In this document: positions 1 to 64,000 of the stretch, piece after piece
Layout: each line of letters starts with the position of its first letter
Position numbering within the stretch: position 1 is the stretch's first letter
Assembly: GCA_902826215.1 (NCBI GenBank)
Contig: CADEDY010000011.1
Location: 1-64,000 of the forward strand
Direction of reading: 5' to 3'
Source: an uncultured Bacteroidota bacterium
GTDB lineage: Bacteria; Bacteroidota; Bacteroidia; Flavobacteriales_F; PHOS-HE28
Length of the DNA stretch: 64,000 bases
Notes under the pieces: model-generated
Databases searched by the model: none
The model's input: the letters and a program-made list of their open reading frames with translations, nothing else
Told to the model about the DNA's origin: nothing
Translations under genes and position numbers: made by a program

Positions 1-78
1 TTCACCCCGCGCGGCAAAGTGCAGGCGAAGGGCAAGGGGGAGATGGAGATGTACTTCGTGGAGCATCAAGTGAATTGA
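1..78 (+). CDS. C-terminal end of a class III adenylate/guanylate cyclase (partial)
   Basis: The reading frame is open from the first base and ends in TGA at 76-78, giving 25 residues. The peptide has the pattern RGKVQAKGKGEMEMYFVE, which is how class III nucleotide cyclase catalytic domains end (R-G-x-v-x-x-K-G-k-G-x-m-x-t-y-f). The rest of the gene lies to the left of the window, so the N-terminal domains, membrane topology and choice between cAMP and cGMP cannot be judged. The assignment rests on this short signature alone. Confidence 0.6.
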   Translation, partial: FTPRGKVQAKGKGEMEMYFVEHQVN

Positions 79-199
79 ACCTTAGCTCCAGCACAGTTGG
101 ATGGTGGTGACCGTCGGTTCGGTGCCGTTCCTGCCACTGCTGACGGATCGTCGAATTCATCATCCGGTCCATCCTGTTCCGTGAATCAAGATACGCATG

Positions 200-1249
200 T
201 CAAGGCGTCGTCACCTTCACCAAGCGCTGGGTCGTATCGGTCCCGTCACCGTGAACACGGACGAAATAGATGCCGTCAGGTTGATCTTCAAGTGGGACAT
301 CCACCGAAGTTGTCGCACGGGATATGGGTAGGGTGCGTACCAAGCGTCCCGTGGCGTCGAGCACATCAACGGCCTTCATTCTCCCCTTCAAGCTTTGGAT
401 CGCAAAGTGATCGGTTGCTGGGTTGGGGATGATCCGCCATGTGGCGTTGGGGCCAAGTTCACGAAGACCTGTCGTTGATGCCTCGTCCATCAATCTACCG
501 GAAGGACTGATATCACCAATGGCGAAGATGGACAAGTTGATGTCAAGTATGGGATATGGAATGCCTGGTGCGAACCATTCCTGTCGGACGAAGATGATAC
601 TGTCGTTCCCCGGTTCGGTGGTCTCAAATGACGATCGCCAATGCGTAACATGTTTCACATCCGTGAAAGTGCCATAGGGCAGTACAAGGGTCCCAACGGC
701 ATCAAAGGTGATGTACCGCTCTCCGCAGAAGTGATATTGAATGCCGAATCCGTTGGACCAGAAGCAATAGCCATCAGGGTCCTGTAGCGTGTCACCGAGG
801 GCCAGCGGATACCCGTAGGTCAACTCCGGTCCGTCGTACACATAGCTCAGCACGGGGCCCACACTGCCTAGCTCCGTTAGACCATCCGCCTGTTCATCGA
901 AAAAGCGATCGATGACATAGTCGTTGTTCGTTCCTGTGATCGTGCGCACTACGCGGTTGGCGGTGGGATACGCCGCATGATCCGGCGCATCGTTGATCGA
1001 TATCGGTGTGAACGTGCTCGTTAGTGAACTATCCACAAGGATCCAACCATAATCCCAAAGCACGTCTGTGCCTGTGAGGGTATCCCAAGGGAAGTCGTTC
1101 GTGATGCCGAACGTGTGGAAAGAACTGCCAATTGGAGCAAGTAACTCTTCGCTTGAAAGTGTCTGAGCTGGTGCCGGACCATGATACACGACACATGCGG
1201 CCAAGGTCAACACGAAGGTTGGGATGCGGAAGAAGGAGAGATGTTTCAT
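200..1249 (-). CDS. Secreted protein with T9SS type A C-terminal sorting domain
   Basis: 349 residues. The N-terminus is a Sec signal peptide (basic MKHLSFFR, then a hydrophobic run, with cleavage likely after PAPAQ near residue 29). The last 75 residues or so form a typical T9SS sorting domain: IPNPATDHFAI, then VDVLDATGRLVRT, DGIYFVRV and a terminal QRLVKV strand. The middle, about residues 30-265, has no domain I recognise and looks like a beta-rich extracellular domain with aromatic and Gly/Asp-rich loops. Such proteins cross the outer membrane through the type IX system and are normally anchored to A-LPS or released. The gene stands alone, divergent from the export operon at 1581. No function can be given for the mature part. 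Confidence 0.85.
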   Translation of the reverse strand: MKHLSFFRIPTFVLTLAACVVYHGPAPAQTLSSEELLAPIGSSFHTFGITNDFPWDTLTGTDVLWDYGWILVDSSLTSTFTPISINDAPDHAAYPTANRVVRTITGTNNDYVIDRFFDEQADGLTELGSVGPVLSYVYDGPELTYGYPLALGDTLQDPDGYCFWSNGFGIQYHFCGERYITFDAVGTLVLPYGTFTDVKHVTHWRSSFETTEPGNDSIIFVRQEWFAPGIPYPILDINLSIFAIGDISPSGRLMDEASTTGLRELGPNATWRIIPNPATDHFAIQSLKGRMKAVDVLDATGRLVRTLPISRATTSVDVPLEDQPDGIYFVRVHGDGTDTTQRLVKVTTP

Positions 1250-1580
1250 GCGGGTTGTGAATTGTGTGGACCAAATTGGGAGGCGTTCTGCAACTCCCTA
1301 ACTGGTCAGAGAGGAACGGTAGAAGCGGTCGAGGCAGCGTAGCGAATTGTGTCGAGTGGTGAATGAGAGATGAGAGCGAGGAGTGCGGATGGAGTTTTCC
1401 GCAGTATGGGTCATGGAACTTTGCAACGACAAGTCCATGAGTAGGTAGTTCGTCGGAATATTGAGGTAGAAGTGGTGGATGGTCTCGTCATAAGGTCAAC
1501 CGTTCGTCACGGCTTCCACCTCGTAACCCGTGTATTCGTTGGGTGAAGGAAGGCCCGGGTACTTTGGCCGCACCTCTCGT
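1250..1580. other. Divergent intergenic region between the T9SS gene and the ABC export operon
   Basis: 331 bases with no supported gene. It must hold both divergent promoters. On the minus strand a weak -7 candidate CCAATTTG lies at 1279-1272, 22 nt before the start at 1249. On the plus strand TACTTTG occurs at 1560-1566, 14 nt before the ATG at 1581, but it is one base shorter than the TAnnTTTG consensus. I see no repeat, RNA gene or convincing hairpin. Confidence 0.4.
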
Positions 1581-2828
1581 ATGGACCGTGTGCTAGACCC
1601 CCGACCCGCTAGGAAGAAGCGGCTGATCCGCTATGGTGGTTTCACCATCGTGGCGGTGGTGCTGGGCTGGTTGCTGGTCAGCGGCTTGGGCTCCGGTCGG
1701 GTACGGGTGGAAGCGGCAAAGGTCCAGATCGGTATGGTTCAGGAAGGCATGTTCCGCGAGTTCATTCCGGTGACCGGTACGGTGCAACCCATCCAGACCG
1801 TGTTCTTGGATGCCCCGGAAGGCGGCACGGTGAAACAACGCTTCGTGGAGGACGGTCACATGGTGAAGGCCGGAGAACGCATCATCGAGTTGAGCAATCC
1901 GCAATTGCACATGGATGCGATCAATCGCGAAGCGCAGCTGCTCGATCAGCAGAACAACCTGCGCAACACCAGGCTGGCCATGGACCAGCAGACCACGCGC
2001 TTGAAGGATGAGCTGTTGAATTTGGACAAGGACCTGAAGCGCTTGGAGCGCGACCAGCGGATCGATGAACGCTTGGTGAAGGATTCCTTGATGGCGCACA
2101 ACACCTTCCTCGGCAACACCGAGAACCTGCACTACATGCGGGAGAAGCGCAAGTTGGTCGCGGCCAACGTGCGCAGTGATTCGCTCTTCCGGTTGAGCCA
2201 AGTGGGTTCCATCACGAACAACCTTTCGCTCATCGACCAGAACCTTGCCTTCCTGCGCGAGAACCTGCAGAACCTCGTGATCAAAGCACCGATCGATGGC
2301 CAGCTAAGCGGACTCAACGTGGAACTCGGTCAAACCAAGCAGCGTGGCGAACGCATCGCCCAGATCGATGTGCTCGATGGCTTCAAGGTCCGGTCGCGCA
2401 TTCCGGAACACTATGTGAGTCGTGTAAGTACCGGCCTGCGCGGGACGTTCACCCATGCAGGAAAGGAGCATGTGATCGAAGTGGTAAAAGTGTTTCCCGA
2501 AGTGAGCAACGGCGAATTCGATGTGGACCTGCACTTCGTTGGAGAAACACCGGCCGAGATACGTCGTGGTCAAACCTTCCAAGTGCGGTTGCAATTGAGC
2601 GAGGACCTCACCGCCGTGATGCTGCCCCGAGGGCCCTTCTTCCAGGACACCGGCGGTCAATGGGTGTACGTGGTGGATTCGGAAGGCACGGCCATCAAGC
2701 GCGACGTGAAACTTGGTCGCCAGAACCCCGACATGTACGAAGTTCTTGAAGGTCTCCAGCCGGGAGATCGTGTAGTGACCAGTAGATACGCGGCTTTCAA
2801 CGACGCTGACGAACTCATCATCCAGTAG
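1581..2828 (+). CDS. HlyD/MacA-type periplasmic adaptor subunit of an ABC export system
   Basis: 415 residues from the ATG at 1581. An in-frame ATG at 1530 adds 17 unlikely residues, and the 1581 start gives the usual short basic head (RPARKKRLIRYGG) before one membrane anchor at about residues 15-35. Next come a beta-barrel/lipoyl half (VTGTVQPIQTVFLDAPEGG), a long coiled-coil hairpin at about 115-230, the second lipoyl half with IKAPIDGQLSGLNVELGQ, and a membrane-proximal barrel ending GDRVVTS. This is the adaptor fold that links an inner-membrane transporter to an outer-membrane channel. The next three genes encode a MacB-like ATPase and two MacB/FtsX-type permeases, so it probably serves them. 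No TolC homologue is in the window. The substrate is unknown. Confidence 0.88.
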   Translation: MDRVLDPRPARKKRLIRYGGFTIVAVVLGWLLVSGLGSGRVRVEAAKVQIGMVQEGMFREFIPVTGTVQPIQTVFLDAPEGGTVKQRFVEDGHMVKAGERIIELSNPQLHMDAINREAQLLDQQNNLRNTRLAMDQQTTRLKDELLNLDKDLKRLERDQRIDERLVKDSLMAHNTFLGNTENLHYMREKRKLVAANVRSDSLFRLSQVGSITNNLSLIDQNLAFLRENLQNLVIKAPIDGQLSGLNVELGQTKQRGERIAQIDVLDGFKVRSRIPEHYVSRVSTGLRGTFTHAGKEHVIEVVKVFPEVSNGEFDVDLHFVGETPAEIRRGQTFQVRLQLSEDLTAVMLPRGPFFQDTGGQWVYVVDSEGTAIKRDVKLGRQNPDMYEVLEGLQPGDRVVTSRYAAFNDADELIIQ

Positions 2829-2834
2829 CTCTCT

Positions 2835-2874
2835 CCAACCCGCCAACCCGCCAACCCGCCAACCCGTCAACTCG
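2835..2874. repeat. Short tandem repeat, 8-nt unit CCAACCCG
   Basis: Four perfect copies of CCAACCCG lie head to tail at 2835-2866, followed by a degenerate copy (TCAACTCG) at 2867-2874. The array fills most of the 56-nt gap between the adaptor and the ATPase genes. Its unit length is not a multiple of three, but it lies outside coding sequence. Copy number could vary by slippage and change the spacing between the two genes. Confidence 0.85.
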
Positions 2875-2884
2875 CAACACAGCC

Positions 2885-3580
<696 letters not shown>

Positions 3581-3622
3581 CCGAGTGGTCGATGGTCTTT
3601 TCGTTCATCTGATCCTGCGGTC

Positions 3623-6058
3623 ATGTTCCAGAACTACCTCCTCATCGCCTGGCGCACCCTGAAGCGCGATAAGCTCTTCGCAGCGCTGAACATCGTCGGA
3701 CTTGCCATCGGCATTGTTGCGTGCATGCTCATCTACATCTATGTGCAGGATGAGTTGAGCTTCGATGCGCACCATGCCAAAGCAGATCGGATCTACCGGA
3801 TACAAGCGCATTACAAATTCGGTGACGTGAAGGATGATTTCGGGATCACACCCTTTCCGATCATGGAGGCCTTGCTCGATGAATATCCGGATATCGAACA
3901 GGGGGTATCGCTCTTCCAACTCGGTCAGACCACCTTGGAGTACGAGGGGAAACCGTACGTGGTGGAGGATGGATACAACGCGGACACGAGCACGTTTCGG
4001 GTCTTTGATTTCACGTGGGTGAAGGGTGGGCCGAATGCGTTGGACGAGCCGGACAACATCGTGATCATGCAGGACATTGCCACGCGCATGTTCGGTGCGG
4101 AGGACCCCATGGGCAAGCTGGTGACCCGCAATGGACGGACGTTGAAAGTCGCCGGTGTGATCGACGAGAAGGCGGAGAATACCCACATCCCGATGGGCTT
4201 TTTCATGAGCCGGTTGGGCATGCCGCAACAAGCCAAGGATCAACTCGGGCAGAGCTGGGGAAACAATAGTTCGTACAACTACTTGGTACTCGGCCCCGGT
4301 GTGAACGAGCGTGACTTCCAGAGCAAGATGGATGCCTTCGTCACAAAGTACATCATCCCACAATGGGGTGGGCAGGACTTCCATGGCGAGATCCGTTTCA
4401 ACCTTGAACCGTTGCGGGAAGTACACTTTAACAATGCGCTGATCTACGATACCCCGAAGAAGGGGAACAAGGCGTATGTCACGCTCTTCGCCATCGTCGC
4501 GGTATTGATACTGGCCATCGCCTGCATCAACTACATCAACATGAGCACGGCCGACGCCACGCGCCGCGCCAAGGAAGTGGCACTCCGCAAAGTGAGCGGT
4601 GCACAGCGCGGGCAGCTCGTTGCACAATTCATCGGTGGCAGTGTGCTGATCGCCATCATCGGTATCGCGGTGGCGATCACGCTGCTGTGGTTCTTCCTTC
4701 CAGCGTTCAATGGGCTCACCGGCAAGGCGATCGGCATGAGTTACTTATTGCGTGGCAGTTTCTTCGGAGTAGTGCTCTTGATCGTGCTGGTGATCGGTGT
4801 GCTTGCTGGTAGCTACCCGGCCTTCTTCCTCAGTCGCTTCAGTCCGCAATTGTTGTTGAAGGAAGGCGTCGCTAGCGGTGCTGGCAAGCAAAGCGTGCGC
4901 AAGGTCTTGATGGGTGCACAGTTCGCGATCGCGTTGTTCATGGTCGTCGGCACCCTCGCCGTATTCGTGCAATTGCATTGGTTACGCACCTCGGACATGG
5001 GCTTCCGCAAGGAGAACGTGTTGAGCATCACCATGCCACAGCCGCGTGGAGAGGATACTCTCGCATGGGACGCGTTGCGTACGGTCAAAACGGAATTGAT
5101 GCGCGAGAGCTTCGTCACAGGAGGGTCATACACACAGAGCCTGCCCGGTCAAAGTGGTGGGCGATGGGTGTTGCAGGCAAATACACCAGAAGGCCGTATC
5201 GACAAGCCCATGCCGACCATGAGCAGCGATGCCGACTTCCCCGCGCTGCTCGGAGTTGATCTGGTGAATGGCCGCTACTTCGATCCATCGATCCCCAGCG
5301 ATGCGGACAATGCCGTGATGGTGAATGAAAGTGCGGTGAAGGCCTTCGGATGGACCGATCCATTGGCAGAGAAGATCTACGCTGGTGGCGACAGTGAAGC
5401 GGATCCACCGGAACCTGAACAGCAACTCACGGTGATCGGTGTCGTGAAGGATTTCCACTACACGAGCCTGCACACGCCCATCGAACCTTTGGTGATGTTC
5501 CAGAGCAATGGACGGTATGGCGCACGGAACCTTGTTCTACGGCTCAGCCCGGGAGATGTGCAAAGTCAACTGGCCACGTTGCAAGCCGACTGGAAGCGTC
5601 TGTTCCCCAACGACGATTGGGAAGCGATCTTCCTCACCGACAGCATCGCGCAACTTTATCAAGCAGAAGACAAACTGTTCCGGGTGTTCACGGCATTTGC
5701 CATTCTCACGATACTCCTCACCATCATGGGCCTCTATGGACTGGCCTACTTCACGGCGAAGCAACGCACCAGGGAGATCGGGATCCGTCGGGTCATGGGC
5801 GCACCCTTGATCGACATCGTTCGTCGCATGAACCGCGAGTTCGTATTGCTGCTCGGTCTAGCTACGTTGATCGCATTTCCACTCGCGGTCTACGCGATCG
5901 GTCGTTGGCTGGAGACCTTCGCGTATCGCACCGCGATCTCACCGGTGCTTTATGTCGGCGCGTTCCTGATCACCCTCGTCGTTACAGTGTTGACCGTGAC
6001 CATTCAAGCCTACAAGGCTGCGTTGGCCGATCCGGTGAAAGCGCTGCGACATGAATGA
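3623..6058 (+). CDS. MacB/FtsX-type ABC transporter permease, first copy
   Basis: 811 residues with the duplicated Bacteroidota permease layout. It has an N-terminal membrane helix (about 20-42), a periplasmic MacB_PCD domain, an FtsX block of three helices (about 285-400), another helix near 430, a second periplasmic domain, and a final FtsX block ending LADPVKALRHE. The RAKEVALRKVSGAQRGQLVAQF and REIGIRRVMGA motifs are the coupling-helix signatures that contact the ATPase. It is followed after 12 nt by a paralogue of nearly equal length. Together they probably form the membrane part of one exporter of lipophilic or peptide substrates; the substrate is not deducible. Confidence 0.9.
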   Translation: MFQNYLLIAWRTLKRDKLFAALNIVGLAIGIVACMLIYIYVQDELSFDAHHAKADRIYRIQAHYKFGDVKDDFGITPFPIMEALLDEYPDIEQGVSLFQLGQTTLEYEGKPYVVEDGYNADTSTFRVFDFTWVKGGPNALDEPDNIVIMQDIATRMFGAEDPMGKLVTRNGRTLKVAGVIDEKAENTHIPMGFFMSRLGMPQQAKDQLGQSWGNNSSYNYLVLGPGVNERDFQSKMDAFVTKYIIPQWGGQDFHGEIRFNLEPLREVHFNNALIYDTPKKGNKAYVTLFAIVAVLILAIACINYINMSTADATRRAKEVALRKVSGAQRGQLVAQFIGGSVLIAIIGIAVAITLLWFFLPAFNGLTGKAIGMSYLLRGSFFGVVLLIVLVIGVLAGSYPAFFLSRFSPQLLLKEGVASGAGKQSVRKVLMGAQFAIALFMVVGTLAVFVQLHWLRTSDMGFRKENVLSITMPQPRGEDTLAWDALRTVKTELMRESFVTGGSYTQSLPGQSGGRWVLQANTPEGRIDKPMPTMSSDADFPALLGVDLVNGRYFDPSIPSDADNAVMVNESAVKAFGWTDPLAEKIYAGGDSEADPPEPEQQLTVIGVVKDFHYTSLHTPIEPLVMFQSNGRYGARNLVLRLSPGDVQSQLATLQADWKRLFPNDDWEAIFLTDSIAQLYQAEDKLFRVFTAFAILTILLTIMGLYGLAYFTAKQRTREIGIRRVMGAPLIDIVRRMNREFVLLLGLATLIAFPLAVYAIGRWLETFAYRTAISPVLYVGAFLITLVVTVLTVTIQAYKAALADPVKALRHE

Positions 6059-6070
6059 TGGCTTAGCACC

Positions 6071-8479
6071 ATGTTGAAGAACCTACTCCTTACCGGCTTA
6101 CGGAATCTTGCTCGCAACAAGCTCTATACGCTCATCAATTTGCTGGGCTTGGCCACGGGTATCGCTTGCTTCGTTCTCATCGGCCTGTACGTGCGTTACG
6201 AACGGAGCTATGATCGCTTCGTGCCGCATGCGGATCGGGTCTACCGCGTTGTCGGTGAGATCGAGATGGAAGGTCAGGGGGAGCATAGCAGCAGCATGGT
6301 GTTCGGTCTTGGACCAACCCTCTATGCTGATCATCCGGAATTGATCGATCGCTATTGCCGCTGGTTCGATTTCCAGGATCCGCAACATTCGTTGAAGGTC
6401 GGCGACAGCCTCAGTACCAACAAACTCTTCACCGAGACCGGACTGTACTTGGTGGATAGCACGGTCTTCGATCTGTTCAACTACCCATTGAAGTTGGGTG
6501 ATCCGAAGACGGCACTCGCGCGACCCGGAAGCATTGTACTCAGCGAAGAGCTCGCAAAGAAGTACTTCGGTGATGCGGACCCGATGGGGCAGTTGATGAA
6601 ATGGGATGGCTCCATGGATGTGCAGGTCACTGGTATACTGGGCGAGATCCCACGCAACTCGCACATCCAATTCGAAGGTTTGGTAAGCATGGGAACCATT
6701 CTGCAGTTTTGGCAGAACATCGAGAAGAACAACTGGGTTTGGAATCCCTGTTGGACCTACGTGCGGTTGAAGGAAGGCATCAGTGCAGCGGAAGTGGATC
6801 GCATCTTCCCGGAGTTCATCCACAAGTATTATCCCGATTTTCTGAAGGAACAGATCGGACACCAATTGCAACCGCTCGCCGATATTCACCTCACATCGAA
6901 GTTGGATTTCGAGATGCACCAGAACGGCGATGCAGGCAGCGTGAGCATCCTTTGGGCCATCGGGTTCTTCATCTTGATCCTCGCGGGTGTGAACTTCATG
7001 AACCTATCCACTGCGCGCAGCGCGTACCGAGCGCGGGAAGTGGGTGTGCGCAAGGCAGCAGGAGCGACCAGGATGCAATTGATCGGTCAGTTCTTGTTGG
7101 AGAGTGTGCTGTTGAGCTTGATCGCTGCAACCCTATCGCTGATCCTGATCAAGCTGTTGATGCCGGCCTTCAACGCGCTCGCTGGTGAAGACATAAGCTG
7201 GCCAACGATGATCATCCAGGAAGTGCTGGCGATAGCGGTGGCGTTGGGCGTGCTCAGTGGTGTGTATCCGGCGTTCTTCTTGTCCTCCTTCGAACCCGCC
7301 TTGGTCCTGAAAGGGAACACGGGTTCGAGCACACGTGGACAAGCGTTGCGGAAAGGGCTGGTCGTGGTCCAGTTCGCGATCGCCTTGGTCTTGATCATCG
7401 GTACGGTCTTCGTTGGCCGGCAGCACGACCACCTGATGAAAGTGGATCTCGGCTTCGACAAGGAACAGGTGATGCTGATCCCGGTGCGCGGTCCGATGGC
7501 CGATGTCTACACGGCCGTGTTCCCGGAATTGAAGAACATCAGCGGCGTGAAGGCCGTGAGTTGGGCGAACGACATCATCGGTAAGAAGCACAACACGCAC
7601 GAGTTCAATTGGGGCGATATGGAACAGGGGAAATGGACCTACCTGCCTGCCCTCTATGTGAACGAAGAATTCAATGACGTAGCGCAGATCGAATTGCTCG
7701 CCGGTCGCTGGTTCTCGCGCGAATACCCCGGCGATGATTCGTTGAGTGTGATCGTCAACGAGACCTTCGCAAGACAAACGCATCCGGATGATCCCACCAA
7801 GGCCATCGGTGATCGCATGGACACACCGCATGGCCACGAGCGCATCATCGGAGTGGCCAAGGACTTCGCGTTCGACCCACTGTTCAAGGCCGTACAACCC
7901 TTCGTGTTCGACATGTGCCAGCCCTATGATCGCGGTCAATGGATCCGTTACCTCTACCTACGGCTGGAGGCTGGTGATCCAGCACCGGTGATCGCGGCGG
8001 CGAGGGAGAAGTGGAATGCGCGCACCACGGACTTCCCGTTCGAGTACCAGTTCCTCGATGAGCAATTGAACATGCAGTATGAGGCCCAAGGTCGCTTGGC
8101 GAAGCTCATCGGGACCTTCTCCTTGCTGGCGGTCTTCATCGCGTGCTTGGGCCTGTTCGCACTGGCGTCATGGACAGCGGAGAAGCGCACGCGGGAGATC
8201 GGCATCCGCAAGGTCATGGGAGCGGACACTATGCGCATCACCTATTTGGTGACAAGGGATTTCTTGTTGCTCGTACTGATCGGTGCTCTACTGGCTGTGC
8301 CGATCGCATGGTTCGGTGTGGGGCGTTGGTTGGAGAACTTCGCATTCCGCACGGCGATCGAACCCGTGGTGTTCATCGGCGCGGCCATGGTCGTGCTATT
8401 GATCGCAGCGTTCACCGTGAGCTTCCGGGCGATACGTGCGGCGCAGACCGATCCGGTGCTGGCGTTGCGACACGAGTAA
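6071..8479 (+). CDS. MacB/FtsX-type ABC transporter permease, second copy
   Basis: 802 residues, paralogous to the preceding gene with the same double architecture. It has an N-terminal helix, a MacB_PCD periplasmic domain, an FtsX block with the motif AREVGVRKAAGATRMQLIGQF, a second periplasmic domain and a last FtsX block with REIGIRKVMGAD, ending in DPVLALRHE. The two genes are 12 nt apart, so a heteromeric permease pair or two alternative permeases sharing one ATPase are both possible. It is the last gene of the operon that starts at 1581, and a hairpin follows at 8500-8531. Confidence 0.9.
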   Translation: MLKNLLLTGLRNLARNKLYTLINLLGLATGIACFVLIGLYVRYERSYDRFVPHADRVYRVVGEIEMEGQGEHSSSMVFGLGPTLYADHPELIDRYCRWFDFQDPQHSLKVGDSLSTNKLFTETGLYLVDSTVFDLFNYPLKLGDPKTALARPGSIVLSEELAKKYFGDADPMGQLMKWDGSMDVQVTGILGEIPRNSHIQFEGLVSMGTILQFWQNIEKNNWVWNPCWTYVRLKEGISAAEVDRIFPEFIHKYYPDFLKEQIGHQLQPLADIHLTSKLDFEMHQNGDAGSVSILWAIGFFILILAGVNFMNLSTARSAYRAREVGVRKAAGATRMQLIGQFLLESVLLSLIAATLSLILIKLLMPAFNALAGEDISWPTMIIQEVLAIAVALGVLSGVYPAFFLSSFEPALVLKGNTGSSTRGQALRKGLVVVQFAIALVLIIGTVFVGRQHDHLMKVDLGFDKEQVMLIPVRGPMADVYTAVFPELKNISGVKAVSWANDIIGKKHNTHEFNWGDMEQGKWTYLPALYVNEEFNDVAQIELLAGRWFSREYPGDDSLSVIVNETFARQTHPDDPTKAIGDRMDTPHGHERIIGVAKDFAFDPLFKAVQPFVFDMCQPYDRGQWIRYLYLRLEAGDPAPVIAAAREKWNARTTDFPFEYQFLDEQLNMQYEAQGRLAKLIGTFSLLAVFIACLGLFALASWTAEKRTREIGIRKVMGADTMRITYLVTRDFLLLVLIGALLAVPIAWFGVGRWLENFAFRTAIEPVVFIGAAMVVLLIAAFTVSFRAIRAAQTDPVLALRHE

Positions 8480-8499
8480 CCATGAGGTGAATTCATCCG

Positions 8500-8531
8500 A
8501 CACGGATCCGGTTGAATGGATCCTGCCGTGT
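8500..8531 (+). terminator. Possible terminator after the ABC export operon
   Basis: ACACGG (8500-8505) pairs with CCGTGT (8526-8531), and inside it ATCC (8506-8509) pairs with GGAT (8518-8521) across an 8-nt loop and a CCTG bulge. It lies 20 nt after the stop codon of the last permease gene and just before the end of the convergent gene at 8538. No T-tract follows, so intrinsic termination is uncertain. Confidence 0.35.
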
Positions 8532-8537
8532 GCAGGC

Positions 8538-8693
8538 CTATCCGGCCCACAAACTCCCTACGCCGAAGAATAGGGCAAGCCAAACCAAGCCTTTGATCAG
8601 GAAGAAGAGGAATCCGACCCAGCCCAACCGTTTCAGCCAGGATGGTTTGTTGGTCGCAGCTCGTTCAGCCGACATCGTCAACAACTCTTGCAT
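8538..8693 (-). CDS. 51-residue single-span membrane protein coupled to the haem-utilisation gene
   Basis: The ATG at 8693-8691 lies 2 nt after the stop codon of the HmuS-like gene (8698-8696), so translation is almost certainly coupled. A longer upstream frame exists but lies entirely over the preceding gene. The product starts with a polar, basic stretch (SAERAATNKPSWLKR), then has one hydrophobic helix (about residues 25-47) and ends WAG. No family is recognised with confidence. The coupling suggests a role in haem or iron handling, for example anchoring the cytosolic HmuS-like protein at the membrane; this is inference. Confidence 0.6.
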   Translation of the reverse strand: MQELLTMSAERAATNKPSWLKRLGWVGFLFFLIKGLVWLALFFGVGSLWAG

Positions 8694-8695
8694 GG

Positions 8696-9754
8696 TCAAA
8701 GGGCCAAATCGTTCTGCACCGTTGCAACAAGGGTGCGCCAATGCTCCAACTCCGGAATGCCCGGCTTTCGTTTCCCAAAGACCTGCACCAGTTGCGTGCC
8801 GTTCGCGTCGTAGCATTCCAGTGCGGTCACTGTTCCATCGGTCGTTGGTTTGCGCACGATCCAACTTTGCATGATCGCTTCTTCGCGCACGTGCAGGTTG
8901 AATTCCGGATCGAGCACGTTGAGCCATCCACGCGCGTCCACCACGTTCTTCACTTCACCGGTATGGATCTGTAACATGCCTGGATTGCCAACGAACACCA
9001 TGATCGGCAGTTGTTCGGCTGCCGACGTGGTGAGGATAGCGCGCAATGCCCCGTTGCCAACAGGTACGGCATACTCACCTGCCGGTGCCAACCGCAAGGC
9101 TTGCGTGCGGTTCAGCCGATACCTGCCCAACAACATGTGGAAGTCATGGGTGTCCTTCAAGTTCTTCCAACCATCTCGGAACCCTTCGACATCGATGCTT
9201 GCATCCGGCATTTCGGGCTGCGGAACTTTCCGGGGTTGCACGTCGATCGCAGCGAACTGGTCGTCGGCCCGGAATGACGCAACAAGGGCATGGTAGGCGG
9301 GTACATCGCTCTTGTCCGTGAGGTAGATCTTGTGGATGGCTTCCCCGTCGTGTGCGAAGAATTGCAGACTGAGGCGATCTCCATCATGGCCAGCTTCGTT
9401 CACAGCGAACGCTGTTGACCAGGATCCCCAGAAGATGCGCAGATCGATATCGGCACCAACGAAGAGCCCGACCGGACCTTTGTCGAGTGATGCGTTGAGA
9501 TAGGTGCCTTTGCGCTCGTGCACCACATCTTCATTGCGTGTCAGGGCCATCACGTGCCCCAGGTTCTTGACTTCACTGAGGATGGCCGCGAACTGAGGCT
9601 TCAGACGCACCACGCCTTCGCCGATCCGCAACGTGAGCAACTGCACCTCGCTTACACCCAGTTCACGCGCTGCATTGCGAATGCGGAGCGCGGGTTGTTC
9701 AGCGATGAGTTCGTTCCAGCGCGTGCGCAGGTCGGTGGGAGCGGCTGTGAGCAT
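8696..9754 (-). CDS. hmuS: Haemin-degrading / haem-trafficking protein of the HemS/HmuS/ChuS family
   Basis: 352 residues from the ATG at 9754; the frame extends upstream only to a TTG at 9787, and the family starts at this point. The protein has the tandem two-domain HemS fold: the first half begins LRTRWNELIAEQPALRIRNAARELGVSE, and the second half repeats the fold from about residue 190 (FRDGWKNLKDTHDFHMLLGRYRL). The motif GVSEVQLLTLRIGEG is typical. Relatives bind haem in the cytosol and release iron or hand haem on. No TonB receptor or haem ABC transporter is next to it, which is unusual. The only partner in the operon is the 51-residue membrane protein. The pathway is given by family, the exact activity by inference. 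Confidence 0.85.
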   Translation of the reverse strand: MLTAAPTDLRTRWNELIAEQPALRIRNAARELGVSEVQLLTLRIGEGVVRLKPQFAAILSEVKNLGHVMALTRNEDVVHERKGTYLNASLDKGPVGLFVGADIDLRIFWGSWSTAFAVNEAGHDGDRLSLQFFAHDGEAIHKIYLTDKSDVPAYHALVASFRADDQFAAIDVQPRKVPQPEMPDASIDVEGFRDGWKNLKDTHDFHMLLGRYRLNRTQALRLAPAGEYAVPVGNGALRAILTTSAAEQLPIMVFVGNPGMLQIHTGEVKNVVDARGWLNVLDPEFNLHVREEAIMQSWIVRKPTTDGTVTALECYDANGTQLVQVFGKRKPGIPELEHWRTLVATVQNDLAL

Positions 9755-9861
9755 GTGTGTTTCGGGCGTTCTTTTTCGCCGATGCAAAGCACATGGTCAC
9801 TGGTCCGGAATGGAATAGCATGATCGAGGTAAATGTGGGGTCGCGATCAACGATCGTACGG

Positions 9862-10590
9862 TCACAAGCTCAAGAGATCCTTGAAGCGGGCCGCTTGCCT
9901 GCGCGAGACCTCCATGCTTTCCGGTTCTCCGTTCTTGTCCAGGCTCTTCAGCTTCACCATCAATCCACCATTGAACCAAGGTTCGATCTTATCCACCCAA
10001 CGCAGGTTGATGATGTGTTTGCGGCTCGCACGGAAATAGACCAAGGGATCCAACTTCTCTTCCAGTTTGTTCAATGAGCGCAGTACAAGCGGCTTCTGGT
10101 CATCGAAGCGCACACGCACGTAGTTGCCTTCGCTTTCGAAGTACCGTACGTCCTTCAATGTAACGAACCAACATTTCTCGCCATCCTTCAGGAATATCTG
10201 GTCGGATTCGCGTAGGATCTCCCGTTGCGGAAGATCCGGATCATGTTTCGTCTGCAACTTGCTCAATGCTGCTGCCAAGCGATCCGGATCGATGGGCTTC
10301 ACCACATAGTCCAAGGCGTTCACTTGGAAGGCGCGAAGGGCGTGTTCATCGTATGCGGTAACGAAGATCACTTGCGGCGCTGGGTCGAGTGCAGCAAGCA
10401 GTTCGAATCCATCGCGCCCCGGCATGTTGATGTCGAGGAAGATCAGGTCGGGTCGCTTCTCGGCAACCATCACCTCCGCCTCATCGGAGTTGGCTGCTTC
10501 GCCGATCACTTCGATCCCGTCATGCTTTTCCAACAGGCTGGCCAGCTCCTTGCGTGCAAGGCGTTCGTCGTCGATGATCAATGCTTTCAT
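9862..10590 (-). CDS. LytTR-type response regulator
   Basis: 242 residues from the ATG at 10590. The frame can also start at a TTG (10605) that overlaps the kinase stop, but the ATG gives the canonical beginning MKALIIDDERLARKEL. The receiver domain has the acidic pair DD, the phospho-acceptor Asp in LIFLDINMPGRDGFE (residue 53) and the conserved Lys in YVVKPID. The C-terminal LytTR DNA-binding domain spans about residues 135-242 (DGEKCWFVTLKDVRYFESEGNYV, ending KHIINLRWVDKIEPW). It follows the LytS-like kinase with an 11-nt gap. The regulon cannot be told from the sequence. Confidence 0.92.
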   Translation of the reverse strand: MKALIIDDERLARKELASLLEKHDGIEVIGEAANSDEAEVMVAEKRPDLIFLDINMPGRDGFELLAALDPAPQVIFVTAYDEHALRAFQVNALDYVVKPIDPDRLAAALSKLQTKHDPDLPQREILRESDQIFLKDGEKCWFVTLKDVRYFESEGNYVRVRFDDQKPLVLRSLNKLEEKLDPLVYFRASRKHIINLRWVDKIEPWFNGGLMVKLKSLDKNGEPESMEVSRRQAARFKDLLSL

Positions 10591-10601
10591 GGGTGGTTTG
10601 T

Positions 10602-11690
10602 TCAAGCGCGTTGTTCGTCGTTCCTAGCAGTGATCGGCAGTTCCACACGGCTCTCCACCATGCCATCGATGTTGGCGATGGACAAGTGTGCATCCCCGTT
10701 GTACAGCATTTCCAAGCGTTTGCGCGTGTTGCGCAATCCGATGCCGGTTCCCTTGACCTTGCCGGCTGTGTAGTGCCCGGTATTCCGAACGAGAAGGATC
10801 AGACTGGTGGAATTGCGATATGCGGATATGTAGAGGTCACCGCCGTCGAGCAGGGGCGCAATGCCATGGCGAACGGCATTCTCCACAAGGGTCTGCAACA
10901 CCATGGGTGGTACGTGTTCGCGCTCCAACTCTGCTGGAACTTCGATGTGGAGACGCAGACGCTCTTCGTAGCGCATGCGTTCGAGTTCGAGGTAGGCCTT
11001 CACGATATCGATCTCTTCGCCCAAAGGCACGAGATTCCGTTTCACCGTGGCCATGGCGTTGCGCAGGATAGCGCTCAACTGGGTGATCGCCTTCTTGGCC
11101 TGTCCAGGGTCCTCGTCGATCAATGCCCGAATGCCATTGAGTGCGTTGAACATGAAGTGCGGATTCATCTGCGCACGCAACGTATTCAGTTGGTTCTCAC
11201 GGTTCGCGGTGGCCAAGCGCAGGTTGCGGATCTCCTCGCGGCGACTACGTATGAAGTAGATGTATGCGAAATAACCGAGCGACCAGACGAAGAGCAGCAC
11301 GGTCCAGTTGATCGTACTCACCAGGATCGCCAGTGGATCAGGCCGAAGCATCGGATCGTAGCCAGGGAAGAAGAGGTCGTGAAGAATGGCGAGAACAAGG
11401 AAGGCGAGAACGCTCAACAGCAAGGCGACGAGCGAAAGCCGCGGAAGCACAAAGCCGATCTCACGATCCAACCAGCCGTTCTGGACGATGACCCTTCGGA
11501 ACAGATGGCTGATCCCGATACCGGTGAGACAGAACAGCACAAGAACTTCCGACTGGTCTGCGGTGAGATCGCCGACCTGGTAGTAGTACAGGCCCAGAAG
11601 CACGATCAAGGTGCTCCACGCGACAACCTGCGTAGCCCAATAGACGGTTCTCGGGGAACGCAGGAGAATGGACGTTCTTTCTTGGGGCAT
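10602..11690 (-). CDS. LytS-like membrane sensor histidine kinase (His_kinase family)
   Basis: 362 residues from the ATG at 11690. The frame extends to a TTG at 11729, but a promoter-like TTTG-N19-TACCTTCG at 11730-11700 would then lie inside the coding sequence, so the ATG is preferred. Four or so membrane helices fill residues 15-150. The His_kinase domain contains LRAQMNPHFMFNALNGI with the phospho-acceptor His at residue 178, followed by an ATPase domain with LVENAVRHG (N box) and GTGIGLRNTRKRL (G box). This is the LytS/YehU class that phosphorylates LytTR regulators, here the gene immediately downstream. There is no large extracellular domain, so the signal is probably sensed in the membrane. 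Confidence 0.92.
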   Translation of the reverse strand: MPQERTSILLRSPRTVYWATQVVAWSTLIVLLGLYYYQVGDLTADQSEVLVLFCLTGIGISHLFRRVIVQNGWLDREIGFVLPRLSLVALLLSVLAFLVLAILHDLFFPGYDPMLRPDPLAILVSTINWTVLLFVWSLGYFAYIYFIRSRREEIRNLRLATANRENQLNTLRAQMNPHFMFNALNGIRALIDEDPGQAKKAITQLSAILRNAMATVKRNLVPLGEEIDIVKAYLELERMRYEERLRLHIEVPAELEREHVPPMVLQTLVENAVRHGIAPLLDGGDLYISAYRNSTSLILLVRNTGHYTAGKVKGTGIGLRNTRKRLEMLYNGDAHLSIANIDGMVESRVELPITARNDEQRA

Positions 11691-11699
11691 GGGGTCTGG

Positions 11700-11730
11700 C
11701 GAAGGTATCGGGTCGATGGCCTCTGCCAAA
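11700..11730 (-). promoter_or_regulatory. Promoter of the histidine kinase/LytTR operon
   Basis: Read on the minus strand, TTTG (11730-11727) is followed after 19 nt by TACCTTCG (11707-11700). This matches the Bacteroidota arrangement of a -33 TTTG and a -7 TAnnTTTG, with one T-to-C change. The ATG at 11690 lies 9 nt further on. It is the best two-element match I found in the window and it fixes the kinase start. Confidence 0.6.
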
Positions 11731-11767
11731 GCTGATCACACAAGCGGTCGTGATCCATGCTCGACGG

Positions 11768-12370
11768 ATGGAACGGATTACCTTGCGATCCGCTTTGAAT
11801 TTCCTCGGACACCTCTACCTCTCCGGCGCCGACCCGCTGGTCACGGTAGGCAATTTCATGGCCGATGCGGTGAAGGGCCGTGATCTGTCACGCTTCCATC
11901 CGTCGATCGAACGAGGCATTCGGCTGCATCGTGCGATCGACAGCTTCACCGACTCGCATCCGGTGCAGCAGCGAGGGAGGGTGCGGGCGCATGCCTTTGC
12001 AGGGCGCTACGCATCCGTGGCCATGGACCTTTTCTATGATCACCTGCTGGCATCGAATTGGGTGGAGTTCAACGATGAACAGTTACCCGATTTTGCGCAA
12101 CGGATGTACGCCTTGCTCACCAAGCACACGCACTTGATGCCGGAGCGCACCAAACACATGTTGCCGTACATGGTCCAGAACGATTGGTTGTCTTCGTACG
12201 CCACACTGTCCGGTATCGGTCGTGCATTGGAAGGCCTCTCACGTCGCGTGCCTTTAGGTGGCCCGATGCGTGGATCCGAGGTGGTCCTTGAACAGCACAT
12301 GGGAACCTATCTGAACGAGTTCCGTATGTTCCTACCGGAGATCGAAGCCCACGTGGCCCATTTGAAATGA
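11768..12370 (+). CDS. Acyl carrier protein phosphodiesterase-like protein (AcpH/DUF479 family)
   Basis: 200 residues from the ATG at 11768; the frame also runs back to a GTG at 11750. The beginning ALNFLGHLYLSGADPLVTVGNF, then RLHRAIDSFTDSHP and VAMDLFYDHLLASNW, is the pattern of AcpH-type phosphodiesterases, with conserved His/Asp residues that bind the metal (H in GHLYL, H-x-x-x-D in HRAIDSFTD, D-H in YDHLL). AcpH removes the 4'-phosphopantetheine group from ACP. Many Bacteroidota homologues are unstudied, so the exact substrate is by analogy. Its stop overlaps the start of the next gene by 4 nt (ATGA), so the two are co-translated. Confidence 0.78.
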   Translation: MERITLRSALNFLGHLYLSGADPLVTVGNFMADAVKGRDLSRFHPSIERGIRLHRAIDSFTDSHPVQQRGRVRAHAFAGRYASVAMDLFYDHLLASNWVEFNDEQLPDFAQRMYALLTKHTHLMPERTKHMLPYMVQNDWLSSYATLSGIGRALEGLSRRVPLGGPMRGSEVVLEQHMGTYLNEFRMFLPEIEAHVAHLK

Positions 12371-13833
12371 TCATTCGTGAGCGCACCGGTATCCTAGCCC
12401 TCGGCGTCGCCGTCGTCGTCGCTGCTGTTGCGGCCTATTTTCTGGGCGATCGTTCCAAAAGCAACCGTATCCGTGTGCCATGGGATCATCCGCATGTCGA
12501 GCGTGATCTTGCTATAGTCAAGCGGGATACTTTGCGCATCCTGGTCCTTGAGGATCCACTCAGTTGGGAAGCGCGTCCGAAAGCCGTTTCCGGGTTGGAG
12601 TACGAGCTGCTCGAACGTTTCGCGAAGGGCGCTGATCTGGTAGTGAAGACCATCGTCGTTACCGATCCGGATTCCATGTTCATGGACTTGCAGAACGGAG
12701 CAGGGGATGTGATCGCCACACAATACGTTCCACGTTCTGAACAGCAAGGATGGGTCGCTTGTACCCGGCCTTATCATAGCGTTCGACCGATGGTGGCCCG
12801 ATTGCGCGAGGACCCTGTGGCGACATCGCAAGCGGAAATGGAACTGACGTCTTCGATGGCGATCAGCAGATGGTCTCCATTCCTGGAAGAGTTCCGGAAT
12901 AAGGGAAAGCGCGCTGCAAGCACCTTCGCCGAACGCCATGGTACGCCGGAAGAGGTGCTCATGGATGTACTCATCGGCCGCGAAACCGCTGCTGTCGTCA
13001 CTGACGCTGTTGCCGGCTATGAGGCGGAACGGTTCCCGAATGTGGAATTCACCTCGCTGGATGCACCGGCCAGGCCCTTGTGCTTTGCTGTGCGCACCAA
13101 TGCACCCGAACTTTTGGGAGCCTTGGACCGTTGGCTTTCCGACGAGAAAGAAGTCGCGTTCCGCGATGCGGCCATTGCAAGTTATCAGGGCCGTCCATTG
13201 AAGAACGGTGCGTTGAGGAAGCGCGCCATGCCCGCAAGAGCGGACAGTATATCACCCTACGATGAGGAATTCCGGGTCAACGGTGGTGGCTTCGGTTGGA
13301 AGTGGCAGTTGCTTGCCGCCATGGCCTGGAAGGAATCGCGTTTCGATAGCAGCGCAGTGTCGAACAAGGGGGCGCAGGGGATCATGCAGTTCATGCCAAG
13401 AACGGCCACGCACTATGGATTGGATAGCAGCCTTGCCGTTGCGGATCACATCCACGCTGCGAAACGGTACATCGCGCGATTGGACACGGTATGGATGCGG
13501 GCGGTTCCGGATCGGGAACAGCGGCTGCGCTTCGTTCTCGCATCCTACAACGCGGGCGTGGGTCACATCATCGATGCACAACGCTTGGCGGAACGGCTCG
13601 GTTTGGACCCCAAGCAATGGGAACACAATGTGGAGCGTGCTGTGCTGCTGCTCTCCAAGCCGCGCTACTTCACCCGACCCGAGATGAAGAACGGCTATTG
13701 CAAGGGAAGTCAGGTGTTCCACTACGTGCGTGACATCGTTTCGCTCTACGATCAATTGACGGGGCTGCGATCAAAGCCGACCCCCAAGGAAGCCAAGGTG
13801 TCCGATCCCGGGTCAACGAAGCCTGTGGAGTGA
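12367..13833 (+). CDS. mltF: MltF-like membrane-bound lytic transglycosylase
   Basis: 488 residues. An N-terminal membrane anchor (about 8-26) is followed by a periplasmic solute-binding-protein-like domain (about 45-275, beginning DTLRILVLEDPLSW) and a C-terminal SLT lysozyme-like domain (about 305-460). The catalytic Glu is residue 323 in AWKESRFDSSA, with the supporting motifs GAQGIMQFMP and ASYNAGVGH. MltF cleaves the MurNAc-GlcNAc bond of peptidoglycan with formation of 1,6-anhydroMurNAc, and its SBP domain is thought to sense muropeptides. Length and order match the family. It overlaps the AcpH-like gene by 4 nt. The last 20 residues are a disordered Pro/Lys-rich tail. Confidence 0.88.
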   Translation: MIIRERTGILALGVAVVVAAVAAYFLGDRSKSNRIRVPWDHPHVERDLAIVKRDTLRILVLEDPLSWEARPKAVSGLEYELLERFAKGADLVVKTIVVTDPDSMFMDLQNGAGDVIATQYVPRSEQQGWVACTRPYHSVRPMVARLREDPVATSQAEMELTSSMAISRWSPFLEEFRNKGKRAASTFAERHGTPEEVLMDVLIGRETAAVVTDAVAGYEAERFPNVEFTSLDAPARPLCFAVRTNAPELLGALDRWLSDEKEVAFRDAAIASYQGRPLKNGALRKRAMPARADSISPYDEEFRVNGGGFGWKWQLLAAMAWKESRFDSSAVSNKGAQGIMQFMPRTATHYGLDSSLAVADHIHAAKRYIARLDTVWMRAVPDREQRLRFVLASYNAGVGHIIDAQRLAERLGLDPKQWEHNVERAVLLLSKPRYFTRPEMKNGYCKGSQVFHYVRDIVSLYDQLTGLRSKPTPKEAKVSDPGSTKPVE

Positions 13834-13894
13834 ACGGTTGCAGCCTTCCCCGGAACGCTCAAGGAACGGCCCGGGATGAAGCCGAACCATCTTC

Positions 13895-13902
13895 TACCTT
13901 CG
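13895..13902 (+). promoter_or_regulatory. -7-like element TACCTTCG, 4 nt before the deiminase ATG
   Basis: TACCTTCG is followed by GTCC and then the ATG at 13907. If this is the -7 element, transcription would begin at about the A of the start codon, giving a leaderless mRNA. The same spacing is found upstream of four other genes in the window. Confidence 0.5.
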
Positions 13903-13906
13903 GTCC

Positions 13907-15691
13907 ATGTTGCGTAACTACACCTCTCGATCGCTGATCCTTTTCGTGTCTGCCTTGCTCGGTTGGAATTCTCTTCGGGCCCAGCACGATCTCCCACATG
14001 CCTTGGCTCCGGAAGAGCACGACTTGATCCGCCCGTACCACGATTCACGGGCATCATCTTCCCGTGGGATAACCACACCACCGGAGTTACCTGTGCGCAC
14101 GATGGCTGAATGGGAGGAGGTCCAAAGCGTGGTGATCACCTGGACATCGTACCCGGGGATCCTCAAGCAGATCGTCCGCAACGCGATCAACGAATGCGAG
14201 GTCATCATCGCGTGTGACGACCAACAAGCCGTGATCACGTATTTGCAAGGACCGGACTACGGCGGTTCCATCGATGACCTTTCGAGCGTCTCCTTCCTCG
14301 CGCTGCCGTTCAACAGCATCTGGTCGCGGGACTATATGGCCGAAACGATCTATACCAACGAAGTGGATTCGCTCTTTCTATTGGACTGGATCTACAACCG
14401 ACCGCGCCCCTTGGACGATGAATTGAGCGATGCCATCGGCGCAGCGAAGAACATCAATGTCTACAGCACCACTCAAGCTCCCTACGATCTGGTGCACACC
14501 GGTGGTAACTTCATGTGCGACGGGGCGGGAACGGCCTTTTCGTCGGAATTGGTGCTCGATGAGAATGGTGCGAACGGGCAGTTCAACCAGACCATTCGCA
14601 ACAGTGCGGGTGTGGATGACATGATGCAACAGTTCATGGGCATCGATCACTACATCAAGATGTCCACGCTGCCGTACGACGGGATCCACCACATCGACAT
14701 GCACATGAAGCTGCTGGATGAGGAGACCTTGCTGATCGGTGAATTCCCGGTCGGTGTCAGCGATGGACCGCAGTTGGAGCAGAACATCCAAACGATCATG
14801 AACAACGAGGTCAGCGCGTTCGGCGACCCTTATTCCATCGTACGCGTCCCGATGCCACCGAGCACGGGCGGAAGTTTCCCTCCCAGTGCCAGCTATCGGA
14901 CCTTCGCCAACAACGTGTTCTTGAACGGAACGGTGCTGGTGCCCTTGTACCGGGCGGAGTATGACACGGTCGGTTTGCGGATCCTGCGCGAGCAACTTCC
15001 CGGCTATAACGTCGTTGGCATCGATTGCGATTCCGAACAGAACATCATCTCGCAAAGCGGAGCCATCCACTGCATCACCAAGACCATCGGTGTGGCAGAC
15101 CCCTTGTTGATCCGGCACCAACGGTTGGACGATACCTATAACACGATCGACGACTACACGGTCCAGACCTACATCCGTCATCGTTCCGGGATCGCCTCCG
15201 CAACCTTGTACTGGACCACGGATACCGCAGTTGGTTTCACTGCGGTGCCCATGACCACTTCAGGTGGTGATGTTTGGGTAGCAGCCATTCCCGCCCAACC
15301 GGCGAACACCGGTGTGTTCTACTACGTGCAGGGTACAGCGAACAATGGCAAGGTGCAAGTGCGTCCGATCGTTGCGCCTGAAGGTTGGTGGCTCTTCCAT
15401 GTTCTGGACATTTCAGCAAGCATCGCTGTTCCTCAAGGACCGGTGATCGCAGAAGCGTATCCGAATCCGACCTCTTCTCTGGTGGTGGTGACGGTGGATG
15501 GTGCTTCCCTCGGGCCAGTGGTGATCACCTTATCGGATGCGTTGGGTCGCGAAGTGATGCAGGTGCACAACGGTCCTTTGCAGCGCGATCGTCGCGTTTT
15601 CATGGACCTGAGCGGACTGCCCTCAGCGCCATATCAGCTCGTGGTGCGCAATGCGCAAGGAAGAAGCGTGGCTCGGATCCTGAAGCAATAG
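13907..15691 (+). CDS. T9SS-secreted peptidylarginine/agmatine deiminase family protein
   Basis: 594 residues. A signal peptide (cleavage near LRAQ, residue 26) precedes a deiminase domain of about 340 residues with the expected catalytic set: WSRDY at 139-143, HTGGNF at 197-202, the H-x-D pair His262/Asp264 in IHHIDMH, and the nucleophile Cys389 in SGAIHCITK. An Ig-like beta domain (about 410-500) and a T9SS sorting domain (from IAEAYPNPTSS to SVARILKQ) follow. This order (signal, deiminase, Ig-like, CTD) is that of PPAD, the citrullinating enzyme of Porphyromonas gingivalis. Free agmatine deiminases are cytosolic and lack the last two parts. The substrate could be C-terminal arginine of peptides, or agmatine; which one is not shown by sequence. 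Confidence 0.85.
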   Translation: MLRNYTSRSLILFVSALLGWNSLRAQHDLPHALAPEEHDLIRPYHDSRASSSRGITTPPELPVRTMAEWEEVQSVVITWTSYPGILKQIVRNAINECEVIIACDDQQAVITYLQGPDYGGSIDDLSSVSFLALPFNSIWSRDYMAETIYTNEVDSLFLLDWIYNRPRPLDDELSDAIGAAKNINVYSTTQAPYDLVHTGGNFMCDGAGTAFSSELVLDENGANGQFNQTIRNSAGVDDMMQQFMGIDHYIKMSTLPYDGIHHIDMHMKLLDEETLLIGEFPVGVSDGPQLEQNIQTIMNNEVSAFGDPYSIVRVPMPPSTGGSFPPSASYRTFANNVFLNGTVLVPLYRAEYDTVGLRILREQLPGYNVVGIDCDSEQNIISQSGAIHCITKTIGVADPLLIRHQRLDDTYNTIDDYTVQTYIRHRSGIASATLYWTTDTAVGFTAVPMTTSGGDVWVAAIPAQPANTGVFYYVQGTANNGKVQVRPIVAPEGWWLFHVLDISASIAVPQGPVIAEAYPNPTSSLVVVTVDGASLGPVVITLSDALGREVMQVHNGPLQRDRRVFMDLSGLPSAPYQLVVRNAQGRSVARILKQ

Positions 15692-15714
15692 AATGGATGC
15701 TCCCAAGAACGACG

Positions 15715-15748
15715 AAGCCCCCTCGATCGCAAACGACCGAGGGGGCTT
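15715..15748. terminator. Bidirectional terminator hairpin between two convergent T9SS genes
   Basis: AAGCCCCCTCG (15715-15725) pairs perfectly with CGAGGGGGCTT (15738-15748). A further TCG/CGA pair in the 12-nt loop extends the stem. It lies 24 nt after the stop of the deiminase gene and 12 nt before the stop of the convergent gene at 15760, and can serve both. Confidence 0.85.
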
Positions 15749-15759
15749 CTCGCATTTGC

Positions 15760-17955
15760 TTACTCCTTGACGAAGCGACCCAACGTGGTGCTATCCTCCA
15801 TGGAGCGCACAACGTAACTGCCGGGGGCAAGGTTGGCCACGTCAAGTGTGATGATCCCATTCGCTGACGTACTGTTGGTCATCACTATACGACCTTGCAG
15901 ATCGATCAATGCAAGCTTCTTGGCAGCAGCACCTTCGATGTGGATACGGTCGTTCGTGGGATTGGGCCACATCCGAATGGTGTTGAACGTGTTGATCTCT
16001 TCGACACCAGTCGTCAGATCCGATTCGATGCAAACGGCGAACGTGCCGGCGTTCTCGCCACCGGCGTTCCAAACACGTAGGTAGTGTATGGTATTCGTTT
16101 CGAGGTTGTTCAATTGCCACGGGCCGTTGATACCGGTCTCGCAATCGATGTATTCGAGCATGCCGCAATCCGCGTAGACGGCAGCACTTACTTCGCCAGC
16201 ACTCAAGGCTGCTGCGAACAAGGTGATCGTCGAACTACCGTCCGTGGTGAAGGTGTACCACGTGTCAACAATGGGGTAGTAGGGATCGCAAGGTGGATTG
16301 GGCATGCCTTCCGAGAAAGCGCACGCATTGCTGCCTTGAATCGGATCACACAGCCCGATCCCGTTCACCGTGAGTTCCAAAGCACCGGCGCAAACATCGT
16401 TGGTAGCCACTGGAGAACAGGTCGGCGCGCAGGTCATGCTCAAGGTGAAGGTGCCTTGTTGGTCCTGATAGCCGTGGACGAACACCAAATACTCTGTTCC
16501 CAGGACGCTGGGGAATGCAATTGCCGACGTATTTCCCCCGCAACCGATGGCGTCATCACTACCTGCAACGCACGTGCGTACTCCGCATGCGCCGCTGTAG
16601 ACACTGATCTTGGTATCGAAAGCCGCTTGATCGCAGGTGCTCAACGTCACCGTTTCACCTGTTCCCGCAAAGCTGTACCACAAGCCTTGGGTAGTGATGA
16701 ACGAAGGTCCGCACGCCGCACCCGGCTGGAAATAGCTCTCCTGGGTGTCGCCATCCACGGAATCACCGCAACCGATCGGCAAGGCACCGGAGCACGTTGC
16801 ATTGACCGCCGGTGGATCGGCAAGCGTCGTGAAAGTGAACACACCGATGGTCGCACTCACGTCGCTTTCACCACACTCTTCGTGCAGATAGAAGGCGTAT
16901 TCCGTGTCGGGGTCCAAGCCTTCTATCACCGCAATGTTCGAACCACCGCTCACGGTTCCTATGGCCTGTTGGCCGGTACCCTGTTCGAATCCGAGCGGTC
17001 CATATTCGATCACGTAGGTCGCGCCGTCATTCAAACTGGACCAGAAAATGGTAGCGCTCACGTCACTTGCTGAACTGGACACATCGCTAGGTGTAGCACA
17101 GGTCTGACAGATCAGTTCAAGTAGGAAATTGCCGACTTGGCCATCGTAGCCTTGCACGAGAACGAAGTAGGTGGTGCCAGCATCTGGCAAGAAACCGACA
17201 GTGGAGCATGTGCCGATGCCCGGGGTATCATCATTGCCGGTCACACAGACCGATCCATTACAGCCACCAGAATAGACGTTGATCCGTGTGTCGTAGTCGG
17301 TGCTTTCGCAGGTGCTCAGTACCACAGGGTCACTGATACCCGTGAACGTGTACCAGACACCCGGTGCTTGGATCCCGGTAACACATCCTTCCACCGCATC
17401 CGGGGTTGCATCCAGTGTGCTGCCGCTCAGGCTCTGATAGCATACGATCGGTGTGGCACCTTGGCAGTAGTCATAGGTGACAGGACCGCAGGTCGCGATC
17501 ATTTCGAACTCGCCGACCACGCCATCATAGCCCTGAACAAGAATGTAGTAGGTAGTACCCAGGTCACTGGCGAAGGAAGCTGTGGTTCCGGTACCGCAAT
17601 TGCCGCCGTCGTCATTACCCGTCACGCAGACCAGGGCGTTGCAATCACCGGTGTACACGTTGATCTTGGTGTCGTAGAAGGTGTTCTCGCAAGTGGTCAA
17701 TGTCAATGCATCGCCAGTGCCGACGAAACTGTACCAGATGCCTGCGGCGCTCACCGAAGTTCCACAATCGAAGGCCTCCACGTCGTTCGTGGCTTCGGTG
17801 GTATTACCGACCACTGTTTGCCCGCACGTTATCGGAATAGCGCCGGAACAGGCGTCGTTCGGCGGCGCCTGGGCCCAGGCAGACGTTGCCAATGCCAAGG
17901 TGGCAAGTTGGATCGAAAAGTGACCGAGAAAATGGCGTGTAGTTGATCGAAGCAT
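15760..17955 (-). CDS. Large secreted T9SS protein with four PPC-like repeats and a fibronectin type III domain
   Basis: 731 residues from the ATG at 17955; the frame runs on upstream to 17982, but the promoter-like element at 17967-17960 and the signal peptide (ending SAWAQ) support this start. The mature part has two adjacent Cys-rich repeats of about 125 residues, each starting NDAC/YDYC and containing a GIWYSF/GVWYTF core and DTKINVY/DTRINVY. A fibronectin III domain follows, then a third copy of the repeat (GLWYSF, DTKISVY), then a more divergent fourth (DTWYTF). The repeats resemble bacterial pre-peptidase C-terminal domains. A T9SS sorting domain ends it (MWPNPTNDRIHI, GSYVVRS, LGRFVKE). 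No catalytic domain is visible, so it is probably adhesive or structural. Confidence 0.85.
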   Translation of the reverse strand: MLRSTTRHFLGHFSIQLATLALATSAWAQAPPNDACSGAIPITCGQTVVGNTTEATNDVEAFDCGTSVSAAGIWYSFVGTGDALTLTTCENTFYDTKINVYTGDCNALVCVTGNDDGGNCGTGTTASFASDLGTTYYILVQGYDGVVGEFEMIATCGPVTYDYCQGATPIVCYQSLSGSTLDATPDAVEGCVTGIQAPGVWYTFTGISDPVVLSTCESTDYDTRINVYSGGCNGSVCVTGNDDTPGIGTCSTVGFLPDAGTTYFVLVQGYDGQVGNFLLELICQTCATPSDVSSSASDVSATIFWSSLNDGATYVIEYGPLGFEQGTGQQAIGTVSGGSNIAVIEGLDPDTEYAFYLHEECGESDVSATIGVFTFTTLADPPAVNATCSGALPIGCGDSVDGDTQESYFQPGAACGPSFITTQGLWYSFAGTGETVTLSTCDQAAFDTKISVYSGACGVRTCVAGSDDAIGCGGNTSAIAFPSVLGTEYLVFVHGYQDQQGTFTLSMTCAPTCSPVATNDVCAGALELTVNGIGLCDPIQGSNACAFSEGMPNPPCDPYYPIVDTWYTFTTDGSSTITLFAAALSAGEVSAAVYADCGMLEYIDCETGINGPWQLNNLETNTIHYLRVWNAGGENAGTFAVCIESDLTTGVEEINTFNTIRMWPNPTNDRIHIEGAAAKKLALIDLQGRIVMTNSTSANGIITLDVANLAPGSYVVRSMEDSTTLGRFVKE

Positions 17956-17959
17956 GCAC

Positions 17960-17967
17960 CGAATATA
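17960..17967 (-). promoter_or_regulatory. -7-like element TATATTCG, 4 nt before the ATG of the 731-residue T9SS protein
   Basis: Read on the minus strand, TATATTCG (17967-17960) is followed by GTGC and the ATG at 17955. Spacing and sequence match the element before the convergent deiminase gene. Confidence 0.5.
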
Positions 17968-17994
17968 GGCCGCAACGAGCAACGGTGTCGTGAT

Positions 17995-18747
17995 CTATTT
18001 CTTCTTCCGCTTGTTGATCCGCTCTGGATCCTCGTGGAAATAGTAGCGCAGATCCACGGTGAGGTAGCTGCCGTTCAATCCGCTGCGCATGGCATACGGT
18101 ACCACACTTCGGCCATCCAGATCGAAATAAGTGAGTTCTACCGTGGCCATGTTGCCGAAAGGCCGATGATAGGTAGCGCCCAAATAGAAAGTGCCCGACT
18201 TGTAGGTGCGGTACTCCACACCCATGTTCCCCAACACGCCGAGCTGTGCCCAGCGTTTCGCGATCTCGATCCGCCCTTGATCGACCAGGCTCTGGACATT
18301 GCTGGGATAGAGATCCGCGCTGAACCCCATTGCGGCATTCATGAAGGTCTTCTCACCAAGCCGGATGTAGACCAATGCCGTGATGGGGACCTCGTACCCG
18401 ATATAACGTACCCTGCCGCTTTGCGCATAGCCGTTCGTGTCATTACGGATACTGAAGGCGTAGTTGCGCTGGATCTGACCCAATCCGGTCTCCAGTGAGA
18501 TCGTGTTGGTGAGACCGATGCGAACGCTCATTCCGTACGCCACGCCTCCGGTAAGTTCCACCGTGCCATCCACGCTCGGTCGCGAGATGGTGACCAAGGG
18601 GTCGAAGTACGAGACCGGGAACACGGGCTTGATCTGCATGCCGAAGGTGGTAACGCCCTGTTGTGCGTGAGACACAGGGCACCAAACCAAGGCAAGCAGG
18701 GTCAACACGAGCGCACGAAGAAGCTGACCTGCTGGGAACACATGCAT
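17995..18747 (-). CDS. Outer membrane beta-barrel protein, function unknown
   Basis: 250 residues from the ATG at 18747. The open frame continues upstream to 18894, but that part is Cys/Pro-rich and not plausible. The signal peptide MHVFPAGQLLRALVLTLLAL is cleaved near SHAQ. The rest alternates polar and aromatic residues in strand-like segments (TISLETGLGQIQRNYAF, FYLGATYHRPFGNMATVELTYF) and ends in YLTVDLRYYFHEDPE followed by a lysine-rich tail. A final strand ending in aromatic residues is usual for small outer membrane barrels (OmpW/PorT-like). A GATCTTTG sequence 9 nt upstream of the start may be the promoter -7 element. The substrate or role is not visible. Confidence 0.7.
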   Translation of the reverse strand: MHVFPAGQLLRALVLTLLALVWCPVSHAQQGVTTFGMQIKPVFPVSYFDPLVTISRPSVDGTVELTGGVAYGMSVRIGLTNTISLETGLGQIQRNYAFSIRNDTNGYAQSGRVRYIGYEVPITALVYIRLGEKTFMNAAMGFSADLYPSNVQSLVDQGRIEIAKRWAQLGVLGNMGVEYRTYKSGTFYLGATYHRPFGNMATVELTYFDLDGRSVVPYAMRSGLNGSYLTVDLRYYFHEDPERINKRKKK

Positions 18748-18827
18748 CGTTACTTCAAAGATCGACAACTGTAGGCAGCCTCGACATGGCAACTTCGGCA
18801 AGGGGGCCATTGGGACAGGGACCGTAT

Positions 18828-19154
18828 TCATTGGAGCACAGCACCGATGATGGCCACAAGGACAAGTAGCCCAACAAGAATGAGAACACTCCACCGCAAC
18901 AACCCGTCCGCCATGAACCGGGAACGATACCTGCCGATCACGGTGTAATTGACACGGACCGCTTGTTCGCGATGGCGCTGCTTCACCCCCACAAGAAAAG
19001 GAGGGCCGCCATGTGGGTCCGTTTCGAACGGAATATCAGCCGTATTCAAACCAGCTATGAACTCACTCGCCTGCCGTTGATCCGGAAAGCGGAAAACCAT
19101 CCACAGAGGATCTTCCGGATGGTCGTCGAAGTTTGTCAGGTTGAGCAAGGCCAT
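18828..19154 (-). CDS. Small protein with a DUF2007-like head and a C-terminal membrane helix
   Basis: 108 residues. The first 60 residues form a compact alpha/beta unit (WMVFRFPDQRQASEFIAGLN, then IPFETDPHGGPPFLVGVKQ) that resembles the DUF2007 signal-transducing domain. A basic linker follows, then one hydrophobic helix at about residues 86-107 that ends the protein. A C-terminal anchor with the domain in the cytosol is the likely topology. The gene begins 13 nt after the nitroreductase stop, so the two form an operon. The family resemblance is weak and no function is claimed. Confidence 0.65.
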   Translation of the reverse strand: MALLNLTNFDDHPEDPLWMVFRFPDQRQASEFIAGLNTADIPFETDPHGGPPFLVGVKQRHREQAVRVNYTVIGRYRSRFMADGLLRWSVLILVGLLVLVAIIGAVLQ

Positions 19155-19167
19155 GGTCGCACCGGTT

Positions 19168-19755
19168 TCAGCCTTCCACCCACGTGACCAACTGATCCAA
19201 CGGTTTCCGGTAACCCTTTGGCCATTCTGGCGCCGGATAGCCGATGAAGAACAATCCGAGGGCTTGGCCCTGTTCGCTCAGACCCATGTGTTCTCGCATG
19301 CCTTCGCCGGTCATTGCGGCCCCTGTGGCCCAGAAGCCTCCGAGCCCATAGGCAGCACAAGTCAAATGCATGTTCTGCACCGCACAGGCCATCGCCAGTA
19401 GTTCATCCCGTTCACTGATCCGGCCGTTCGGGTCACGTTCCATGCCCAAGCCGATAACGACGGTGCTTTGTAGTGGCCTAAGGGTCACATTGTCGAACTT
19501 CTTCTGCAAGAACTTTTCCTGCGGCGTAATGCGGCGGTATTCTTCACCGAGGAATTGGGAAAGCTTGCTGCGGCCCTCCCCGGTATAGACCGTGAATCGC
19601 CAAGGCTGTGTCATGCCGTGGGTGGGCGCCCAGGTGCCGTTGGTGAGCACCCGTTCCACGATCTCCTTCTGCACCACGCGGTCGCTGTAGTCCTTCGGAT
19701 AGATCGTGCGTCGGGTCCGGATCAGTTCGGTGATCTCGCTCAGGCTGAATTTCAT
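19168..19755 (-). CDS. Nitroreductase family flavoprotein
   Basis: 195 residues from the ATG at 19755; the frame extends upstream to 19809 without family support. It starts FSLSEITELIRTRRTIYPKDYSD, which contains the R-R-T/S FMN-phosphate contact, and has THGMTQPWRFTVYTG (FMN ring and substrate side), then LGMERDPNGR and CAVQNMHLTCAAYGLGGFWATG, the conserved dimer helix and flavin contact. It ends with LFFIGYPAPEWPKGYRKPLD, the usual family C-terminus. Such homodimers reduce nitroaromatics or quinones with NAD(P)H; the physiological substrate is unknown. The first gene of a two-gene operon with the small membrane protein at 18828. Confidence 0.88.
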   Translation of the reverse strand: MKFSLSEITELIRTRRTIYPKDYSDRVVQKEIVERVLTNGTWAPTHGMTQPWRFTVYTGEGRSKLSQFLGEEYRRITPQEKFLQKKFDNVTLRPLQSTVVIGLGMERDPNGRISERDELLAMACAVQNMHLTCAAYGLGGFWATGAAMTGEGMREHMGLSEQGQALGLFFIGYPAPEWPKGYRKPLDQLVTWVEG

Positions 19756-19842
19756 GGGAATGCAAAGTTGCCGGGGTGCAAAGAGACGAACTAGGACCGG
19801 CTTCTGCACTTTGGGGCAGCGTTCTGCTTCTTCCCCACGTCA

Positions 19843-19850
19843 TACCTTCG
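19843..19850 (+). promoter_or_regulatory. -7-like element TACCTTCG upstream of the T9SS gene at 19871
   Basis: Identical octamer to those at 13895, 25259 and (minus strand) 11707. Here it lies 20 nt before the ATG, leaving room for a short 5' leader. Confidence 0.45.
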
Positions 19851-19870
19851 ACGACTCTAAACCAGAACCT

Positions 19871-20884
19871 ATGGAACTACGATCCTCTTTTTCGTTTCTC
19901 GCTCTTGCCAGCTTCGGCGCAGTGATGGCACAACCCACCATCGATCTCGCGAACAACCAACCCATCAGTGGTCAGGAGTTCGTGCTTCAAACCAGCAACA
20001 CTTGGTCTACCGCCGGCCCTACCGGCGCGAACGTGATGTTCGGGTTCTGGGACCTTTCAGCGACCGGGAACCGGAACTATCGGGTCTTCGATGCCTCCAT
20101 CACCTCTACGGCTGCGACGAGCATTCCAACTGCGAACATGCTCAGTACCGACGGCGGAACGGACACGCTTTTTTGGAACTACGCTGCAGATGGACTCTAT
20201 CAGGTAGGCTCTCGCTCCGGGCTTGAAGGTCTCGTTAGTTACAGCGACCCGATACTGGAGTTGAAGTACCCCTGCACCAACGGAACGACCTGGTCCGATA
20301 TCACCATCGCCAACTACACTTCCCCGTTGGGACCTGCTACCCGGACCGGTACGATCACCGGTGAAGCAGATTCTTACGGTGACCTCGGTCTTCCGGAGGC
20401 GTTCACCTCCAACGTGCTGCGCGTTCATGTTCGTCGCGCGCTGACCGACGTTGCTGCACTGGCCACGGTTCAACGCGTCTCGAATACCTGGTATTTCTTC
20501 GCGGAAACGTCCCCATGGCCCTTGTTGAAATTGGTGGAAGACTCTGTGGTGGTCAACGGTGGAGCTCCGACCGTGACCCGTTCAGCGCAATGGGTCGGTG
20601 GCCCAGGCGGTGTTGGTATCTCGGAATTGAATGCTTCCGACATCCAATTCACGCCATATCCGAACCCAACGACCGGTGTACTGAACATTTCAGCAGAGTT
20701 GTCCGATCTGCGTTCCGTGGAAGTATTCAGCGCAGCAGGACAATTGGTCCGTAGTTCGAATGTCCGTCGGATCGCGAACGCCTCTGGCTTCATGGACCTG
20801 ACCGGATTGCCGAGTGGTGTCTACCAACTGCGCATCACGCAGAATGATGGACGTACGGGATCCCGCCGGATCGTCCTTCAGTGA
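19871..20884 (+). CDS. Secreted protein with T9SS type A C-terminal sorting domain
   Basis: 337 residues from the ATG at 19871. The open frame reaches back to 19706 over the divergent nitroreductase, but the signal peptide MELRSSFSFLALASFGAVMAQ begins here. The mature domain (about 22-250) is beta-rich without recognised family; the segment YRVFDASITSTAATSIPTAN and later strands look like a jelly-roll. The final 75 residues are a clear T9SS sorting domain: FTPYPNPTTGVLNI, VEVFSAAGQLVRS, GLPSGVYQLRI, RRIVLQ. It is a single gene followed by a hairpin at 20904-20930. The cargo role cannot be assigned. Confidence 0.85.
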   Translation: MELRSSFSFLALASFGAVMAQPTIDLANNQPISGQEFVLQTSNTWSTAGPTGANVMFGFWDLSATGNRNYRVFDASITSTAATSIPTANMLSTDGGTDTLFWNYAADGLYQVGSRSGLEGLVSYSDPILELKYPCTNGTTWSDITIANYTSPLGPATRTGTITGEADSYGDLGLPEAFTSNVLRVHVRRALTDVAALATVQRVSNTWYFFAETSPWPLLKLVEDSVVVNGGAPTVTRSAQWVGGPGGVGISELNASDIQFTPYPNPTTGVLNISAELSDLRSVEVFSAAGQLVRSSNVRRIANASGFMDLTGLPSGVYQLRITQNDGRTGSRRIVLQ

Positions 20885-20903
20885 GCGCTCCAATTCATGG
20901 AAT

Positions 20904-20930
20904 GAAGCCCTCGGAAGTTCCGGGGGCTTC
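20904..20930 (+). terminator. Terminator hairpin after the T9SS gene
   Basis: GAAGCCCTCGG (20904-20914) pairs with CCGGGGGCTTC (20920-20930) with one G-T pair and a 5-nt loop, 20 nt after the stop codon. The stem has the same CCCCC/GGGGG core plus GAAG/CTTC ends as the terminator at 15715-15748. Confidence 0.75.
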
Positions 20931-20975
20931 GTCGTTCTTGGAAGAGTCGCTTGAACAACACCCATGCTGCGGTGT

Positions 20976-20983
20976 TACCTTTC
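20976..20983 (+). promoter_or_regulatory. -7-like element TACCTTTC, 4 nt before the VWA gene ATG
   Basis: TACCTTTC is followed by ACAC and the ATG at 20988. A CTTG at 20950-20953 could be a -33 element at a slightly long distance of 22 nt. The element argues for the 20988 start over the in-frame ATG at 20964. Confidence 0.45.
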
Positions 20984-20987
20984 ACAC

Positions 20988-22079
20988 ATGCTCGGCCATC
21001 GTTTCGGCAAATTCGTTCCCCCTTCGGACGACCGTACGCCTTTTCAGAAGTTGCTGCCCCTTTTCTTGGAGTTGCTCACCCACACCAGCGGCGATGTGGA
21101 AGAAGCCTTGGATTGGATGGATCAGTTGGACAAGGAGCACGATGTGTGGACCAAGGAATATGGCCGCAAGGAATTCGAAGCGGATCTGCGTATGAACGGA
21201 ATGGTGGGCGATCGGCCGGACAAAGGCGGAAAGACACCATTGACCGGCAAGGCGGAAAAGATGATCCGTGAACGCGCGCTGGATCAGGTGTTCGGGAAAC
21301 TGAAGAAGAGCGATCGCGGTGATCACGGTCTGCGACGTGGTGGCCAAGGTGACGAGGTGACCGGTGATCGACGCAGCTACCGTTTCGGCGATCGCATGGA
21401 ACAAGTGGCCATGAGCGACAGCATCCGGAACGCGCAGCAACGCGGGTTGGATGACCTGCAATTGCGTGAGGACGATCTGGAGGTCCTGGAAACGGAGCAT
21501 CAGAGCGCTTGTGCCACGGTGCTCATGATCGACATCAGCCACAGCATGATCCTGTATGGCGAAGACCGCATCACACCGGCCAAGAAGGTGGCCATGGCCC
21601 TCGCCGAATTGATCAAGCGGCGTTTTCCGAAGGATACTTTGGACATCGTCGTGTTCGGTAACGATGCATGGCAAGTGAGCCTGAAGGATCTGCCCTACCT
21701 GCAAGTAGGACCCTATCATACGAACACCGTTGCTGGGCTCGAACTCGCCATGGATCTGCTGCGTCGACGGAAGCTGAAGAACCGCCGCATCGTCATGATC
21801 ACCGATGGCAAGCCGAGCTGCATCAAGCGCGATGGGGAGTATTACATGAACAGTTTCGGGTTGGACGACTTCATCGTTGCACGCACCTTGGATGCTGCCG
21901 TGCGTGCGCGGAAGGCAGGTATTCCGATCACCACGTTCATGATCGCGCAGGATCATTACCTCCAGCGCTTCATCGAGAAATTCACCGATGCCAATCAGGG
22001 CCGAGCATTCTACACCGGCTTGCAAGGCCTGGCCGATATGGTTTTTCGTGATCACGCGAACAACCGCAGAACAAACTAA
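20988..22079 (+). CDS. VWA domain protein, partner of the adjacent AAA+ ATPase
   Basis: 363 residues. The N-terminal 150 residues are charged and mostly helical (LGHRFGKFVPPSDDRTPF, EEALDWMDQLDKEHDVWTKEY). The von Willebrand A domain follows from about residue 170 with an intact MIDAS: DISHSM (D-x-S-x-S), the later Thr in HTNTVAGLELAMDLL and the Asp in MITDGKPS. Such proteins work with MoxR/BchI-type ATPases, as in magnesium chelatase (BchD/BchI) and the RavA-ViaA and NorQ-NorD pairs, to insert metals or remodel protein complexes. The AAA+ gene begins 37 nt downstream. No chlorophyll or cobalamin genes are nearby, so true chelatase activity is unlikely. The client is unknown. Confidence 0.85.
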   Translation: MLGHRFGKFVPPSDDRTPFQKLLPLFLELLTHTSGDVEEALDWMDQLDKEHDVWTKEYGRKEFEADLRMNGMVGDRPDKGGKTPLTGKAEKMIRERALDQVFGKLKKSDRGDHGLRRGGQGDEVTGDRRSYRFGDRMEQVAMSDSIRNAQQRGLDDLQLREDDLEVLETEHQSACATVLMIDISHSMILYGEDRITPAKKVAMALAELIKRRFPKDTLDIVVFGNDAWQVSLKDLPYLQVGPYHTNTVAGLELAMDLLRRRKLKNRRIVMITDGKPSCIKRDGEYYMNSFGLDDFIVARTLDAAVRARKAGIPITTFMIAQDHYLQRFIEKFTDANQGRAFYTGLQGLADMVFRDHANNRRTN

Positions 22080-22116
22080 CGAACCCGTGTACCCAAGATC
22101 CATTGGGTCAACATAC

Positions 22117-23610
22117 ATGATGATCAGCGCCAAGACCCTAGGAGAATTGAAGCAAAGCGGCTACCGCAGTCGCAGCATCAAGGAAGAGCTCCGCACCAAC
22201 CTCATCGCCCGCATTCGATCGAAGCAACCGCTTTTCGTTGGCATCCACGGGTACGATGAAACGGTGATCCCCGCTTTGGAGCGTGCCATCCTAGCTGGTC
22301 ATTCCATCAACCTGCTGGGCCTGCGGGGACAGGCCAAGACGCGCATGGCGAGGGCCTTGGTGGAACTGCTCGATGAGTGGATGCCGATCGTGGAAGGCAG
22401 TGAGATCAACGATGATCCATTGGCGCCGATCTCGCGCTTCGCACAACAGCTTGTTGCAGCAAAGGGAGATTCCACACCTGTTGCGTGGGTGCATCGTTCG
22501 CAGCGCTACACCGAAAAGCTTGCAACCCCCGATGTCACTGTAGCGGACCTCATCGGGGATAGTGATCCCATCAAGGCGGCAAACCTTAAGCTTGACTACA
22601 GCGATGAACGCGTGATCCACTTCGGTCTGATCCCACGAAGTCACCGTGGCATATTCGTGATCAACGAATTGCCCGATCTGCAGCCGCGCATCCAAGTGGC
22701 GCTGTTCAACATCCTGCAAGAAGGCGACATCCAGATCCGTGGTTTCAAACTGCGCTTACCACTGGATGTGCAATTCGTCTTCACCGCGAACCCCGAGGAC
22801 TATACGAACCGAGGGGCCATCATCACGCCGCTGAAGGACCGAATCGGATCGCAGATACTCACGCACTACCCACCGACCCTGGAAATGGGCATGGCGATCA
22901 CGGCCCAAGAGATCCGGTCTTCCGAGGAGCAAAGCACACGTGTACGTGTCCCCGATCTCATTCGCGTGCTCATTGAACGTATCGCTTGGGAGGCGCGCGA
23001 CAGCGAGTTCGTAGATCGGAAGAGCGGTGTAAGTGCGCGCCTAACGATCAGTGCTCTGGAGAATGTCATCAGTGCGGCGGAGCGTCGCGCGCTTCGCAAC
23101 GGAGAGGAGCGCACCGTCGTTCGAATGGGTGATCTGCAAGCCGTTGTTCCGGCCATCACCGGGAAGATCGAACTGGTCTATGAAGGGGAGCAGGAGGGGC
23201 CCGAGAAGATCGCACAGCATCTCTTGGGTCTTGCAGTGCGGAACGTGTTCGCAGAACTCTTCCCGGACCCGGCCCGTTCACGTCGTCCGGCGAAGCAAGG
23301 AGCTGCTTCGACACGCCCCGATCCGTACCAAGAGATCGTGTCCTACTTCGAAGAACACGATCTGGATCTTCGATTCGATGCGAAGAACGCTGAATACGCC
23401 AAAGCGTTGAAGGGTATTCGAGGTCTAGGCGATCTGGTGAAAAGGCACCACGACTACCTGGATGCCGAAGAGAACTTGCTTTGGAGCGAATTCGTACTTC
23501 ACGGATTGGCGGAGCACAGCCGTGTCGGACGCTCCTTGCACGCAGGTCAGACGCACTTCGGAGACCTTGTGGGTAGCATGCTGCCGAGCGGGAACGAGGA
23601 CCCGGAGTGA
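22117..23610 (+). CDS. AAA+ ATPase of the MoxR/magnesium-chelatase subunit I group
   Basis: 497 residues from the ATG at 22117 (a second ATG follows at 22120; the frame itself opens at 21988 inside the VWA gene). After a short helical head comes the ATPase core. The P-loop is the unusual LLGLRGQAKTRMARAL (G-x-x-G-Q-A-K-T, not the usual GxxGxGKS/T). Walker B is IFVINELPDL, with Asn-Glu instead of Asp-Glu. Sensor 1 is FTANPEDYTNRG, and helix-2 insert and lid regions follow. The C-terminal 150 residues are helical. Bacteroidota homologues are usually annotated magnesium chelatase. Paired with the VWA protein upstream, it most likely forms an ATP-driven remodelling machine. Confidence 0.85.
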   Translation: MMISAKTLGELKQSGYRSRSIKEELRTNLIARIRSKQPLFVGIHGYDETVIPALERAILAGHSINLLGLRGQAKTRMARALVELLDEWMPIVEGSEINDDPLAPISRFAQQLVAAKGDSTPVAWVHRSQRYTEKLATPDVTVADLIGDSDPIKAANLKLDYSDERVIHFGLIPRSHRGIFVINELPDLQPRIQVALFNILQEGDIQIRGFKLRLPLDVQFVFTANPEDYTNRGAIITPLKDRIGSQILTHYPPTLEMGMAITAQEIRSSEEQSTRVRVPDLIRVLIERIAWEARDSEFVDRKSGVSARLTISALENVISAAERRALRNGEERTVVRMGDLQAVVPAITGKIELVYEGEQEGPEKIAQHLLGLAVRNVFAELFPDPARSRRPAKQGAASTRPDPYQEIVSYFEEHDLDLRFDAKNAEYAKALKGIRGLGDLVKRHHDYLDAEENLLWSEFVLHGLAEHSRVGRSLHAGQTHFGDLVGSMLPSGNEDPE

Positions 23611-23619
23611 ACCCGAAAG

Positions 23620-24687
23620 CTATGGTGCTGAGAACGCGGGGTTCGTCAGGAACTCCTCGTCCGTCAACGTATTCAGGAATTCGAGGAGGTTGGACTGCTC
23701 TTCCAAGGAGAAGCTGTAACCGCTCGTTGAGAAGTTGTGCATCGCGGTATCGATGTTCGGGCTGTTGTGGGCCGTATGGCTGCGGTAGAACTGCACCACC
23801 GAAAGCAGATCAGCGAACCGGCCATCGTGCATGTACGGTGCGGTAACAGCGATGTTGCGCAAACTCGTGGTCTTGAACTTGTAATAGTCCGAAGTCAAGC
23901 CGGTGACCGCGCCAAGTCCTGGATCCTCAGGGGCAAGGTCCAAGCCGTTGTTGCGCATCACGTCGTCCGTGAAATTCCCGATCGTATGGCAGCGATCGCA
24001 GTTCCCACGTCGCGTGTACAGGTCGAGTCCGTCCTTCGCTGCTTGACTGATGGCATTGGTGTCACCACCATACCAGTAGCGGTCGAATGGGCTGTTGAAC
24101 GATACCAGTGTGCGTTCGAATTGGGCAATGGCCTGCGTGATCCGGATGCTATCGATCTGCGGAGAACCGAAAGCAGCCGCGAACAGGTCGGCGTAGGTCG
24201 GAATGGATCGCAGCCGATCCTCAACGACCGGCCACGTATTGCGCATCTCGATCGGGTTGGTCACCGGGTCGTGGGCCTGATCTTCCAATGTCGTTCGGCG
24301 ACCATCCCAGAAGAAATGACGACTCCAACCGAGGTTCACGATGGCCATGGCGTTACGGTCCCCGATGCTTCCGTCCGTTCCAACACTGAACTGTCTCGGG
24401 TCGCTGAACCCGTGTGATTGCACATGGCAGGTTGCACAGGACATGGTCCCATCGTCGCTCAGTTCCTTCTCATAGAACAGCTTTCGCCCCAGGGCGACAC
24501 CCTCTACAGTGAGCGGGTTGTCCGTTGCTTCTAGCATCGGACCGATGGAATCCACGACCCAACTCGGCAGTTCCAGAACATACGGGGTGCCCACTGGACC
24601 GGTATACACGCTCGGATCCTTGCGACATCCGAACAGGACTGCGACGGCGAGCAAGGTCCATAATACAGGTCGCATGGCTTTCGGCAT
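23620..24687 (-). CDS. Di-haem cytochrome c peroxidase (MauG/CcpA family) lipoprotein
   Basis: 355 residues. The N-terminus carries a lipoprotein signal (RPVLWTLLAVAVLFGC, lipid Cys near residue 21). Two c-type haem sites are present: SCATCHVQSHGF (C-x-x-C-H) in the N-terminal domain and NCDRCHTIGNFTD in the C-terminal domain. The segments YEKELSDDGTMSCATCH, NLGWSRHFFWDGR and LRNIAVTAPYMHDGRF are typical of bacterial cytochrome c peroxidases, in which a low-potential haem activates hydrogen peroxide and a high-potential haem takes electrons. It should act in the periplasm, tethered by lipid. A CAGTTTTG sequence 4 nt before the start resembles the -7 element with one mismatch. It is monocistronic and convergent with the AAA+ gene. 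Confidence 0.92.
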   Translation of the reverse strand: MPKAMRPVLWTLLAVAVLFGCRKDPSVYTGPVGTPYVLELPSWVVDSIGPMLEATDNPLTVEGVALGRKLFYEKELSDDGTMSCATCHVQSHGFSDPRQFSVGTDGSIGDRNAMAIVNLGWSRHFFWDGRRTTLEDQAHDPVTNPIEMRNTWPVVEDRLRSIPTYADLFAAAFGSPQIDSIRITQAIAQFERTLVSFNSPFDRYWYGGDTNAISQAAKDGLDLYTRRGNCDRCHTIGNFTDDVMRNNGLDLAPEDPGLGAVTGLTSDYYKFKTTSLRNIAVTAPYMHDGRFADLLSVVQFYRSHTAHNSPNIDTAMHNFSTSGYSFSLEEQSNLLEFLNTLTDEEFLTNPAFSAP

Positions 24688-24760
24688 ACTGCAAAACTGA
24701 TCCTTCCTGTTGAAAGAGTGTGGGCACTTCCAAAGATGTCGTTGGACTCCCAGGAACCGT

Positions 24761-25174
24761 TCAGTCCTGTGCCATACGGTGATAGTCGCCGTAATCCTCG
24801 TCCATCTTCCGTTTCACTTGATGCATGCGGTTACCAATGACGGCCAATTCCTTGTGGCCGTGATCGATCAACCACTTCATGTCTTCTTCGCTTCCGTCGC
24901 CGGTCAATGCCACGTGCTTCAGAACGGACATGCCATTGTGTTCCAGCCAACCCAGCGCGGTCTTATCGCCTTCAATACCGGTGATGACGGCCATGAGATG
25001 CGGATGCCCGTTATCCATGAGCCATTGCCTGGCGTCCTTCTTGTTCCGCAAAGCGAAGGTGAAAATGCCCAGTTCGGGATAGCCGTTCTTGATCAGCCAA
25101 TCACGCAACCCGGCATTCCCCATGATCGCTTCGCCCCATGCGAGCAGGATCTTGGCAGGGAATTCGGTGCGCAT
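24761..25174 (-). CDS. Unknown protein built of four 25-residue WL-x2-N/H-G repeats
   Basis: 137 residues from the ATG at 25174. The open frame extends to 25516 on the minus strand but that part overlies the divergent TPR gene. The tryptophans at positions 26, 51, 76 and 101 are exactly 25 residues apart, each starting a unit W-L-x-x-[NH]-G-x-x-x-L: WLIKNGYPEL, WLMDNGHPHL, WLEHNGMSVL, WLIDHGHKEL. Each unit is followed by a hydrophobic helix and a charged turn, so a small alpha-solenoid is likely, with some likeness to ankyrin repeats but without their TPLH signature. There is no signal peptide, so it is cytosolic. A TAACTTTG promoter element lies upstream at 25230-25223. No function is assigned. 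Confidence 0.75.
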   Translation of the reverse strand: MRTEFPAKILLAWGEAIMGNAGLRDWLIKNGYPELGIFTFALRNKKDARQWLMDNGHPHLMAVITGIEGDKTALGWLEHNGMSVLKHVALTGDGSEEDMKWLIDHGHKELAVIGNRMHQVKRKMDEDYGDYHRMAQD

Positions 25175-25222
25175 CTTTTGAAGTACTGAATGGCGTTGAC
25201 GAATACCGGAACGCTTCGGCCA

Positions 25223-25230
25223 CAAAGTTA
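25223..25230 (-). promoter_or_regulatory. -7 element TAACTTTG for the 25-residue-repeat gene
   Basis: On the minus strand TAACTTTG (25230-25223) is a perfect match to TAnnTTTG and lies 48 nt before the ATG at 25174. It is set back to back with the element of the divergent TPR gene at 25259-25266. Confidence 0.5.
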
Positions 25231-25258
25231 TTCCATGTGCCAAGCGGTTGGGGAAGAA

Positions 25259-25266
25259 TACCTTCG
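25259..25266 (+). promoter_or_regulatory. -7-like element TACCTTCG, 4 nt before the TPR gene ATG
   Basis: TACCTTCG is followed by TAGC and the ATG at 25271. A TGTG at 25236-25239 lies 19 nt upstream and is one mismatch from the -33 TTTG. It supports the 25271 start, where a signal peptide begins. Confidence 0.55.
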
Positions 25267-25270
25267 TAGC

Positions 25271-26296
25271 ATGCATAGGAGGATCCTTTCTGCCGTGTTG
25301 GTGCTGGTCGCGTGCACGGCACAAGCGCAGTTCGAGAAAGCGGAGGCTACAGTGCGAAAGGCCTTGGCCGATGGTAAGCCGTACAAGGCCATCGCCAGAG
25401 CACAGGCAGCTCTGTCGAAGAAGGATGCACCAGCCGTTTTCCATGTGTTGCGTGCCGATGGCTACAACAGGATCGGTTCGTACGCGAAGGCTTTGAAGGA
25501 TGCGAAAGCAGCGCAACCGGTATTGGGTGATGATGTTGAATTACGGTCGCAGTTCGTTGGGGCCTACCTCGGTCTGGATATGCCCGACAGTGCATTGAGC
25601 TTTTTCGGTGACGCAAAAGGAACGGATCCACAGGTCGAGGAGATTTTCGTCTTCAGGATGGGGTCAACCTACGAGCGGTTGGGTGCTTGGCGAGAAGCTA
25701 TAGAGGTCTTCGACGAAGGGGTGAAGGCGTTCCCCGATTCTCCGAGAATGCTGCGTGAACGGGGATCGTGCCATGCCATGCTGGGTGATTCCGCGAAGGC
25801 TCGTGTGGATCTGGATAGGGCCATTGAGTTGGCTCCGCGCGACGCCGTGAACTACAACAGTCGAGGGTTCTACCGTTACGCGCTTTTCGGTGATCATGCC
25901 CGCGCCGTGGCGGACATGGATCGAGCGATCAAACAGGATCCGAACTATGGTTATGCGTTCAGCAATCGCGGGTGGAGCAGATACAAGCTGGGCGAGGTGG
26001 ACAAGGCGAAGAAGGATCTCCTCCTAGCATTGAAGAAGAACCCGGAGAACGCATACGCCTACCGCAGCTTGGGCGTGATAGGGATCGAAACGGGTGAGAT
26101 CGATAGAGGCTGCGAGCGTTTGCACGACGCCTTGAAGCACGGATTCGCCAAGCGTTACGGAACAGAAGTGGAGGAGTTGATCAACGTGCATTGTGGAACC
26201 ACGGTTCCTGTTGTGGAACCTGTTCCGGTGATCGCGCCGGTAGCACCAGCGAATGCCCCGGGCGGCCGAACTTCTCCTCCGGGGAACGCGCCTTAG
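25271..26296 (+). CDS. Secreted or periplasmic tetratricopeptide repeat protein
   Basis: 341 residues from the ATG at 25271 (the frame opens at 25190). The signal peptide MHRRILSAVLVLVACTAQAQ is cleaved near residue 20; Cys15 is followed by TAQAQ, so lipid attachment is less likely than ordinary cleavage. About seven TPR-like helical pairs follow, the clearest being SVYERLGAWREAIEVFDEGVK-type units at about 130-160 and AVNYNSRGFYRYALFGDHARAVADMDRAI, then YGYAFSNRGWSRYKLGEVDKAKKDL and YAYRSLGVIGIETGEIDRGCERL. TPR proteins act as binding scaffolds. A Pro/Ala-rich low-complexity tail (from about 315) ends the protein. The SDR gene starts 21 nt later, but a functional link is not evident. Confidence 0.8.
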   Translation: MHRRILSAVLVLVACTAQAQFEKAEATVRKALADGKPYKAIARAQAALSKKDAPAVFHVLRADGYNRIGSYAKALKDAKAAQPVLGDDVELRSQFVGAYLGLDMPDSALSFFGDAKGTDPQVEEIFVFRMGSTYERLGAWREAIEVFDEGVKAFPDSPRMLRERGSCHAMLGDSAKARVDLDRAIELAPRDAVNYNSRGFYRYALFGDHARAVADMDRAIKQDPNYGYAFSNRGWSRYKLGEVDKAKKDLLLALKKNPENAYAYRSLGVIGIETGEIDRGCERLHDALKHGFAKRYGTEVEELINVHCGTTVPVVEPVPVIAPVAPANAPGGRTSPPGNAP

Positions 26297-26317
26297 CCAA
26301 CAGAATTCATCACGACC

Positions 26318-27190
26318 ATGGAAAGCATGTTACGCCCCGATGCGTTGAAGGGAAGAACGATCGTCGTTACCGGAGGTGGAACCGGACTCGGCCGCAGCAT
26401 GACCGAAATGCTGCTAGGGCTTGGGGCGAACGTGTGCATAACCAGCCGAAAGCTCGATGTGCTGCAGAAGACCGCGGATGAATTGGTTTCCGCTTCAGGT
26501 GGCCACGTGCTTGCGGTGGCCTGCGATGTGCGCAACTATGAGGAGGTGGAGAACCTTTCGAAAGTCGTGCGCGAGCGCTTCGGAAGCGTGGATGGATTGA
26601 TCAATAACGCAGCAGGGAATTTCATCAGTCCGACGGAACGACTGAGCGGCAAGGCTTTTCAGACCGTCATCGATATCGTGCTCATGGGTACCGTCAACTG
26701 CACCTTGGTCTTCGGTAAGGAGTGGATCGCTGGAGGCGAAAGGGACAAGTCCATCCTCAACGTTGTGACCACGTACGCATGGACGGGATCCGGGTATGTA
26801 GTGCCCAGTGCGTGCGCCAAAGCGGGGGTGCTCGCCTTGACGCGGTCGCTTGCCGCTGAGTGGGGGCACTACGGCATCCGTAGCAATGCGGTGGCACCCG
26901 GTCCGTTCCCCACGAAAGGGGCATGGAGCCGCCTGCTACCGGGGGATATGATCGAGAAGTTCGACATGGCCAAGCGCGTACCCCTGGGCCGCTTGGGTGA
27001 ACATCGCGAATTGGCGGATCTGGTGGCCTACCTCATTTCACCGTTCAGCGGATACATCAATGGCGAGGTGGTCACCATCGATGGCGGCGAATGGCTCAAG
27101 GGTGCTGGCCAGTTCAGTATGCTCGATCAGGTGGAGCCCGGTATGTGGGACACCATTGAGCAGATGGTGCGCGGTGCAAAAGGCAGCTGA
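26318..27190 (+). CDS. Short-chain dehydrogenase related to mitochondrial 2,4-dienoyl-CoA reductase
   Basis: 290 residues. The Rossmann motif is VVTGGGTGLGRSMTE (T-G-x-x-x-G-x-G), the NNAG-type motif is LINNAAGNF, and the region VTTYAWTGSGYVVPSACAKAG matches the DECR1-type active site, in which the catalytic Tyr lies in the TYAxTGSG segment and the Lys in SAxAKAG, not in the usual YxxxK spacing. The following LAAEWGHYGIRSNAVAPGP and LPGDMIEKFDMAKRVPLGRLG also fit that family, with a C-terminal VTIDGGEWL. Such enzymes reduce 2,4-dienoyl-CoA with NADPH in beta-oxidation of polyunsaturated fatty acids. It lies 21 nt after the TPR gene. No other beta-oxidation gene is adjacent. Confidence 0.82.
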   Translation: MESMLRPDALKGRTIVVTGGGTGLGRSMTEMLLGLGANVCITSRKLDVLQKTADELVSASGGHVLAVACDVRNYEEVENLSKVVRERFGSVDGLINNAAGNFISPTERLSGKAFQTVIDIVLMGTVNCTLVFGKEWIAGGERDKSILNVVTTYAWTGSGYVVPSACAKAGVLALTRSLAAEWGHYGIRSNAVAPGPFPTKGAWSRLLPGDMIEKFDMAKRVPLGRLGEHRELADLVAYLISPFSGYINGEVVTIDGGEWLKGAGQFSMLDQVEPGMWDTIEQMVRGAKGS

Positions 27191-28030
27191 TCACTCCACC
27201 ACGACCACGAGGTATTTGGAGATGCTCCAGAACTTCGTCGGGTCGGTGATCACGAGTTTCGCAGCGCCATTTTCGAAACGATAGCTTCCCTCCGGGTGGG
27301 AGGTGGTGAGTTTCGCCTTCTTCGCGCCGATGACGATCTCCTGGGTGCCAGTGATGTCGACAGAGGTGAAGTAGTCCGTGGGCAGGTTTGCGGTATTCAA
27401 CTTGTTCACCCCTCCGATACCTGCCACGCCACCTTCCTTGGTCAACACGCCCTTTTCCTTCAATTCCTTGGCGGTGCCGATCGCATAGTAGGCAGCGTTC
27501 AATTCTCCGCGCTGCATATCGGCCAGTTGGGACTTGTCGCGGTACATCTCGATCAAGGTGGCGAGGGAACTGTTGGTGCTGGCGAGTTGCTCCTTCAGCA
27601 TCCCGATCTCCTCGCTCTTTTCAGCACTGGATCGCTCCAGGTCGGCGATCGTCCGTTCCAACTCCGCGATGCTGGACTTCGAGGTCTTCGCTTGTTTCCG
27701 CAATTGGGCGATCAAGCCCTTGTTCTCGGACAAGAGCCCATCGATCTGCTCGATATCGCCCATGATCCGCTGCTCCATATCATCCTTGTTCTCCGTTCCG
27801 GTCCCGGGCGCCACCAATTCGCCTTGCTTGCTTCGTATCGTTCGAAGGTTCTCGCTGATCCGGTTGAAGGTTCCGAACAGGGCGTTGATGGTCGAGTCCT
27901 TTTCCGCGATCACCGCCGCCGTGCGCTGCTGGTCCTCTTCCAACTGCCGATAGGGCTCGGTCGTCTTAGGGTCCTGCGTGCAGGCAGATAGCAAGGTGAT
28001 CAATAGGGTGGTGAGGGTGATCTTGTTCAT
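27191..28030 (-). CDS. Lipoprotein with a long coiled coil, function unknown
   Basis: 279 residues from the ATG at 28030; an upstream in-frame start at 28162 would overlap the divergent gene. The lipoprotein signal is MNKITLTTLLITLLSAC with the lipobox LLSAC. Residues 25-175 form a nearly continuous coiled coil (EEDQQRTAAVIAEKDSTINAL, then ENKGLIAQLRKQAKTSKSSI and EEIGMLKEQLASTN). The final 110 residues are globular (YYAIGTAKELKEKGVLTKEGG, KAKLTTSHPEGSYRFE, FWSISKYLVVVVE). Homologues in Bacteroidota are usually just annotated hypothetical. A TAACTTCG element at 28103-28096 may be its promoter, with a leader of 65 nt. An envelope scaffold is possible but is only inference. Confidence 0.8.
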   Translation of the reverse strand: MNKITLTTLLITLLSACTQDPKTTEPYRQLEEDQQRTAAVIAEKDSTINALFGTFNRISENLRTIRSKQGELVAPGTGTENKDDMEQRIMGDIEQIDGLLSENKGLIAQLRKQAKTSKSSIAELERTIADLERSSAEKSEEIGMLKEQLASTNSSLATLIEMYRDKSQLADMQRGELNAAYYAIGTAKELKEKGVLTKEGGVAGIGGVNKLNTANLPTDYFTSVDITGTQEIVIGAKKAKLTTSHPEGSYRFENGAAKLVITDPTKFWSISKYLVVVVE

Positions 28031-28095
28031 GGTGCAGTTGGTGGAATAACGAACGGTCCGGGGTTCCTCGTCTTCCGCTGGAGATATTTCGACGG

Positions 28096-28103
28096 CGAAG
28101 TTA
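28096..28103 (-). promoter_or_regulatory. -7-like element TAACTTCG for the coiled-coil lipoprotein
   Basis: Minus-strand TAACTTCG (28103-28096), 65 nt before the ATG at 28030. It is the only TAnnTTNG match in the divergent region 28031-28186. Confidence 0.4.
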
Positions 28104-28186
28104 ATCGTGGTACGGTCCTTGGTCGCGAACATTGCAACCCCATGGGAGAAGTGAGCGTACAACGCGCGCCCGTCCTTGTATTGCGG

Positions 28187-29020
28187 ATGTCATTGAACCA
28201 CGTGCGAAATAGGATAGTACGCCTCCCTGGCTTCAGGTCATTGACGCTGGCCGTATTGGTCCATTGCGTGGCGATGGTCAGTGCTCAGCCCGATGGATTG
28301 GCGAAGGATTTCGAAAAGCTCAGCGCCAAGGAACGCGCCCGCATCGCCAAAGAAGAGCAGCAGTCCGCTGCGAATGACGCTCCCTACCAAGCAGTGATGA
28401 CCGAGGCGGAGGGCCTTTTCCAAGCCCAACAGTACGATGCATCGTTGGCGAAATTCCAAGAGGCACGGGCCATGCGGCCTTACAACGTGTATCCGAAGGT
28501 GAAGATCCAGGACCTCCAAGCCTTGATCGCCAAGCGCGACGCCGAGCAGATCGCTGCGAAGCAGGAGCAAGCGCACATCGAAGAAACACCGCCGCCGATC
28601 GAGGACCATCCAATTGCGGATCCTGGAACATCCTCACCTGACCACAACAAGGTGCAGGCCTCCGATGCGCGTGGGACGAGTCCCACGGACCGATCCATCG
28701 TCACTGTAACTGAGACTCCGCCGGTGGAACAAGAGGAAAGGAAGACCATTCCGGCCCAGCGGCGTGCCGAGCCCAAGATCATGGACCCCACGGACGTGGA
28801 TCGCTCCGTGATCAGTGCCAACGAACCGGAAGAACCCTTGGAGGTCGGAGAGCGGGTATACAAAGAAGGTCGCTCCATCGTCGTGGAGCAGCGCATCGCC
28901 GAGAACGGTAGGGTAGTGGTCTACAGAAAGGTGACCCACCCGTGGGGCGGCATTGATCATTTCCGTGATGGACAACCGGTCACCGGAAGGGTGTATGAGC
29001 AAGCGCTCGAAACCCGTTGA
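28187..29020 (+). CDS. Putative secreted protein with charged low-complexity middle and conserved C-terminal domain
   Basis: 277 residues from the ATG at 28187 (an earlier in-frame ATG is at 28142). A hydrophobic stretch, FRSLTLAVLVHCVAMVSAQ, looks like a signal peptide cleaved at about residue 34. The first mature segment has TPR-like helices (VMTEAEGLFQAQQYDASLAKF). Then comes a Pro/Glu/Thr-rich disordered region (about 125-215) and a compact C-terminal part with RSIVVEQRIAENGRVVVYRKV and WGGIDHFRDGQPVTGRVYEQ. The organisation suggests an envelope protein. It is convergent with the SiaC-like gene, 6 nt away. I do not recognise the C-terminal domain. Confidence 0.7.
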   Translation: MSLNHVRNRIVRLPGFRSLTLAVLVHCVAMVSAQPDGLAKDFEKLSAKERARIAKEEQQSAANDAPYQAVMTEAEGLFQAQQYDASLAKFQEARAMRPYNVYPKVKIQDLQALIAKRDAEQIAAKQEQAHIEETPPPIEDHPIADPGTSSPDHNKVQASDARGTSPTDRSIVTVTETPPVEQEERKTIPAQRRAEPKIMDPTDVDRSVISANEPEEPLEVGERVYKEGRSIVVEQRIAENGRVVVYRKVTHPWGGIDHFRDGQPVTGRVYEQALETR

Positions 29021-29026
29021 ACCGGC

Positions 29027-29413
29027 TCAGACGTCCACCTCCTTCAGCTTCACCGGGAATTCCACCAAGGACCGATAATCTTCTCCGGCCTCCTTCATGT
29101 CCAGGTCGCCGTTGGTGAATTGCCAGAAAAGGACCACTTGTGAGCGGCCCGAAGCATGGAGGTCGTCCAATCGCTTCAGCAGATCCAATAGGTATTTGGA
29201 GGAACTTGAGTTGAAGTAGCTGAGCTGAATGGTAATGGAAGTCCGAGCATGTGGGGTCGCACTGTAGCGTTCCACACGATCCTGGATCGGGGAGAAGAAC
29301 CGGTCGGCATTCTCGGGAATGGAACACCCGATGATCTCCAGGACACCTTCGTTCTGCTTCAAGCGCACGGCCGGCGTCTTGTCCGTTCCGGGTAGGTCAA
29401 GGTCGATCTCCAT
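29027..29413 (-). CDS. SiaC-family (DUF1987) regulatory phosphoprotein
   Basis: 128 residues from the ATG at 29413; the frame extends to 29605 across the divergent usp gene. The pattern LPGTDKTPAVRLKQNEGVLEI, IGCSIPENADRFFSPIQDRVERY and LSYFNSSSSKYLLDLLKRL is that of DUF1987/SiaC. The SSSSK run holds the Ser/Thr that SiaB phosphorylates in Pseudomonas. There SiaC, when unphosphorylated, binds and activates the diguanylate cyclase SiaD, controlled by SiaA (phosphatase) and SiaB (kinase). None of those partners is in the window, so it is an orphan here. A TACTTTCG element at 29436-29429 lies 15 nt before the start. Confidence 0.85.
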   Translation of the reverse strand: MEIDLDLPGTDKTPAVRLKQNEGVLEIIGCSIPENADRFFSPIQDRVERYSATPHARTSITIQLSYFNSSSSKYLLDLLKRLDDLHASGRSQVVLFWQFTNGDLDMKEAGEDYRSLVEFPVKLKEVDV

Positions 29414-29428
29414 GGGAATTCTGCCGTG

Positions 29429-29436
29429 CGAAAGTA
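29429..29436 (-). promoter_or_regulatory. -7-like element TACTTTCG for the SiaC-like gene
   Basis: Minus-strand TACTTTCG (29436-29429), 15 nt before the ATG at 29413, in the divergent region shared with the universal stress gene. Confidence 0.4.
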
Positions 29437-29465
29437 GTTCGAACCGTAGTTCGTGATGATCATTC

Positions 29466-29496
29466 TTGGTCTTGCCGAAAGTGGTGCTTATTTTCA
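29466..29496 (+). promoter_or_regulatory. Promoter-like elements before the universal stress protein gene
   Basis: TTG at 29466-29468 is followed after 20 nt by TATTTTCA (29489-29496), two mismatches from TAnnTTTG but with correct spacing. The ATG lies 27 nt downstream at 29524. Confidence 0.35.
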
Positions 29497-29523
29497 GCCT
29501 GCCGCAGAGAACCGGTAATAACC

Positions 29524-30324
29524 ATGGCCATACGTACCATCCTTGTTCCTTATGATTTCTCGGAGTGTGCCACGGATGCCCTTGCTGTAGCGGCCTCCAT
29601 TGCACGTCGTTCCGGCGCCATGATCGACGTGGTGCACCTGTACGAGCAGATGACCGATTTCCACACGGAGAACCGGAAGGTGCGCGAAGAGATCGAAGCC
29701 AAATTGGATCGCGTTCCTGAACTCCCTTTTCTGCAAGGCATCGAACTGAAGAAGTTCATGTTGCGACAACTTTCCCTTGCTGAGATGTTCAAGAACGAAC
29801 GCTTATTGGAAGCGGATCTGATCGTGATGGGATCGCATGGGGCGAGCGGTTTGCGCGGGATCGTAGGCTCCAATACACAACGCATCGTGCGTCAGGCTCC
29901 CATGCCGGTGTTGGTGGTGAAACATCCTACAGCGGACTTTGAACTGCGGGACATCGTTTTCGCTTCCAATTTTTCTGATCAGGACGTGGAGAAGTTCCAT
30001 GCCTTCGCACCGCTTTTGGAACTTTTCCAGCCCAAGGTGCATCTCCTGAAGGTGAACACGCCACGGAGCTTTGAACGTAGCGAGGACAGTCACAAGGCGA
30101 TCGATCGTTTCCTGCAGCGCCATGAGCTCAAAGTGTTCACCGCAACCATCTACAACGACCTTAGCATCGAGGAAGGCATTCTCAACTTCGCCAAGGGTAT
30201 CGATGCCGACCTCATCGCCATGGCAACCCATGGTAGAACCGGCTTCTTCCATGTCGTCAACGGCAGTTTGACGGAGGATATCGTCAACCATACGTCCTTC
30301 CCGGTGCTGAGTGTAAAGCTTTAG
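29524..30324 (+). CDS. Universal stress protein with two tandem Usp domains
   Basis: 266 residues, the length of a double-domain UspE-type protein. Domain one starts RTILVPYDFSECATDALAVA and carries the ATP-loop motif MGSHGASGLRGIVGSNTQ. Domain two begins near residue 140 (RDIVFASNFSDQDVEKFHAF) and has ATHGRTGFFHVVNGSLTEDI. Both ATP-binding loops keep the G-x2-G-x9-G-S/N pattern, so nucleotide binding is plausible. Family members are induced by starvation and other stress and act in the cytosol. The gene is divergent from the SiaC-like gene and 56 nt upstream of the DUF1883 gene. Confidence 0.92.
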   Translation: MAIRTILVPYDFSECATDALAVAASIARRSGAMIDVVHLYEQMTDFHTENRKVREEIEAKLDRVPELPFLQGIELKKFMLRQLSLAEMFKNERLLEADLIVMGSHGASGLRGIVGSNTQRIVRQAPMPVLVVKHPTADFELRDIVFASNFSDQDVEKFHAFAPLLELFQPKVHLLKVNTPRSFERSEDSHKAIDRFLQRHELKVFTATIYNDLSIEEGILNFAKGIDADLIAMATHGRTGFFHVVNGSLTEDIVNHTSFPVLSVKL

Positions 30325-30351
30325 CCGACCGGTATTGTTGGAGCATACCCT

Positions 30352-30359
30352 TATCTTTA
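30352..30359 (+). promoter_or_regulatory. -7-like element TATCTTTA before the DUF1883 gene
   Basis: TATCTTTA differs from TAnnTTTG only in the last base and lies 21 nt before the ATG at 30381. A separate promoter for this gene, apart from the usp gene, is therefore possible. Confidence 0.35.
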
Positions 30360-30380
30360 CGAAAATCATTGCCCCCAAGC

Positions 30381-30782
30381 ATGAAATTCCTCTACCGGCC
30401 GCTCGAGGCCAAACGCAAGGAGATCATCGAGGTCGAGATCGATAAACCGACCAAGGTGAAGTTCATGACCGCCCGCGACCTGAAGGCCTACCGCCAAGGA
30501 AAGACCCACACGTATGTGGGTGGGTTGTACGAGGAGTCGCCGATCCGCTTCGTGGTGCCATTCGACTCCGTGTGGAACGTCGTGGTGGAGAAAGGCACCT
30601 ATGCCCAACCCTTGGACGTGCAAGCGAGCTGTCGGCGGATGAGCCCGAACAGTTTGGTCAGTACATCCGTTGCGGCCGATGCACCACCAGAGGTGCGCGC
30701 GTTCGCCTTGGAGCAGGGTGATGTGGATGATGTTACCCAACATGCTTCGGAGATCAGCTTGGCCTCAAGAAGCGAGGGCTGA
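30381..30782 (+). CDS. DUF1883 domain protein
   Basis: 133 residues from the ATG at 30381 (an alternative ATG at 30369 adds four). The first 75 residues fit DUF1883: KFLYRPLEAKRKEIIEVEID, KVKFMTARDLKAYRQGKTHTY, GGLYEESPIRFVVPFDSVWNVV. The domain is a small beta-rich unit of unknown function, often found in stress or TIR-linked contexts. The remaining 55 residues are polar, Ser/Ala-rich and probably disordered. It follows the universal stress gene by 56 nt and precedes the membrane protein gene by 41 nt, so one transcript could carry all three. Confidence 0.75.
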   Translation: MKFLYRPLEAKRKEIIEVEIDKPTKVKFMTARDLKAYRQGKTHTYVGGLYEESPIRFVVPFDSVWNVVVEKGTYAQPLDVQASCRRMSPNSLVSTSVAADAPPEVRAFALEQGDVDDVTQHASEISLASRSEG

Positions 30783-30823
30783 TGAACTGATCGTGCTCTG
30801 TCAGCGTTATTGGGTACAACGCC

Positions 30824-31534
30824 ATGGCTACACGCACCGAAATAGAACGCTTGGAGCGCTTGCTCCTTGGTCAGGAGGATCTCTTGGGTGAGGTTCACAG
30901 CCTGCTTGCAGAAGAACAAAAACAGGATGATCTGATCCGGGCCATGGTGCTCAGCGCATCTGGCGATAGACCCGTGCGGGTCCGTGGTATGGATCCTGAC
31001 CGCGTCTATCACTTGGATTCGATCAAAGCGCTTTGCATTCGATACCGCTTGCGCTTCTTGCCGAGTGGTCTTTTCAAAGGGGACATACCCAACCAGACCG
31101 TGCACGCGATACGCGCCTTGGAGCGTAAGGTCGAGTCGCCGATGTCGAGCTTCTTGATGATGGCTCCTGCAGATCGCTTCCAACTCTGCGACACCGAAGT
31201 GGATCCATTGCTTTTCGTTCCCTTGGGTGAAGGATGCTACTACCTCGTCCACAAGTGGGGCTCTGATCTGAGCCCTCTGCGAGCCGCGTTGAATTGGCCG
31301 TTCCGGACCCTAGCACACCTAGCTGTTTCGGTTCTGGTGCTCGGTGTGGTGTTGGCTCTGTTTGTCCCTTCCGAATTGATCGCCAATGACCCGAACGCAT
31401 CGTTCTGGGGAGGTCCCCGTTTGTTGATGATGTTCTGGAGCACCATGGTGTGCGCCAGCTTCACCGTCTTCGGTTGGTTCGCCTTCTTCGGGCAGTTCAG
31501 CGCCGAAGCGTGGAACAGCCGCTACTTCAATTGA
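30824..31534 (+). CDS. Membrane protein of unknown function with two C-terminal helices
   Basis: 236 residues. The N-terminal 40 residues form a charged amphipathic helix (ATRTEIERLERLLLGQEDLL). A soluble domain (about 45-160) contains RLRFLPSGLFKGDIPNQTVHAI and CYYLVHKWGSDLSPLRAALNWP. Two hydrophobic spans follow at about 165-185 and 200-226, and the protein ends FGQFSAEAWNSRYFN. Both ends are probably cytosolic. The soluble part is found in Bacteroidota as an uncharacterised domain; I do not recognise a named family. The C-terminal 13 nt of the gene overlap the convergent small gene at 31522. Confidence 0.75.
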   Translation: MATRTEIERLERLLLGQEDLLGEVHSLLAEEQKQDDLIRAMVLSASGDRPVRVRGMDPDRVYHLDSIKALCIRYRLRFLPSGLFKGDIPNQTVHAIRALERKVESPMSSFLMMAPADRFQLCDTEVDPLLFVPLGEGCYYLVHKWGSDLSPLRAALNWPFRTLAHLAVSVLVLGVVLALFVPSELIANDPNASFWGGPRLLMMFWSTMVCASFTVFGWFAFFGQFSAEAWNSRYFN

Positions 31535-31746
31535 TCCCTCCGATCGTTGCGAATGGTCACTTTGGCCAGGTCGTGCTCGTTCACCCTGCATACACAAGCG
31601 GTCCGGAACCAGTACTTCAACTGCTCCCGTTCGTCGGGTAGCAAACGCTTGAAGGCCTTCCGCATTTCCTTTCGGAATGTCGGCGCATCAGCTTGGCTGA
31701 TCTTGTCCAACACCTCTTGGTAGTAACTAAGTAGGTCGCGTTTCAT
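31522..31746 (-). CDS. Small conserved-looking basic protein
   Basis: 74 residues from the ATG at 31746 (KRDLLSYYQEVLDKISQADA). The sequence is helical and highly charged, with FRKEMRKAFKRLLPDEREQLKYWFRTACVC at its centre and two close cysteines (CVC). It overlaps the end of the convergent membrane protein gene by 13 nt. The codon choice and the composition look genuinely coding, but no family is recognised and the gene could be missed or overcalled by annotation. It may be an RNA- or nucleic-acid-binding peptide; that is only a guess from its charge. Confidence 0.55.
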   Translation of the reverse strand: MKRDLLSYYQEVLDKISQADAPTFRKEMRKAFKRLLPDEREQLKYWFRTACVCRVNEHDLAKVTIRNDRRDQLK

Positions 31747-31810
31747 GCTGGGTGGTTCTGGAACGGGTGTACGCGCTAGCCTGTGGAAAGGGTTCAAGTG
31801 GAAATGAAGA

Positions 31811-31833
31811 AAGGGCTGCATGCCGCAGCCCTT
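31811..31833 (-). terminator. Terminator hairpin after the hsp20 gene
   Basis: AAGGGCTGC (31811-31819) pairs with GCAGCCCTT (31825-31833) around the 5-nt loop ATGCC, 22 nt beyond the end of the leftward hsp20 gene. The minus strand continues TCTTCATTTCC, a weak pyrimidine tract. Confidence 0.7.
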
Positions 31834-31855
31834 CCCGATCGAGTTCCGAATTTCC

Positions 31856-32296
31856 TTAGCCGATCGCGATCGTCCGTGAAACCGGCTTGGTCGGCTCGGC
31901 TTTCGGCACGTGGATCCTCAAGACGCCGTCGACTTGTTCTGCCGTTATGCCTTCTGCATTCACCGTATCGGGCAAGCGGAAGCTGCGGGAGAAGGCGTTG
32001 CTGTGGAATTCGCGGCGCAAGAAGCGCTCTCCTTCATCGGTCTTGGTTTCGGCCTTTTCCGCTTTCACGGTCACGACGTCCTGTTCCGACGTGACCGAGA
32101 TCTGATCCTTGCTGAAGCCCGGTACCGTTAGGCTGATCGTGAAACGTGCCGGAGTTTCGGTGATGTTCACCTTGGGGGTGGTCTGCTGCAGCTCGTCGTT
32201 CCCGAAGAACTGACTGATGTCTTGGCCGAAGGCGTCGGTCATCAAGTTGACGAAGGGATGCACTCGAGCGGTCTGATTGCGGTATTTCGTGATCAT
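31856..32296 (-). CDS. Hsp20/alpha-crystallin small heat shock protein
   Basis: 146 residues from the ATG at 32296; the frame extends to 32380 without family support. After an N-terminal arm (VHPFVNLMTDAFGQDISQFF) the alpha-crystallin domain spans about residues 45-140, with PKVNITETPARFTISLTVPGF, ERFLRREFHSNAFSRSFRLP and GVLRIHVPK. The C-terminal anchor motif is I-A-I in SRTIAIG. It acts as an ATP-independent holdase in the cytosol. A single gene flanked by a terminator. No clear TAnnTTTG element precedes it, which would fit a heat-shock sigma factor, but I cannot show one. Confidence 0.95.
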   Translation of the reverse strand: MITKYRNQTARVHPFVNLMTDAFGQDISQFFGNDELQQTTPKVNITETPARFTISLTVPGFSKDQISVTSEQDVVTVKAEKAETKTDEGERFLRREFHSNAFSRSFRLPDTVNAEGITAEQVDGVLRIHVPKAEPTKPVSRTIAIG

Positions 32297-32399
32297 TGGT
32301 TGTGCTTTTGGGTTCGCCACCGGTCCTTCAAGTTGAATACCAATGCGAATTGAATGACTGAATGACACGTTAGCGCACAAATAAGTGTCAAAGTGGCGC

Positions 32400-33131
32400 T
32401 TATTGAGCTAAGAACAAGAAGTAGAGCGTGCCCTTTTGCGGGTTCGGAGCCGCACCATTGGAGCTGAAACGAGCTCGCTTTGCAGAGGCCATGGCATGCT
32501 CCAACATGCAATCATCCGGATCCTGGCTCCTCGCTTGGTCCAGATCGGCTTTCACAACGCGACCATCCGGGTCCACCGAAATTGTAATGGCAACCCGACC
32601 TTGCTTCTTACATAGATAGCCGGGAACGTCATCCGCTCGTGTTCGACCTTTCAGGTCATGCCATACCGTGGTTGCTCCCTCGACCTTCACGGGTTCGGCC
32701 GCCTTCTCCATGTACAATTCCTTGTTCCATTTGCTGGGATCCAGCTCGGGTATCACGATCTCTTTTCCCTGTTCCTTCCGCTCCTGGGCAAGTCGGTCGA
32801 ATTCCGCCTGTTCCATTTCACGCAGCTCGTTCTCCACCCGTTCCGTCAGCTTTGCCTGGGAGAAGCTTGGTGCCGCATTCGTAGCTGTGATGTTGCTGGT
32901 GGCGTTGGTCACCCTCATCGCTTCCACCAGTTCCGGGTGTTCGATCCGCTGCATCACTTCTTCGGCTTCGACGTCGTTCATCACGTCCACCCGCATTTCG
33001 TTGCGTTCCAACTCCGTGGGCTCCATGTTCACCTGCCAGAGCGTGAACCCGAAAAGCAGCACGGAATGCAATGCCAAGGTGCCGATCACCCCGAGCTTAT
33101 GACGCTCGAACCAATCGAGGAACTCCGTCAT
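32400..33131 (-). CDS. TonB-like energy transducer protein
   Basis: 243 residues. A short cytosolic head (TEFLDWFERHKLGVIGTLALH) leads into one membrane helix (about 13-35). The periplasmic linker is charged and partly coiled (ERNEMRVDVMNDVEAEEVMQ, LREMEQAEFDRLAQERKEQG). The C-terminal 80 residues have the TonB-C-like pattern CKKQGRVAITISVDPDGRVV, KADLDQARSQDPDDCMLEHA and ARFSSNGAAPNPQKGTLYF. This matches TonB-family proteins that couple the proton motive force to outer membrane receptors, but no ExbB, ExbD or receptor gene is adjacent. It could also be a structural TonB-like protein. Confidence 0.72.
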   Translation of the reverse strand: MTEFLDWFERHKLGVIGTLALHSVLLFGFTLWQVNMEPTELERNEMRVDVMNDVEAEEVMQRIEHPELVEAMRVTNATSNITATNAAPSFSQAKLTERVENELREMEQAEFDRLAQERKEQGKEIVIPELDPSKWNKELYMEKAAEPVKVEGATTVWHDLKGRTRADDVPGYLCKKQGRVAITISVDPDGRVVKADLDQARSQDPDDCMLEHAMASAKRARFSSNGAAPNPQKGTLYFLFLAQ

Positions 33132-33167
33132 GGCAGTTGGAGAAAGGGGTTTCGGAACGGCATCGTT

Positions 33168-34589
33168 TCACGCGGGATCCATATCCTCGCTTGCCCAAGA
33201 TACGAGAGGCGCCGTAGGCTGTTGCGCTCGTATCCGCCAAGCGCTCGGCCAACGGTTGTTCCATCGGTTCCCAGCGCCTCGCAACCAGCCGAGGCCAAGG
33301 TCCTCGAAGGTCCCCAAAGCGGTTCCTTGTGCATTCGTTGCTTTCAGTGCGGCGCCGCGCAGATGATCCAAGGCTTGTCCGCGGTCCAAGGCAACATCGC
33401 TGAAATGTGTGCGATCCAGAGCCGTGCTCAAAGCAAGTGCATGGTGCGGTTGCGCAATGCCTCCTTTGAATTCGGCCAGAGGCACACCGGGTGAAGCCAC
33501 GCTCAAAACAGAAGTGAGCAGAGCGACCATGGAAGCATGCTCCCGATCCACAGCGAACAGATCGCCTTTGTGTTCCAGTGCTGTCCACACGCGATCATCC
33601 TGCAACCAGTTCAAGGCTTCATTGTCCTTCATGCTTGTATGACCGAAGGACCGTGCAGCGAAAGAGGCTCCTACATCGTTCGCCTTGCGCAAGGCTGCGA
33701 GGAAGAAACCTTCACCACGCACGTTGTGCGGATAGCACCGCAAGCCTTTTACCCCATTGTGTTCCACTGGCAGAACGCCCCAGGACGGATCGATCGGTAT
33801 CGTTATCGCGTCAGCGCCTTGTTCGATGAACCGTTGAAGTTGTCCTTCGTTCTCGGAGGTCTCCCACGTGCACGTGCTGTAGATCAAATACCCGCGGGGC
33901 CGCAAGCTTGACCACGCATGATCAAGGATGTCGCGTTGTAGCAGCGTGCATTGCGTTACCAGGTCCGGTGACCATTGCTGAAGTGCGAATGGATCCTTGC
34001 GGAACATGCCTTCGCCGGAGCATGGCGCATCCACTACAATAAGGTCGAATGTTCCGGGCAGTGCGGAAAAGTGTGATGGCGGACTTCCGGTGACCACGCA
34101 GTTCGGTGCGCCCCATTTCCATAGGTTCTCCACCAGGGTCGAAAGGCGCTTGCGATCCACTTCGTTGGATACGAGCAAGGAATCGTGATGAAGCGAACTG
34201 CGGAGGTGTGTGCTCTTTCCACCGGGCGCTGCGCATAGATCCAACGCGAGGATGGGTCGCTCATGCATGCCCGTAGCCTTGATCGCTTGTTCCAACAACA
34301 TACTGGAGGCCTCTTGCACGTAATAGGCACCGGCGTGGAAAAGGGGGTCGAAGGTGAAGGAAGGACGTGCGGCCAAGTAGTGGCCGGTGGCACACCACGG
34401 CACCGGTTCAAGGATCGGGGAATTCCACTTTGCCTCGTTCACCCGAATGCTGACGGCTGGCTCGTCCTTTAGTGCGGACAATAGTCCACTCACTTCCTGT
34501 CCACGCTGTTGTTGGAGCCGATGAACGACATCCTTGGGAACAGCCGTTCGGTCCGCAGCGTTCTTCCAACGATCCGCGGAACGCGCCAT
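33168..34589 (-). CDS. NSUN-type RNA (cytosine-5) methyltransferase, RsmF-like
   Basis: 473 residues. The SAM-binding domain has LALDLCAAPGGKSTHLRS (motif I), FDLIVVDAPCSGEGMFRKD (motif IV with the Cys of DAPCSGEG that helps release product) and LIYSTCTWETSENEGQL (motif VI with the nucleophile Cys in STCT). An N-terminal extension and a C-terminal domain of about 165 residues (from about 310, with GLRCYPHNVRGEGFFLAAL) match RsmF/YebU-like 16S rRNA m5C1407 methyltransferases and not the shorter RsmB. The exact target nucleotide is by analogy. It ends the leftward cluster fur, STAS, purA, rsmF, 6 nt after purA. Confidence 0.88.
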   Translation of the reverse strand: MARSADRWKNAADRTAVPKDVVHRLQQQRGQEVSGLLSALKDEPAVSIRVNEAKWNSPILEPVPWCATGHYLAARPSFTFDPLFHAGAYYVQEASSMLLEQAIKATGMHERPILALDLCAAPGGKSTHLRSSLHHDSLLVSNEVDRKRLSTLVENLWKWGAPNCVVTGSPPSHFSALPGTFDLIVVDAPCSGEGMFRKDPFALQQWSPDLVTQCTLLQRDILDHAWSSLRPRGYLIYSTCTWETSENEGQLQRFIEQGADAITIPIDPSWGVLPVEHNGVKGLRCYPHNVRGEGFFLAALRKANDVGASFAARSFGHTSMKDNEALNWLQDDRVWTALEHKGDLFAVDREHASMVALLTSVLSVASPGVPLAEFKGGIAQPHHALALSTALDRTHFSDVALDRGQALDHLRGAALKATNAQGTALGTFEDLGLGWLRGAGNRWNNRWPSAWRIRAQQPTAPLVSWASEDMDPA

Positions 34590-34595
34590 GATCGA

Positions 34596-35870
34596 TCAGT
34601 GGACCAACGTGCCCTGACGTAAGACCGTTTGAGCTCTGTCGGGTCCGAGGGAAACCAGGTTGATGGGCACCCCAACATACTTCTCGATGCGAGCAATGTA
34701 CAGCTCCAGTCCAGCAGGAAGTGGGTCCTCGGTGCGCAGTTCGCCCCAACCCTCAACGGGTTCAAGGATGGGTTCGATGCCGCCCGTGATGTCGTAAGGC
34801 ATGCGTTCGGTGCGCTGTCCGTTCACCAGATAGCCGGTGCAAACCTGCAAGTTGTCCATGTCGCTGAGCACGTCGGCCTTCATCATGGCCAACTCCGTGA
34901 TCCCATTGATCATGACCGCATAGTGCAAAGCCGGTAGATCAAGCCAACCGCAGCGGCGTGCGCGGCCGGTGGTGCTCCCGAATTCATGGCCCACTTTCCG
35001 GATGTGCTCCCCGTCGGTGTCGTGCAGTTCCGTTGGAAATGGCCCGCTACCGACACGTGTGCAGTACGCTTTGAAGATACCGACCACCTTGTCGATGCGG
35101 TTCGGCGCAACGCCTAGTCCTGTGCAGGCACCAGCGCTGATCGTGTTGCTGCTCGTAACGAAAGGGTAGGTGCCGAAGTCGATGTCCAACAACGTGCCTT
35201 GGGCCCCTTCTGCGAGAACACGCTTGCCATCGCGCAGCGCTTGGTCCAGATAATGTTCGCTATCGATGAAGGGCATGGTGCGCAGGATCTCCACGGCTGC
35301 GAGCCATTCTTCTTCGGCTTCCTTGGTGGCAACCGGCTTTTCATACAGCCCTAACAATCGTTCGTGTTTGCGCACCAAGCTCTGGTATCGCTCCTTGAGA
35401 TCGGGAAGTTCCAGATCGCCTACGCGCAATCCGTTACGTCCGGTCTTGTCCATGTACGTAGGTCCGATCCCTTTGAGGGTACTGCCGATCTTGGAGGTTC
35501 CTTTCTCCGCTTCGCTGGCGGCATCCAAAGCGCGGTGCGTGGGCAGGATCAGGTGCGCACGACGGGAGATGAGCAAGCTGTCGCGCACATCCACGCCGAT
35601 CGCCTTGAGCGCATTCACCTCTTTCAAGAAGATCACCGGGTCGATCACCACGCCGTTGCCGACAAGGTTCACCGTACCCTCACGGAATACCCCACTGGGA
35701 ATGGTGTGGAGCACATGCTTCCGGCCTTCGAACAACAGCGTATGCCCAGCGTTGGGTCCGCCTTGGAACCGTGCGATCACGTCGTAATCGGGAGCGATCA
35801 CATCCACCACCTTGCCCTTGCCCTCATCACCCCATTGGGCGCCGAGCAGGACGTCCATTCGTGCCGCCAT
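34596..35870 (-). CDS. purA: Adenylosuccinate synthetase
   Basis: 424 residues, the usual length. The N-terminal P-loop-like motif is LGAQWGDEGKGKVVD with catalytic Asp, followed by FQGGPNAGHTLLF with the catalytic His, and KGIGPTYMDKTGRNGLRV. Further conserved pieces are EGAQGTLLDIDFGTYPFVTSS (IMP side), GPFPTELHD, and FGSTTGRARRCGWLD with the GTP-linked loop. The enzyme condenses IMP and aspartate using GTP, the first committed step to AMP. Its ATG is 3 nt after the stop of the STAS gene. The combination of a purine gene with Fur and STAS regulators is a gene-order oddity, not an obvious pathway. Confidence 0.97.
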   Translation of the reverse strand: MAARMDVLLGAQWGDEGKGKVVDVIAPDYDVIARFQGGPNAGHTLLFEGRKHVLHTIPSGVFREGTVNLVGNGVVIDPVIFLKEVNALKAIGVDVRDSLLISRRAHLILPTHRALDAASEAEKGTSKIGSTLKGIGPTYMDKTGRNGLRVGDLELPDLKERYQSLVRKHERLLGLYEKPVATKEAEEEWLAAVEILRTMPFIDSEHYLDQALRDGKRVLAEGAQGTLLDIDFGTYPFVTSSNTISAGACTGLGVAPNRIDKVVGIFKAYCTRVGSGPFPTELHDTDGEHIRKVGHEFGSTTGRARRCGWLDLPALHYAVMINGITELAMMKADVLSDMDNLQVCTGYLVNGQRTERMPYDITGGIEPILEPVEGWGELRTEDPLPAGLELYIARIEKYVGVPINLVSLGPDRAQTVLRQGTLVH

Positions 35871-35873
35871 GGA

Positions 35874-36239
35874 TCAGGGGTTGAGCTTGGCCACCGCCTC
35901 GTCCACCGTGTCCGTGATGGTGAAGACCGTATCCAATTTGGTAACGATGAAGAGCTGTCGCACACCGTGCGAAATGGCCGCGATGAGCGTGTCGCCGCCG
36001 GCATTCCGAGTGCGCGTCAGTACGCTGATCATGATATTAAGCCCCGTACTGTTCATGTACTGCAGCTCGCTCATGTCCAATACCGCGTTGTTATGGGCGG
36101 TACCAAGCTCCTTGTCCAAGGACTCCATCAGGCGATCGGCTTGCTGCTGATCCATCAGTCGGCCTTTGAGATGGAAGACCTTGCATTTCTTCTCCTCGGA
36201 TACGGTGAGGTCGAACATTGGACGATCGGTCACAGTCAT
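35874..36239 (-). CDS. STAS-domain anti-anti-sigma factor-like protein
   Basis: 121 residues. It has the single-domain STAS pattern: [20 protein letters not shown], then [19 protein letters not shown] with the Ser in D-M-S/N-S-T-G-L position that kinases such as RsbW phosphorylate, and a final segment [16 protein letters not shown]. Such proteins regulate sigma factors or phosphatases by partner switching. The ATG overlaps the fur stop by 4 nt (ATGA), so it is co-translated with Fur. No anti-sigma kinase or PP2C phosphatase is next to it. Confidence 0.88.
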
Positions 36240-36697
36240 GATGCTTGTCGTTTTGCTTGGCAGGTGCGGCAGGTGCCGTGGATCTGGAGAGTGTGGTATC
36301 GAACATCGAAACCCATGACCTCCGATGCGGTGTTGCGGATCTGTTGGATGCGTGGATCGCAGAACTCGGCCACGTCACCGCACACCGTGCAGATCAAGTG
36401 GTCGTGCTGACGGTATGCATGTGATTTCTCGAACTGCGCTTGTGTTCCGGTGAAACGGTGCCGACGAACAAGGTCACAGTCGAGCAGCAGTTCCATGGTG
36501 TTGTACAAGGTGGCTCGGCTCACACGGTACTTCTTCAACTTCATGCGTCCGTAAAGCCGTTCGATATCGAAATGGCCTTCGTGGGCATAGACCTCGGTGA
36601 GTATGGCGAAGCGCTCCGGCGTCTTGCGATGCCCGTGTTGTTCGAGGTACTCGCTGAAGATGCGCTGGACGCTGGCTTGTTGTTCGGCCACCATCAT
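36236..36697 (-). CDS. Fur-family metal-responsive transcriptional regulator
   Basis: 153 residues from the ATG at 36697; an upstream in-frame start at 36757 is unlikely because the promoter-like TACCTTTG lies at 36709-36702. The winged-helix domain includes [30 protein letters not shown] and [19 protein letters not shown]. The metal site residues are in [19 protein letters not shown] and the C-terminal CRTCQ gives a second C-x-x-C, so a structural zinc is probable. The family includes Fur, Zur and PerR; the residues do not settle which one. It is the first gene of a tight four-gene leftward cluster. Confidence 0.92.
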
Positions 36698-36701
36698 GTG
36701 C

Positions 36702-36709
36702 CAAAGGTA
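36702..36709 (-). promoter_or_regulatory. -7 element TACCTTTG, 4 nt before the fur ATG
   Basis: On the minus strand TACCTTTG (36709-36702) is a perfect TAnnTTTG match and is followed by GCAC and the ATG at 36697. A leaderless transcript would start at the A of the ATG. Confidence 0.6.
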
Positions 36710-36823
36710 ATGGACCGGCTCCGTGTGGCGCCTTCGGAGAACGGTCCAAGTCTCCACGATCGATCCATGACATCGATGGATGGGCCGATCCCCGAACGGA
36801 GTGTGGTTCAGCCCAAGTGGCTC

Positions 36824-39070
36824 CTAGCGATCCACGCGCTCAACGCTTCGCACCCCGCGGACGCGCTTCAGCTTGTCCATCAACGAGTTCAGGTGGTCGG
36901 TGTCGTGCACATAGGCCATCACCTTACCCGCGAAGATGCCATCGTTGCTCTCGAAGCTGATGGCCCGCATGTTCACGTTGTGCTCGTGGCTGATGATGGT
37001 GGTGATCTTGTTGACAAGTCCCACATCGTCGATCCCACTGAACCGGATACCTGCCAGGAATTCGACGGTGTCCTTTCCCTTCCACCGGGCTTTCACGATC
37101 CGATAGGCGAAATTGCTCATCAACTGTACCGCATTCGGGCAGTTCACGCGGTGGATCTTGATCCCCTCATCCGGACTGATGAAACCGAACACGTCATCTC
37201 CTGCGATGGGGTTGCAGCAACTCGAAAGTTGATAGTCGATCTTCTGGAGGTCGTCACCGATCACCAGTGCCGCGTTCTTATCGCCACGAATGCTGGCCAC
37301 CACTTCTTCCAAGGTCTGCTCTTCCTCGGGGCGATGGGCTTTGGGTAGCGTAAGTCGTCCGCTCTTGATGGTCTTCTCGTTCAATTCCTCAAGGACGTGC
37401 TTCCCCCGTGCCACCTGGTAGTACAGGTCCATCGGTGATCCACTGTGGTAGTATTCCACCAAAGCATTCACATTGGTGCTATCCACCTTGGCGCCCCATG
37501 TGCGCAATTGGCGTTGAACGGCTTCGCGCCCGACAACGGCAAGCTTTTTCTTCTGATCGCGAAGTGCCTGCTTGATCTTGTGCTTGGCCTTCGCGGTGAC
37601 CACGAACGTGAGCCATTCCGGCTTGGGCTGTTGCTTTTTGCTGGTAATGACCTCGATCTGGTCTCCGTTGCGCAACGGTTGGCTCAGCGGCACGAGTTTG
37701 TGGTTCACCTTGGCGCCGATGCATTGCTTGCCGATCTGCGAATGGATCTCGAAGGCGAAGTCCAGAGCGGTCGCACCCGTGGGTAGGTTGCGCATTTCCC
37801 CGTTCGGTGTGAAGACCACGATCTCGTCGCTGAAGAGGTTCAGTTTGAAATCGCGGACGAAGTCCAAGGCATTACTGCCGGGATCCTCCAGTACCTCACG
37901 GATACGGTTCAGCCAGGTATCCAAGGAGTTCGTGCTTTCCTCGTTGTCCTTGTAGCGGTAGTGTGCGGCCAGCCCCATCTCGGCGATCTCGTCCATGCGT
38001 TTGCTGCGGATCTGCACCTCCACCCAGCGACCACCGGGGCTCATCACGGTGGTATGCAAACTCTCGTAACCGTTCGCTTTCGGCAGGCTGATCCAATCCC
38101 GCAAACGATCCGGGTTCGGTTGGTAGAAGTCGGTGACGATGCTGTACACTTTCCAGCAATCGGCCTTCTCCAGTTCGGGTCGGGTATCGATGATGATGCG
38201 GATCGCGAACACATCGTACACTTCATCGAACGTGACGTGCTTCTTGAGCATCTTGTTGTAGATGCTGTGCACGCTCTTCGGTCTGCCCTTGATCTCGTAG
38301 TTGAAGCCCTCCTTGTTCATCGCATCGCGAATGGGCAGGATGAAGCGACTGATGAAGCGCTTCCGAACGGCTTCGCCTTTCTTCAGCTGATGGCTCAGAT
38401 CCGCGTAGATCGTGGGTTCTTTGAAACGAAGCGCATGGTCCTCCAACTCGCTCTTGATGTTGTAGAGGCCGAGGCGATGCGCAAGCGGGGCGTACAGGAA
38501 GAGCGTCTCACTCGCGATCTTGAGCTGCTTATCGCGCGCCATGCTATCGAGCGTGCGCATGTTATGCAGTCGATCGGCGAGCTTGATCAGGATCACACGC
38601 ACATCCTGCGCCAGTGTCAGTAGCACCTTGCGGAAATTCTCCGCTTGCACACTATCCGTTTGGAACTGCATGCCACTGATCTTCGTTAGGCCATCGATGA
38701 TCGTCGCCACGGTAGGCCCGAAGAGATCCTTCACATCATCCAACGTGAGGTCGGTGTCTTCAACGGTATCGTGCAGCAAGGCAGCCACCACGCCGGTGGT
38801 CCCAAGTCCGATCTCTTCGGCGCAGATCCGCGCAACGGCGATGGGGTGATAGATGTACGGTTCGCCGCTCTTGCGTCGCTGGTCCTTGTGTGCCTCAACA
38901 GCAATGTTGAAGGCCTTGCGGATCGATCGGCTGTCCTCCGGTGTTCGACTACCACGAATGCTCCGCAAGAGACCTCGATACCGTAATAGGATCTCCGCCT
39001 TCTCCTTTTCCAGATCGTACACCACCTTGGGCACAGGGGTCTTGGTCACCTTGGGCACTGCTTCGCTCAT
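36824..39070 (-). CDS. Bifunctional (p)ppGpp synthetase/hydrolase (Rel/SpoT)
   Basis: 748 residues, full length for a long RSH. The hydrolase domain holds the HD pair in ALLHDTVEDTDLTLDD (residues 100-101) and the upstream GEPYIYHPIAVARI. The synthetase domain has the GTP-binding PKSVHSIYNKMLKKHV and the later GYESLHTTVMSPGGRWVEVQIRS. A TGS domain starts near residue 405 (EIVVFTPNGEMRNLPTGAT), followed by the helical and zinc-finger/CC region (YQLSSCCNPIAGDDVFGFI) and a C-terminal ACT domain (from about 665). Both HD hydrolase and synthetase signatures are intact, so the enzyme is predicted to work in both directions. A TAACTTTC element lies 5 nt before the start. Confidence 0.96.
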   Translation of the reverse strand: MSEAVPKVTKTPVPKVVYDLEKEKAEILLRYRGLLRSIRGSRTPEDSRSIRKAFNIAVEAHKDQRRKSGEPYIYHPIAVARICAEEIGLGTTGVVAALLHDTVEDTDLTLDDVKDLFGPTVATIIDGLTKISGMQFQTDSVQAENFRKVLLTLAQDVRVILIKLADRLHNMRTLDSMARDKQLKIASETLFLYAPLAHRLGLYNIKSELEDHALRFKEPTIYADLSHQLKKGEAVRKRFISRFILPIRDAMNKEGFNYEIKGRPKSVHSIYNKMLKKHVTFDEVYDVFAIRIIIDTRPELEKADCWKVYSIVTDFYQPNPDRLRDWISLPKANGYESLHTTVMSPGGRWVEVQIRSKRMDEIAEMGLAAHYRYKDNEESTNSLDTWLNRIREVLEDPGSNALDFVRDFKLNLFSDEIVVFTPNGEMRNLPTGATALDFAFEIHSQIGKQCIGAKVNHKLVPLSQPLRNGDQIEVITSKKQQPKPEWLTFVVTAKAKHKIKQALRDQKKKLAVVGREAVQRQLRTWGAKVDSTNVNALVEYYHSGSPMDLYYQVARGKHVLEELNEKTIKSGRLTLPKAHRPEEEQTLEEVVASIRGDKNAALVIGDDLQKIDYQLSSCCNPIAGDDVFGFISPDEGIKIHRVNCPNAVQLMSNFAYRIVKARWKGKDTVEFLAGIRFSGIDDVGLVNKITTIISHEHNVNMRAISFESNDGIFAGKVMAYVHDTDHLNSLMDKLKRVRGVRSVERVDR

Positions 39071-39075
39071 CCGCC

Positions 39076-39083
39076 GAAAGTTA
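39076..39083 (-). promoter_or_regulatory. -7-like element TAACTTTC, 5 nt before the rel ATG
   Basis: Minus-strand TAACTTTC (39083-39076) followed by GGCGG and the ATG at 39070. One mismatch from TAnnTTTG; spacing is one base longer than the 4 nt seen at five other genes. Confidence 0.4.
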
Positions 39084-39145
39084 CGCAGGGGAACGGCCGG
39101 TGTATGGGGTGATCCGGACGATCGTCACACACAGGACGTGTGGGT

Positions 39146-40429
39146 TCAAGCGAACGGAATGGCCGGCAACACCTTCGTACTCAAGATACCGAACCCGATG
39201 CGCACCCCGTCCTTTTCGGCATGGCCGCGCAGGATCACGGTGTCGCCATCGGCGATGAATTTGCGCTCTTCTCCGTTGGACAGGGTAAGGGGTTTGGTCC
39301 CGCGCCAGGTGAGTTCGAGCATGCTACCGTAGCTATCCGGTGTAGGGCCACTGATGGTTCCGCTGGCCATCAGGTCGCCGCAGCGCACGTTGCAGCCGTT
39401 CACAGTGTGGTGCGCGAGTTGTTGCGCCATGCTCCAATACAGGTACTTGAAATTGCTTTTGCAAATGGTGCTCGGAGCGCTGCCTTCCGGTGCGAGGGCT
39501 GCTTCCAGATGGATGTCGAACGCGCCCGGCTGTGCGGTGCGCAGGTAGGTCAGGGGTTCCGGATCCTGCACCGGTCCTGGAATGCGGAACGGTTCCAAGG
39601 CATCCAAGGTCACCACCCAAGCGGACATGGAAGAAGCGAAGTTCTTGGCAAGGAAAGGGCCCAGTGGAACATACTCCCAGCTTTGGATGTCGCGTGCACT
39701 CCAATCGTTGAAGAGGACCAATCCGAAGATGTGATCGTCCGTTTCTGCGGTACTGATCCGCTGACCCAAAGGCTTGCCATCGAAGGTGAAGAAGCCCACT
39801 TCCAACTCCAGATCGAGCTGTTTGGTCGGGCCGAATACCGGTGCTGCTTGCGTGTCCGGACGAGTCTGACCCATCGGCCGGTGGATCGGTATGCCGCTCG
39901 GGATCAAGCTACTGGCCCGGCCATGGTAACCCACGGGCAAGTGGAGCCAGTTGGGCAGCAGTGCGTTCGCTGGATCGCGGAACATCGAACCGACATTCGT
40001 TGCATGCTCCCGGCTGCTGTAGAAATCGGTGTAGTCACCCACCTGCACCGGCAGGTGAAGGGTCACTTGATCCAACGGCAGCAGAGCATCTTCGCGAAGG
40101 GCGTTGTCGTCCCGCACCGTGGCGTTGTCCTCTTGGAATAACTCGCTCAATCGCTGACGCAGCGCACGCGTCGCCTGTTTGCCATGCACCATGAGGTCGT
40201 TCAACTGCGGGGCCAAAAAGGCTTCCCGTGGCAGGCCGAGGTCATCCAAAAGGCCCACGTCCGCGAGGATGCTGAGGTCGATCACCGTGTCGCCGATGCG
40301 CGTGGCGGGCACAGGTGGTTCGCCATTCCAAGAAGCGATCCCGAACGGAATGTTCTGTATGGGGAAGTCACTATCCTTGGGTGTGCGGATCCAGGAGCGC
40401 AGGCTGGGGTCGTTGGAGGGGATGTTCAT
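39146..40429 (-). CDS. fahA: Fumarylacetoacetase
   Basis: 427 residues. The N-terminal domain starts SLRSWIRTPKDSDFPIQNIP, and the FAH fold follows with the metal-binding and substrate residues in FYSSREHATNVG, FFTFDGKPLG, FGLVLFNDWSARDIQSWEYVPLG (Asp and Glu ligands of the metal) and SMAQQLAHHTVNGCNVRCGDLMASGTISGP (catalytic His and Gln/Glu region). It hydrolyses 4-fumarylacetoacetate to fumarate and acetoacetate, the last step of tyrosine and phenylalanine breakdown. No other tyrosine-degradation gene is adjacent. A truncated paralogue of the first 55 residues is found 1.2 kb upstream at 41614-41802. A CACCTTTG sequence 6 nt upstream may be a promoter element. Confidence 0.95.
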   Translation of the reverse strand: MNIPSNDPSLRSWIRTPKDSDFPIQNIPFGIASWNGEPPVPATRIGDTVIDLSILADVGLLDDLGLPREAFLAPQLNDLMVHGKQATRALRQRLSELFQEDNATVRDDNALREDALLPLDQVTLHLPVQVGDYTDFYSSREHATNVGSMFRDPANALLPNWLHLPVGYHGRASSLIPSGIPIHRPMGQTRPDTQAAPVFGPTKQLDLELEVGFFTFDGKPLGQRISTAETDDHIFGLVLFNDWSARDIQSWEYVPLGPFLAKNFASSMSAWVVTLDALEPFRIPGPVQDPEPLTYLRTAQPGAFDIHLEAALAPEGSAPSTICKSNFKYLYWSMAQQLAHHTVNGCNVRCGDLMASGTISGPTPDSYGSMLELTWRGTKPLTLSNGEERKFIADGDTVILRGHAEKDGVRIGFGILSTKVLPAIPFA

Positions 40430-40465
40430 CGGCTACAAAGGTGCGCAGTGGAACATTGTGCCGCA

Positions 40466-41614
40466 TTACTTCTGTACTGGCCTTTCTGGTCGTATGTACA
40501 ATGCACTCAATACTCTTCTACCAGCGGCGATTGATGGTTGTTCCAATAGTCGATAGCCAACATGAGCTACGGCCAGCGCAATTGGAAATATTATCACCAG
40601 GCATAATAGTCGCAATAGAGAAGGCATTGTTGTTGGAAGTTCTTTGCCCATCCACATAAGGAGGGGTTGATGGAACAAATAGAAACTATAACTGACAACT
40701 CCAAGGTTGCACAAGTGCCGCCATGCTAATGAGAGCTTCCCATCAGCAGGTACTCGCCAGCGCCCTGTGTGAAAGCGGTCCATGGCAACAGCGGTGGTCA
40801 ATGCACAGAGCGGGAAGGTCAACATGTTTGTGGGCCTGAACAGGGCGGACATCACCAACAGGACCACCAACACATCGAAGCGTGTGCGTTTGAACAATGC
40901 ACCCCTGCCCAGTTGGTGATGTTGGGCTAGGTACGCACCGATGGTCCAACTACCCCAGAAACTGAGCGGTGAAGAGCGGACGATGAATGGTACGGTACCG
41001 GCATGTAGAAGAGAAAAAAGGAGCGGCAAAATCCGTATCAGAATTTCCAGACAGGCCACCAACAGAAGGCTTCGATCCCACCCCAAGCGCCGGACCAATA
41101 GGAGCAGGAGCGGGTAGAGCAGGTACAATTGAATCTCCGCAGCGATGCTCCAGAAAGATGGATTGATACCGAAACGCAAGTGTTCCCAGAGATTCTGAAC
41201 GGCAAATACGTTAGCCGTCAACTGCTCCAAGATGTCCGGCCCGTTCAAAGGATTAATCCAGGGAGATAGAACGAGGAAGAAGCAAATAGCGAACAAATAG
41301 GCCGGGTAGATCCGGAAAAAGCGCCGAATGAAGAAAGAAGGCCAACCGCCATTCTTGTTCTTGCTGTGGCTGAGGTGAATGCAATAACCACTGATAACGA
41401 AGAAGATCGATACCCCCAAATACCCGTAACTAAGCGGGTATACGAATAGGAAGTCTATGTCGCGACCAATGTCGCGGAATTTCCCAGCCCATGGCAATTG
41501 GTCGAAACCGAATACAGGTCCCAAGGTGTGGAATAGAAATACGGCAAGAATGGCCATCCCGCGAAGCCCATCAAGGTATGGAAGATGCCCTTTGTTGCTA
41601 ACCTCTGTATCCAT
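40466..41614 (-). CDS. Membrane acyltransferase of the OafA/YrhL (acyltransferase 3) family
   Basis: 382 residues with about ten hydrophobic spans. The motif GHLPYLDGLRGMAILAVFLFH at the start gives the catalytic His-and-Arg region of acyltransferase 3 proteins, followed by FFVISGYCIHLS and FFIRRFFRIYPAYL (the R-x-x-R-I-Y-P signature). Such enzymes transfer acetyl or other acyl groups to surface polysaccharides or lipids. The ATG shares one base with the stop of the truncated fumarylacetoacetase fragment upstream (TGATG), and base composition is visibly AT-richer than in flanking genes. This suggests arrival by transfer into a former fah copy. It is convergent in function with the glycan genes downstream but separate from that operon. 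Confidence 0.88.
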   Translation of the reverse strand: MDTEVSNKGHLPYLDGLRGMAILAVFLFHTLGPVFGFDQLPWAGKFRDIGRDIDFLFVYPLSYGYLGVSIFFVISGYCIHLSHSKNKNGGWPSFFIRRFFRIYPAYLFAICFFLVLSPWINPLNGPDILEQLTANVFAVQNLWEHLRFGINPSFWSIAAEIQLYLLYPLLLLLVRRLGWDRSLLLVACLEILIRILPLLFSLLHAGTVPFIVRSSPLSFWGSWTIGAYLAQHHQLGRGALFKRTRFDVLVVLLVMSALFRPTNMLTFPLCALTTAVAMDRFHTGRWRVPADGKLSLAWRHLCNLGVVSYSFYLFHQPLLMWMGKELPTTMPSLLRLLCLVIIFPIALAVAHVGYRLLEQPSIAAGRRVLSALYIRPERPVQK

Positions 41615-41802
41615 CAGTAGTTCATGTCGGTCTTCGCCAGGATGCTCAGGTCCACCTCGGTGTCCCCCACGCGCGTGGCGGGCACCGGTGGTTCGCCATT
41701 CCAGGAAGCGATCCCGAACGGAATGTTCTGGATGGGGAAGTCACTCTCCTTCGGAACGCGGATCCAGGAGCGGAGCGCAGGGTTGTTGGCGGGCAAGGTC
41801 AT
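41614..41802 (-). pseudogene. Truncated 5' fragment of a second fumarylacetoacetase gene
   Basis: 62 residues from the ATG at 41802. The translated piece (ALRSWIRVPKESDFPIQNIP, then FGIASWNGEPPVPATRVGDT, ending LSILAKTDMNY) matches the first 55 residues of the intact gene at 39146-40429 at nearly every position, and the DNA is similar too. It then stops in TGA, one base into the acyltransferase ATG. The upstream flank also keeps GACCTTTG, like CACCTTTG before the intact copy. It is therefore a partial duplication or the remnant of a second gene, unlikely to encode an enzyme, though the peptide could be translated and couple the acyltransferase start. Confidence 0.8.
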
Positions 41803-41842
41803 GGGATCAGGTGGTGGTCGATGGGGTGCAAAGGTCGTGATC

Positions 41843-42382
41843 ATGGGCGGCAGGTCGAAGTTCAAGGGCGATGTTGATCCCGATCCGCATCTTCACAGCC
41901 GCATGTCACCCCGTGGAACTCGTGTTGTCGTGGTATCGATCGTGACTATTCACGTAGCGATGCTGCTCGCCTACACCTTGCCTTCTGGGTTCATTCCGAA
42001 GCGGGTCGCGCAGTGGTCGCAGCGGTATGTGCGCCCGGTGTTCCATCAGCAATGGATGTTGTTCGCCCCGGACCCACCGAATTGCGCTTGTAGGATTGAA
42101 GTGAATAGGGCCGACGGAAGCTGGGAGCCGATCGAAGAGCCGAACAGCCATTACCTCATCGGTCGAATGGCACGTCCGCTGGCCGATCATGTGAACGACC
42201 GGATGCTTAGCGGTGATACCGTTGTAATGCCCCTTCTAGCCCACGCGATCCAGAACATGGCGTGTGAAGAGGATGCGAATGAGGCCCCATTACGATACCG
42301 CCTCGTTCGAAAATGTGTCGTGGATCCAGCCCATCCCGAAGTGCGTTCAGCGGAATTCATCGAGCTTGAATTGCCCCGATGA
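41843..42382 (+). CDS. DUF5819-like membrane-anchored protein
   Basis: 179 residues from the ATG at 41843; a second ATG at 41903 would give 159 and begins closer to the membrane helix. The open frame itself runs back to 41624 over the fah fragment on the other strand. A helix at about 30-50 (RVVVVSIVTIHVAMLLAYTL) is followed by YVRPVFHQQWMLFAPDPPNC, the signature of DUF5819, and a globular remainder. Its ATGA overlap with the next gene (HTTM protein) and the known pairing of DUF5819 with HTTM genes in other phyla argue that the two work together. The function is unknown. Confidence 0.72.
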   Translation: MGGRSKFKGDVDPDPHLHSRMSPRGTRVVVVSIVTIHVAMLLAYTLPSGFIPKRVAQWSQRYVRPVFHQQWMLFAPDPPNCACRIEVNRADGSWEPIEEPNSHYLIGRMARPLADHVNDRMLSGDTVVMPLLAHAIQNMACEEDANEAPLRYRLVRKCVVDPAHPEVRSAEFIELELPR

Positions 42383-43269
42383 TGCAGCAGCATTCCAACG
42401 CCACCCGTCTTTTTCAGCGCTGCATACACGGCTGGCTCTTTCTTTATTTGGCGACCGCACTACCAGCATATGTGGAGCTGTGGAGTTCGCCATTGTCTCC
42501 GGTGTTGGCGGGGCCGCCGGGGATCTTTCGTGCTTTCACGCATGCGTTCGATGTGTGGCTTCCTGGTGCGTTGGCCTTGCCTGTGGTCCTGATCATATTG
42601 GCGATCGCACTTTGGGGCATCGTTGATCGAATTCCTTGGTGGGCGTCCATGATCGCGTGGCTCCTGTTCACGAGTTTGATGAATCGAGCGTGGCTGTCGG
42701 CGAGTGGTGGAGAGCAGCTCATGGCGAACGTGCTGTTCTGGTCGATCTTCCTTTCTGTTCCTGAACGCCTGGGATCACCGATCGATCACCTCGCTAGCGC
42801 ACGGAACATCGTCCACGCTGCGACGTTCTGGATCATCCGGTTACAACTGGTGGTGGCGTATGCCGTAACGGCGATCCATAAGTTGGTCGGCCACGATTGG
42901 ATCCATGGCTATTCCGTGGGGATCGTTGCCAGTGATCCGGACTACGGACCCGCATTCCTGATGGGTCACGAGGAGTTGAACATGCTCTTGACGTACGGGA
43001 TCCTGGCGTTCCAGATCAGCTTCCCCATAGCCATATGGTTCAACGGAGTTCGTCGCCCTTGGATGTGGTTGGGTGTAGCATTCCATCTCAGCACGGCGGT
43101 CTGTTTCGGGATACCGGACATGGCCTTTGCCTTCTTGGCCGTGTATCCCATTTGGTTCCAAGAGGGCATTGCAGAGCAGGGGAATGCCCGTTGGAATTCG
43201 ATGCTGCGCCTTCCGTTGAAATGGTCCGGACTTTCCAAGAAGGGATCAACACGTACCGTTACTTCGTGA
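42379..43269 (+). CDS. HTTM-like polytopic membrane protein
   Basis: 296 residues with about seven or eight hydrophobic spans. The first part, RLFQRCIHGWLFLYLATALPAYVELW, and later FWIIRLQLVVAYAVTAIHKLVGHDWIHG and WLGVAFHLSTAVCFGIPDMAFAFLAVYP, resemble HTTM domains, the membrane part of vitamin K-dependent gamma-carboxylases. The invariant Lys of HTTM (in AIHKLVG) is present. No soluble carboxylase portion follows, so it is a stand-alone HTTM. The start overlaps the DUF5819-like gene by 4 nt. The product modified or carried is unknown. Confidence 0.72.
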   Translation: MMQQHSNATRLFQRCIHGWLFLYLATALPAYVELWSSPLSPVLAGPPGIFRAFTHAFDVWLPGALALPVVLIILAIALWGIVDRIPWWASMIAWLLFTSLMNRAWLSASGGEQLMANVLFWSIFLSVPERLGSPIDHLASARNIVHAATFWIIRLQLVVAYAVTAIHKLVGHDWIHGYSVGIVASDPDYGPAFLMGHEELNMLLTYGILAFQISFPIAIWFNGVRRPWMWLGVAFHLSTAVCFGIPDMAFAFLAVYPIWFQEGIAEQGNARWNSMLRLPLKWSGLSKKGSTRTVTS

Positions 43270-43272
43270 TCC

Positions 43273-44013
43273 ATGCGCAACATCGATCAGTGGAAGCCCA
43301 GCAAGTTCGTGCGAACGAAGGGGCGGCTGCGTGCATCCCGTGATACGAAGGCGGTAGGCGTTGCCTCGCGTGTGGTGGCCGATCTCACGGCGCGTTTCTA
43401 CGAATCGATGTTGCCGAAGTATGCTAGCGGTAGGTTGATCGACCTGGGCTGCGGCTATGTACCACTGTACGATGCGTACAAGGGATACGTGAGCAGTGTG
43501 ACCTGCGTGGATTGGGCGAGCTCCGCACATCCAAGTCCGCATTTGGACCACGAACAGGATCTCAATTCAGCATTGGCCTTGCCCGATGCATCCTTCGACA
43601 CGGTTCTTCTCTCTGATGTGCTCGAGCATATTCGAAAGCCACAGGTCTTGATGAACGAGATGCATCGGATACTGGGTTCGGGTGGGCGCGTGATCTTGAA
43701 CGTCCCCTTCATCAAAGGCATACACGAGCAACCGCATGACTACCATCGCTTCACCCGTTTCGCGTTGTTGTCTATGGCTGAGGAAGCAGGCTTTGAAGTG
43801 ACCTACTTGGAGCCGTTGGGCGGTATGCCGGAAGTGCTGGGCGACCTTTTCGCACGCATGCTGCGCGACCTGCCCTTTGGAGGGTACACACTGGCCAAGT
43901 GGGTCCAGGCCTACACCGGATGGTTCGCCGGATCAGGCTGGGGAAAGAAGCTATCTCAACGCACGGCCGAAGAGCATCCGCTGGGGCACGGGGTGGTGCT
44001 CACGAAAAGATAG
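43273..44013 (+). CDS. Class I SAM-dependent methyltransferase
   Basis: 246 residues. Motif I is RLIDLGCGYVPLY, motif II is VTCVDWASSAHPS, the post-II region is FDTVLLSDVLEHIRKPQVLM, and motif III is RVILNVPFIKGIHEQPHDYHRFT. The QPHDYHRFT box is common in methyltransferases of surface-glycan loci. The last third has a helical substrate region. It follows the HTTM gene by only 3 nt, so it is probably in the same transcript and may modify the same product. The substrate is not evident. Confidence 0.85.
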   Translation: MRNIDQWKPSKFVRTKGRLRASRDTKAVGVASRVVADLTARFYESMLPKYASGRLIDLGCGYVPLYDAYKGYVSSVTCVDWASSAHPSPHLDHEQDLNSALALPDASFDTVLLSDVLEHIRKPQVLMNEMHRILGSGGRVILNVPFIKGIHEQPHDYHRFTRFALLSMAEEAGFEVTYLEPLGGMPEVLGDLFARMLRDLPFGGYTLAKWVQAYTGWFAGSGWGKKLSQRTAEEHPLGHGVVLTKR

Positions 44014-44040
44014 GTCGCGAGCGAAGAGGGAGATAGCCGA

Positions 44041-45327
44041 CTAACTGGTCACGCTCCAACCGTAGAGCGGACGCAAGCGCATCATGCCGTTCACTTGGAA
44101 ACGGATACGATCCAACTCCGCCGGGTTCTCCCGGTGCGTGATGGCCGCATCGATCATCTGCACGATCTTGACGCAATCCACCTCACCCAAGCCGCGGGTC
44201 GATATCGCCGCCGTGCCGACGCGGATACCGCTGGTGACAAAAGGACTTTGCGTATCGAAAGGCACCATGTTCTTGTTCACGGTGATGTCCACCTTGCCCA
44301 AAGCGAGCTCGGCTTCTTTGCCCGTGATGTTCTTGCCACGCAGGTCGATGAGCATGCAATGGTTGTCCGTGCCGCCGCTGATGACATCGAAGCCCTTGTC
44401 CATGAACGCTTTCGCCATGGCCTTCGCGTTGGTCAAGACGTTCTTGCCGTATTCCGTGAAAGAGGGGTTCAGGTTCTCACCGAAGGCCACCGCTTTAGCG
44501 GCGATCACATGTTCGAGCGGTCCACCTTGGGTTCCTGGGAACACACCACTATCGAGCAGGGCGCTCATCATCCGCACTTCGCCTTTGGGCGTTTTCAGTC
44601 CCCACGGATTAGGGAAGTCCTGACCCATCATGATCAAGCCGCCACGCGGGCCGCGCAGGGTCTTGTGGGTCGTGGTGGTCACCACATGGCAATGGGGGAG
44701 CGGGTCGTTCAGGAGTTTGGCGGCGATGAGTCCGGCCGGATGGCTCACGTCGGCCATCAGCAAGGCACCCACTTCGTCGGCGATCGCGCGGAAAGCAGCG
44801 TAATCCCAATCGCGGCTGTACGCACTGGCACCGCAGATGATCAGCTTCGGTTTCTCCTGCAGCGCCATGCGACGAACATCGTCCATGGAAACGCGACCGG
44901 TCTCTTTCTCCACGCCGTAGAAGGTGGCACGGTAAAGTTTCCCGCTGAAGTTGACCGGACTACCATGCGTCAAGTGCCCGCCATGGCTCAGGTCGAAACC
45001 GAGGATCGTGTCCCCGGGCTTCAAGCAGGCCAACATCACGGCCGCATTGGCTTGCGCGCCGCTGTGGGGTTGCACATTGGCCCATGCAGCGCCGAAAAGC
45101 TTCTTCACGCGGTCGATGGCGATGTTCTCCACTTGGTCCACGAATTCGCAGCCGCCATAGTAGCGCTTGCCCGGAAGCCCTTCCGCATACTTGTTGGTGA
45201 GCACCGATCCCAGCGCCTCAAGCACCTGCTCGCTCACGTAGTTCTCACTGGCGATGAGTTCCAAGCCCTTGGTCTGTCGCCATTTCTCTTGGGCGATCAG
45301 GTCGAATATCGTGGTGTCGCGTTCCAT
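44041..45327 (-). CDS. glyA: Serine hydroxymethyltransferase
   Basis: 428 residues from the ATG at 45327 ([19 protein letters not shown]). Conserved elements include [58 protein letters not shown] and the PLP-lysine motif [16 protein letters not shown], with the His before Lys of the SHMT family. It interconverts serine and glycine with tetrahydrofolate and supplies one-carbon units. It is the last gene of a leftward run that begins with the PID-CTERM peptide gene, 26 nt after the exosortase-associated gene. A metabolic reason for that coupling is not obvious, so it may simply share the transcript. Confidence 0.96.
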
Positions 45328-45353
45328 AATCGTTGCTGGTGGTGAGGCCAAAG

Positions 45354-45830
45354 CTAACCCGTTGGCCGGTCCATCGAAGAACCACGCACCAACCAGGACG
45401 CAGCCCAGATGAAGAACAGGATCACAGGGTATTGCAATACGTGCAAGAGCTTCACGGCGACATCACCCATGGCGGGAATTCCCGATGACGCGAACTTCAA
45501 TAGACCTGCGCAGAGACCCAACGCGATGAAACCGATGACCAAGCTGTTGCGGTACCGGTGGTCACCGAAAACGATGCGGGCCAGAAGAATGGAAAGCAGA
45601 AGGTGGATGCCGATGAAGACCGCGGTCAGCGCCCACTTCAAGCGGACCAGATCGTTCAAGGACAGCTCCCGCACTGCCGCTCGGAAGGCGCTGTGCGCGT
45701 ACGAAACTGTGCGCTGGTTCGCCAGATGGTCGATCGCGTAGTTCAAATTGAGGAAGAGGAATTCGCGTGCTGCTCCGAGAAGGATAGCCACCGCGAGGAT
45801 GGCACCGATACCTGCGTTACGACGACTCAT
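45354..45830 (-). CDS. Exosortase-associated membrane protein (XrtX/XrtF-partner type)
   Basis: 158 residues from the ATG at 45830 (the frame opens at 45899 within the exosortase gene). There are four hydrophobic spans, at about 8-28, 60-82, 92-112 and 128-150. The segment [23 protein letters not shown] lies between spans one and two and resembles the small membrane proteins found beside exosortases in Flavobacteriales. Its start overlaps the exosortase stop by 4 nt (ATGA), which argues for stable partnership. It may help the exosortase fold or recognise its substrate. The exact subfamily name cannot be settled by reading. Confidence 0.72.
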
Positions 45831-46387
45831 GCCTTCGCAGGTGGGGGAGATTTCGGCGCGAATTTCCGCACCCAAATGGCCCATAAGAAGAACACCCAAC
45901 CGTACACGACCACATAGAAGGTGTAATCGTGGTTGAAGTTCAGCAGCTCGTAGTCATACTTCACGATGATGCAGAGTGCTGCCACCCGAATGGCGTTGAT
46001 GAGGTGGATGCTGAGCAGGCCCAATGATCCGAACCAGAGCTTGTGCCGCCACGGTCCCGGATAGGCGATCAGGAAGATGAGATACACGGCGAAGAGGCCG
46101 ATGCCATTACAGGGATCGCCGATCCAGAGCAGATGCCCGCCTTGCACGCCGATGGTACGGAGGTTCTCCGCATTCGCAGGCTCCGGAATAAGATCGTATC
46201 CCAAAGTGCGCAGGATGGCCCGCGCCCATGCGATCAGCGAATCGATGGCCGCTCGGTCGAGCAACCCATGCGGGTGCAGGACGAACTCGTAGAGCAGATA
46301 CCAGCCCAAATAAAGGCCAGCGGCAACAGCAAGAAAACGGATAACGGGATCCCCTTTCACCACCGGGGTGGCGACGGGCGTGGACAT
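45827..46387 (-). CDS. Exosortase/archaeosortase family protein (XrtX/XrtF-like)
   Basis: 186 residues with about six membrane spans. The catalytic triad of the family is present: Cys93 in IGDPCNGIGLFAVY, Arg134 in HLINAIRVAALC and His153 in NFNHDYTFYVVVYG. Exosortases cleave a C-terminal sorting signal of secreted proteins and are thought to join the new end to an envelope molecule, as sortases do. The ATG shares one base with the stop of the PID-CTERM peptide gene (TAATG), and it is 4 nt overlapped with the following membrane protein gene. Size and gene order fit the small Bacteroidota exosortases (XrtX or XrtF type), which act on short signals. The acceptor molecule is unknown. Confidence 0.88.
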   Translation of the reverse strand: MSTPVATPVVKGDPVIRFLAVAAGLYLGWYLLYEFVLHPHGLLDRAAIDSLIAWARAILRTLGYDLIPEPANAENLRTIGVQGGHLLWIGDPCNGIGLFAVYLIFLIAYPGPWRHKLWFGSLGLLSIHLINAIRVAALCIIVKYDYELLNFNHDYTFYVVVYGWVFFLWAIWVRKFAPKSPPPAKA

Positions 46388-46602
46388 TACGCGGAGTTCT
46401 TCCGGCTCCGGCGGAGGTCAAGGGCTTTCTTACCGCCGAGCACGGCACCAGCAGCGACCAAAAGGCTCAAACCACCGTCGATGGGAATGCAGGGTGGGGG
46501 CCAGCAGGGAGGCGAGCCGCCTACACCGGTTGCCATCACAATGTTGGCGAATGGCACGATCACCAGGGCAAAGGAGAGGACAAAGCGTAACGCGTTCTTC
46601 AT
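46387..46602 (-). CDS. PID-CTERM sorting-signal peptide, likely exosortase substrate
   Basis: 71 residues from the ATG at 46602 (the frame continues upstream to 46785 without signal-peptide character). Residues 1-24 are a signal peptide (KNALRFVLSFALVIVPFA, cleavage near NIVMA). The mature stub (about 25-39) is tiny and unusual, with PPCWPPPC, two Cys among prolines. PIDGG at residues 40-44 starts the PID-CTERM signal, followed by the hydrophobic run LSLLVAAGAVL and a basic end (KKALDLRRSRKN). Because the next gene is an exosortase sharing a start-stop base, it is very probably the cognate substrate. Cleavage near PIDGG would leave about 16 residues. A TACATTTG promoter element lies 23 nt before the start. 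Confidence 0.82.
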   Translation of the reverse strand: MKNALRFVLSFALVIVPFANIVMATGVGGSPPCWPPPCIPIDGGLSLLVAAGAVLGGKKALDLRRSRKNSA

Positions 46603-46625
46603 GGGCTGATAGCAGCGAATGCGCA

Positions 46626-46633
46626 CAAATGTA
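46626..46633 (-). promoter_or_regulatory. -7 element TACATTTG for the exosortase operon
   Basis: On the minus strand TACATTTG (46633-46626) matches TAnnTTTG exactly and lies 23 nt before the ATG at 46602. It faces the element TATATTTG at 46716-46723, 82 nt away, which drives the glycan locus. Confidence 0.6.
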
Positions 46634-46715
46634 AGGAAAGCGTTCACAACGGTCCAGCCCCGGATCCGGAAATACCAACAAGGTGTTGAAGCTCCAACGG
46701 AACCCGCGCTGCGAC

Positions 46716-46723
46716 TATATTTG
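46716..46723 (+). promoter_or_regulatory. -7 element TATATTTG for the surface-glycan locus
   Basis: TATATTTG is an exact TAnnTTTG match, 71 nt before the ATG of the tyrosine autokinase gene at 46795. The leader between them is GC-rich and contains GCCCCGGCGGGG, which could form a small hairpin. No matching -33 TTTG at 19-21 nt upstream was found. Confidence 0.55.
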
Positions 46724-46794
46724 CAGCCCTTCGGCCCCGGCGGGGTTCGTTCGGTAGAGCGGCTTTTGGCGCCGTTCCGGTTCAAGAAACGAGC

Positions 46795-49224
46795 ATGGCA
46801 CCACCCAAGACCCAGGACCGCGGAAGCATCGTTGATGCGAAGGACCTGCGGTACTTCCTGCGGATCGCCTCCAAGAACTGGTACTTCGTGGTGGTGGCGC
46901 TGCTGTTGTCGGCCGTGTTATCCTACCTCTACAGCTACAAGCTGCCCGATATCTACGGAGCGAGCACCCAGATCCTGCTGAAGGACTCGGAGGTGTACGA
47001 TTACCAGAGCCAGGTCTATAAATCCTTGGGCTATGTGCAGTCCTACAGCGACATCGTGAACCAGAAACGCGTGCTCACCTCTTACGATCTAGTGGATGCC
47101 ACGCTGAGCAAATTGGACTTCGACATCTCGTACTTCATCGTCGGGCGGTTCAAGACCTCACAGGTCTACGGCACCTTGCCCTTCACGGTGCACATGGACC
47201 TCTTGGATGATCGCTTCTACGAGCGTCCGTTCGACATGCGGATCCTGGGTCTGGATACCTTCGAATTGAACTACGACAAGGGCGGGAAATTGGTGTCCCG
47301 GAAGTTCAAATTCGACGAGCAGGTCCAGGACCCGGGCAACACCTTCATCCTCAAGGTCGAGCGGTCACCTTACTTCAACGAGCATACCCTGTCGCGGCTG
47401 GTGGAGACCGACTATCAGTTCATCCGTCATCAGCGGGATAACCTGGTCAAGAAGTACAAGAGTACCATAGGCGTGGACAATCAGGAGTTCACCACCATCC
47501 TGGACATCACGGTGGAGGATGAAGTGGGGGTGCGCGCCAAGATGTTCTTGGACACCTTGTCCAAGGAGTACATTCGGTACACGTTGCAGAGCGAGTTCGA
47601 TATCAACGAGAACACGCTCAACTACATCGATAAGCAACTGGCCGAGGTGACCGTGATACTGGACGAACACGAGGATGAGCTTCAGCGCTACAAGGAGAGT
47701 AAGAATATCCTCGATCTGGGGCGCGAAGAATCACTCTACTTCACGGAGCTGATCCAATACGATCACCAAGCGCGGTTCCAGGAGATCCAGCTGAAGTCCT
47801 TGGAAGCGTTGGAGGATTATGTGTTGAATTCCAGCGATGAGAAGTTGCTTCCTCCAGCCCTTTACATAACCGACGACGAGTTCCTGAAGCAGACCTTGGG
47901 TTCACTCTATTCCATGCAGATGGAACGGACCTCGGATCTGTTCACGGGTACCGAGGACAACATCACCATCCAGCGCTTGGATTCGACCATTCAATTGCGG
48001 AAGGCTATACTTCTTACCTATATAAAGAACGCCAAGCACGCCATCGAACAGAAGATGGAGGACATCGGTGAGCAGTCCAGCGATTACGAGGGCATGATCC
48101 GTAACCTGCCCAAGAGCCATCGCGACATCCTGAACATCGAACGGCGGTTGCTGGTGAACGAGAAGATGTACCTGTTCCTCTTGGAGAAGCGGGCCAGTAC
48201 GGTGATCGCACGAGCGGGTATCATACCGAAGACCAAGATCATCGAGAGCGCGAGGAGCTTGGGTGTCGTACGGCCGGATAAGATGAAGATCTTCTACACC
48301 TTCATGTTGGGCGGTTTGGTCATCTCCATGATGGTCGTTTTCGTCCGCGTGATGTTCTACGACCGCATCGAGAATGCGGATCAGCTGAAGGAATTGACCA
48401 CGCTGCCGGTATTCGGGGAGATCATCGCCAGTGAAAAGGCCGAGGACAACTACGTTGTGGTGGATAGCGACCCGAAAGCAGCGATCACCGAGTCCTTCCG
48501 GACGGTGCGGACGAACTTGGAGTATGTGCCAGGGCCGGAGGATCGAGGCAAGATCGTACTGGTCACGAGCTATCGGCCGAATGAAGGCAAGACCTTCTGC
48601 TCGGTGAACCTGAGCGCCATCCTCGCCAAGGCCGGCAAGAAGGTGTTGTTGTTGGAGTTGGATCTGCACAAACCGAAGGTGGCAGCCGGTTTGGGCATGA
48701 CAAGTCAGGTCGGTCTCAGCACCGTGCTGATCGGTAAGATGGGATGGCGCGATGTGGTGGCCCCGACCCAGTTCGAGAATTTCCATGTGATGCTTTCGGG
48801 ACCCACGCCACCGAACGCCTCGGAGTTGATCCTGAGCAAGCATCTTCCCGAGATGTTCTTGGAAGCAGCGGCGATCTACGATTACGTGATCATCGATACG
48901 CCACCTGTCGGCCTCATCACCGATGCGCTGCTGATGATGCGCCACGCGGATGCCACGCTGTTCGTGGTGAACACGCGTTTCGCGAGCAAGGATCACGTGA
49001 CCAATGCCATCGAGGTGCTGCAAGTGAATCCGGCGAAGAACACCGGCTTCATCCTCAACGGTGTACGGATCAAGAAGAGCAAGTACTACTACAACACCAA
49101 CTACGGCTATGGCTACCGTTATGCGTACGGCTATGGCACGGGCTACGGTTATGGGTATGGCTATGGTCGTCGTTCCCGCTCCAAGGACAAGAACGGATCC
49201 GGATCCGCGGATACCACGAACTAG
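46795..49224 (+). CDS. Wzc-type polysaccharide co-polymerase and tyrosine autokinase
   Basis: 809 residues. A Wzz-like part has membrane helices near residues 25-45 and 505-525 around a long periplasmic coiled-coil domain. The cytosolic BY-kinase domain (from about 580) has Walker A VTSYRPNEGKTFCSVNLS, Walker A' LLELDLHKPKVAAG and Walker B YVIIDTPPVGLITDAL. It ends in a very tyrosine-rich tail: 13 tyrosines in 28 residues (about 763-790), mostly alternating Y-G, where autophosphorylation takes place in this family. In Wzc the cycle of phosphorylation controls polymer length and export. Being the first gene of the locus and preceded by a promoter-like element, it likely leads a glycan operon. 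The length is somewhat above the 700-750 of typical Wzc. Confidence 0.93.
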   Translation: MAPPKTQDRGSIVDAKDLRYFLRIASKNWYFVVVALLLSAVLSYLYSYKLPDIYGASTQILLKDSEVYDYQSQVYKSLGYVQSYSDIVNQKRVLTSYDLVDATLSKLDFDISYFIVGRFKTSQVYGTLPFTVHMDLLDDRFYERPFDMRILGLDTFELNYDKGGKLVSRKFKFDEQVQDPGNTFILKVERSPYFNEHTLSRLVETDYQFIRHQRDNLVKKYKSTIGVDNQEFTTILDITVEDEVGVRAKMFLDTLSKEYIRYTLQSEFDINENTLNYIDKQLAEVTVILDEHEDELQRYKESKNILDLGREESLYFTELIQYDHQARFQEIQLKSLEALEDYVLNSSDEKLLPPALYITDDEFLKQTLGSLYSMQMERTSDLFTGTEDNITIQRLDSTIQLRKAILLTYIKNAKHAIEQKMEDIGEQSSDYEGMIRNLPKSHRDILNIERRLLVNEKMYLFLLEKRASTVIARAGIIPKTKIIESARSLGVVRPDKMKIFYTFMLGGLVISMMVVFVRVMFYDRIENADQLKELTTLPVFGEIIASEKAEDNYVVVDSDPKAAITESFRTVRTNLEYVPGPEDRGKIVLVTSYRPNEGKTFCSVNLSAILAKAGKKVLLLELDLHKPKVAAGLGMTSQVGLSTVLIGKMGWRDVVAPTQFENFHVMLSGPTPPNASELILSKHLPEMFLEAAAIYDYVIIDTPPVGLITDALLMMRHADATLFVVNTRFASKDHVTNAIEVLQVNPAKNTGFILNGVRIKKSKYYYNTNYGYGYRYAYGYGTGYGYGYGYGRRSRSKDKNGSGSADTTN

Positions 49225-49242
49225 CGATCGCGATCACCACCG

Positions 49243-50103
49243 ATGGATGCGGAGAACCGATCGGACTGGGATGTGGTCATTGAGCCCTCGAAGGGGTGGT
49301 GGCGGATCGATCTCCGCGAACTCTGGCACTATCGTGATCTGCTGCGTTTGATGGTTCGCCGTGATCTGCTCGCGGTGTACAAGCAAACGATCCTCGGTCC
49401 GCTCTGGCAGGTGCTACAGCCTCTGCTAACGGCCTTGGTACTGGCCGTCGTTTTCGGTTTGCTGGGTCGCATGGCGCCTGCGGATCAACCGCCCCTGCTG
49501 TTCTATTTGGCTGCGGTGGTTCCATGGACCTTCTTCGCCAATGTGATCCAACGGACCTCTCAGACCTTGGTGTGGAACGCTGCGCTCATGAGCAAGGTCT
49601 ATTTCCCGCGTCTGGTTGCTCCAGTGGCCACCACGCTTTCCACCATGGTGAGCTTCCTTTTGCAACTGGCAACGTTCTTCGTTATCGCGCTGGGCTACCG
49701 CGTCTTCAGCGACCTGCCTTGGGCACCGGGGAGCAACCTATTGGCACTGCCGTTACTGATCCTGATCATGTCGGTCCTCGCTTTCGGTTGCGGGGTGCTG
49801 GTCGCCTCGCTCACCACGCGCTTCCGTGACCTTGGTTTCCTGGTCGGCTTCGGCATGCAACTGCTCATGTATGCCAGTCCGGTCATCTTCCCCTTGAGCC
49901 TCGTGCCCGATGGGTCACTTCTCCGACACGTCATCGAACTGAACCCCATGACCGGTGTGATCGAGGGCTTTCGCGCCGCCTTGTTGGGCACGCCCATAGA
50001 CCTTGGGCTACTGCCGTATTCCGGAACGGCCGCCCTGGTGATGCTGATCATCGGCACCCTTGTCTTCCAACGTGCACAGCGCACATTCGCGGACGTGGTC
50101 TGA
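49243..50103 (+). CDS. Polysaccharide ABC exporter permease (Wzm type), first pair
   Basis: 286 residues with six spans of the ABC-2 polysaccharide/polyol-phosphate type. The head, WRIDLRELWHYRDLLRLMVRRDL, includes the R-R-D/K-L element before span one, then YKQTILGPLWQVLQPLLTAL, the coupling segment that contacts the ATPase, and VVFGLLGRMAP. The final helix ends FQRAQRTFADVV. The gene begins 18 nt after wzc and its stop shares one base with the ATPase start (TGATG). It should carry a lipid-linked glycan across the inner membrane together with the next gene product. Confidence 0.88.
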   Translation: MDAENRSDWDVVIEPSKGWWRIDLRELWHYRDLLRLMVRRDLLAVYKQTILGPLWQVLQPLLTALVLAVVFGLLGRMAPADQPPLLFYLAAVVPWTFFANVIQRTSQTLVWNAALMSKVYFPRLVAPVATTLSTMVSFLLQLATFFVIALGYRVFSDLPWAPGSNLLALPLLILIMSVLAFGCGVLVASLTTRFRDLGFLVGFGMQLLMYASPVIFPLSLVPDGSLLRHVIELNPMTGVIEGFRAALLGTPIDLGLLPYSGTAALVMLIIGTLVFQRAQRTFADVV

Positions 50104-51359
50104 TGGCTGCGCGCACGGTCATCGAAGTTTCGGACGTCCGCAAGCGGTACCGGCTGGGCGTGATCGATCGCAGCTTGGTGACCGATGAACTGGCCGCGGC
50201 ATTCGCTCGACTTCGAGGCAAGCCGGACCCACGCGGAGACATCCATGCGGTCGGTGGTGACCAACGTGCTGGTGATCAATTCTGGGCGCTGCGCAATGTG
50301 TCGTTCAACGTGGCGCAAGGCGAAGTGCTCGGCCTGATCGGCAGGAACGGCGCAGGGAAAAGCACCTTGCTCAAATTGCTCTCGCGCATCACCTTGCCCA
50401 CGGCTGGTCGTATCCGCATGAAGGGCCGGGTCTCCAGTTTGCTCGAGGTGGGTACGGGCTTCCATCCGGAGCTCACCGGGCGGGAGAACATCTACCTGAA
50501 CGGCGCCATCATGGGCATGCGTCGCGCAGAGATCGACGGGCTGCTGGACGAGATCATCGCCTTCAGTGGCATCGAACACCACATCGATACACCGATCAAA
50601 CGCTACAGCAGCGGGATGAAGGTGCGGTTGGGCTTCGCAGTGGCAGCGCACTTGGACCCGGACATCCTGGTGGTGGACGAGGTCCTTGCGGTGGGCGATG
50701 CTGAATTCCAACGGCGGTGCCTGGGACGCATGCGCTCGGTGGCGGACAGCGGCCGCACCATCATCTTCGTGAGCCACAACATGTTCTCCGTCCAGAGCCT
50801 ATGCACACGGGCGATCTGGCTGGACAAGGGCGAGGTCCGGGCGGACGACAGCGTGGTTACCGTGGTGCGCGACTACCTCAACGAATGCTCCGCTCAAACG
50901 AACGAGCAGGTGTGGACCGACGCCGATGCACCGGGTACGGACGAAGTACGACTAATGGCCATACGCGCCATCAGCGCCGATGCGGAAGGCCTGTTCTCGA
51001 CGACAGCGGCCATCACCATCGAGTTGGATCTCCAGAACCACGCCATCACCGATTTTGACCTCAACATCCAGCTCATCGTGCACACCGATTCCGATATCGT
51101 GGCCTTCATTTCGGACATGACCGAATCCATTGGAACAGCGATCTGGCCCGTGGGGGCGAACGTCGTGCGTTGCACCATTCCTTCGGACCTGCTGAACGAT
51201 GGGGGATACCGGATCTCGGTGCTGTTCCAACGGAAGGGCAACCGGCATTTCCTCGTGCAGGATGCCATCAGCATCGATGTGCAGGAAGGCCCTCGCCGAG
51301 GTGCCTGGTTCCAGAAATGGCAAGGGGCTTTGCGGCCAGCACTACATTGGGTCCGATGA
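50103..51359 (+). CDS. Polysaccharide ABC exporter ATPase (Wzt type) with C-terminal carbohydrate-binding domain, first pair
   Basis: 418 residues, longer than the plain 250-residue ATPase. Walker A is LIGRNGAGKSTLLKLL, the signature is KRYSSGMKVRLGFA (variant of LSGGQ with Y-S-S-G-M) and Walker B is DILVVDEVLAVGD; the H-loop is IFVSHNM. From about residue 260 a beta-sandwich domain follows (EVRLMAIRAISADAEGLF, ITIELDLQNHAITDFDLNIQL), as in Wzt of E. coli O9a where it recognises the non-reducing-end modification of the polymer. That suggests the glycan carries a chain-end modification. Its last bases overlap the FkbM gene by 4 nt. Confidence 0.9.
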   Translation: MAARTVIEVSDVRKRYRLGVIDRSLVTDELAAAFARLRGKPDPRGDIHAVGGDQRAGDQFWALRNVSFNVAQGEVLGLIGRNGAGKSTLLKLLSRITLPTAGRIRMKGRVSSLLEVGTGFHPELTGRENIYLNGAIMGMRRAEIDGLLDEIIAFSGIEHHIDTPIKRYSSGMKVRLGFAVAAHLDPDILVVDEVLAVGDAEFQRRCLGRMRSVADSGRTIIFVSHNMFSVQSLCTRAIWLDKGEVRADDSVVTVVRDYLNECSAQTNEQVWTDADAPGTDEVRLMAIRAISADAEGLFSTTAAITIELDLQNHAITDFDLNIQLIVHTDSDIVAFISDMTESIGTAIWPVGANVVRCTIPSDLLNDGGYRISVLFQRKGNRHFLVQDAISIDVQEGPRRGAWFQKWQGALRPALHWVR

Positions 51360-52174
51360 CGGTACGAAGTCTTCTGCGCGACCTCACCCCACCGATCATC
51401 CTGCGGTGGATCCGTCCTGCCCCTAAGCCAACGCAGGTAGCGGTGAACGTGCGTGAACACAGCGTGCAGAGCGGTCCACTCCGTGGCCTGAAGTTGTGGG
51501 TGAACGATGCCCAACCCGCCTTCCGTGAAATGATCGCGGGTACCTACGACGACTACATCTGGGCTGCGATGCCCCAAGCGTTGACCGGCGGTGTGGTACT
51601 GGATGTTGGCGGGCATATCGGCTACCACGCCTTGGGCATGGCGGCCAAGTACCCGAAGGCCAAAGTGGTGGTATTCGAACCCAACCCGGCGAATCTGGGG
51701 CGCTTGCAGAAGCATGTGGATAGGAATGGCCTTCAGGATAGGATCGAGCTCCAACCTGTGGCCTTGGCCGAGAACAATGGCTTCACGGTCTTCAACCTCT
51801 CCACCAACATCGACGACCAGACCAGTTCGGGTAGCTACCTGGAAAGTGGCAGCCCACCGTTGGATGCCGAGGTTTACGCGCGGGCCGGTTTCGTGCGGTC
51901 GGAAGTGCAGGTGTACCGTTTGGACGACCTGGTGGAGTCCTGTGGTTGGGCACCGATCCAAGTGATCAAGATCGACGTGGAAGGAGCCGAACATTTGGTG
52001 ATCGAAGGAGCACTGGCGACGCTGAAGCGCGATCATCCGGTGCTGCTCATCGAGATCCATTCCGTGGTCTGCATGCTCAAGGTGCTGGAGCTGCTGCACC
52101 CGCTGGGATACACGGCCGAACTCCTGCACGAGGACCGAGCCAGCCGATGCTTCATCGTCGCTCGTAAAGTGTGA
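51356..52174 (+). CDS. FkbM-family SAM-dependent methyltransferase
   Basis: 272 residues from the ATG at 51356, which overlaps the Wzt stop by 4 nt. The frame can be read upstream to 51170, but only inside wzt. Motif I is VVLDVGGHIGYHALG, motif II KVVVFEPNPANLGRL, and the FkbM-specific VIKIDVEGAEHLVIEGAL with the following VLLIEIH. FkbM-type enzymes often O-methylate sugars at glycan ends. Because Wzt-linked systems can end chain growth by methylation, this gene may supply the mark recognised by the Wzt C-terminal domain; that is inference from order only. Confidence 0.88.
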   Translation: MTVRSLLRDLTPPIILRWIRPAPKPTQVAVNVREHSVQSGPLRGLKLWVNDAQPAFREMIAGTYDDYIWAAMPQALTGGVVLDVGGHIGYHALGMAAKYPKAKVVVFEPNPANLGRLQKHVDRNGLQDRIELQPVALAENNGFTVFNLSTNIDDQTSSGSYLESGSPPLDAEVYARAGFVRSEVQVYRLDDLVESCGWAPIQVIKIDVEGAEHLVIEGALATLKRDHPVLLIEIHSVVCMLKVLELLHPLGYTAELLHEDRASRCFIVARKV

Positions 52175-52200
52175 CCTCGATCGGCAGGTGGAAAGAAAGG

Positions 52201-52328
52201 ACGCACGGAGACCGAGGCACAGCGAAGTGCCTCGCTAGCGTGGCCAGAACCGGGGAGTGGGATCGTCCATTGTTCGTCGTTCGACCCGTCCGCACTCGGC
52301 AACTCAGTGCCTCCGTGGCTCCGTGTGA
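52201..52328. repeat. Inverted pair of ACACGGAG/GAGGCAC-type repeats
   Basis: ACGCACGGAGACCGAGGCAC at 52201-52220 and, in the opposite orientation, CTCAGTGCCTCCGTGGCTCC plus GTGTGA at 52303-52328. The reverse complement of the second reads CACGGAG-C-CACGGAGGCACTGAG, alike to the first in CACGGAG and GAGGCAC. Such sequences recur as short interspersed repeats in environmental bacterial genomes. No other copy was seen in this window. Confidence 0.5.
52213..52234. terminator. Hairpin after the FkbM gene
   Basis: CGAGGCAC (52213-52220) pairs perfectly with GTGCCTCG (52227-52234), loop AGCGAA. It lies 39 nt after the FkbM stop. It may terminate transcription, but no T-tract follows and it is part of the first repeat copy, so another role is possible. 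Confidence 0.4.
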
Positions 52329-52391
52329 TCGTCCGCACTCCCATATGCCGATAGCCTTGACAGCCTTGTTCCGTGACAGCAAGGCAAGGCC

Positions 52392-52399
52392 TATCTTCG
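52392..52399 (+). promoter_or_regulatory. -7-like element TATCTTCG in the gap before the second ABC exporter pair
   Basis: TATCTTCG fits TAnnTTCG, with TTG at 52366-52368 some 23 nt upstream. The ATG of the second permease lies 106 nt downstream. It may start a second transcript within the glycan locus. Confidence 0.3.
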
Positions 52400-52505
52400 C
52401 GGATCTGAACATGGGCTGCTCGCACGTTCGTACTCCGGATTCAAGTTTCTCACAGGAATTCTCGATAGGAGGATCCACGCCCTGCAGAACAAGAAGGGTC
52501 CGTAG

Positions 52506-53396
52506 ATGAGTGATCCGATGAGTGGTTCTGGACCGTTGACGCAGAAGAAGCCCATGGCCGTAACGGTGTACACACCGGCCTCGGCACTGCGTGATCCGGG
52601 ATTGATGCTGCGCAGTATGTTCGCCGACCTGCGAGCTTCGCGCGAATTGGCGTGGCGATTGGCCCAACGGGACATCAAGGCACAGTACCGGCAATCGTTA
52701 CTTGGTTACCTCTGGGCCTTCATAATGCCGCTCAGCACCACCTTGGCGTGGGTCTACCTCAACTCATCGGGTATCGTGAAGGTCACGTCTACGGGGATGC
52801 CCTATCCGATCTATGTGCTCACGGGCACCATGCTCTGGCAGATGTTCACGGAGGCCTTGCAAACGCCATTGGGCCAGTTGAGCGCGTCCAAGAACCTACT
52901 GGCCAAGCTCAAATTCCCACGCGAAGCCCTCATCCTGAGCGGCATCATCAAATGGAGCTTCAATGCGGGGGTCAAGATGTTGATCATCATCCCGGCGCTC
53001 TTCATCCTCGGCGGCTCACCGGATATCCACATCCTACTCGTCCCGATCATCCTCTTGGCCATCCTCCTCATCGGCACGGCCATTGGCCTTTTCATAGCAC
53101 CGATCGGATTGCTCTACACGGATGTCGGCCGGTTGATCCCGGTGGTCCTGCAATTCGCCATGTACGTGACGCCCGTGGTCTTCGCCATGCCTGCCGATGG
53201 CTTCGCGGCCAAACTTTTCCGCATCAACTTCATGACCCCGGTCATCGTCAATGGGCGTGCTTGGTTGGTGGGGATGGAGGGCTCCATGCTCCAAGAAATG
53301 GCCTTGATCTGCGCCGCAGCATCGGTTCTGCTCTTCCTAGGTTGGGTGCTGTTCCGCACGACCATGTCCGTATTGATCGAACGCATGAGTGCCTGA
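52506..53396 (+). CDS. Polysaccharide ABC exporter permease (Wzm type), second pair
   Basis: 296 residues. After a polar head of about 45 residues comes the ABC-2 core. ELAWRLAQRDIKAQYRQSLL is the coupling helix before span one, then LGYLWAFIMPLSTTLAWVYL, LTGTMLWQMFTEAL and a final span LLFLGWVLFRTTMSVLIERM. It has six spans like the first permease but is only distantly similar. The stop shares one base with the ATPase start (TGATG). A second complete exporter in the same locus suggests two glycans, or a glycan and a glycolipid, are exported. Confidence 0.86.
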   Translation: MSDPMSGSGPLTQKKPMAVTVYTPASALRDPGLMLRSMFADLRASRELAWRLAQRDIKAQYRQSLLGYLWAFIMPLSTTLAWVYLNSSGIVKVTSTGMPYPIYVLTGTMLWQMFTEALQTPLGQLSASKNLLAKLKFPREALILSGIIKWSFNAGVKMLIIIPALFILGGSPDIHILLVPIILLAILLIGTAIGLFIAPIGLLYTDVGRLIPVVLQFAMYVTPVVFAMPADGFAAKLFRINFMTPVIVNGRAWLVGMEGSMLQEMALICAAASVLLFLGWVLFRTTMSVLIERMSA

Positions 53397-54622
53397 TGGA
53401 GGAGGACGTGCTCATCAAGGTCGAGGGGGTCTCCAAGAAGTTCTGTCGGGACCTCAAGACCTCGTTGCGCTATGGCATGGCCGATGTGCGCGATGAAGTG
53501 CTCGGCCGGCCGCGCACCATGGAATTGCGCCCCAAGGAATTCTGGGCGATCAATGGCATCGATTTCCAAGTGCGCCGAGGCGAATGCTTGGGCCTCATCG
53601 GGCACAACGGAGCTGGCAAGACCACCTTGCTCAAAACGCTCAATGGCCTCATCAAACCGGACGCTGGCCGCATCGAGATCCACGGACAGGTCGGGGCGCT
53701 CATCGCCTTGGGTGCGGGCTTCAACCCCATCCTCACGGCGCGGGAGAACATATACATCAACGCCTCGGTGCTGGGCCTGAGCAAGAAACGGGTGGACGAG
53801 CGCATCGACGAGATCATCGCCTTTGCCGAGATCGAGGACTTCATCGACATGCCCGTGCAGCACTTCAGCTCCGGCATGACGGTGCGGCTCGGTTTCGCTG
53901 TAGCGGCCATCCTGATCGAACCCGACATCCTCTTCCTGGACGAGGTGCTCGCAGTGGGAGACATCAATTTCACCGTCAAGTGCCTTAACCGGGTACGCGA
54001 ACTCATGCGGACCTCGGCAGTGGTCTTCGTATCGCACAACATGCCACTGATCACCTCGTTCTGCACCCGCGTCATGGTCATGGACCATGGCCGTTGTGTC
54101 TTGGATACCGAGGAGATCGGTGTGGCGGTGAACCACTATTTCGGATTGGCCAAGAATTCGGTGCAGATCTCCGGCTCTGGCGATGCTTCTGTATTGGACC
54201 TCCATCTTTCGGCAAATGGCGTGGCTCTGGAGAACGATACGCCTACTATTCTACAGGAACAGGAACTCACAGCAACGGTGCGGATCAGGATCGAGAAGGA
54301 GCAATTGGGTGAGATGAGCATCACCGTCGCCGATGCGACCTTGACGGCTCTTCTCGTCATACCTGTTGTTGATGAAAATGGCACACCCATCTCACTGGGG
54401 CCTGGTGAACATGAACTGCAGATCCCCCTGGGTCCTGTGGAACTGAATGCCGGCTTGTATTCCTTCGTGATCGCAGTGCGGAACGCATCAACCAAGGTCA
54501 ACCTCTGCCGTCACCAAGGCGTGCACCCTTTCCGGGTGCACGCTGATCGGGTGCATTGGGCCAAATTCGTGCGCACCGGGGTGACCACGGTCAAGGAACT
54601 CGAGCGGACCACGGTGAAATGA
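53396..54622 (+). CDS. Polysaccharide ABC exporter ATPase (Wzt type) with C-terminal domain, second pair
   Basis: 408 residues from the ATG at 53396; the frame is open far upstream (from 52652) only as a shadow of the permease gene. Walker A is LIGHNGAGKTTLLKTL, the signature VQHFSSGMTVRLGFA, Walker B EPDILFLDEVLAVGD, and the H-loop VFVSHNM. The C-terminal 160 residues (from about 250) are a beta-rich domain (VQISGSGDASVLDLHLSANG, ELTATVRIRIEKEQLGEMSI) of the Wzt-C kind, different from that of the first ATPase. That difference fits two glycan ends being recognised. The gene overlaps the DegT gene by 4 nt. Confidence 0.88.
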   Translation: MEEDVLIKVEGVSKKFCRDLKTSLRYGMADVRDEVLGRPRTMELRPKEFWAINGIDFQVRRGECLGLIGHNGAGKTTLLKTLNGLIKPDAGRIEIHGQVGALIALGAGFNPILTARENIYINASVLGLSKKRVDERIDEIIAFAEIEDFIDMPVQHFSSGMTVRLGFAVAAILIEPDILFLDEVLAVGDINFTVKCLNRVRELMRTSAVVFVSHNMPLITSFCTRVMVMDHGRCVLDTEEIGVAVNHYFGLAKNSVQISGSGDASVLDLHLSANGVALENDTPTILQEQELTATVRIRIEKEQLGEMSITVADATLTALLVIPVVDENGTPISLGPGEHELQIPLGPVELNAGLYSFVIAVRNASTKVNLCRHQGVHPFRVHADRVHWAKFVRTGVTTVKELERTTVK

Positions 54623-55719
54623 GTCAAGAGTTGCAGCCCATGGATCCGATCTACGTGACGCGCACCTTCCTGCCACCGCGCGCCGAATATGATGCTTGGT
54701 TGGATAAGGTCTACACCAGCCATGTGCTTACCAACAACGGGCCGGTTCACCGTGAACTGGAAGAAACGTTACGCAAGCGATTCGACGTGCCGTACTTGAA
54801 GTTGATGACCAATGGCACCTTGGCCATCCAACTGGCGATCCGTGCTTTGGGTGTGAAAGGCAAGATCATCACAACGCCCTTCAGCTACGTGGCCACCACC
54901 AGTGCCATCCTGTGGGAAGGCTGCGAGCCGGTCTTCGTGGACATCGATCCGCAGACCTGTTGCATCGATCCGAACCTGATCGAAGCGGCCATCACGCCGG
55001 ATACGAGGGCCATTCTAGCAACGCATGTGTACGGCATACCCTGCGATGTGGAAGCCATCGATGCCATCGCCAAGAAGCACGGGCTCAAGGTGATCTACGA
55101 TGCGGCACATGCCTTCGATGTCACCTACAAGGGCAAGAGCATCCTTGCATGGGGCGATGCGAGCACCCTGAGCTTCCATGCCACCAAGCTCTTCCATACG
55201 GTGGAGGGTGGCGCTGTGATCCTGCACGACGAAGAGGCGGATCATCGGTTACGGTTGCTGCGAAGCTTTGGACATATCGGGGACGAGCACTATTGCTTGG
55301 GAATGAATGCCAAGATGAGCGAGGTGCATGCGGCCATGGGCATGGCGGTATTGCCACATGTTGAGGAATGTATTCGGCAGCGTAAGGAACTGGATGCTTC
55401 GTATCGGTTGGTATTGAAGGAACTACCTGTTCGCATGTTGCCGAATTGTCCCGATACGACGCACAACTACGCTTATTTCCCGGTCTTTTTCAGCGCGGGT
55501 GAGGTGCGCCGGAGGGTGCAAGAAGAGTTGGAAGGAATTGGCATCTTTTCACGGAGGTATTTCTACCCTTCACTGGATCAATTGCCCTATGTAACGAGTC
55601 CTCCGATGGCTGCGTCCGAAGTTGCTGCGGATACTGCATTGAGTTTGCCCTTCTATCCCGGCCTACCCACACACGTGCCCGCGACCATTGCACAGGTCAT
55701 TCGCGGGATCATAGGTTAA
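54619..55719 (+). CDS. DegT/DnrJ/EryC1/StrS-family PLP-dependent aminotransferase
   Basis: 366 residues from the ATG at 54619, overlapping the ATPase stop by 4 nt (ATGA). The PLP lysine is Lys190 in LSFHATKLFHTVEGGA. Other family motifs are TTPFSYVATTSAILWEGCEPVFVDID, VIYDAAHAFDVTYKGKSI, GDASTLSFH and GMNAKMSEVHAAMGMAVL. Enzymes of this family transfer amino groups to keto-sugars for dTDP- or UDP-amino sugars such as Qui4N, Fuc4N or perosamine. A 4-amino-sugar in the exported glycan is likely. No dehydratase or epimerase partner is in the window, so the sugar nucleotide must come from elsewhere. Confidence 0.9.
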   Translation: MSQELQPMDPIYVTRTFLPPRAEYDAWLDKVYTSHVLTNNGPVHRELEETLRKRFDVPYLKLMTNGTLAIQLAIRALGVKGKIITTPFSYVATTSAILWEGCEPVFVDIDPQTCCIDPNLIEAAITPDTRAILATHVYGIPCDVEAIDAIAKKHGLKVIYDAAHAFDVTYKGKSILAWGDASTLSFHATKLFHTVEGGAVILHDEEADHRLRLLRSFGHIGDEHYCLGMNAKMSEVHAAMGMAVLPHVEECIRQRKELDASYRLVLKELPVRMLPNCPDTTHNYAYFPVFFSAGEVRRRVQEELEGIGIFSRRYFYPSLDQLPYVTSPPMAASEVAADTALSLPFYPGLPTHVPATIAQVIRGIIG

Positions 55720-55738
55720 CGGACCTCTACCTAGAAAA

Positions 55739-56767
55739 ATGATCAAACCGTATACCCCATCTGCTTCCCCGATCTTCTTGGTGGGTTCGGAGCGTTCCGG
55801 AAGCAATCTGCTGCGCAGCCTCATGGGTAACCATAGCCTTGTAGAGGCGCCGACCGCACCGCATTTCTACGATCAATGGGGCCATGCACTTTGGGCATAC
55901 GGGGATCTTCGTGTACCAGCCAACATGGTGTACTTGATCACCGACATGTTGGACTATGCGAACCACGAATTCAACAACTGGGCTTTGCAATTGGATGTGG
56001 AGAAGGTTGTAGCGGAGCAGGGACCGAAGAGTTTCTGGGATGCCTACGATGTGATCTATCGGGCAAAGGCAGCCAAGCATGGAAAGACCATTTTCAGTTC
56101 CAAGGATAATCACGTATTCAACTATGCCTTCCAGGTCAAGGCTCGCTGGCCGGATAGTAAACTGCTGTATTTGTATCGCGACCCCAGGGATCATTGCGCT
56201 TCGTGGAAGCAGAAGCCCATGCACCTGAAAACTGTTTGGGATACCATCAATAAATGGGAGAAGGAGCAGCGCATATGCCTGGACCTTGTGCAACGCCAAG
56301 GTGTGGATATGCACTTCATCAGCTACGAGGATCTCATCACAGATACGCCAAAGGTCATGTCACGTGCATTGAGCTATTGTGGATTGCCCGTGGAGGAGGC
56401 ATGCTTCCAAACGGACAGCGCCAAACAAAGAGATACCGCCCAGCGCTTCGTTTATTGGGAGAATCTGGATAAGCCGATCATGCGTGAGAACGCGCGTAAA
56501 TACAGGAAGACCTTGTCCGAGTCAGAGGTCAACATGATCGAAACGAAGGTCGGTGGGCTTATGTCCGTGCTGGGTTACGAATGCGAGACCGAACGGAATT
56601 GGCGTGTGCCAATGCTACATGAATGGAGGTTGCGCATGGAGCGAAGGAAAGTCGAATCAAAGGATCGGGAGCATCTGGAGAAGGAGCTGGCGCTCCTGCA
56701 CAGCAAGGTGAAGTGTCGGAACGAGATACGGAAACGGGCTGAATCCAGACCTGTCGATCGCAAATAG
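55739..56767 (+). CDS. PAPS-dependent sulfotransferase, first copy
   Basis: 342 residues. The 5'-phosphosulfate loop is FLVGSERSGSNLLRSLMGNH (P-x-R-S-G-S/T-type), and the 3'-phosphate site is KLLYLYRDPRDHCASWKQKP with the conserved R-D-P-R-D. The rest includes VDMHFISYEDLITDTPKVM, a typical sulfotransferase segment, and a basic C-terminal coil (about 290-342). It transfers sulfate from PAPS to a hydroxyl or amine of the glycan or its lipid. The gene lies 19 nt after the DegT gene. A second sulfotransferase follows at 57753, and PAPS synthesis genes follow at 59115. Confidence 0.85.
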   Translation: MIKPYTPSASPIFLVGSERSGSNLLRSLMGNHSLVEAPTAPHFYDQWGHALWAYGDLRVPANMVYLITDMLDYANHEFNNWALQLDVEKVVAEQGPKSFWDAYDVIYRAKAAKHGKTIFSSKDNHVFNYAFQVKARWPDSKLLYLYRDPRDHCASWKQKPMHLKTVWDTINKWEKEQRICLDLVQRQGVDMHFISYEDLITDTPKVMSRALSYCGLPVEEACFQTDSAKQRDTAQRFVYWENLDKPIMRENARKYRKTLSESEVNMIETKVGGLMSVLGYECETERNWRVPMLHEWRLRMERRKVESKDREHLEKELALLHSKVKCRNEIRKRAESRPVDRK

Positions 56768-57027
56768 AGAGAGGGCTTGATCGGATGATTGAAATATCAC
56801 TGTGGGGTCGACCGATGTGCAAAAGCAGCGAGCCTATACTGAGATGGTTGGTCCATTTATCCTGAGCTGGCGCGTGTCCTCGCAATCAGCTGTTTGCAAA
56901 GTGGAGAAATGCGACTTTTAGCCGTGTGGCGGCCAATGTCTTGTAATATTGGGTGCATGGGATCATCCATAAGGATTGTTCTGCGGTTCTTCTGCGCTTG
57001 CTTCGTGAAAGTGAACCGATCATGGTC
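56768..57027. other. Intergenic region before the WbqC gene
   Basis: 260 bases, visibly AT-richer than its left neighbours. A TAATATTG at 56944-56951 is one mismatch from TAnnTTTG, 76 nt before the WbqC start. No hairpin or repeat stands out. Confidence 0.4.
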
Positions 57028-57753
57028 ATGAATAGTTCAGTGGATAGACCTGCAATTGCGATCATGCAGCCCTATTTGTTTCCCAACTTGGGCTACTTCC
57101 AACTGATCCATCTGGTCGATCGTTTTGTGATCTATGATGATGTCAACTTCATTAAACAAGGTTGGATCAATAGAAATAGGATTTTGGTCGCTGGTCGTGA
57201 CCATCTTTTTACGTTACCGATCAGCAAGATCAGTTCATTTAGTCTGATCAATGAAGTGCTCGTTGAGAAAGGTCTATACCCCAATTGGCGCGAGAAATTC
57301 TTGCGGTCTCTATCTCAGGCATATGCCCGAGCTCCTCATAAGACCGAAACGATCGAACTTGTTGAGAGCGTCTTAGCTAAGAATGCTTCGCATATCTCAA
57401 CTCTGGCGAAGGATAGTCTAGAGGCAGTTGCCAAGCACGTCGGACTCGCTACGGAATTTGTACAAACCTCTTCTGTCTATAAGAATGTTCAATTGAAAGC
57501 ACAAGAACGTGTAATTGATATTTGCAGAATAGAGAAGGCTGCGCACTACATCAATCCTCAAGGGGGAAAGGACTTGTATGATCATCCGACCTTTCAAAGT
57601 CATGGCATAAGGCTCTCTTTCGTTCAACCCGGTCTTCGGCCATACCGTCAAATGAACAATGAGTTTGTTCCTGGGCTTTCGATCATCGATGTGTTGATGT
57701 TCAATCCCAAGGAAAAAGTGCTATCGATGATGGGTGACGCTGATCTGAACTGA
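57028..57753 (+). CDS. WbqC family protein
   Basis: 241 residues from the ATG at 57028 (in-frame ATGs at 57022 and 56953 would extend it). It begins with PAIAIMQPYLFPNLGYFQLI and continues HLVDRFVIYDDVNFIKQGWI, NRNRILVAGRDHLFTLPISK, the diagnostic start of WbqC proteins. Members are found in glycan gene clusters, and some WbqC-type proteins are linked to acyl or amino-sugar modification, but the reaction is not settled. The gene is AT-rich compared with both flanks, so it may have been acquired separately. The stop shares a base with the next ATG (TGATG). Confidence 0.85.
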   Translation: MNSSVDRPAIAIMQPYLFPNLGYFQLIHLVDRFVIYDDVNFIKQGWINRNRILVAGRDHLFTLPISKISSFSLINEVLVEKGLYPNWREKFLRSLSQAYARAPHKTETIELVESVLAKNASHISTLAKDSLEAVAKHVGLATEFVQTSSVYKNVQLKAQERVIDICRIEKAAHYINPQGGKDLYDHPTFQSHGIRLSFVQPGLRPYRQMNNEFVPGLSIIDVLMFNPKEKVLSMMGDADLN

Positions 57754-58568
57754 TGCCGGTCCCTAGCAATTTCCTATCCATCCAAAGTGTTCCGCGTTCC
57801 GGCTCCTCTTGGTTGGGACAGATCTTCCGAAGCTCTGAGCGGGTCGCGTTCCGCTTCCAGCCGCTTTTCTCCTATGCCTTCAAAGGGCAATTGGATGTGA
57901 ACAGTACCAGAGAAGAGATCCGTGGCTTCTTCGAGGATATCTACCGAACGACGGATGCCTTCGTGCTCCAGCGAGACCGGGCCATTCATGTGGATTATCC
58001 GGAGGTCACAGAACGTCAAGATGTTACCCACTTGGTGATGAAAGAGGTGCGTTACAATAACCTCGTTCGGAACATGGTAGAGCAGGTCCCCGAGATCAAG
58101 ATCATTGGACTGGTCAGACATCCATGCGCTGTGATCGATAGTTGGATCAATGCACCGCGAGAATTCAAGCCGGAATGGAAGGTGGAAGAGGAGTGGCGCA
58201 GTGGTGCGAAGAAGAATCTGGGGAGACCCGAGGAGGCCTTCGGCTTCGACAAATGGAAGGAAGTCGCCGAACTATTCACCGATCTGGAAGCATCACATCC
58301 GAAGCAAGTGAAGGTTCTGCGCTACGCCGATCTGAATGCCGACCCGATCACCGTGGTGAAGGACCTGTTCCGTTTCTGTGATCTGGAGTTCGGATCGAGT
58401 GTCGAGGACTTCATTCATCAGAGCAGGAGCAAGGAGGGTGCAGATGCGAATAGTGTCTATCGCAAGGTGCGTGAGGATATTGCCTGGAAGGAGCGCCTGC
58501 CGTTATACATTGCGGCTACGATCCACCACGAGATCGGCTCGGGGGCTTTGTCACGGTTCTTGGTCTAA
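57753..58568 (+). CDS. PAPS-dependent sulfotransferase, second copy
   Basis: 271 residues. 5'-phosphosulfate loop: FLSIQSVPRSGSSWLGQIF (P-R-S-G-S-S-W). 3'-phosphate site: EIKIIGLVRHPCAVIDSWIN, with R-H-P and the downstream Ser/Asn. EASHPKQVKVLRYADLNADP is the usual region in glycan sulfotransferases. It shares one base with the WbqC stop. It is only loosely similar to the first sulfotransferase, so the two probably act on different positions or acceptors. Confidence 0.85.
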   Translation: MPVPSNFLSIQSVPRSGSSWLGQIFRSSERVAFRFQPLFSYAFKGQLDVNSTREEIRGFFEDIYRTTDAFVLQRDRAIHVDYPEVTERQDVTHLVMKEVRYNNLVRNMVEQVPEIKIIGLVRHPCAVIDSWINAPREFKPEWKVEEEWRSGAKKNLGRPEEAFGFDKWKEVAELFTDLEASHPKQVKVLRYADLNADPITVVKDLFRFCDLEFGSSVEDFIHQSRSKEGADANSVYRKVREDIAWKERLPLYIAATIHHEIGSGALSRFLV

Positions 58569-59114
58569 AGGCGCCTTCACCTTTTTCTATTGGTTGTCCG
58601 ATCGTATCGGACCAGGGCCCGTTCGTTCTCGAGAGCATGTGGCTTGACCCCTGTTGAAACTGTACAGTGCACAATATGCTGGTGCCAACACCTTTGGCAG
58701 GGAGGCCGAGGATCACGCGAGGTGACCACCTGTTCGCGTAAGGTGCCTTCCCCCACGTGGTCATCGGCCTCCGTCCTCGGTCGATAAGCACAATTTTTGT
58801 GCTCAGGATCGCACTATGCATGATCGCGGAACCACCGATCCACCTCGGAACGCCGCGCAATTCGTACCCGCGCACATGAAAGTCCTACCGACGTTGGCAC
58901 AAGTGACTTAGCTCACGTGATCGACAGCCGCCTGGCCAGCATATCCCGGCAGGGCTTTCTGATCCGGAGTGCACTGCGGTCGGATGTGCATTCAAGCGCT
59001 GGAATTCCGGGGAATGGAGGCTTTGGACCCTGAAGGATCAACTCCACGATTTTCCCGACCTTCGCGGCCCGGTCGGCCACCCCTGATGGGCAGGCTGGCC
59101 TTGAGCGAGCAGGT
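58569..59114. other. Long intergenic region upstream of cysD with several hairpins
   Basis: 546 bases, no supported gene. It starts with the palindrome AAGGCGCCTT (58568-58577), just at the end of the sulfotransferase gene. At 58659-58668 is the palindrome ACTGTACAGT. Then a dense set of hairpins occupies 58683-58803 (separate entry). A GACCTTCG at 59057-59064, one mismatch from TAnnTTCG, lies 50 nt before the cysD ATG. The length and structure suggest regulation of the PAPS genes. Confidence 0.5.
58683..58803 (+). ncRNA. Candidate structured RNA or leader upstream of cysD
   Basis: Possible stems: TGCCAA 58683-58688 with TTGGCA 58694-58699; GGAGGCCGA 58701-58709 with TCGGCCTCC 58764-58772 (9 pairs); inside it either ACGCGA 58715-58720 with TCGCGT 58734-58739, or TGACCAC 58723-58729 with GTGGTCA 58757-58763. 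The last two are mutually exclusive, as in a switch. A hairpin AGCACAA/TTGTGCT (58787-58803) with a T-rich loop follows. No known riboswitch class was recognised. Chance folding in GC-rich DNA is not excluded. Confidence 0.25.
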
Positions 59115-59999
59115 ATGAAGGAACTTGAATCCGAATCGATCGAGATCATCCGCGAGGCGGTGGCCACGGCGCGCAATCCGGTGATGATGTATTCCGTGGG
59201 GAAGGACTCCTCGGTGATGCTGCATTTGGCGCGCAAAGCCTTCCATCCGGCCCCGCCGCCCTTCCCGCTGCTCCACGTGGATACCCAGTGGAAGTTCAAG
59301 GAGATGTATACCCACCGGGCGCGCATGGTGAAGGAGAGCGGCATGCGACTGATCACGCACACCAATCCGGAAGGCATCACGCAGGGCATCGGCCCCTTCA
59401 CCCACGGCAGCAACTACCACACCGATGTGATGAAGACCCAGGCCTTGAAACAGGCGCTGGACATGCACCAATTCGACCTGGTCTTCGGTGGAGCCCGTCG
59501 GGATGAGGAGAAGAGCCGTGCGAAGGAGCGTGTGTTCTCCTTCCGCAGCGCCGGTCATCGCTGGGACCCCAAGGCCCAACGCCCGGAGCTTTGGAACCTC
59601 TACAACACCCGGATCCAGAAGGACGAGTCCATCCGCGTGTTCCCGATCAGCAACTGGACCGAGCAGGACATCTGGAACTACATCCTGCAAGAACGCATCC
59701 CCATCGTACCGCTCTACCTCGCAGCCGAACGCCCGGTGGTGAAGTTCAACGGCCAATGGATCATGGTGGATGATGATCGGTATCCTTTCAAGGAAGGCGA
59801 GCAAGCGGTGATGAAGAAGGTCCGTTTCCGCACCCTGGGTTGCTGGCCGCTCACCGCAGCCGTGGAATCCGAAGCCGACACGCTGGAAGCCGTGATCGCG
59901 GAAACCCTGAATGCGCGTGGCTCGGAACGGGAGGGCCGCATGATCGACTCGGACGAACCGGGTTCGATGGAGAAGAAGAAACAGGAAGGCTATTTCTGA
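59115..59999 (+). CDS. cysD: Sulfate adenylyltransferase small subunit
   Basis: 294 residues. Starts [20 protein letters not shown] and contains the PP-loop-like [51 protein letters not shown] and [18 protein letters not shown], all typical of CysD. With CysN it forms ATP sulfurylase, which makes adenosine 5'-phosphosulfate (APS) from ATP and sulfate. Its stop overlaps the CysN-CysC start (TGATG), so they are co-translated. Being next to sulfotransferases and without cysH/cysI/cysJ in view, it is more likely to feed sulfation than sulfur assimilation. Confidence 0.96.
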
Positions 60000-61873
60000 T
60001 GGAGCAGCTACACGCGAAAGATGTCCTTGCCTTCGTGGAAGGACAGGGGAAAAAGGAAACGCTGCGTTTCATCACCTGCGGCAGTGTGGACGATGGCAAG
60101 AGCACGCTCATCGGTCGGTTGTTGTACGAGAGCAAGAACATCTTCGACGATCAATTGCAGGCCCTCGAGAGCGACTCCAAGCGCTACGGCACACAAGGGG
60201 AGAAGATGGACATGGCCTTGCTCGTGGATGGCCTGCAGGCCGAGCGGGAACAGGGCATCACCATCGACGTGGCCTACCGGTTCTTCAGCACGGAGAAACG
60301 TCGTTTCATCGTAGCCGATACGCCGGGCCACGAGCAGTACACGCGCAACATGGCCACGGGTGCATCCACGGCCCACGTCGCCGTGATCCTCGTGGATGCG
60401 CGCAAGGGCGTGCTCGTGCAAACGCGCAGGCATAGCCGTATCGCCAGCCTCATGGGCATCAAGCAGGTGGTGCTGGCGGTGAACAAGATGGACCTGGTGG
60501 GCTACGACCAACTGGTCTTCGATTCCATTGTTTCGGAGTACCGTGCTTTCGCCGCCGATCTCGGTTTCGAAGGGCTTCAGGCGATACCACTGTCCGGTCT
60601 GGATGGCGACAACGTGGTGACCCGGACCGAGAACCTCGCGTGGTACGATGGCCCGAGCTTGATCCACTACTTGGAGACCGTGGAGATCCACACCGCATCG
60701 GACCGTGGTGCATTCCGCCTACCCGTGCAATTGGTGAATCGCCCCAACTTGGATTTTCGGGGATTCTGCGGACGTATTGCAGAAGGCACCGTGAAGCCCG
60801 GCGATCAGGTGCGCGTGTTGCCATCGGGCGTGCGTACCACGGTGAAAGCCGTGATCGACGGTTTCGAGGAAGTAGGAGCGGCCCACGCAGGTAATTCAAT
60901 CACGATCACGCTGAACGATGAGGTGGACGCGAGTCGCGGTGACGTGATCGTGGCTGCGGATCGACCGGCCGAGGTGGCCGATCAGTTCGAAGCCAAGTTG
61001 TTATGGATGGCCGAGCACGCCATGTCGCCCGGCCGCCAGTACCTGATGAAGTTGGGGTGCAAGGAGGTCACGGCCACCATTATGGGCATCAAGTACCGGC
61101 AGGATGTGAACACCGGTGGGCACATGGCCGCCAAGACCTTGGAACTGAACGAGATCGCGACCGTGGACATTTCCACCAGCGCCCCGCTCGTCTTCGAACC
61201 GTACGGGACGAACAAGTTGCTCGGCAGCTTCATCCTCATCGACAAGCTCACCTTCGAGACCGTGGGGGCGGGGATGATCGATTTCGCCCTGCGTCGCGCC
61301 AGCAACATCCACTGGCAGGCGTTGGAATTGGACCGCAATGCGCGGGCGGCGATGAAGCACCAGGAACCGCGGTGCATCTGGCTCACCGGCCTGTCCGGAT
61401 CGGGCAAGTCCACCATCGCCGATCTGCTGGAGAAGCGATTGTACTCCCAGGGCAAGCACACGTACTTACTCGATGGCGACAACGTACGCCACGGGCTGAA
61501 TCGCGACCTGGGCTTCACCGAGGCCGATCGGGTGGAGAACATCCGCCGCGTGGCCGAGGTGTCCAAGCTCATGGTGGATGCGGGCCTCATCGTCATCGTC
61601 AGCTTCATCAGTCCGTTCCGCACCGAACGCCGCATGGCACGCGACCTGTTCCACGAAGGCGAGTTCGTAGAAGTCTTCGTGGACACCCCATTAGAGGAGT
61701 GCGAACGCCGCGATGTCAAAGGACTGTACGCCAAGGCCCGCAAAGGTGAATTGAAGAACTTCACGGGCATCGATAGTGAGTATGAGGTTCCGGAGTCTCC
61801 GGAGATCCATCTGCGAACGACCGGGCTGACCCCGGAGGTTTGCGCCGAACAGGTGTTGAAAGGCTTGCAGTAA
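59999..61873 (+). CDS. cysNC: CysN-CysC fusion: sulfate adenylyltransferase GTPase subunit and APS kinase
   Basis: 624 residues from the ATG at 59999 (TGATG with cysD; an upstream in-frame start at 59840 is within cysD). Residues 1-450 are CysN: G1 [15 protein letters not shown] at 28-41, G3 [15 protein letters not shown] and G4 NKMDL, with beta-barrels to about 450. Residues 452-624 are CysC: P-loop [27 protein letters not shown] and [16 protein letters not shown], with [19 protein letters not shown]. The pair makes APS and then PAPS, the sulfate donor for the two sulfotransferases upstream. The bifunctional fusion is common in bacteria that make sulfated molecules, for example NodQ of rhizobia. 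Confidence 0.95.
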
Positions 61874-61876
61874 GGG

Positions 61877-62665
61877 ATGGACTGGAAGCTCATTCTAGCA
61901 GGTGCCTTGATCGGCCTCATGGTAGGGCTCACCGGGGTTGGTGGCGGGGCGTTGATGACCCCGATCCTCTTGCTCCTGTTCGGCGTGCCGGCCTTGGCTG
62001 CGGTCGGCACTGACCTCTGGTTCGCAGCCATCACCAAGCTCTTCGCTACGCCCGTGCACCAACGCAACAACCTGATCGACTGGCAGGTGGTGAAGCGGCT
62101 CTGGCTCGGCAGCCTCACGGCCTCCACGGCCACGTTGGCCTGGCTGCACGTCAACCCCATCGAAGTCGGTTCCATCCATCTCGTGAAAGGGGCCGTGGCG
62201 ATCACGGTGATGATCACGGCTGTCGCGATGTTGTTCCAACGTCGGCTGCACGCATTGGGCCGCTCGTATCGCATTACCGAGGGGGTTCGGTTCAAGAACA
62301 TGCAAGGACCGCTCACCGTGGCCGCAGGGGTGTTGCTGGGTGTGCTCGTCACATTCACTTCCGTGGGGGCTGGCGCACTCGGTGCGGTCTTTCTGGTCTA
62401 CCTCTACCCACTACGCCTAACGCCGCCGCGACTCATCGCCACGGACATCGTACACGCGATCCCCTTGGCCATTTTCGCTGGCACCGGGCACCTGCTTCTT
62501 GGCAATGTCGACTTCAGTCTGCTTGGGAACCTGTTGCTGGGCTCCATTCCAGCGGTGATCGTCGGTGCCATGCTCTCGGCGCGGTTGCCTCACGCGTATC
62601 TGCGGATTGCTCTGGTGGTGGTTTTGTTCGCGGCTGGCAGCAAGTTGATGTGGTCGTTGTTCTGA
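61877..62665 (+). CDS. TauE/SafE family sulfite/sulfate-linked membrane protein
   Basis: 262 residues with about eight spans in two repeats. Repeat one contains GALIGLMVGLTGVGGGALMTPIL (the diagnostic G-V-G-G-G motif) and repeat two LLGVLVTFTSVGAGALGAVFL (G-A-G-A). Family members move sulfite, sulfonates or related anions across the inner membrane. The gene starts 3 nt after cysNC, so it is in the same operon; it may bring sulfate in, or export sulfite. Which one cannot be told from the sequence. Confidence 0.85.
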   Translation: MDWKLILAGALIGLMVGLTGVGGGALMTPILLLLFGVPALAAVGTDLWFAAITKLFATPVHQRNNLIDWQVVKRLWLGSLTASTATLAWLHVNPIEVGSIHLVKGAVAITVMITAVAMLFQRRLHALGRSYRITEGVRFKNMQGPLTVAAGVLLGVLVTFTSVGAGALGAVFLVYLYPLRLTPPRLIATDIVHAIPLAIFAGTGHLLLGNVDFSLLGNLLLGSIPAVIVGAMLSARLPHAYLRIALVVVLFAAGSKLMWSLF

Positions 62666-62676
62666 TCGATCGTACC

Positions 62677-63708
62677 ATGGCCACCCGGGAGCTACCGAAC
62701 GAGGTGTTGAAAAGCACACCACTCGTGAGCGTGATGGTCACGACATATCAGCACGCACCATTCATCGAAGCGTGCCTGAAGGGGATCCTGGAGCAGCGCA
62801 CCGACTTCGCCGTGGAGTTGTTGTTGGGCGAGGACGAAAGCACCGACGGCACGCGGGAGATCTGCGAACGCATCGCAGCGGCCCAAACCGATCGCATCCG
62901 GCTTTTCCTGCGCTCCCGCAAGGATGTGATCAAAGTATTCGGGAAGCCCACGGGGCGGGCGAATTTCCTGCACCTGATGAGCATGGCACGCGGGAAGTAC
63001 GTGGCCTTCTGCGAAGGGGATGATCATTGGATCGACCCGTTTAAATTGCAACGACAGGTGGATGCCATGGAGCGGGATCCCGAAGCGACCGGCTGTTTCA
63101 CCAATGCTTACAACGAAAAGGACGGTGCGCGCACCGAATTCCTGGGCGTGTACAACAAGTATCCCGATGGCCCCATCGTGCGCGAGCGGGAGCACTTGCA
63201 TGGCCAAGGCTTTCCTACCTGCACCTTCCTTTATCGAAGAGATCAGGCCAAGGGCTTCGAAGACATCCACATGCGCTTCGGCGGTGGCGATACGCCGCTA
63301 TTCACCCTTCTGCTAGGGCGCGGTCACTTCATCTTCCAACCCGAATTCACGGGTGTACGTGCGATCCATCCGGGCGGGATCTATTCCATGCAGGGTGCTG
63401 TTCATCACCTGCGCGTGCAGTTGGTGAACATCCATGAGCAGGACAAGCTGAGCAACTACCGCCACCACGACGTCATCCAACTCCGGAAGGAATACGCCTT
63501 GAAGAAGGGCTGGCGCGAGGCCATGGAAAAAGAGAACTGGGAGTTGGCCAGGTTGGTATGGAAGTACGCTGTGCGCGACCGTGCTTTGCTCGGATGGAGC
63601 CTTTCGTACACCGTATTGGCAGGTCTTCGCATACATGTTCCAAAGGGCTATTCCCGCACCGTGGGCGTGCTCGGTCGTATCCGCAGGCAGTTCGCTGGCC
63701 CGCGTTGA
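62677..63708 (+). CDS. Family 2 glycosyltransferase
   Basis: 343 residues from the ATG at 62677 (an in-frame start at 62650 overlaps the TauE gene). The GT-A domain begins PLVSVMVTTYQHAPFIEACL, then LLLGEDESTDGTREIC, and the divalent-metal D-x-D-like motif is in YVAFCEGDDHWID. It continues TGCFTNAYNEKDG and ends with a helical tail. Such enzymes transfer one sugar from a nucleotide donor onto a growing chain on the cytosolic face. It lies 11 nt after the TauE gene, and is the only plain glycosyltransferase in this stretch, so others probably lie beyond the window. Confidence 0.9.
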   Translation: MATRELPNEVLKSTPLVSVMVTTYQHAPFIEACLKGILEQRTDFAVELLLGEDESTDGTREICERIAAAQTDRIRLFLRSRKDVIKVFGKPTGRANFLHLMSMARGKYVAFCEGDDHWIDPFKLQRQVDAMERDPEATGCFTNAYNEKDGARTEFLGVYNKYPDGPIVREREHLHGQGFPTCTFLYRRDQAKGFEDIHMRFGGGDTPLFTLLLGRGHFIFQPEFTGVRAIHPGGIYSMQGAVHHLRVQLVNIHEQDKLSNYRHHDVIQLRKEYALKKGWREAMEKENWELARLVWKYAVRDRALLGWSLSYTVLAGLRIHVPKGYSRTVGVLGRIRRQFAGPR

Positions 63709-64000
63709 TCGACTGTTCGGAGCGGTCCGTTCTGGGTGTATCGGCAATCCTTCCAGCGGGGATATCCCGGTCCATCCGTGGTCCAAGCTTTCGGATCCGA
63801 CAAGGCCGCATCGGCAATGAAGGATCGCGATGGCCGGTCCGTAGCAATGATCACCTGCGGCCATGGGTTATCTTCGCACGGTGTCCATGGTGTTGAAAGA
63901 TCATAGTTCCCGGTCGTTGCGGACCTGCTTGACCATCGGTTCGTGTAGGAGGGATGCGTGAACGTTCAGGTTCCTTTTTCGATCGGCTGCTGGATGCGGT
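63709..64000. other. Right end of window: intergenic, possibly start of a further gene
   Basis: 292 bases. A TATCTTCG element at 63869-63876 fits the -7 motif. An ATG at 63954, right after AGGAGGG, opens a frame to the window end (MRERSGSFFDRLLDAV). A GTG 4 nt after the element opens only a 26-codon frame that stops at 63961. Too little sequence is present to call the gene. Confidence 0.3.

Follow-up and report, generated by a model that had tools for sequence, protein, structure and literature searches.

In an uncultured Bacteroidota bacterium we characterised a minimal exosortase unit, in which exosortase X (XrtX) is paired with a 71-residue PID-CTERM protein, and peptide-sized substrates of this kind proved to be the rule for the XrtX/PID system across Bacteroidota, mostly with 10-31 mature residues. 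The unit lies on the minus strand of a stretch of 64,000 nucleotides (hereafter the window) at 46602-45354, where the PID-CTERM gene (pid), xrtX and a membrane protein gene follow one another with overlaps. Analogy with relatives, in which PID genes mostly pair with genes for large cargo of type IX secretion (T9SS), points to a possible role that goes beyond polysaccharide and involves surface proteins delivered by the T9SS. Our preferred, tentative reading (probability roughly 0.4) is that XrtX puts the peptide on an envelope acceptor, where the peptide would work with those surface proteins.

The pid-xrtX unit and its conservation in the genus

The first gene (46387..46602, minus strand) encodes a microprotein of 71 aa that is kept across the genus and comprises a signal peptide (residues 1-24), TGVGGSPPCWPPPCI, PIDGG, a hydrophobic helix and a basic tail. 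With its PID motif, helix and tail, and with a PID-CTERM domain at residues 40-60 that scores 35 bits against the cut-off of 26, the protein belongs to NF046080. Residues 25-42, after Ala24, read TGVGGSPPCWPPPCIPID and amount to 18 residues up to the Asp of PID, or 15 up to the residue before PID. The initial annotation's estimate of a leftover of about 16 residues was therefore fair, the figure being 15-18 depending on where near PID the cut would fall. The peptide of this unit is the CWPPPC peptide; QPGLPSAPSQAPID is another type of PID peptide. In 37 sequences from the genus, P-C-W-P-P-P-C-I-P and the following D-G-G are invariant while the Pro, Gly and Ile codons vary synonymously, and most columns of the signal peptide in the genus alignment hold 5 to 10 different residues. 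Given invariant residues, free synonymous codons and a variable signal peptide, the alignment indicates selection on the peptide itself, beyond a mere cleavage motif.

The second gene (45827..46387, minus strand) encodes XrtX of 186 aa, which exceeds the exosortase X cut-off (NF046081, 179.4 vs 170 bits) as well as that of the exosortase/archaeosortase family (TIGR04178, 51.5 bits, cut-off 23), and falls below that of exosortase F (TIGR04128, 80.3 vs 90 bits). The triad Cys93, Arg134 and His153, described as intact in the initial annotation, is indeed so and is invariant across 36 diverse sequences; the AF2 model is multi-helical (pLDDT 90.9). The third gene (45354..45830, minus strand) encodes a mostly helical membrane protein of 158 aa (AF2 pLDDT 94.5), which scores 29.2 bits against the NF046082 cut-off of 75 (E 6.4e-7). 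As relatives carry a gene of similar size in the same place after xrtX, the protein holds the XrtX-associated position without counting as an NF046082 member. Neither XrtX nor the membrane protein matched a PDB structure at E<=0.001, and a sequence search with XrtX gave no match.

The start-stop overlaps noted earlier, TAATG between pid and xrtX and ATGA between xrtX and the membrane protein gene, are confirmed; that the products are therefore made in fixed proportion is unsupported, as such overlap suggests translational coupling only. A Bacteroidota-type -7 promoter element, TACATTTG (46626..46633, minus strand), begins 31 nt upstream of the start codon of pid. Elements of the form TAnnTTTG are found 22-46 nt 5' of the start codon in 36/38 genus loci, against 1.8% in shuffles, and a sigma-70 scan for the promoter of the unit gave no match, as expected for Bacteroidota promoters. 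Because the -7 element precedes pid, and the pid stop overlaps the xrtX start in most of the 38 loci, the three genes appear to form a single operon headed by the peptide gene.

In 39/45 genomes sampled from the genus there was exactly one PID-CTERM match; the gene order, judged by similarity, is the same in 37/38 fetched loci. Divergent from the unit lies a Wzc-like chain-length/tyrosine autokinase gene (46795..49224, plus strand), followed by genes for a Wzm-like ABC-2 polysaccharide exporter permease (49243..50103, plus strand) and, from the ORF reading, a Wzt-like ATPase with a C-terminal extension (50103..51359, plus strand). The divergent glycan locus described in the initial annotation is thus real, and it is kept in the genus: the Wzc-like gene is present wherever the contig reaches far enough, mostly with Wzm/Wzt next, among the 38 loci. 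Single-copy occurrence, the kept neighbourhood and the recurrent -7 element together argue that the unit is not a chance arrangement. Two further features of the window were noticed. Two Wzm/Wzt-type polysaccharide ABC exporters stand a few kb apart within this one locus, the second at 52506-53396 with a Wzt-like ORF ending at 54622. An 83-aa ORF at 41614-41865 duplicates the N terminus of a fumarylacetoacetase-like gene (39146-40429); an acyltransferase gene (40466-41614) stands between the two copies, an arrangement that a partial duplication or an insertion might have left.

The genome-wide look for other PIDGG tails that had been called for returned this one match even at E<=1, so that the substrate is the only one, and many PID-CTERM proteins of normal size, which would have spoken against a dedicated peptide substrate, were not seen; these genome-wide statements rest on family profile searches. 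The PEP-CTERM model TIGR02595 matched nothing in the genome, and it was silent on its controls too. Elsewhere (locus L111, contig C4 62000-81000, at 7159-10457) the genome encodes another exosortase, XrtN, which scores 269 bits against a cut-off of 200 and stands directly after a VIT/VWA-type protein with the PEP-CTERM-like tail VPEPHEWAMIVLAGLTLLWFVHRQRAA; the genome therefore has two separate exosortase systems.

PID-CTERM peptides and T9SS cargo across Bacteroidota

Our sample of the phylum comprised 392 genomes, 65 with a PID-CTERM match and 120 with an XrtX-like gene. Substrate and enzyme co-occur: all 65 PID genomes have an XrtX-like gene, against 55/327 of the rest (Fisher p 4e-41, a test that ignores phylogeny), and PID is present in 45 of the 47 genomes whose XrtX scores over the cut-off. 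Among the named relatives are Hymenobacter, Pontibacter, Adhaeribacter, Litoribacter, Gracilimonas and Balneola, with XrtX found in, e.g., Hymenobacter, Gracilimonas and Litoribacter. Predicted mature lengths, approximate since they derive from a simple signal-peptide rule, were 18-22 residues in the genus, 24-31 in other Flavobacteriales, 10-28 in Cytophagales, 14-59 (median 14.5) in a mostly Balneolaceae set and 38-86 in a Rhodothermota-like group. The initial description of a unit with a tiny sole substrate stands for the unit and for its single peptide-sized substrate, whereas the small size is not peculiar to this locus. As the sequence of the peptide changes from one lineage to the next, direct binding, if there is any, would have to change with it; two Cys were found in 13/13 PID peptides tested from other Flavobacteriales. 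The PID proteins of the Rhodothermota-like group (L201-L208) are longer and, close to the N terminus of the mature form, have an LPxWA-like motif in common (LPSWAEP and VPDWASS, for example). In some Balneolaceae (L305, L306, L308, L230, L234), xrtX sits within a cassette resembling a Wbp-type pathway (nucleotide-sugar dehydrogenases, a Gfo/Idh oxidoreductase, a hexapeptide acetyltransferase and a DegT aminotransferase). A Wbp linking sugar was considered as a general link and dropped, the cassette being found by xrtX in almost no other lineage and absent from the window.

Several PID genes stand apart from xrtX in many genomes. Such solitary genes lie directly downstream of, and on the same strand as, a gene with a T9SS type A sorting domain (CTD) in 44/63 cases, against 7.5% of the other genes in the same loci (p 1e-29); with either side counted, the figure is 48/63. 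All 36 upstream partner genes scanned have TIGR04183, of which the multi-PID genomes hold only 32 to 122 genes each. The N termini of the partner cargo are diverse (ice-binding, kelch, LamG, lamin-tail and others), and common to these proteins is a module of about 190 residues that precedes the sorting domain and has no match in Pfam; example modules are at 8625-9269 in L152, 8395-9039 in L149 and 8494-9138 in L134. Paralogous PID genes within one genome encode near-identical peptides beside different cargo.

In nine multi-PID genomes we counted about 107 matches to this module against about 697 sorting domains; most other T9SS cargo lacks it. As the module profile was built from PID partners, held-out families served as the test, and a Balneolaceae-type profile matched 14/15 PID-adjacent cargo proteins vs 1/7 others. 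The module occurs in 142/392 genomes of the sample: in 101/120 with an XrtX-like gene vs 41/272 without (p 4e-40, phylogeny again being ignored). These 41 genomes count against our preferred reading. In a search of eight genomes that lack an XrtX-like gene, several with abundant T9SS cargo, the module was absent. Genomes with an XrtF-like gene (G065, G101, G301; L238-L241) have the same cargo module, mostly without a detected PID gene, which likewise counts against that reading. Tiny proteins that have diverged may serve as XrtF substrates; a search of three genomes for very small hairpin ORFs next to xrtF-like genes yielded none that was convincing.

The genome studied here has a T9SS, with a PorU match of 1240 bits and at least 150 CTD matches. 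The module matches number three and are clustered in another contig (C8), where in the large proteins the module stands about 260 residues before the CTD and not adjacent to it. The PID gene adjoins xrtX and the Wzc-like gene, not T9SS cargo, and a T9SS partnership in this genome would therefore be carried over from relatives. The tie to a glycan locus put forward initially holds in the genus as linkage to the export locus; PID genes elsewhere mostly pair with T9SS cargo.

Possible roles of the peptide

For the family, a cysteine transpeptidase chemistry directed at a tripartite C-terminal signal has been proposed (PMC1569441, PMC11980579), from which XrtX is predicted to cut near PIDGG and to pass the peptide to an acceptor. 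The PID protein would enter the inner membrane via its signal peptide, with residues 1-24 removed by signal peptidase. XrtX, which belongs to the exosortase/archaeosortase family and resembles a cysteine transpeptidase, would then cut near PIDGG, leave the C-terminal helix behind and hand the 18-residue, Pro-rich, two-Cys peptide to an envelope acceptor. The acceptor would most likely be a surface glycan or its lipid carrier, a first guess prompted by the polysaccharide-export locus that adjoins the unit. Since PID genes pair with module-bearing T9SS cargo, the displayed peptide may cooperate with large T9SS surface proteins that share the module, e.g., by serving them as a tag for docking or anchoring. 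The two cleavages, the acceptor and the partnership of peptide and cargo are what we infer.

The peptide could instead merely decorate the polysaccharide or lipid carrier from the adjoining locus, the T9SS pairing reflecting co-regulation with no physical partnership. This is possible though somewhat unlikely: the divergent Wzc/Wzm/Wzt genes are kept in the genus, Wzc lies near XrtX in several other families and a tie of exosortases to exopolysaccharide has been published (PMC1569441), but simple co-regulation would not predict pairing to one cargo subset with a shared module, and many PID genes are away from recognised glycan-export genes. Alternatively, the PID protein might act as a membrane hairpin, a chaperone or an XrtX-controlled checkpoint for partner cargo in periplasmic transit, to be recycled upon release by XrtX, with no further role for the peptide. 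The same-strand position right after cargo genes and the mature peptides as short as about 10 residues in some Cytophagales fit such a function; we nevertheless consider it unlikely, as conservation in the genus is highest in the mature peptide and no cargo gene stands beside PID there.

We regard it as quite improbable that XrtX sets free a secreted peptide with a signalling or antibacterial role, perhaps cyclised through its Cys pair or bearing an N-terminal pyroglutamate. The peptide is short and Pro-rich, many relatives have Gln at the predicted N terminus and the Cys pair recurs in all other Flavobacteriales peptides tested; against this, (i) PID paralogues of a single genome keep almost the same peptide next to different cargo genes, (ii) no receptor, immunity or dedicated exporter gene was recognised beside the PID gene, and (iii) exosortases are thought to conjugate rather than release. 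That the small ORF is no real protein, for which its length alone could be cited, is scarcely credible in view of the curated family match, the invariant peptide with varying synonymous codons, the promoter element and the start-stop coupling.

Known sorting systems and implications

The XrtX enzyme and the PID-CTERM sorting signal are already catalogued in NCBIfam, which names the set as PID_CTERM, exosortase X and XrtX-associated membrane protein (NF046080, NF046081 and NF046082), so the unit is not novel as such; all three parts are present here, two over the cut-off and the associated protein divergent. A literature search, with most subscription journals outside its reach, found no paper on PID-CTERM, on peptide-only substrates or on the T9SS cargo pairing. 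The system resembles PEP-CTERM/exosortase (EpsH; PMC1569441) in its tripartite C-terminal signal, in invariant residues fitting a transpeptidase and in the exopolysaccharide tie. PEP-CTERM substrates are, however, numerous and diverse, with a median of eight per genome (PMC1569441), whereas here there is one, whose signal peptide and sorting signal are separated by hardly any sequence.

Exosortase F of Flavobacterium johnsoniae (PMC10936215) is a related enzyme with a small membrane protein encoded adjacent; it differs in that XrtX here stays below the XrtF cut-off and in that PID is mostly not detected in XrtF genomes. Deletion of xrtF or of its partner gene causes colonisation, biofilm and zorb defects resembling those of T9SS mutants, and the study reports no substrate (PMC10936215); by analogy, these phenotypes hint at independent support for the T9SS link. 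Covalent surface attachment within the same phylum is also known from PorU in Porphyromonas (PMC7468200), and PorU and T9SS cargo are present in this genome as well. PorU acts on the cargo itself, whereas PID proteins have no T9SS CTD and rely on an exosortase of the inner membrane.

A more specific form of our preferred reading, in which PID peptides are XrtX-installed docking or anchoring tags in the envelope, recognised via the pre-CTD module of a defined T9SS class, is speculative and for now doubtful. If it is the case, surface display would involve two systems, one making the anchor and the other delivering the protein. The substrates of this Bacteroidota exosortase are peptide-sized and few, and gene order couples them to a class of T9SS cargo that can be defined. 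The processing of the peptide, its acceptor and the link between two surface-sorting systems thereby become testable in cultured relatives such as Hymenobacter, Gracilimonas and Litoribacter.
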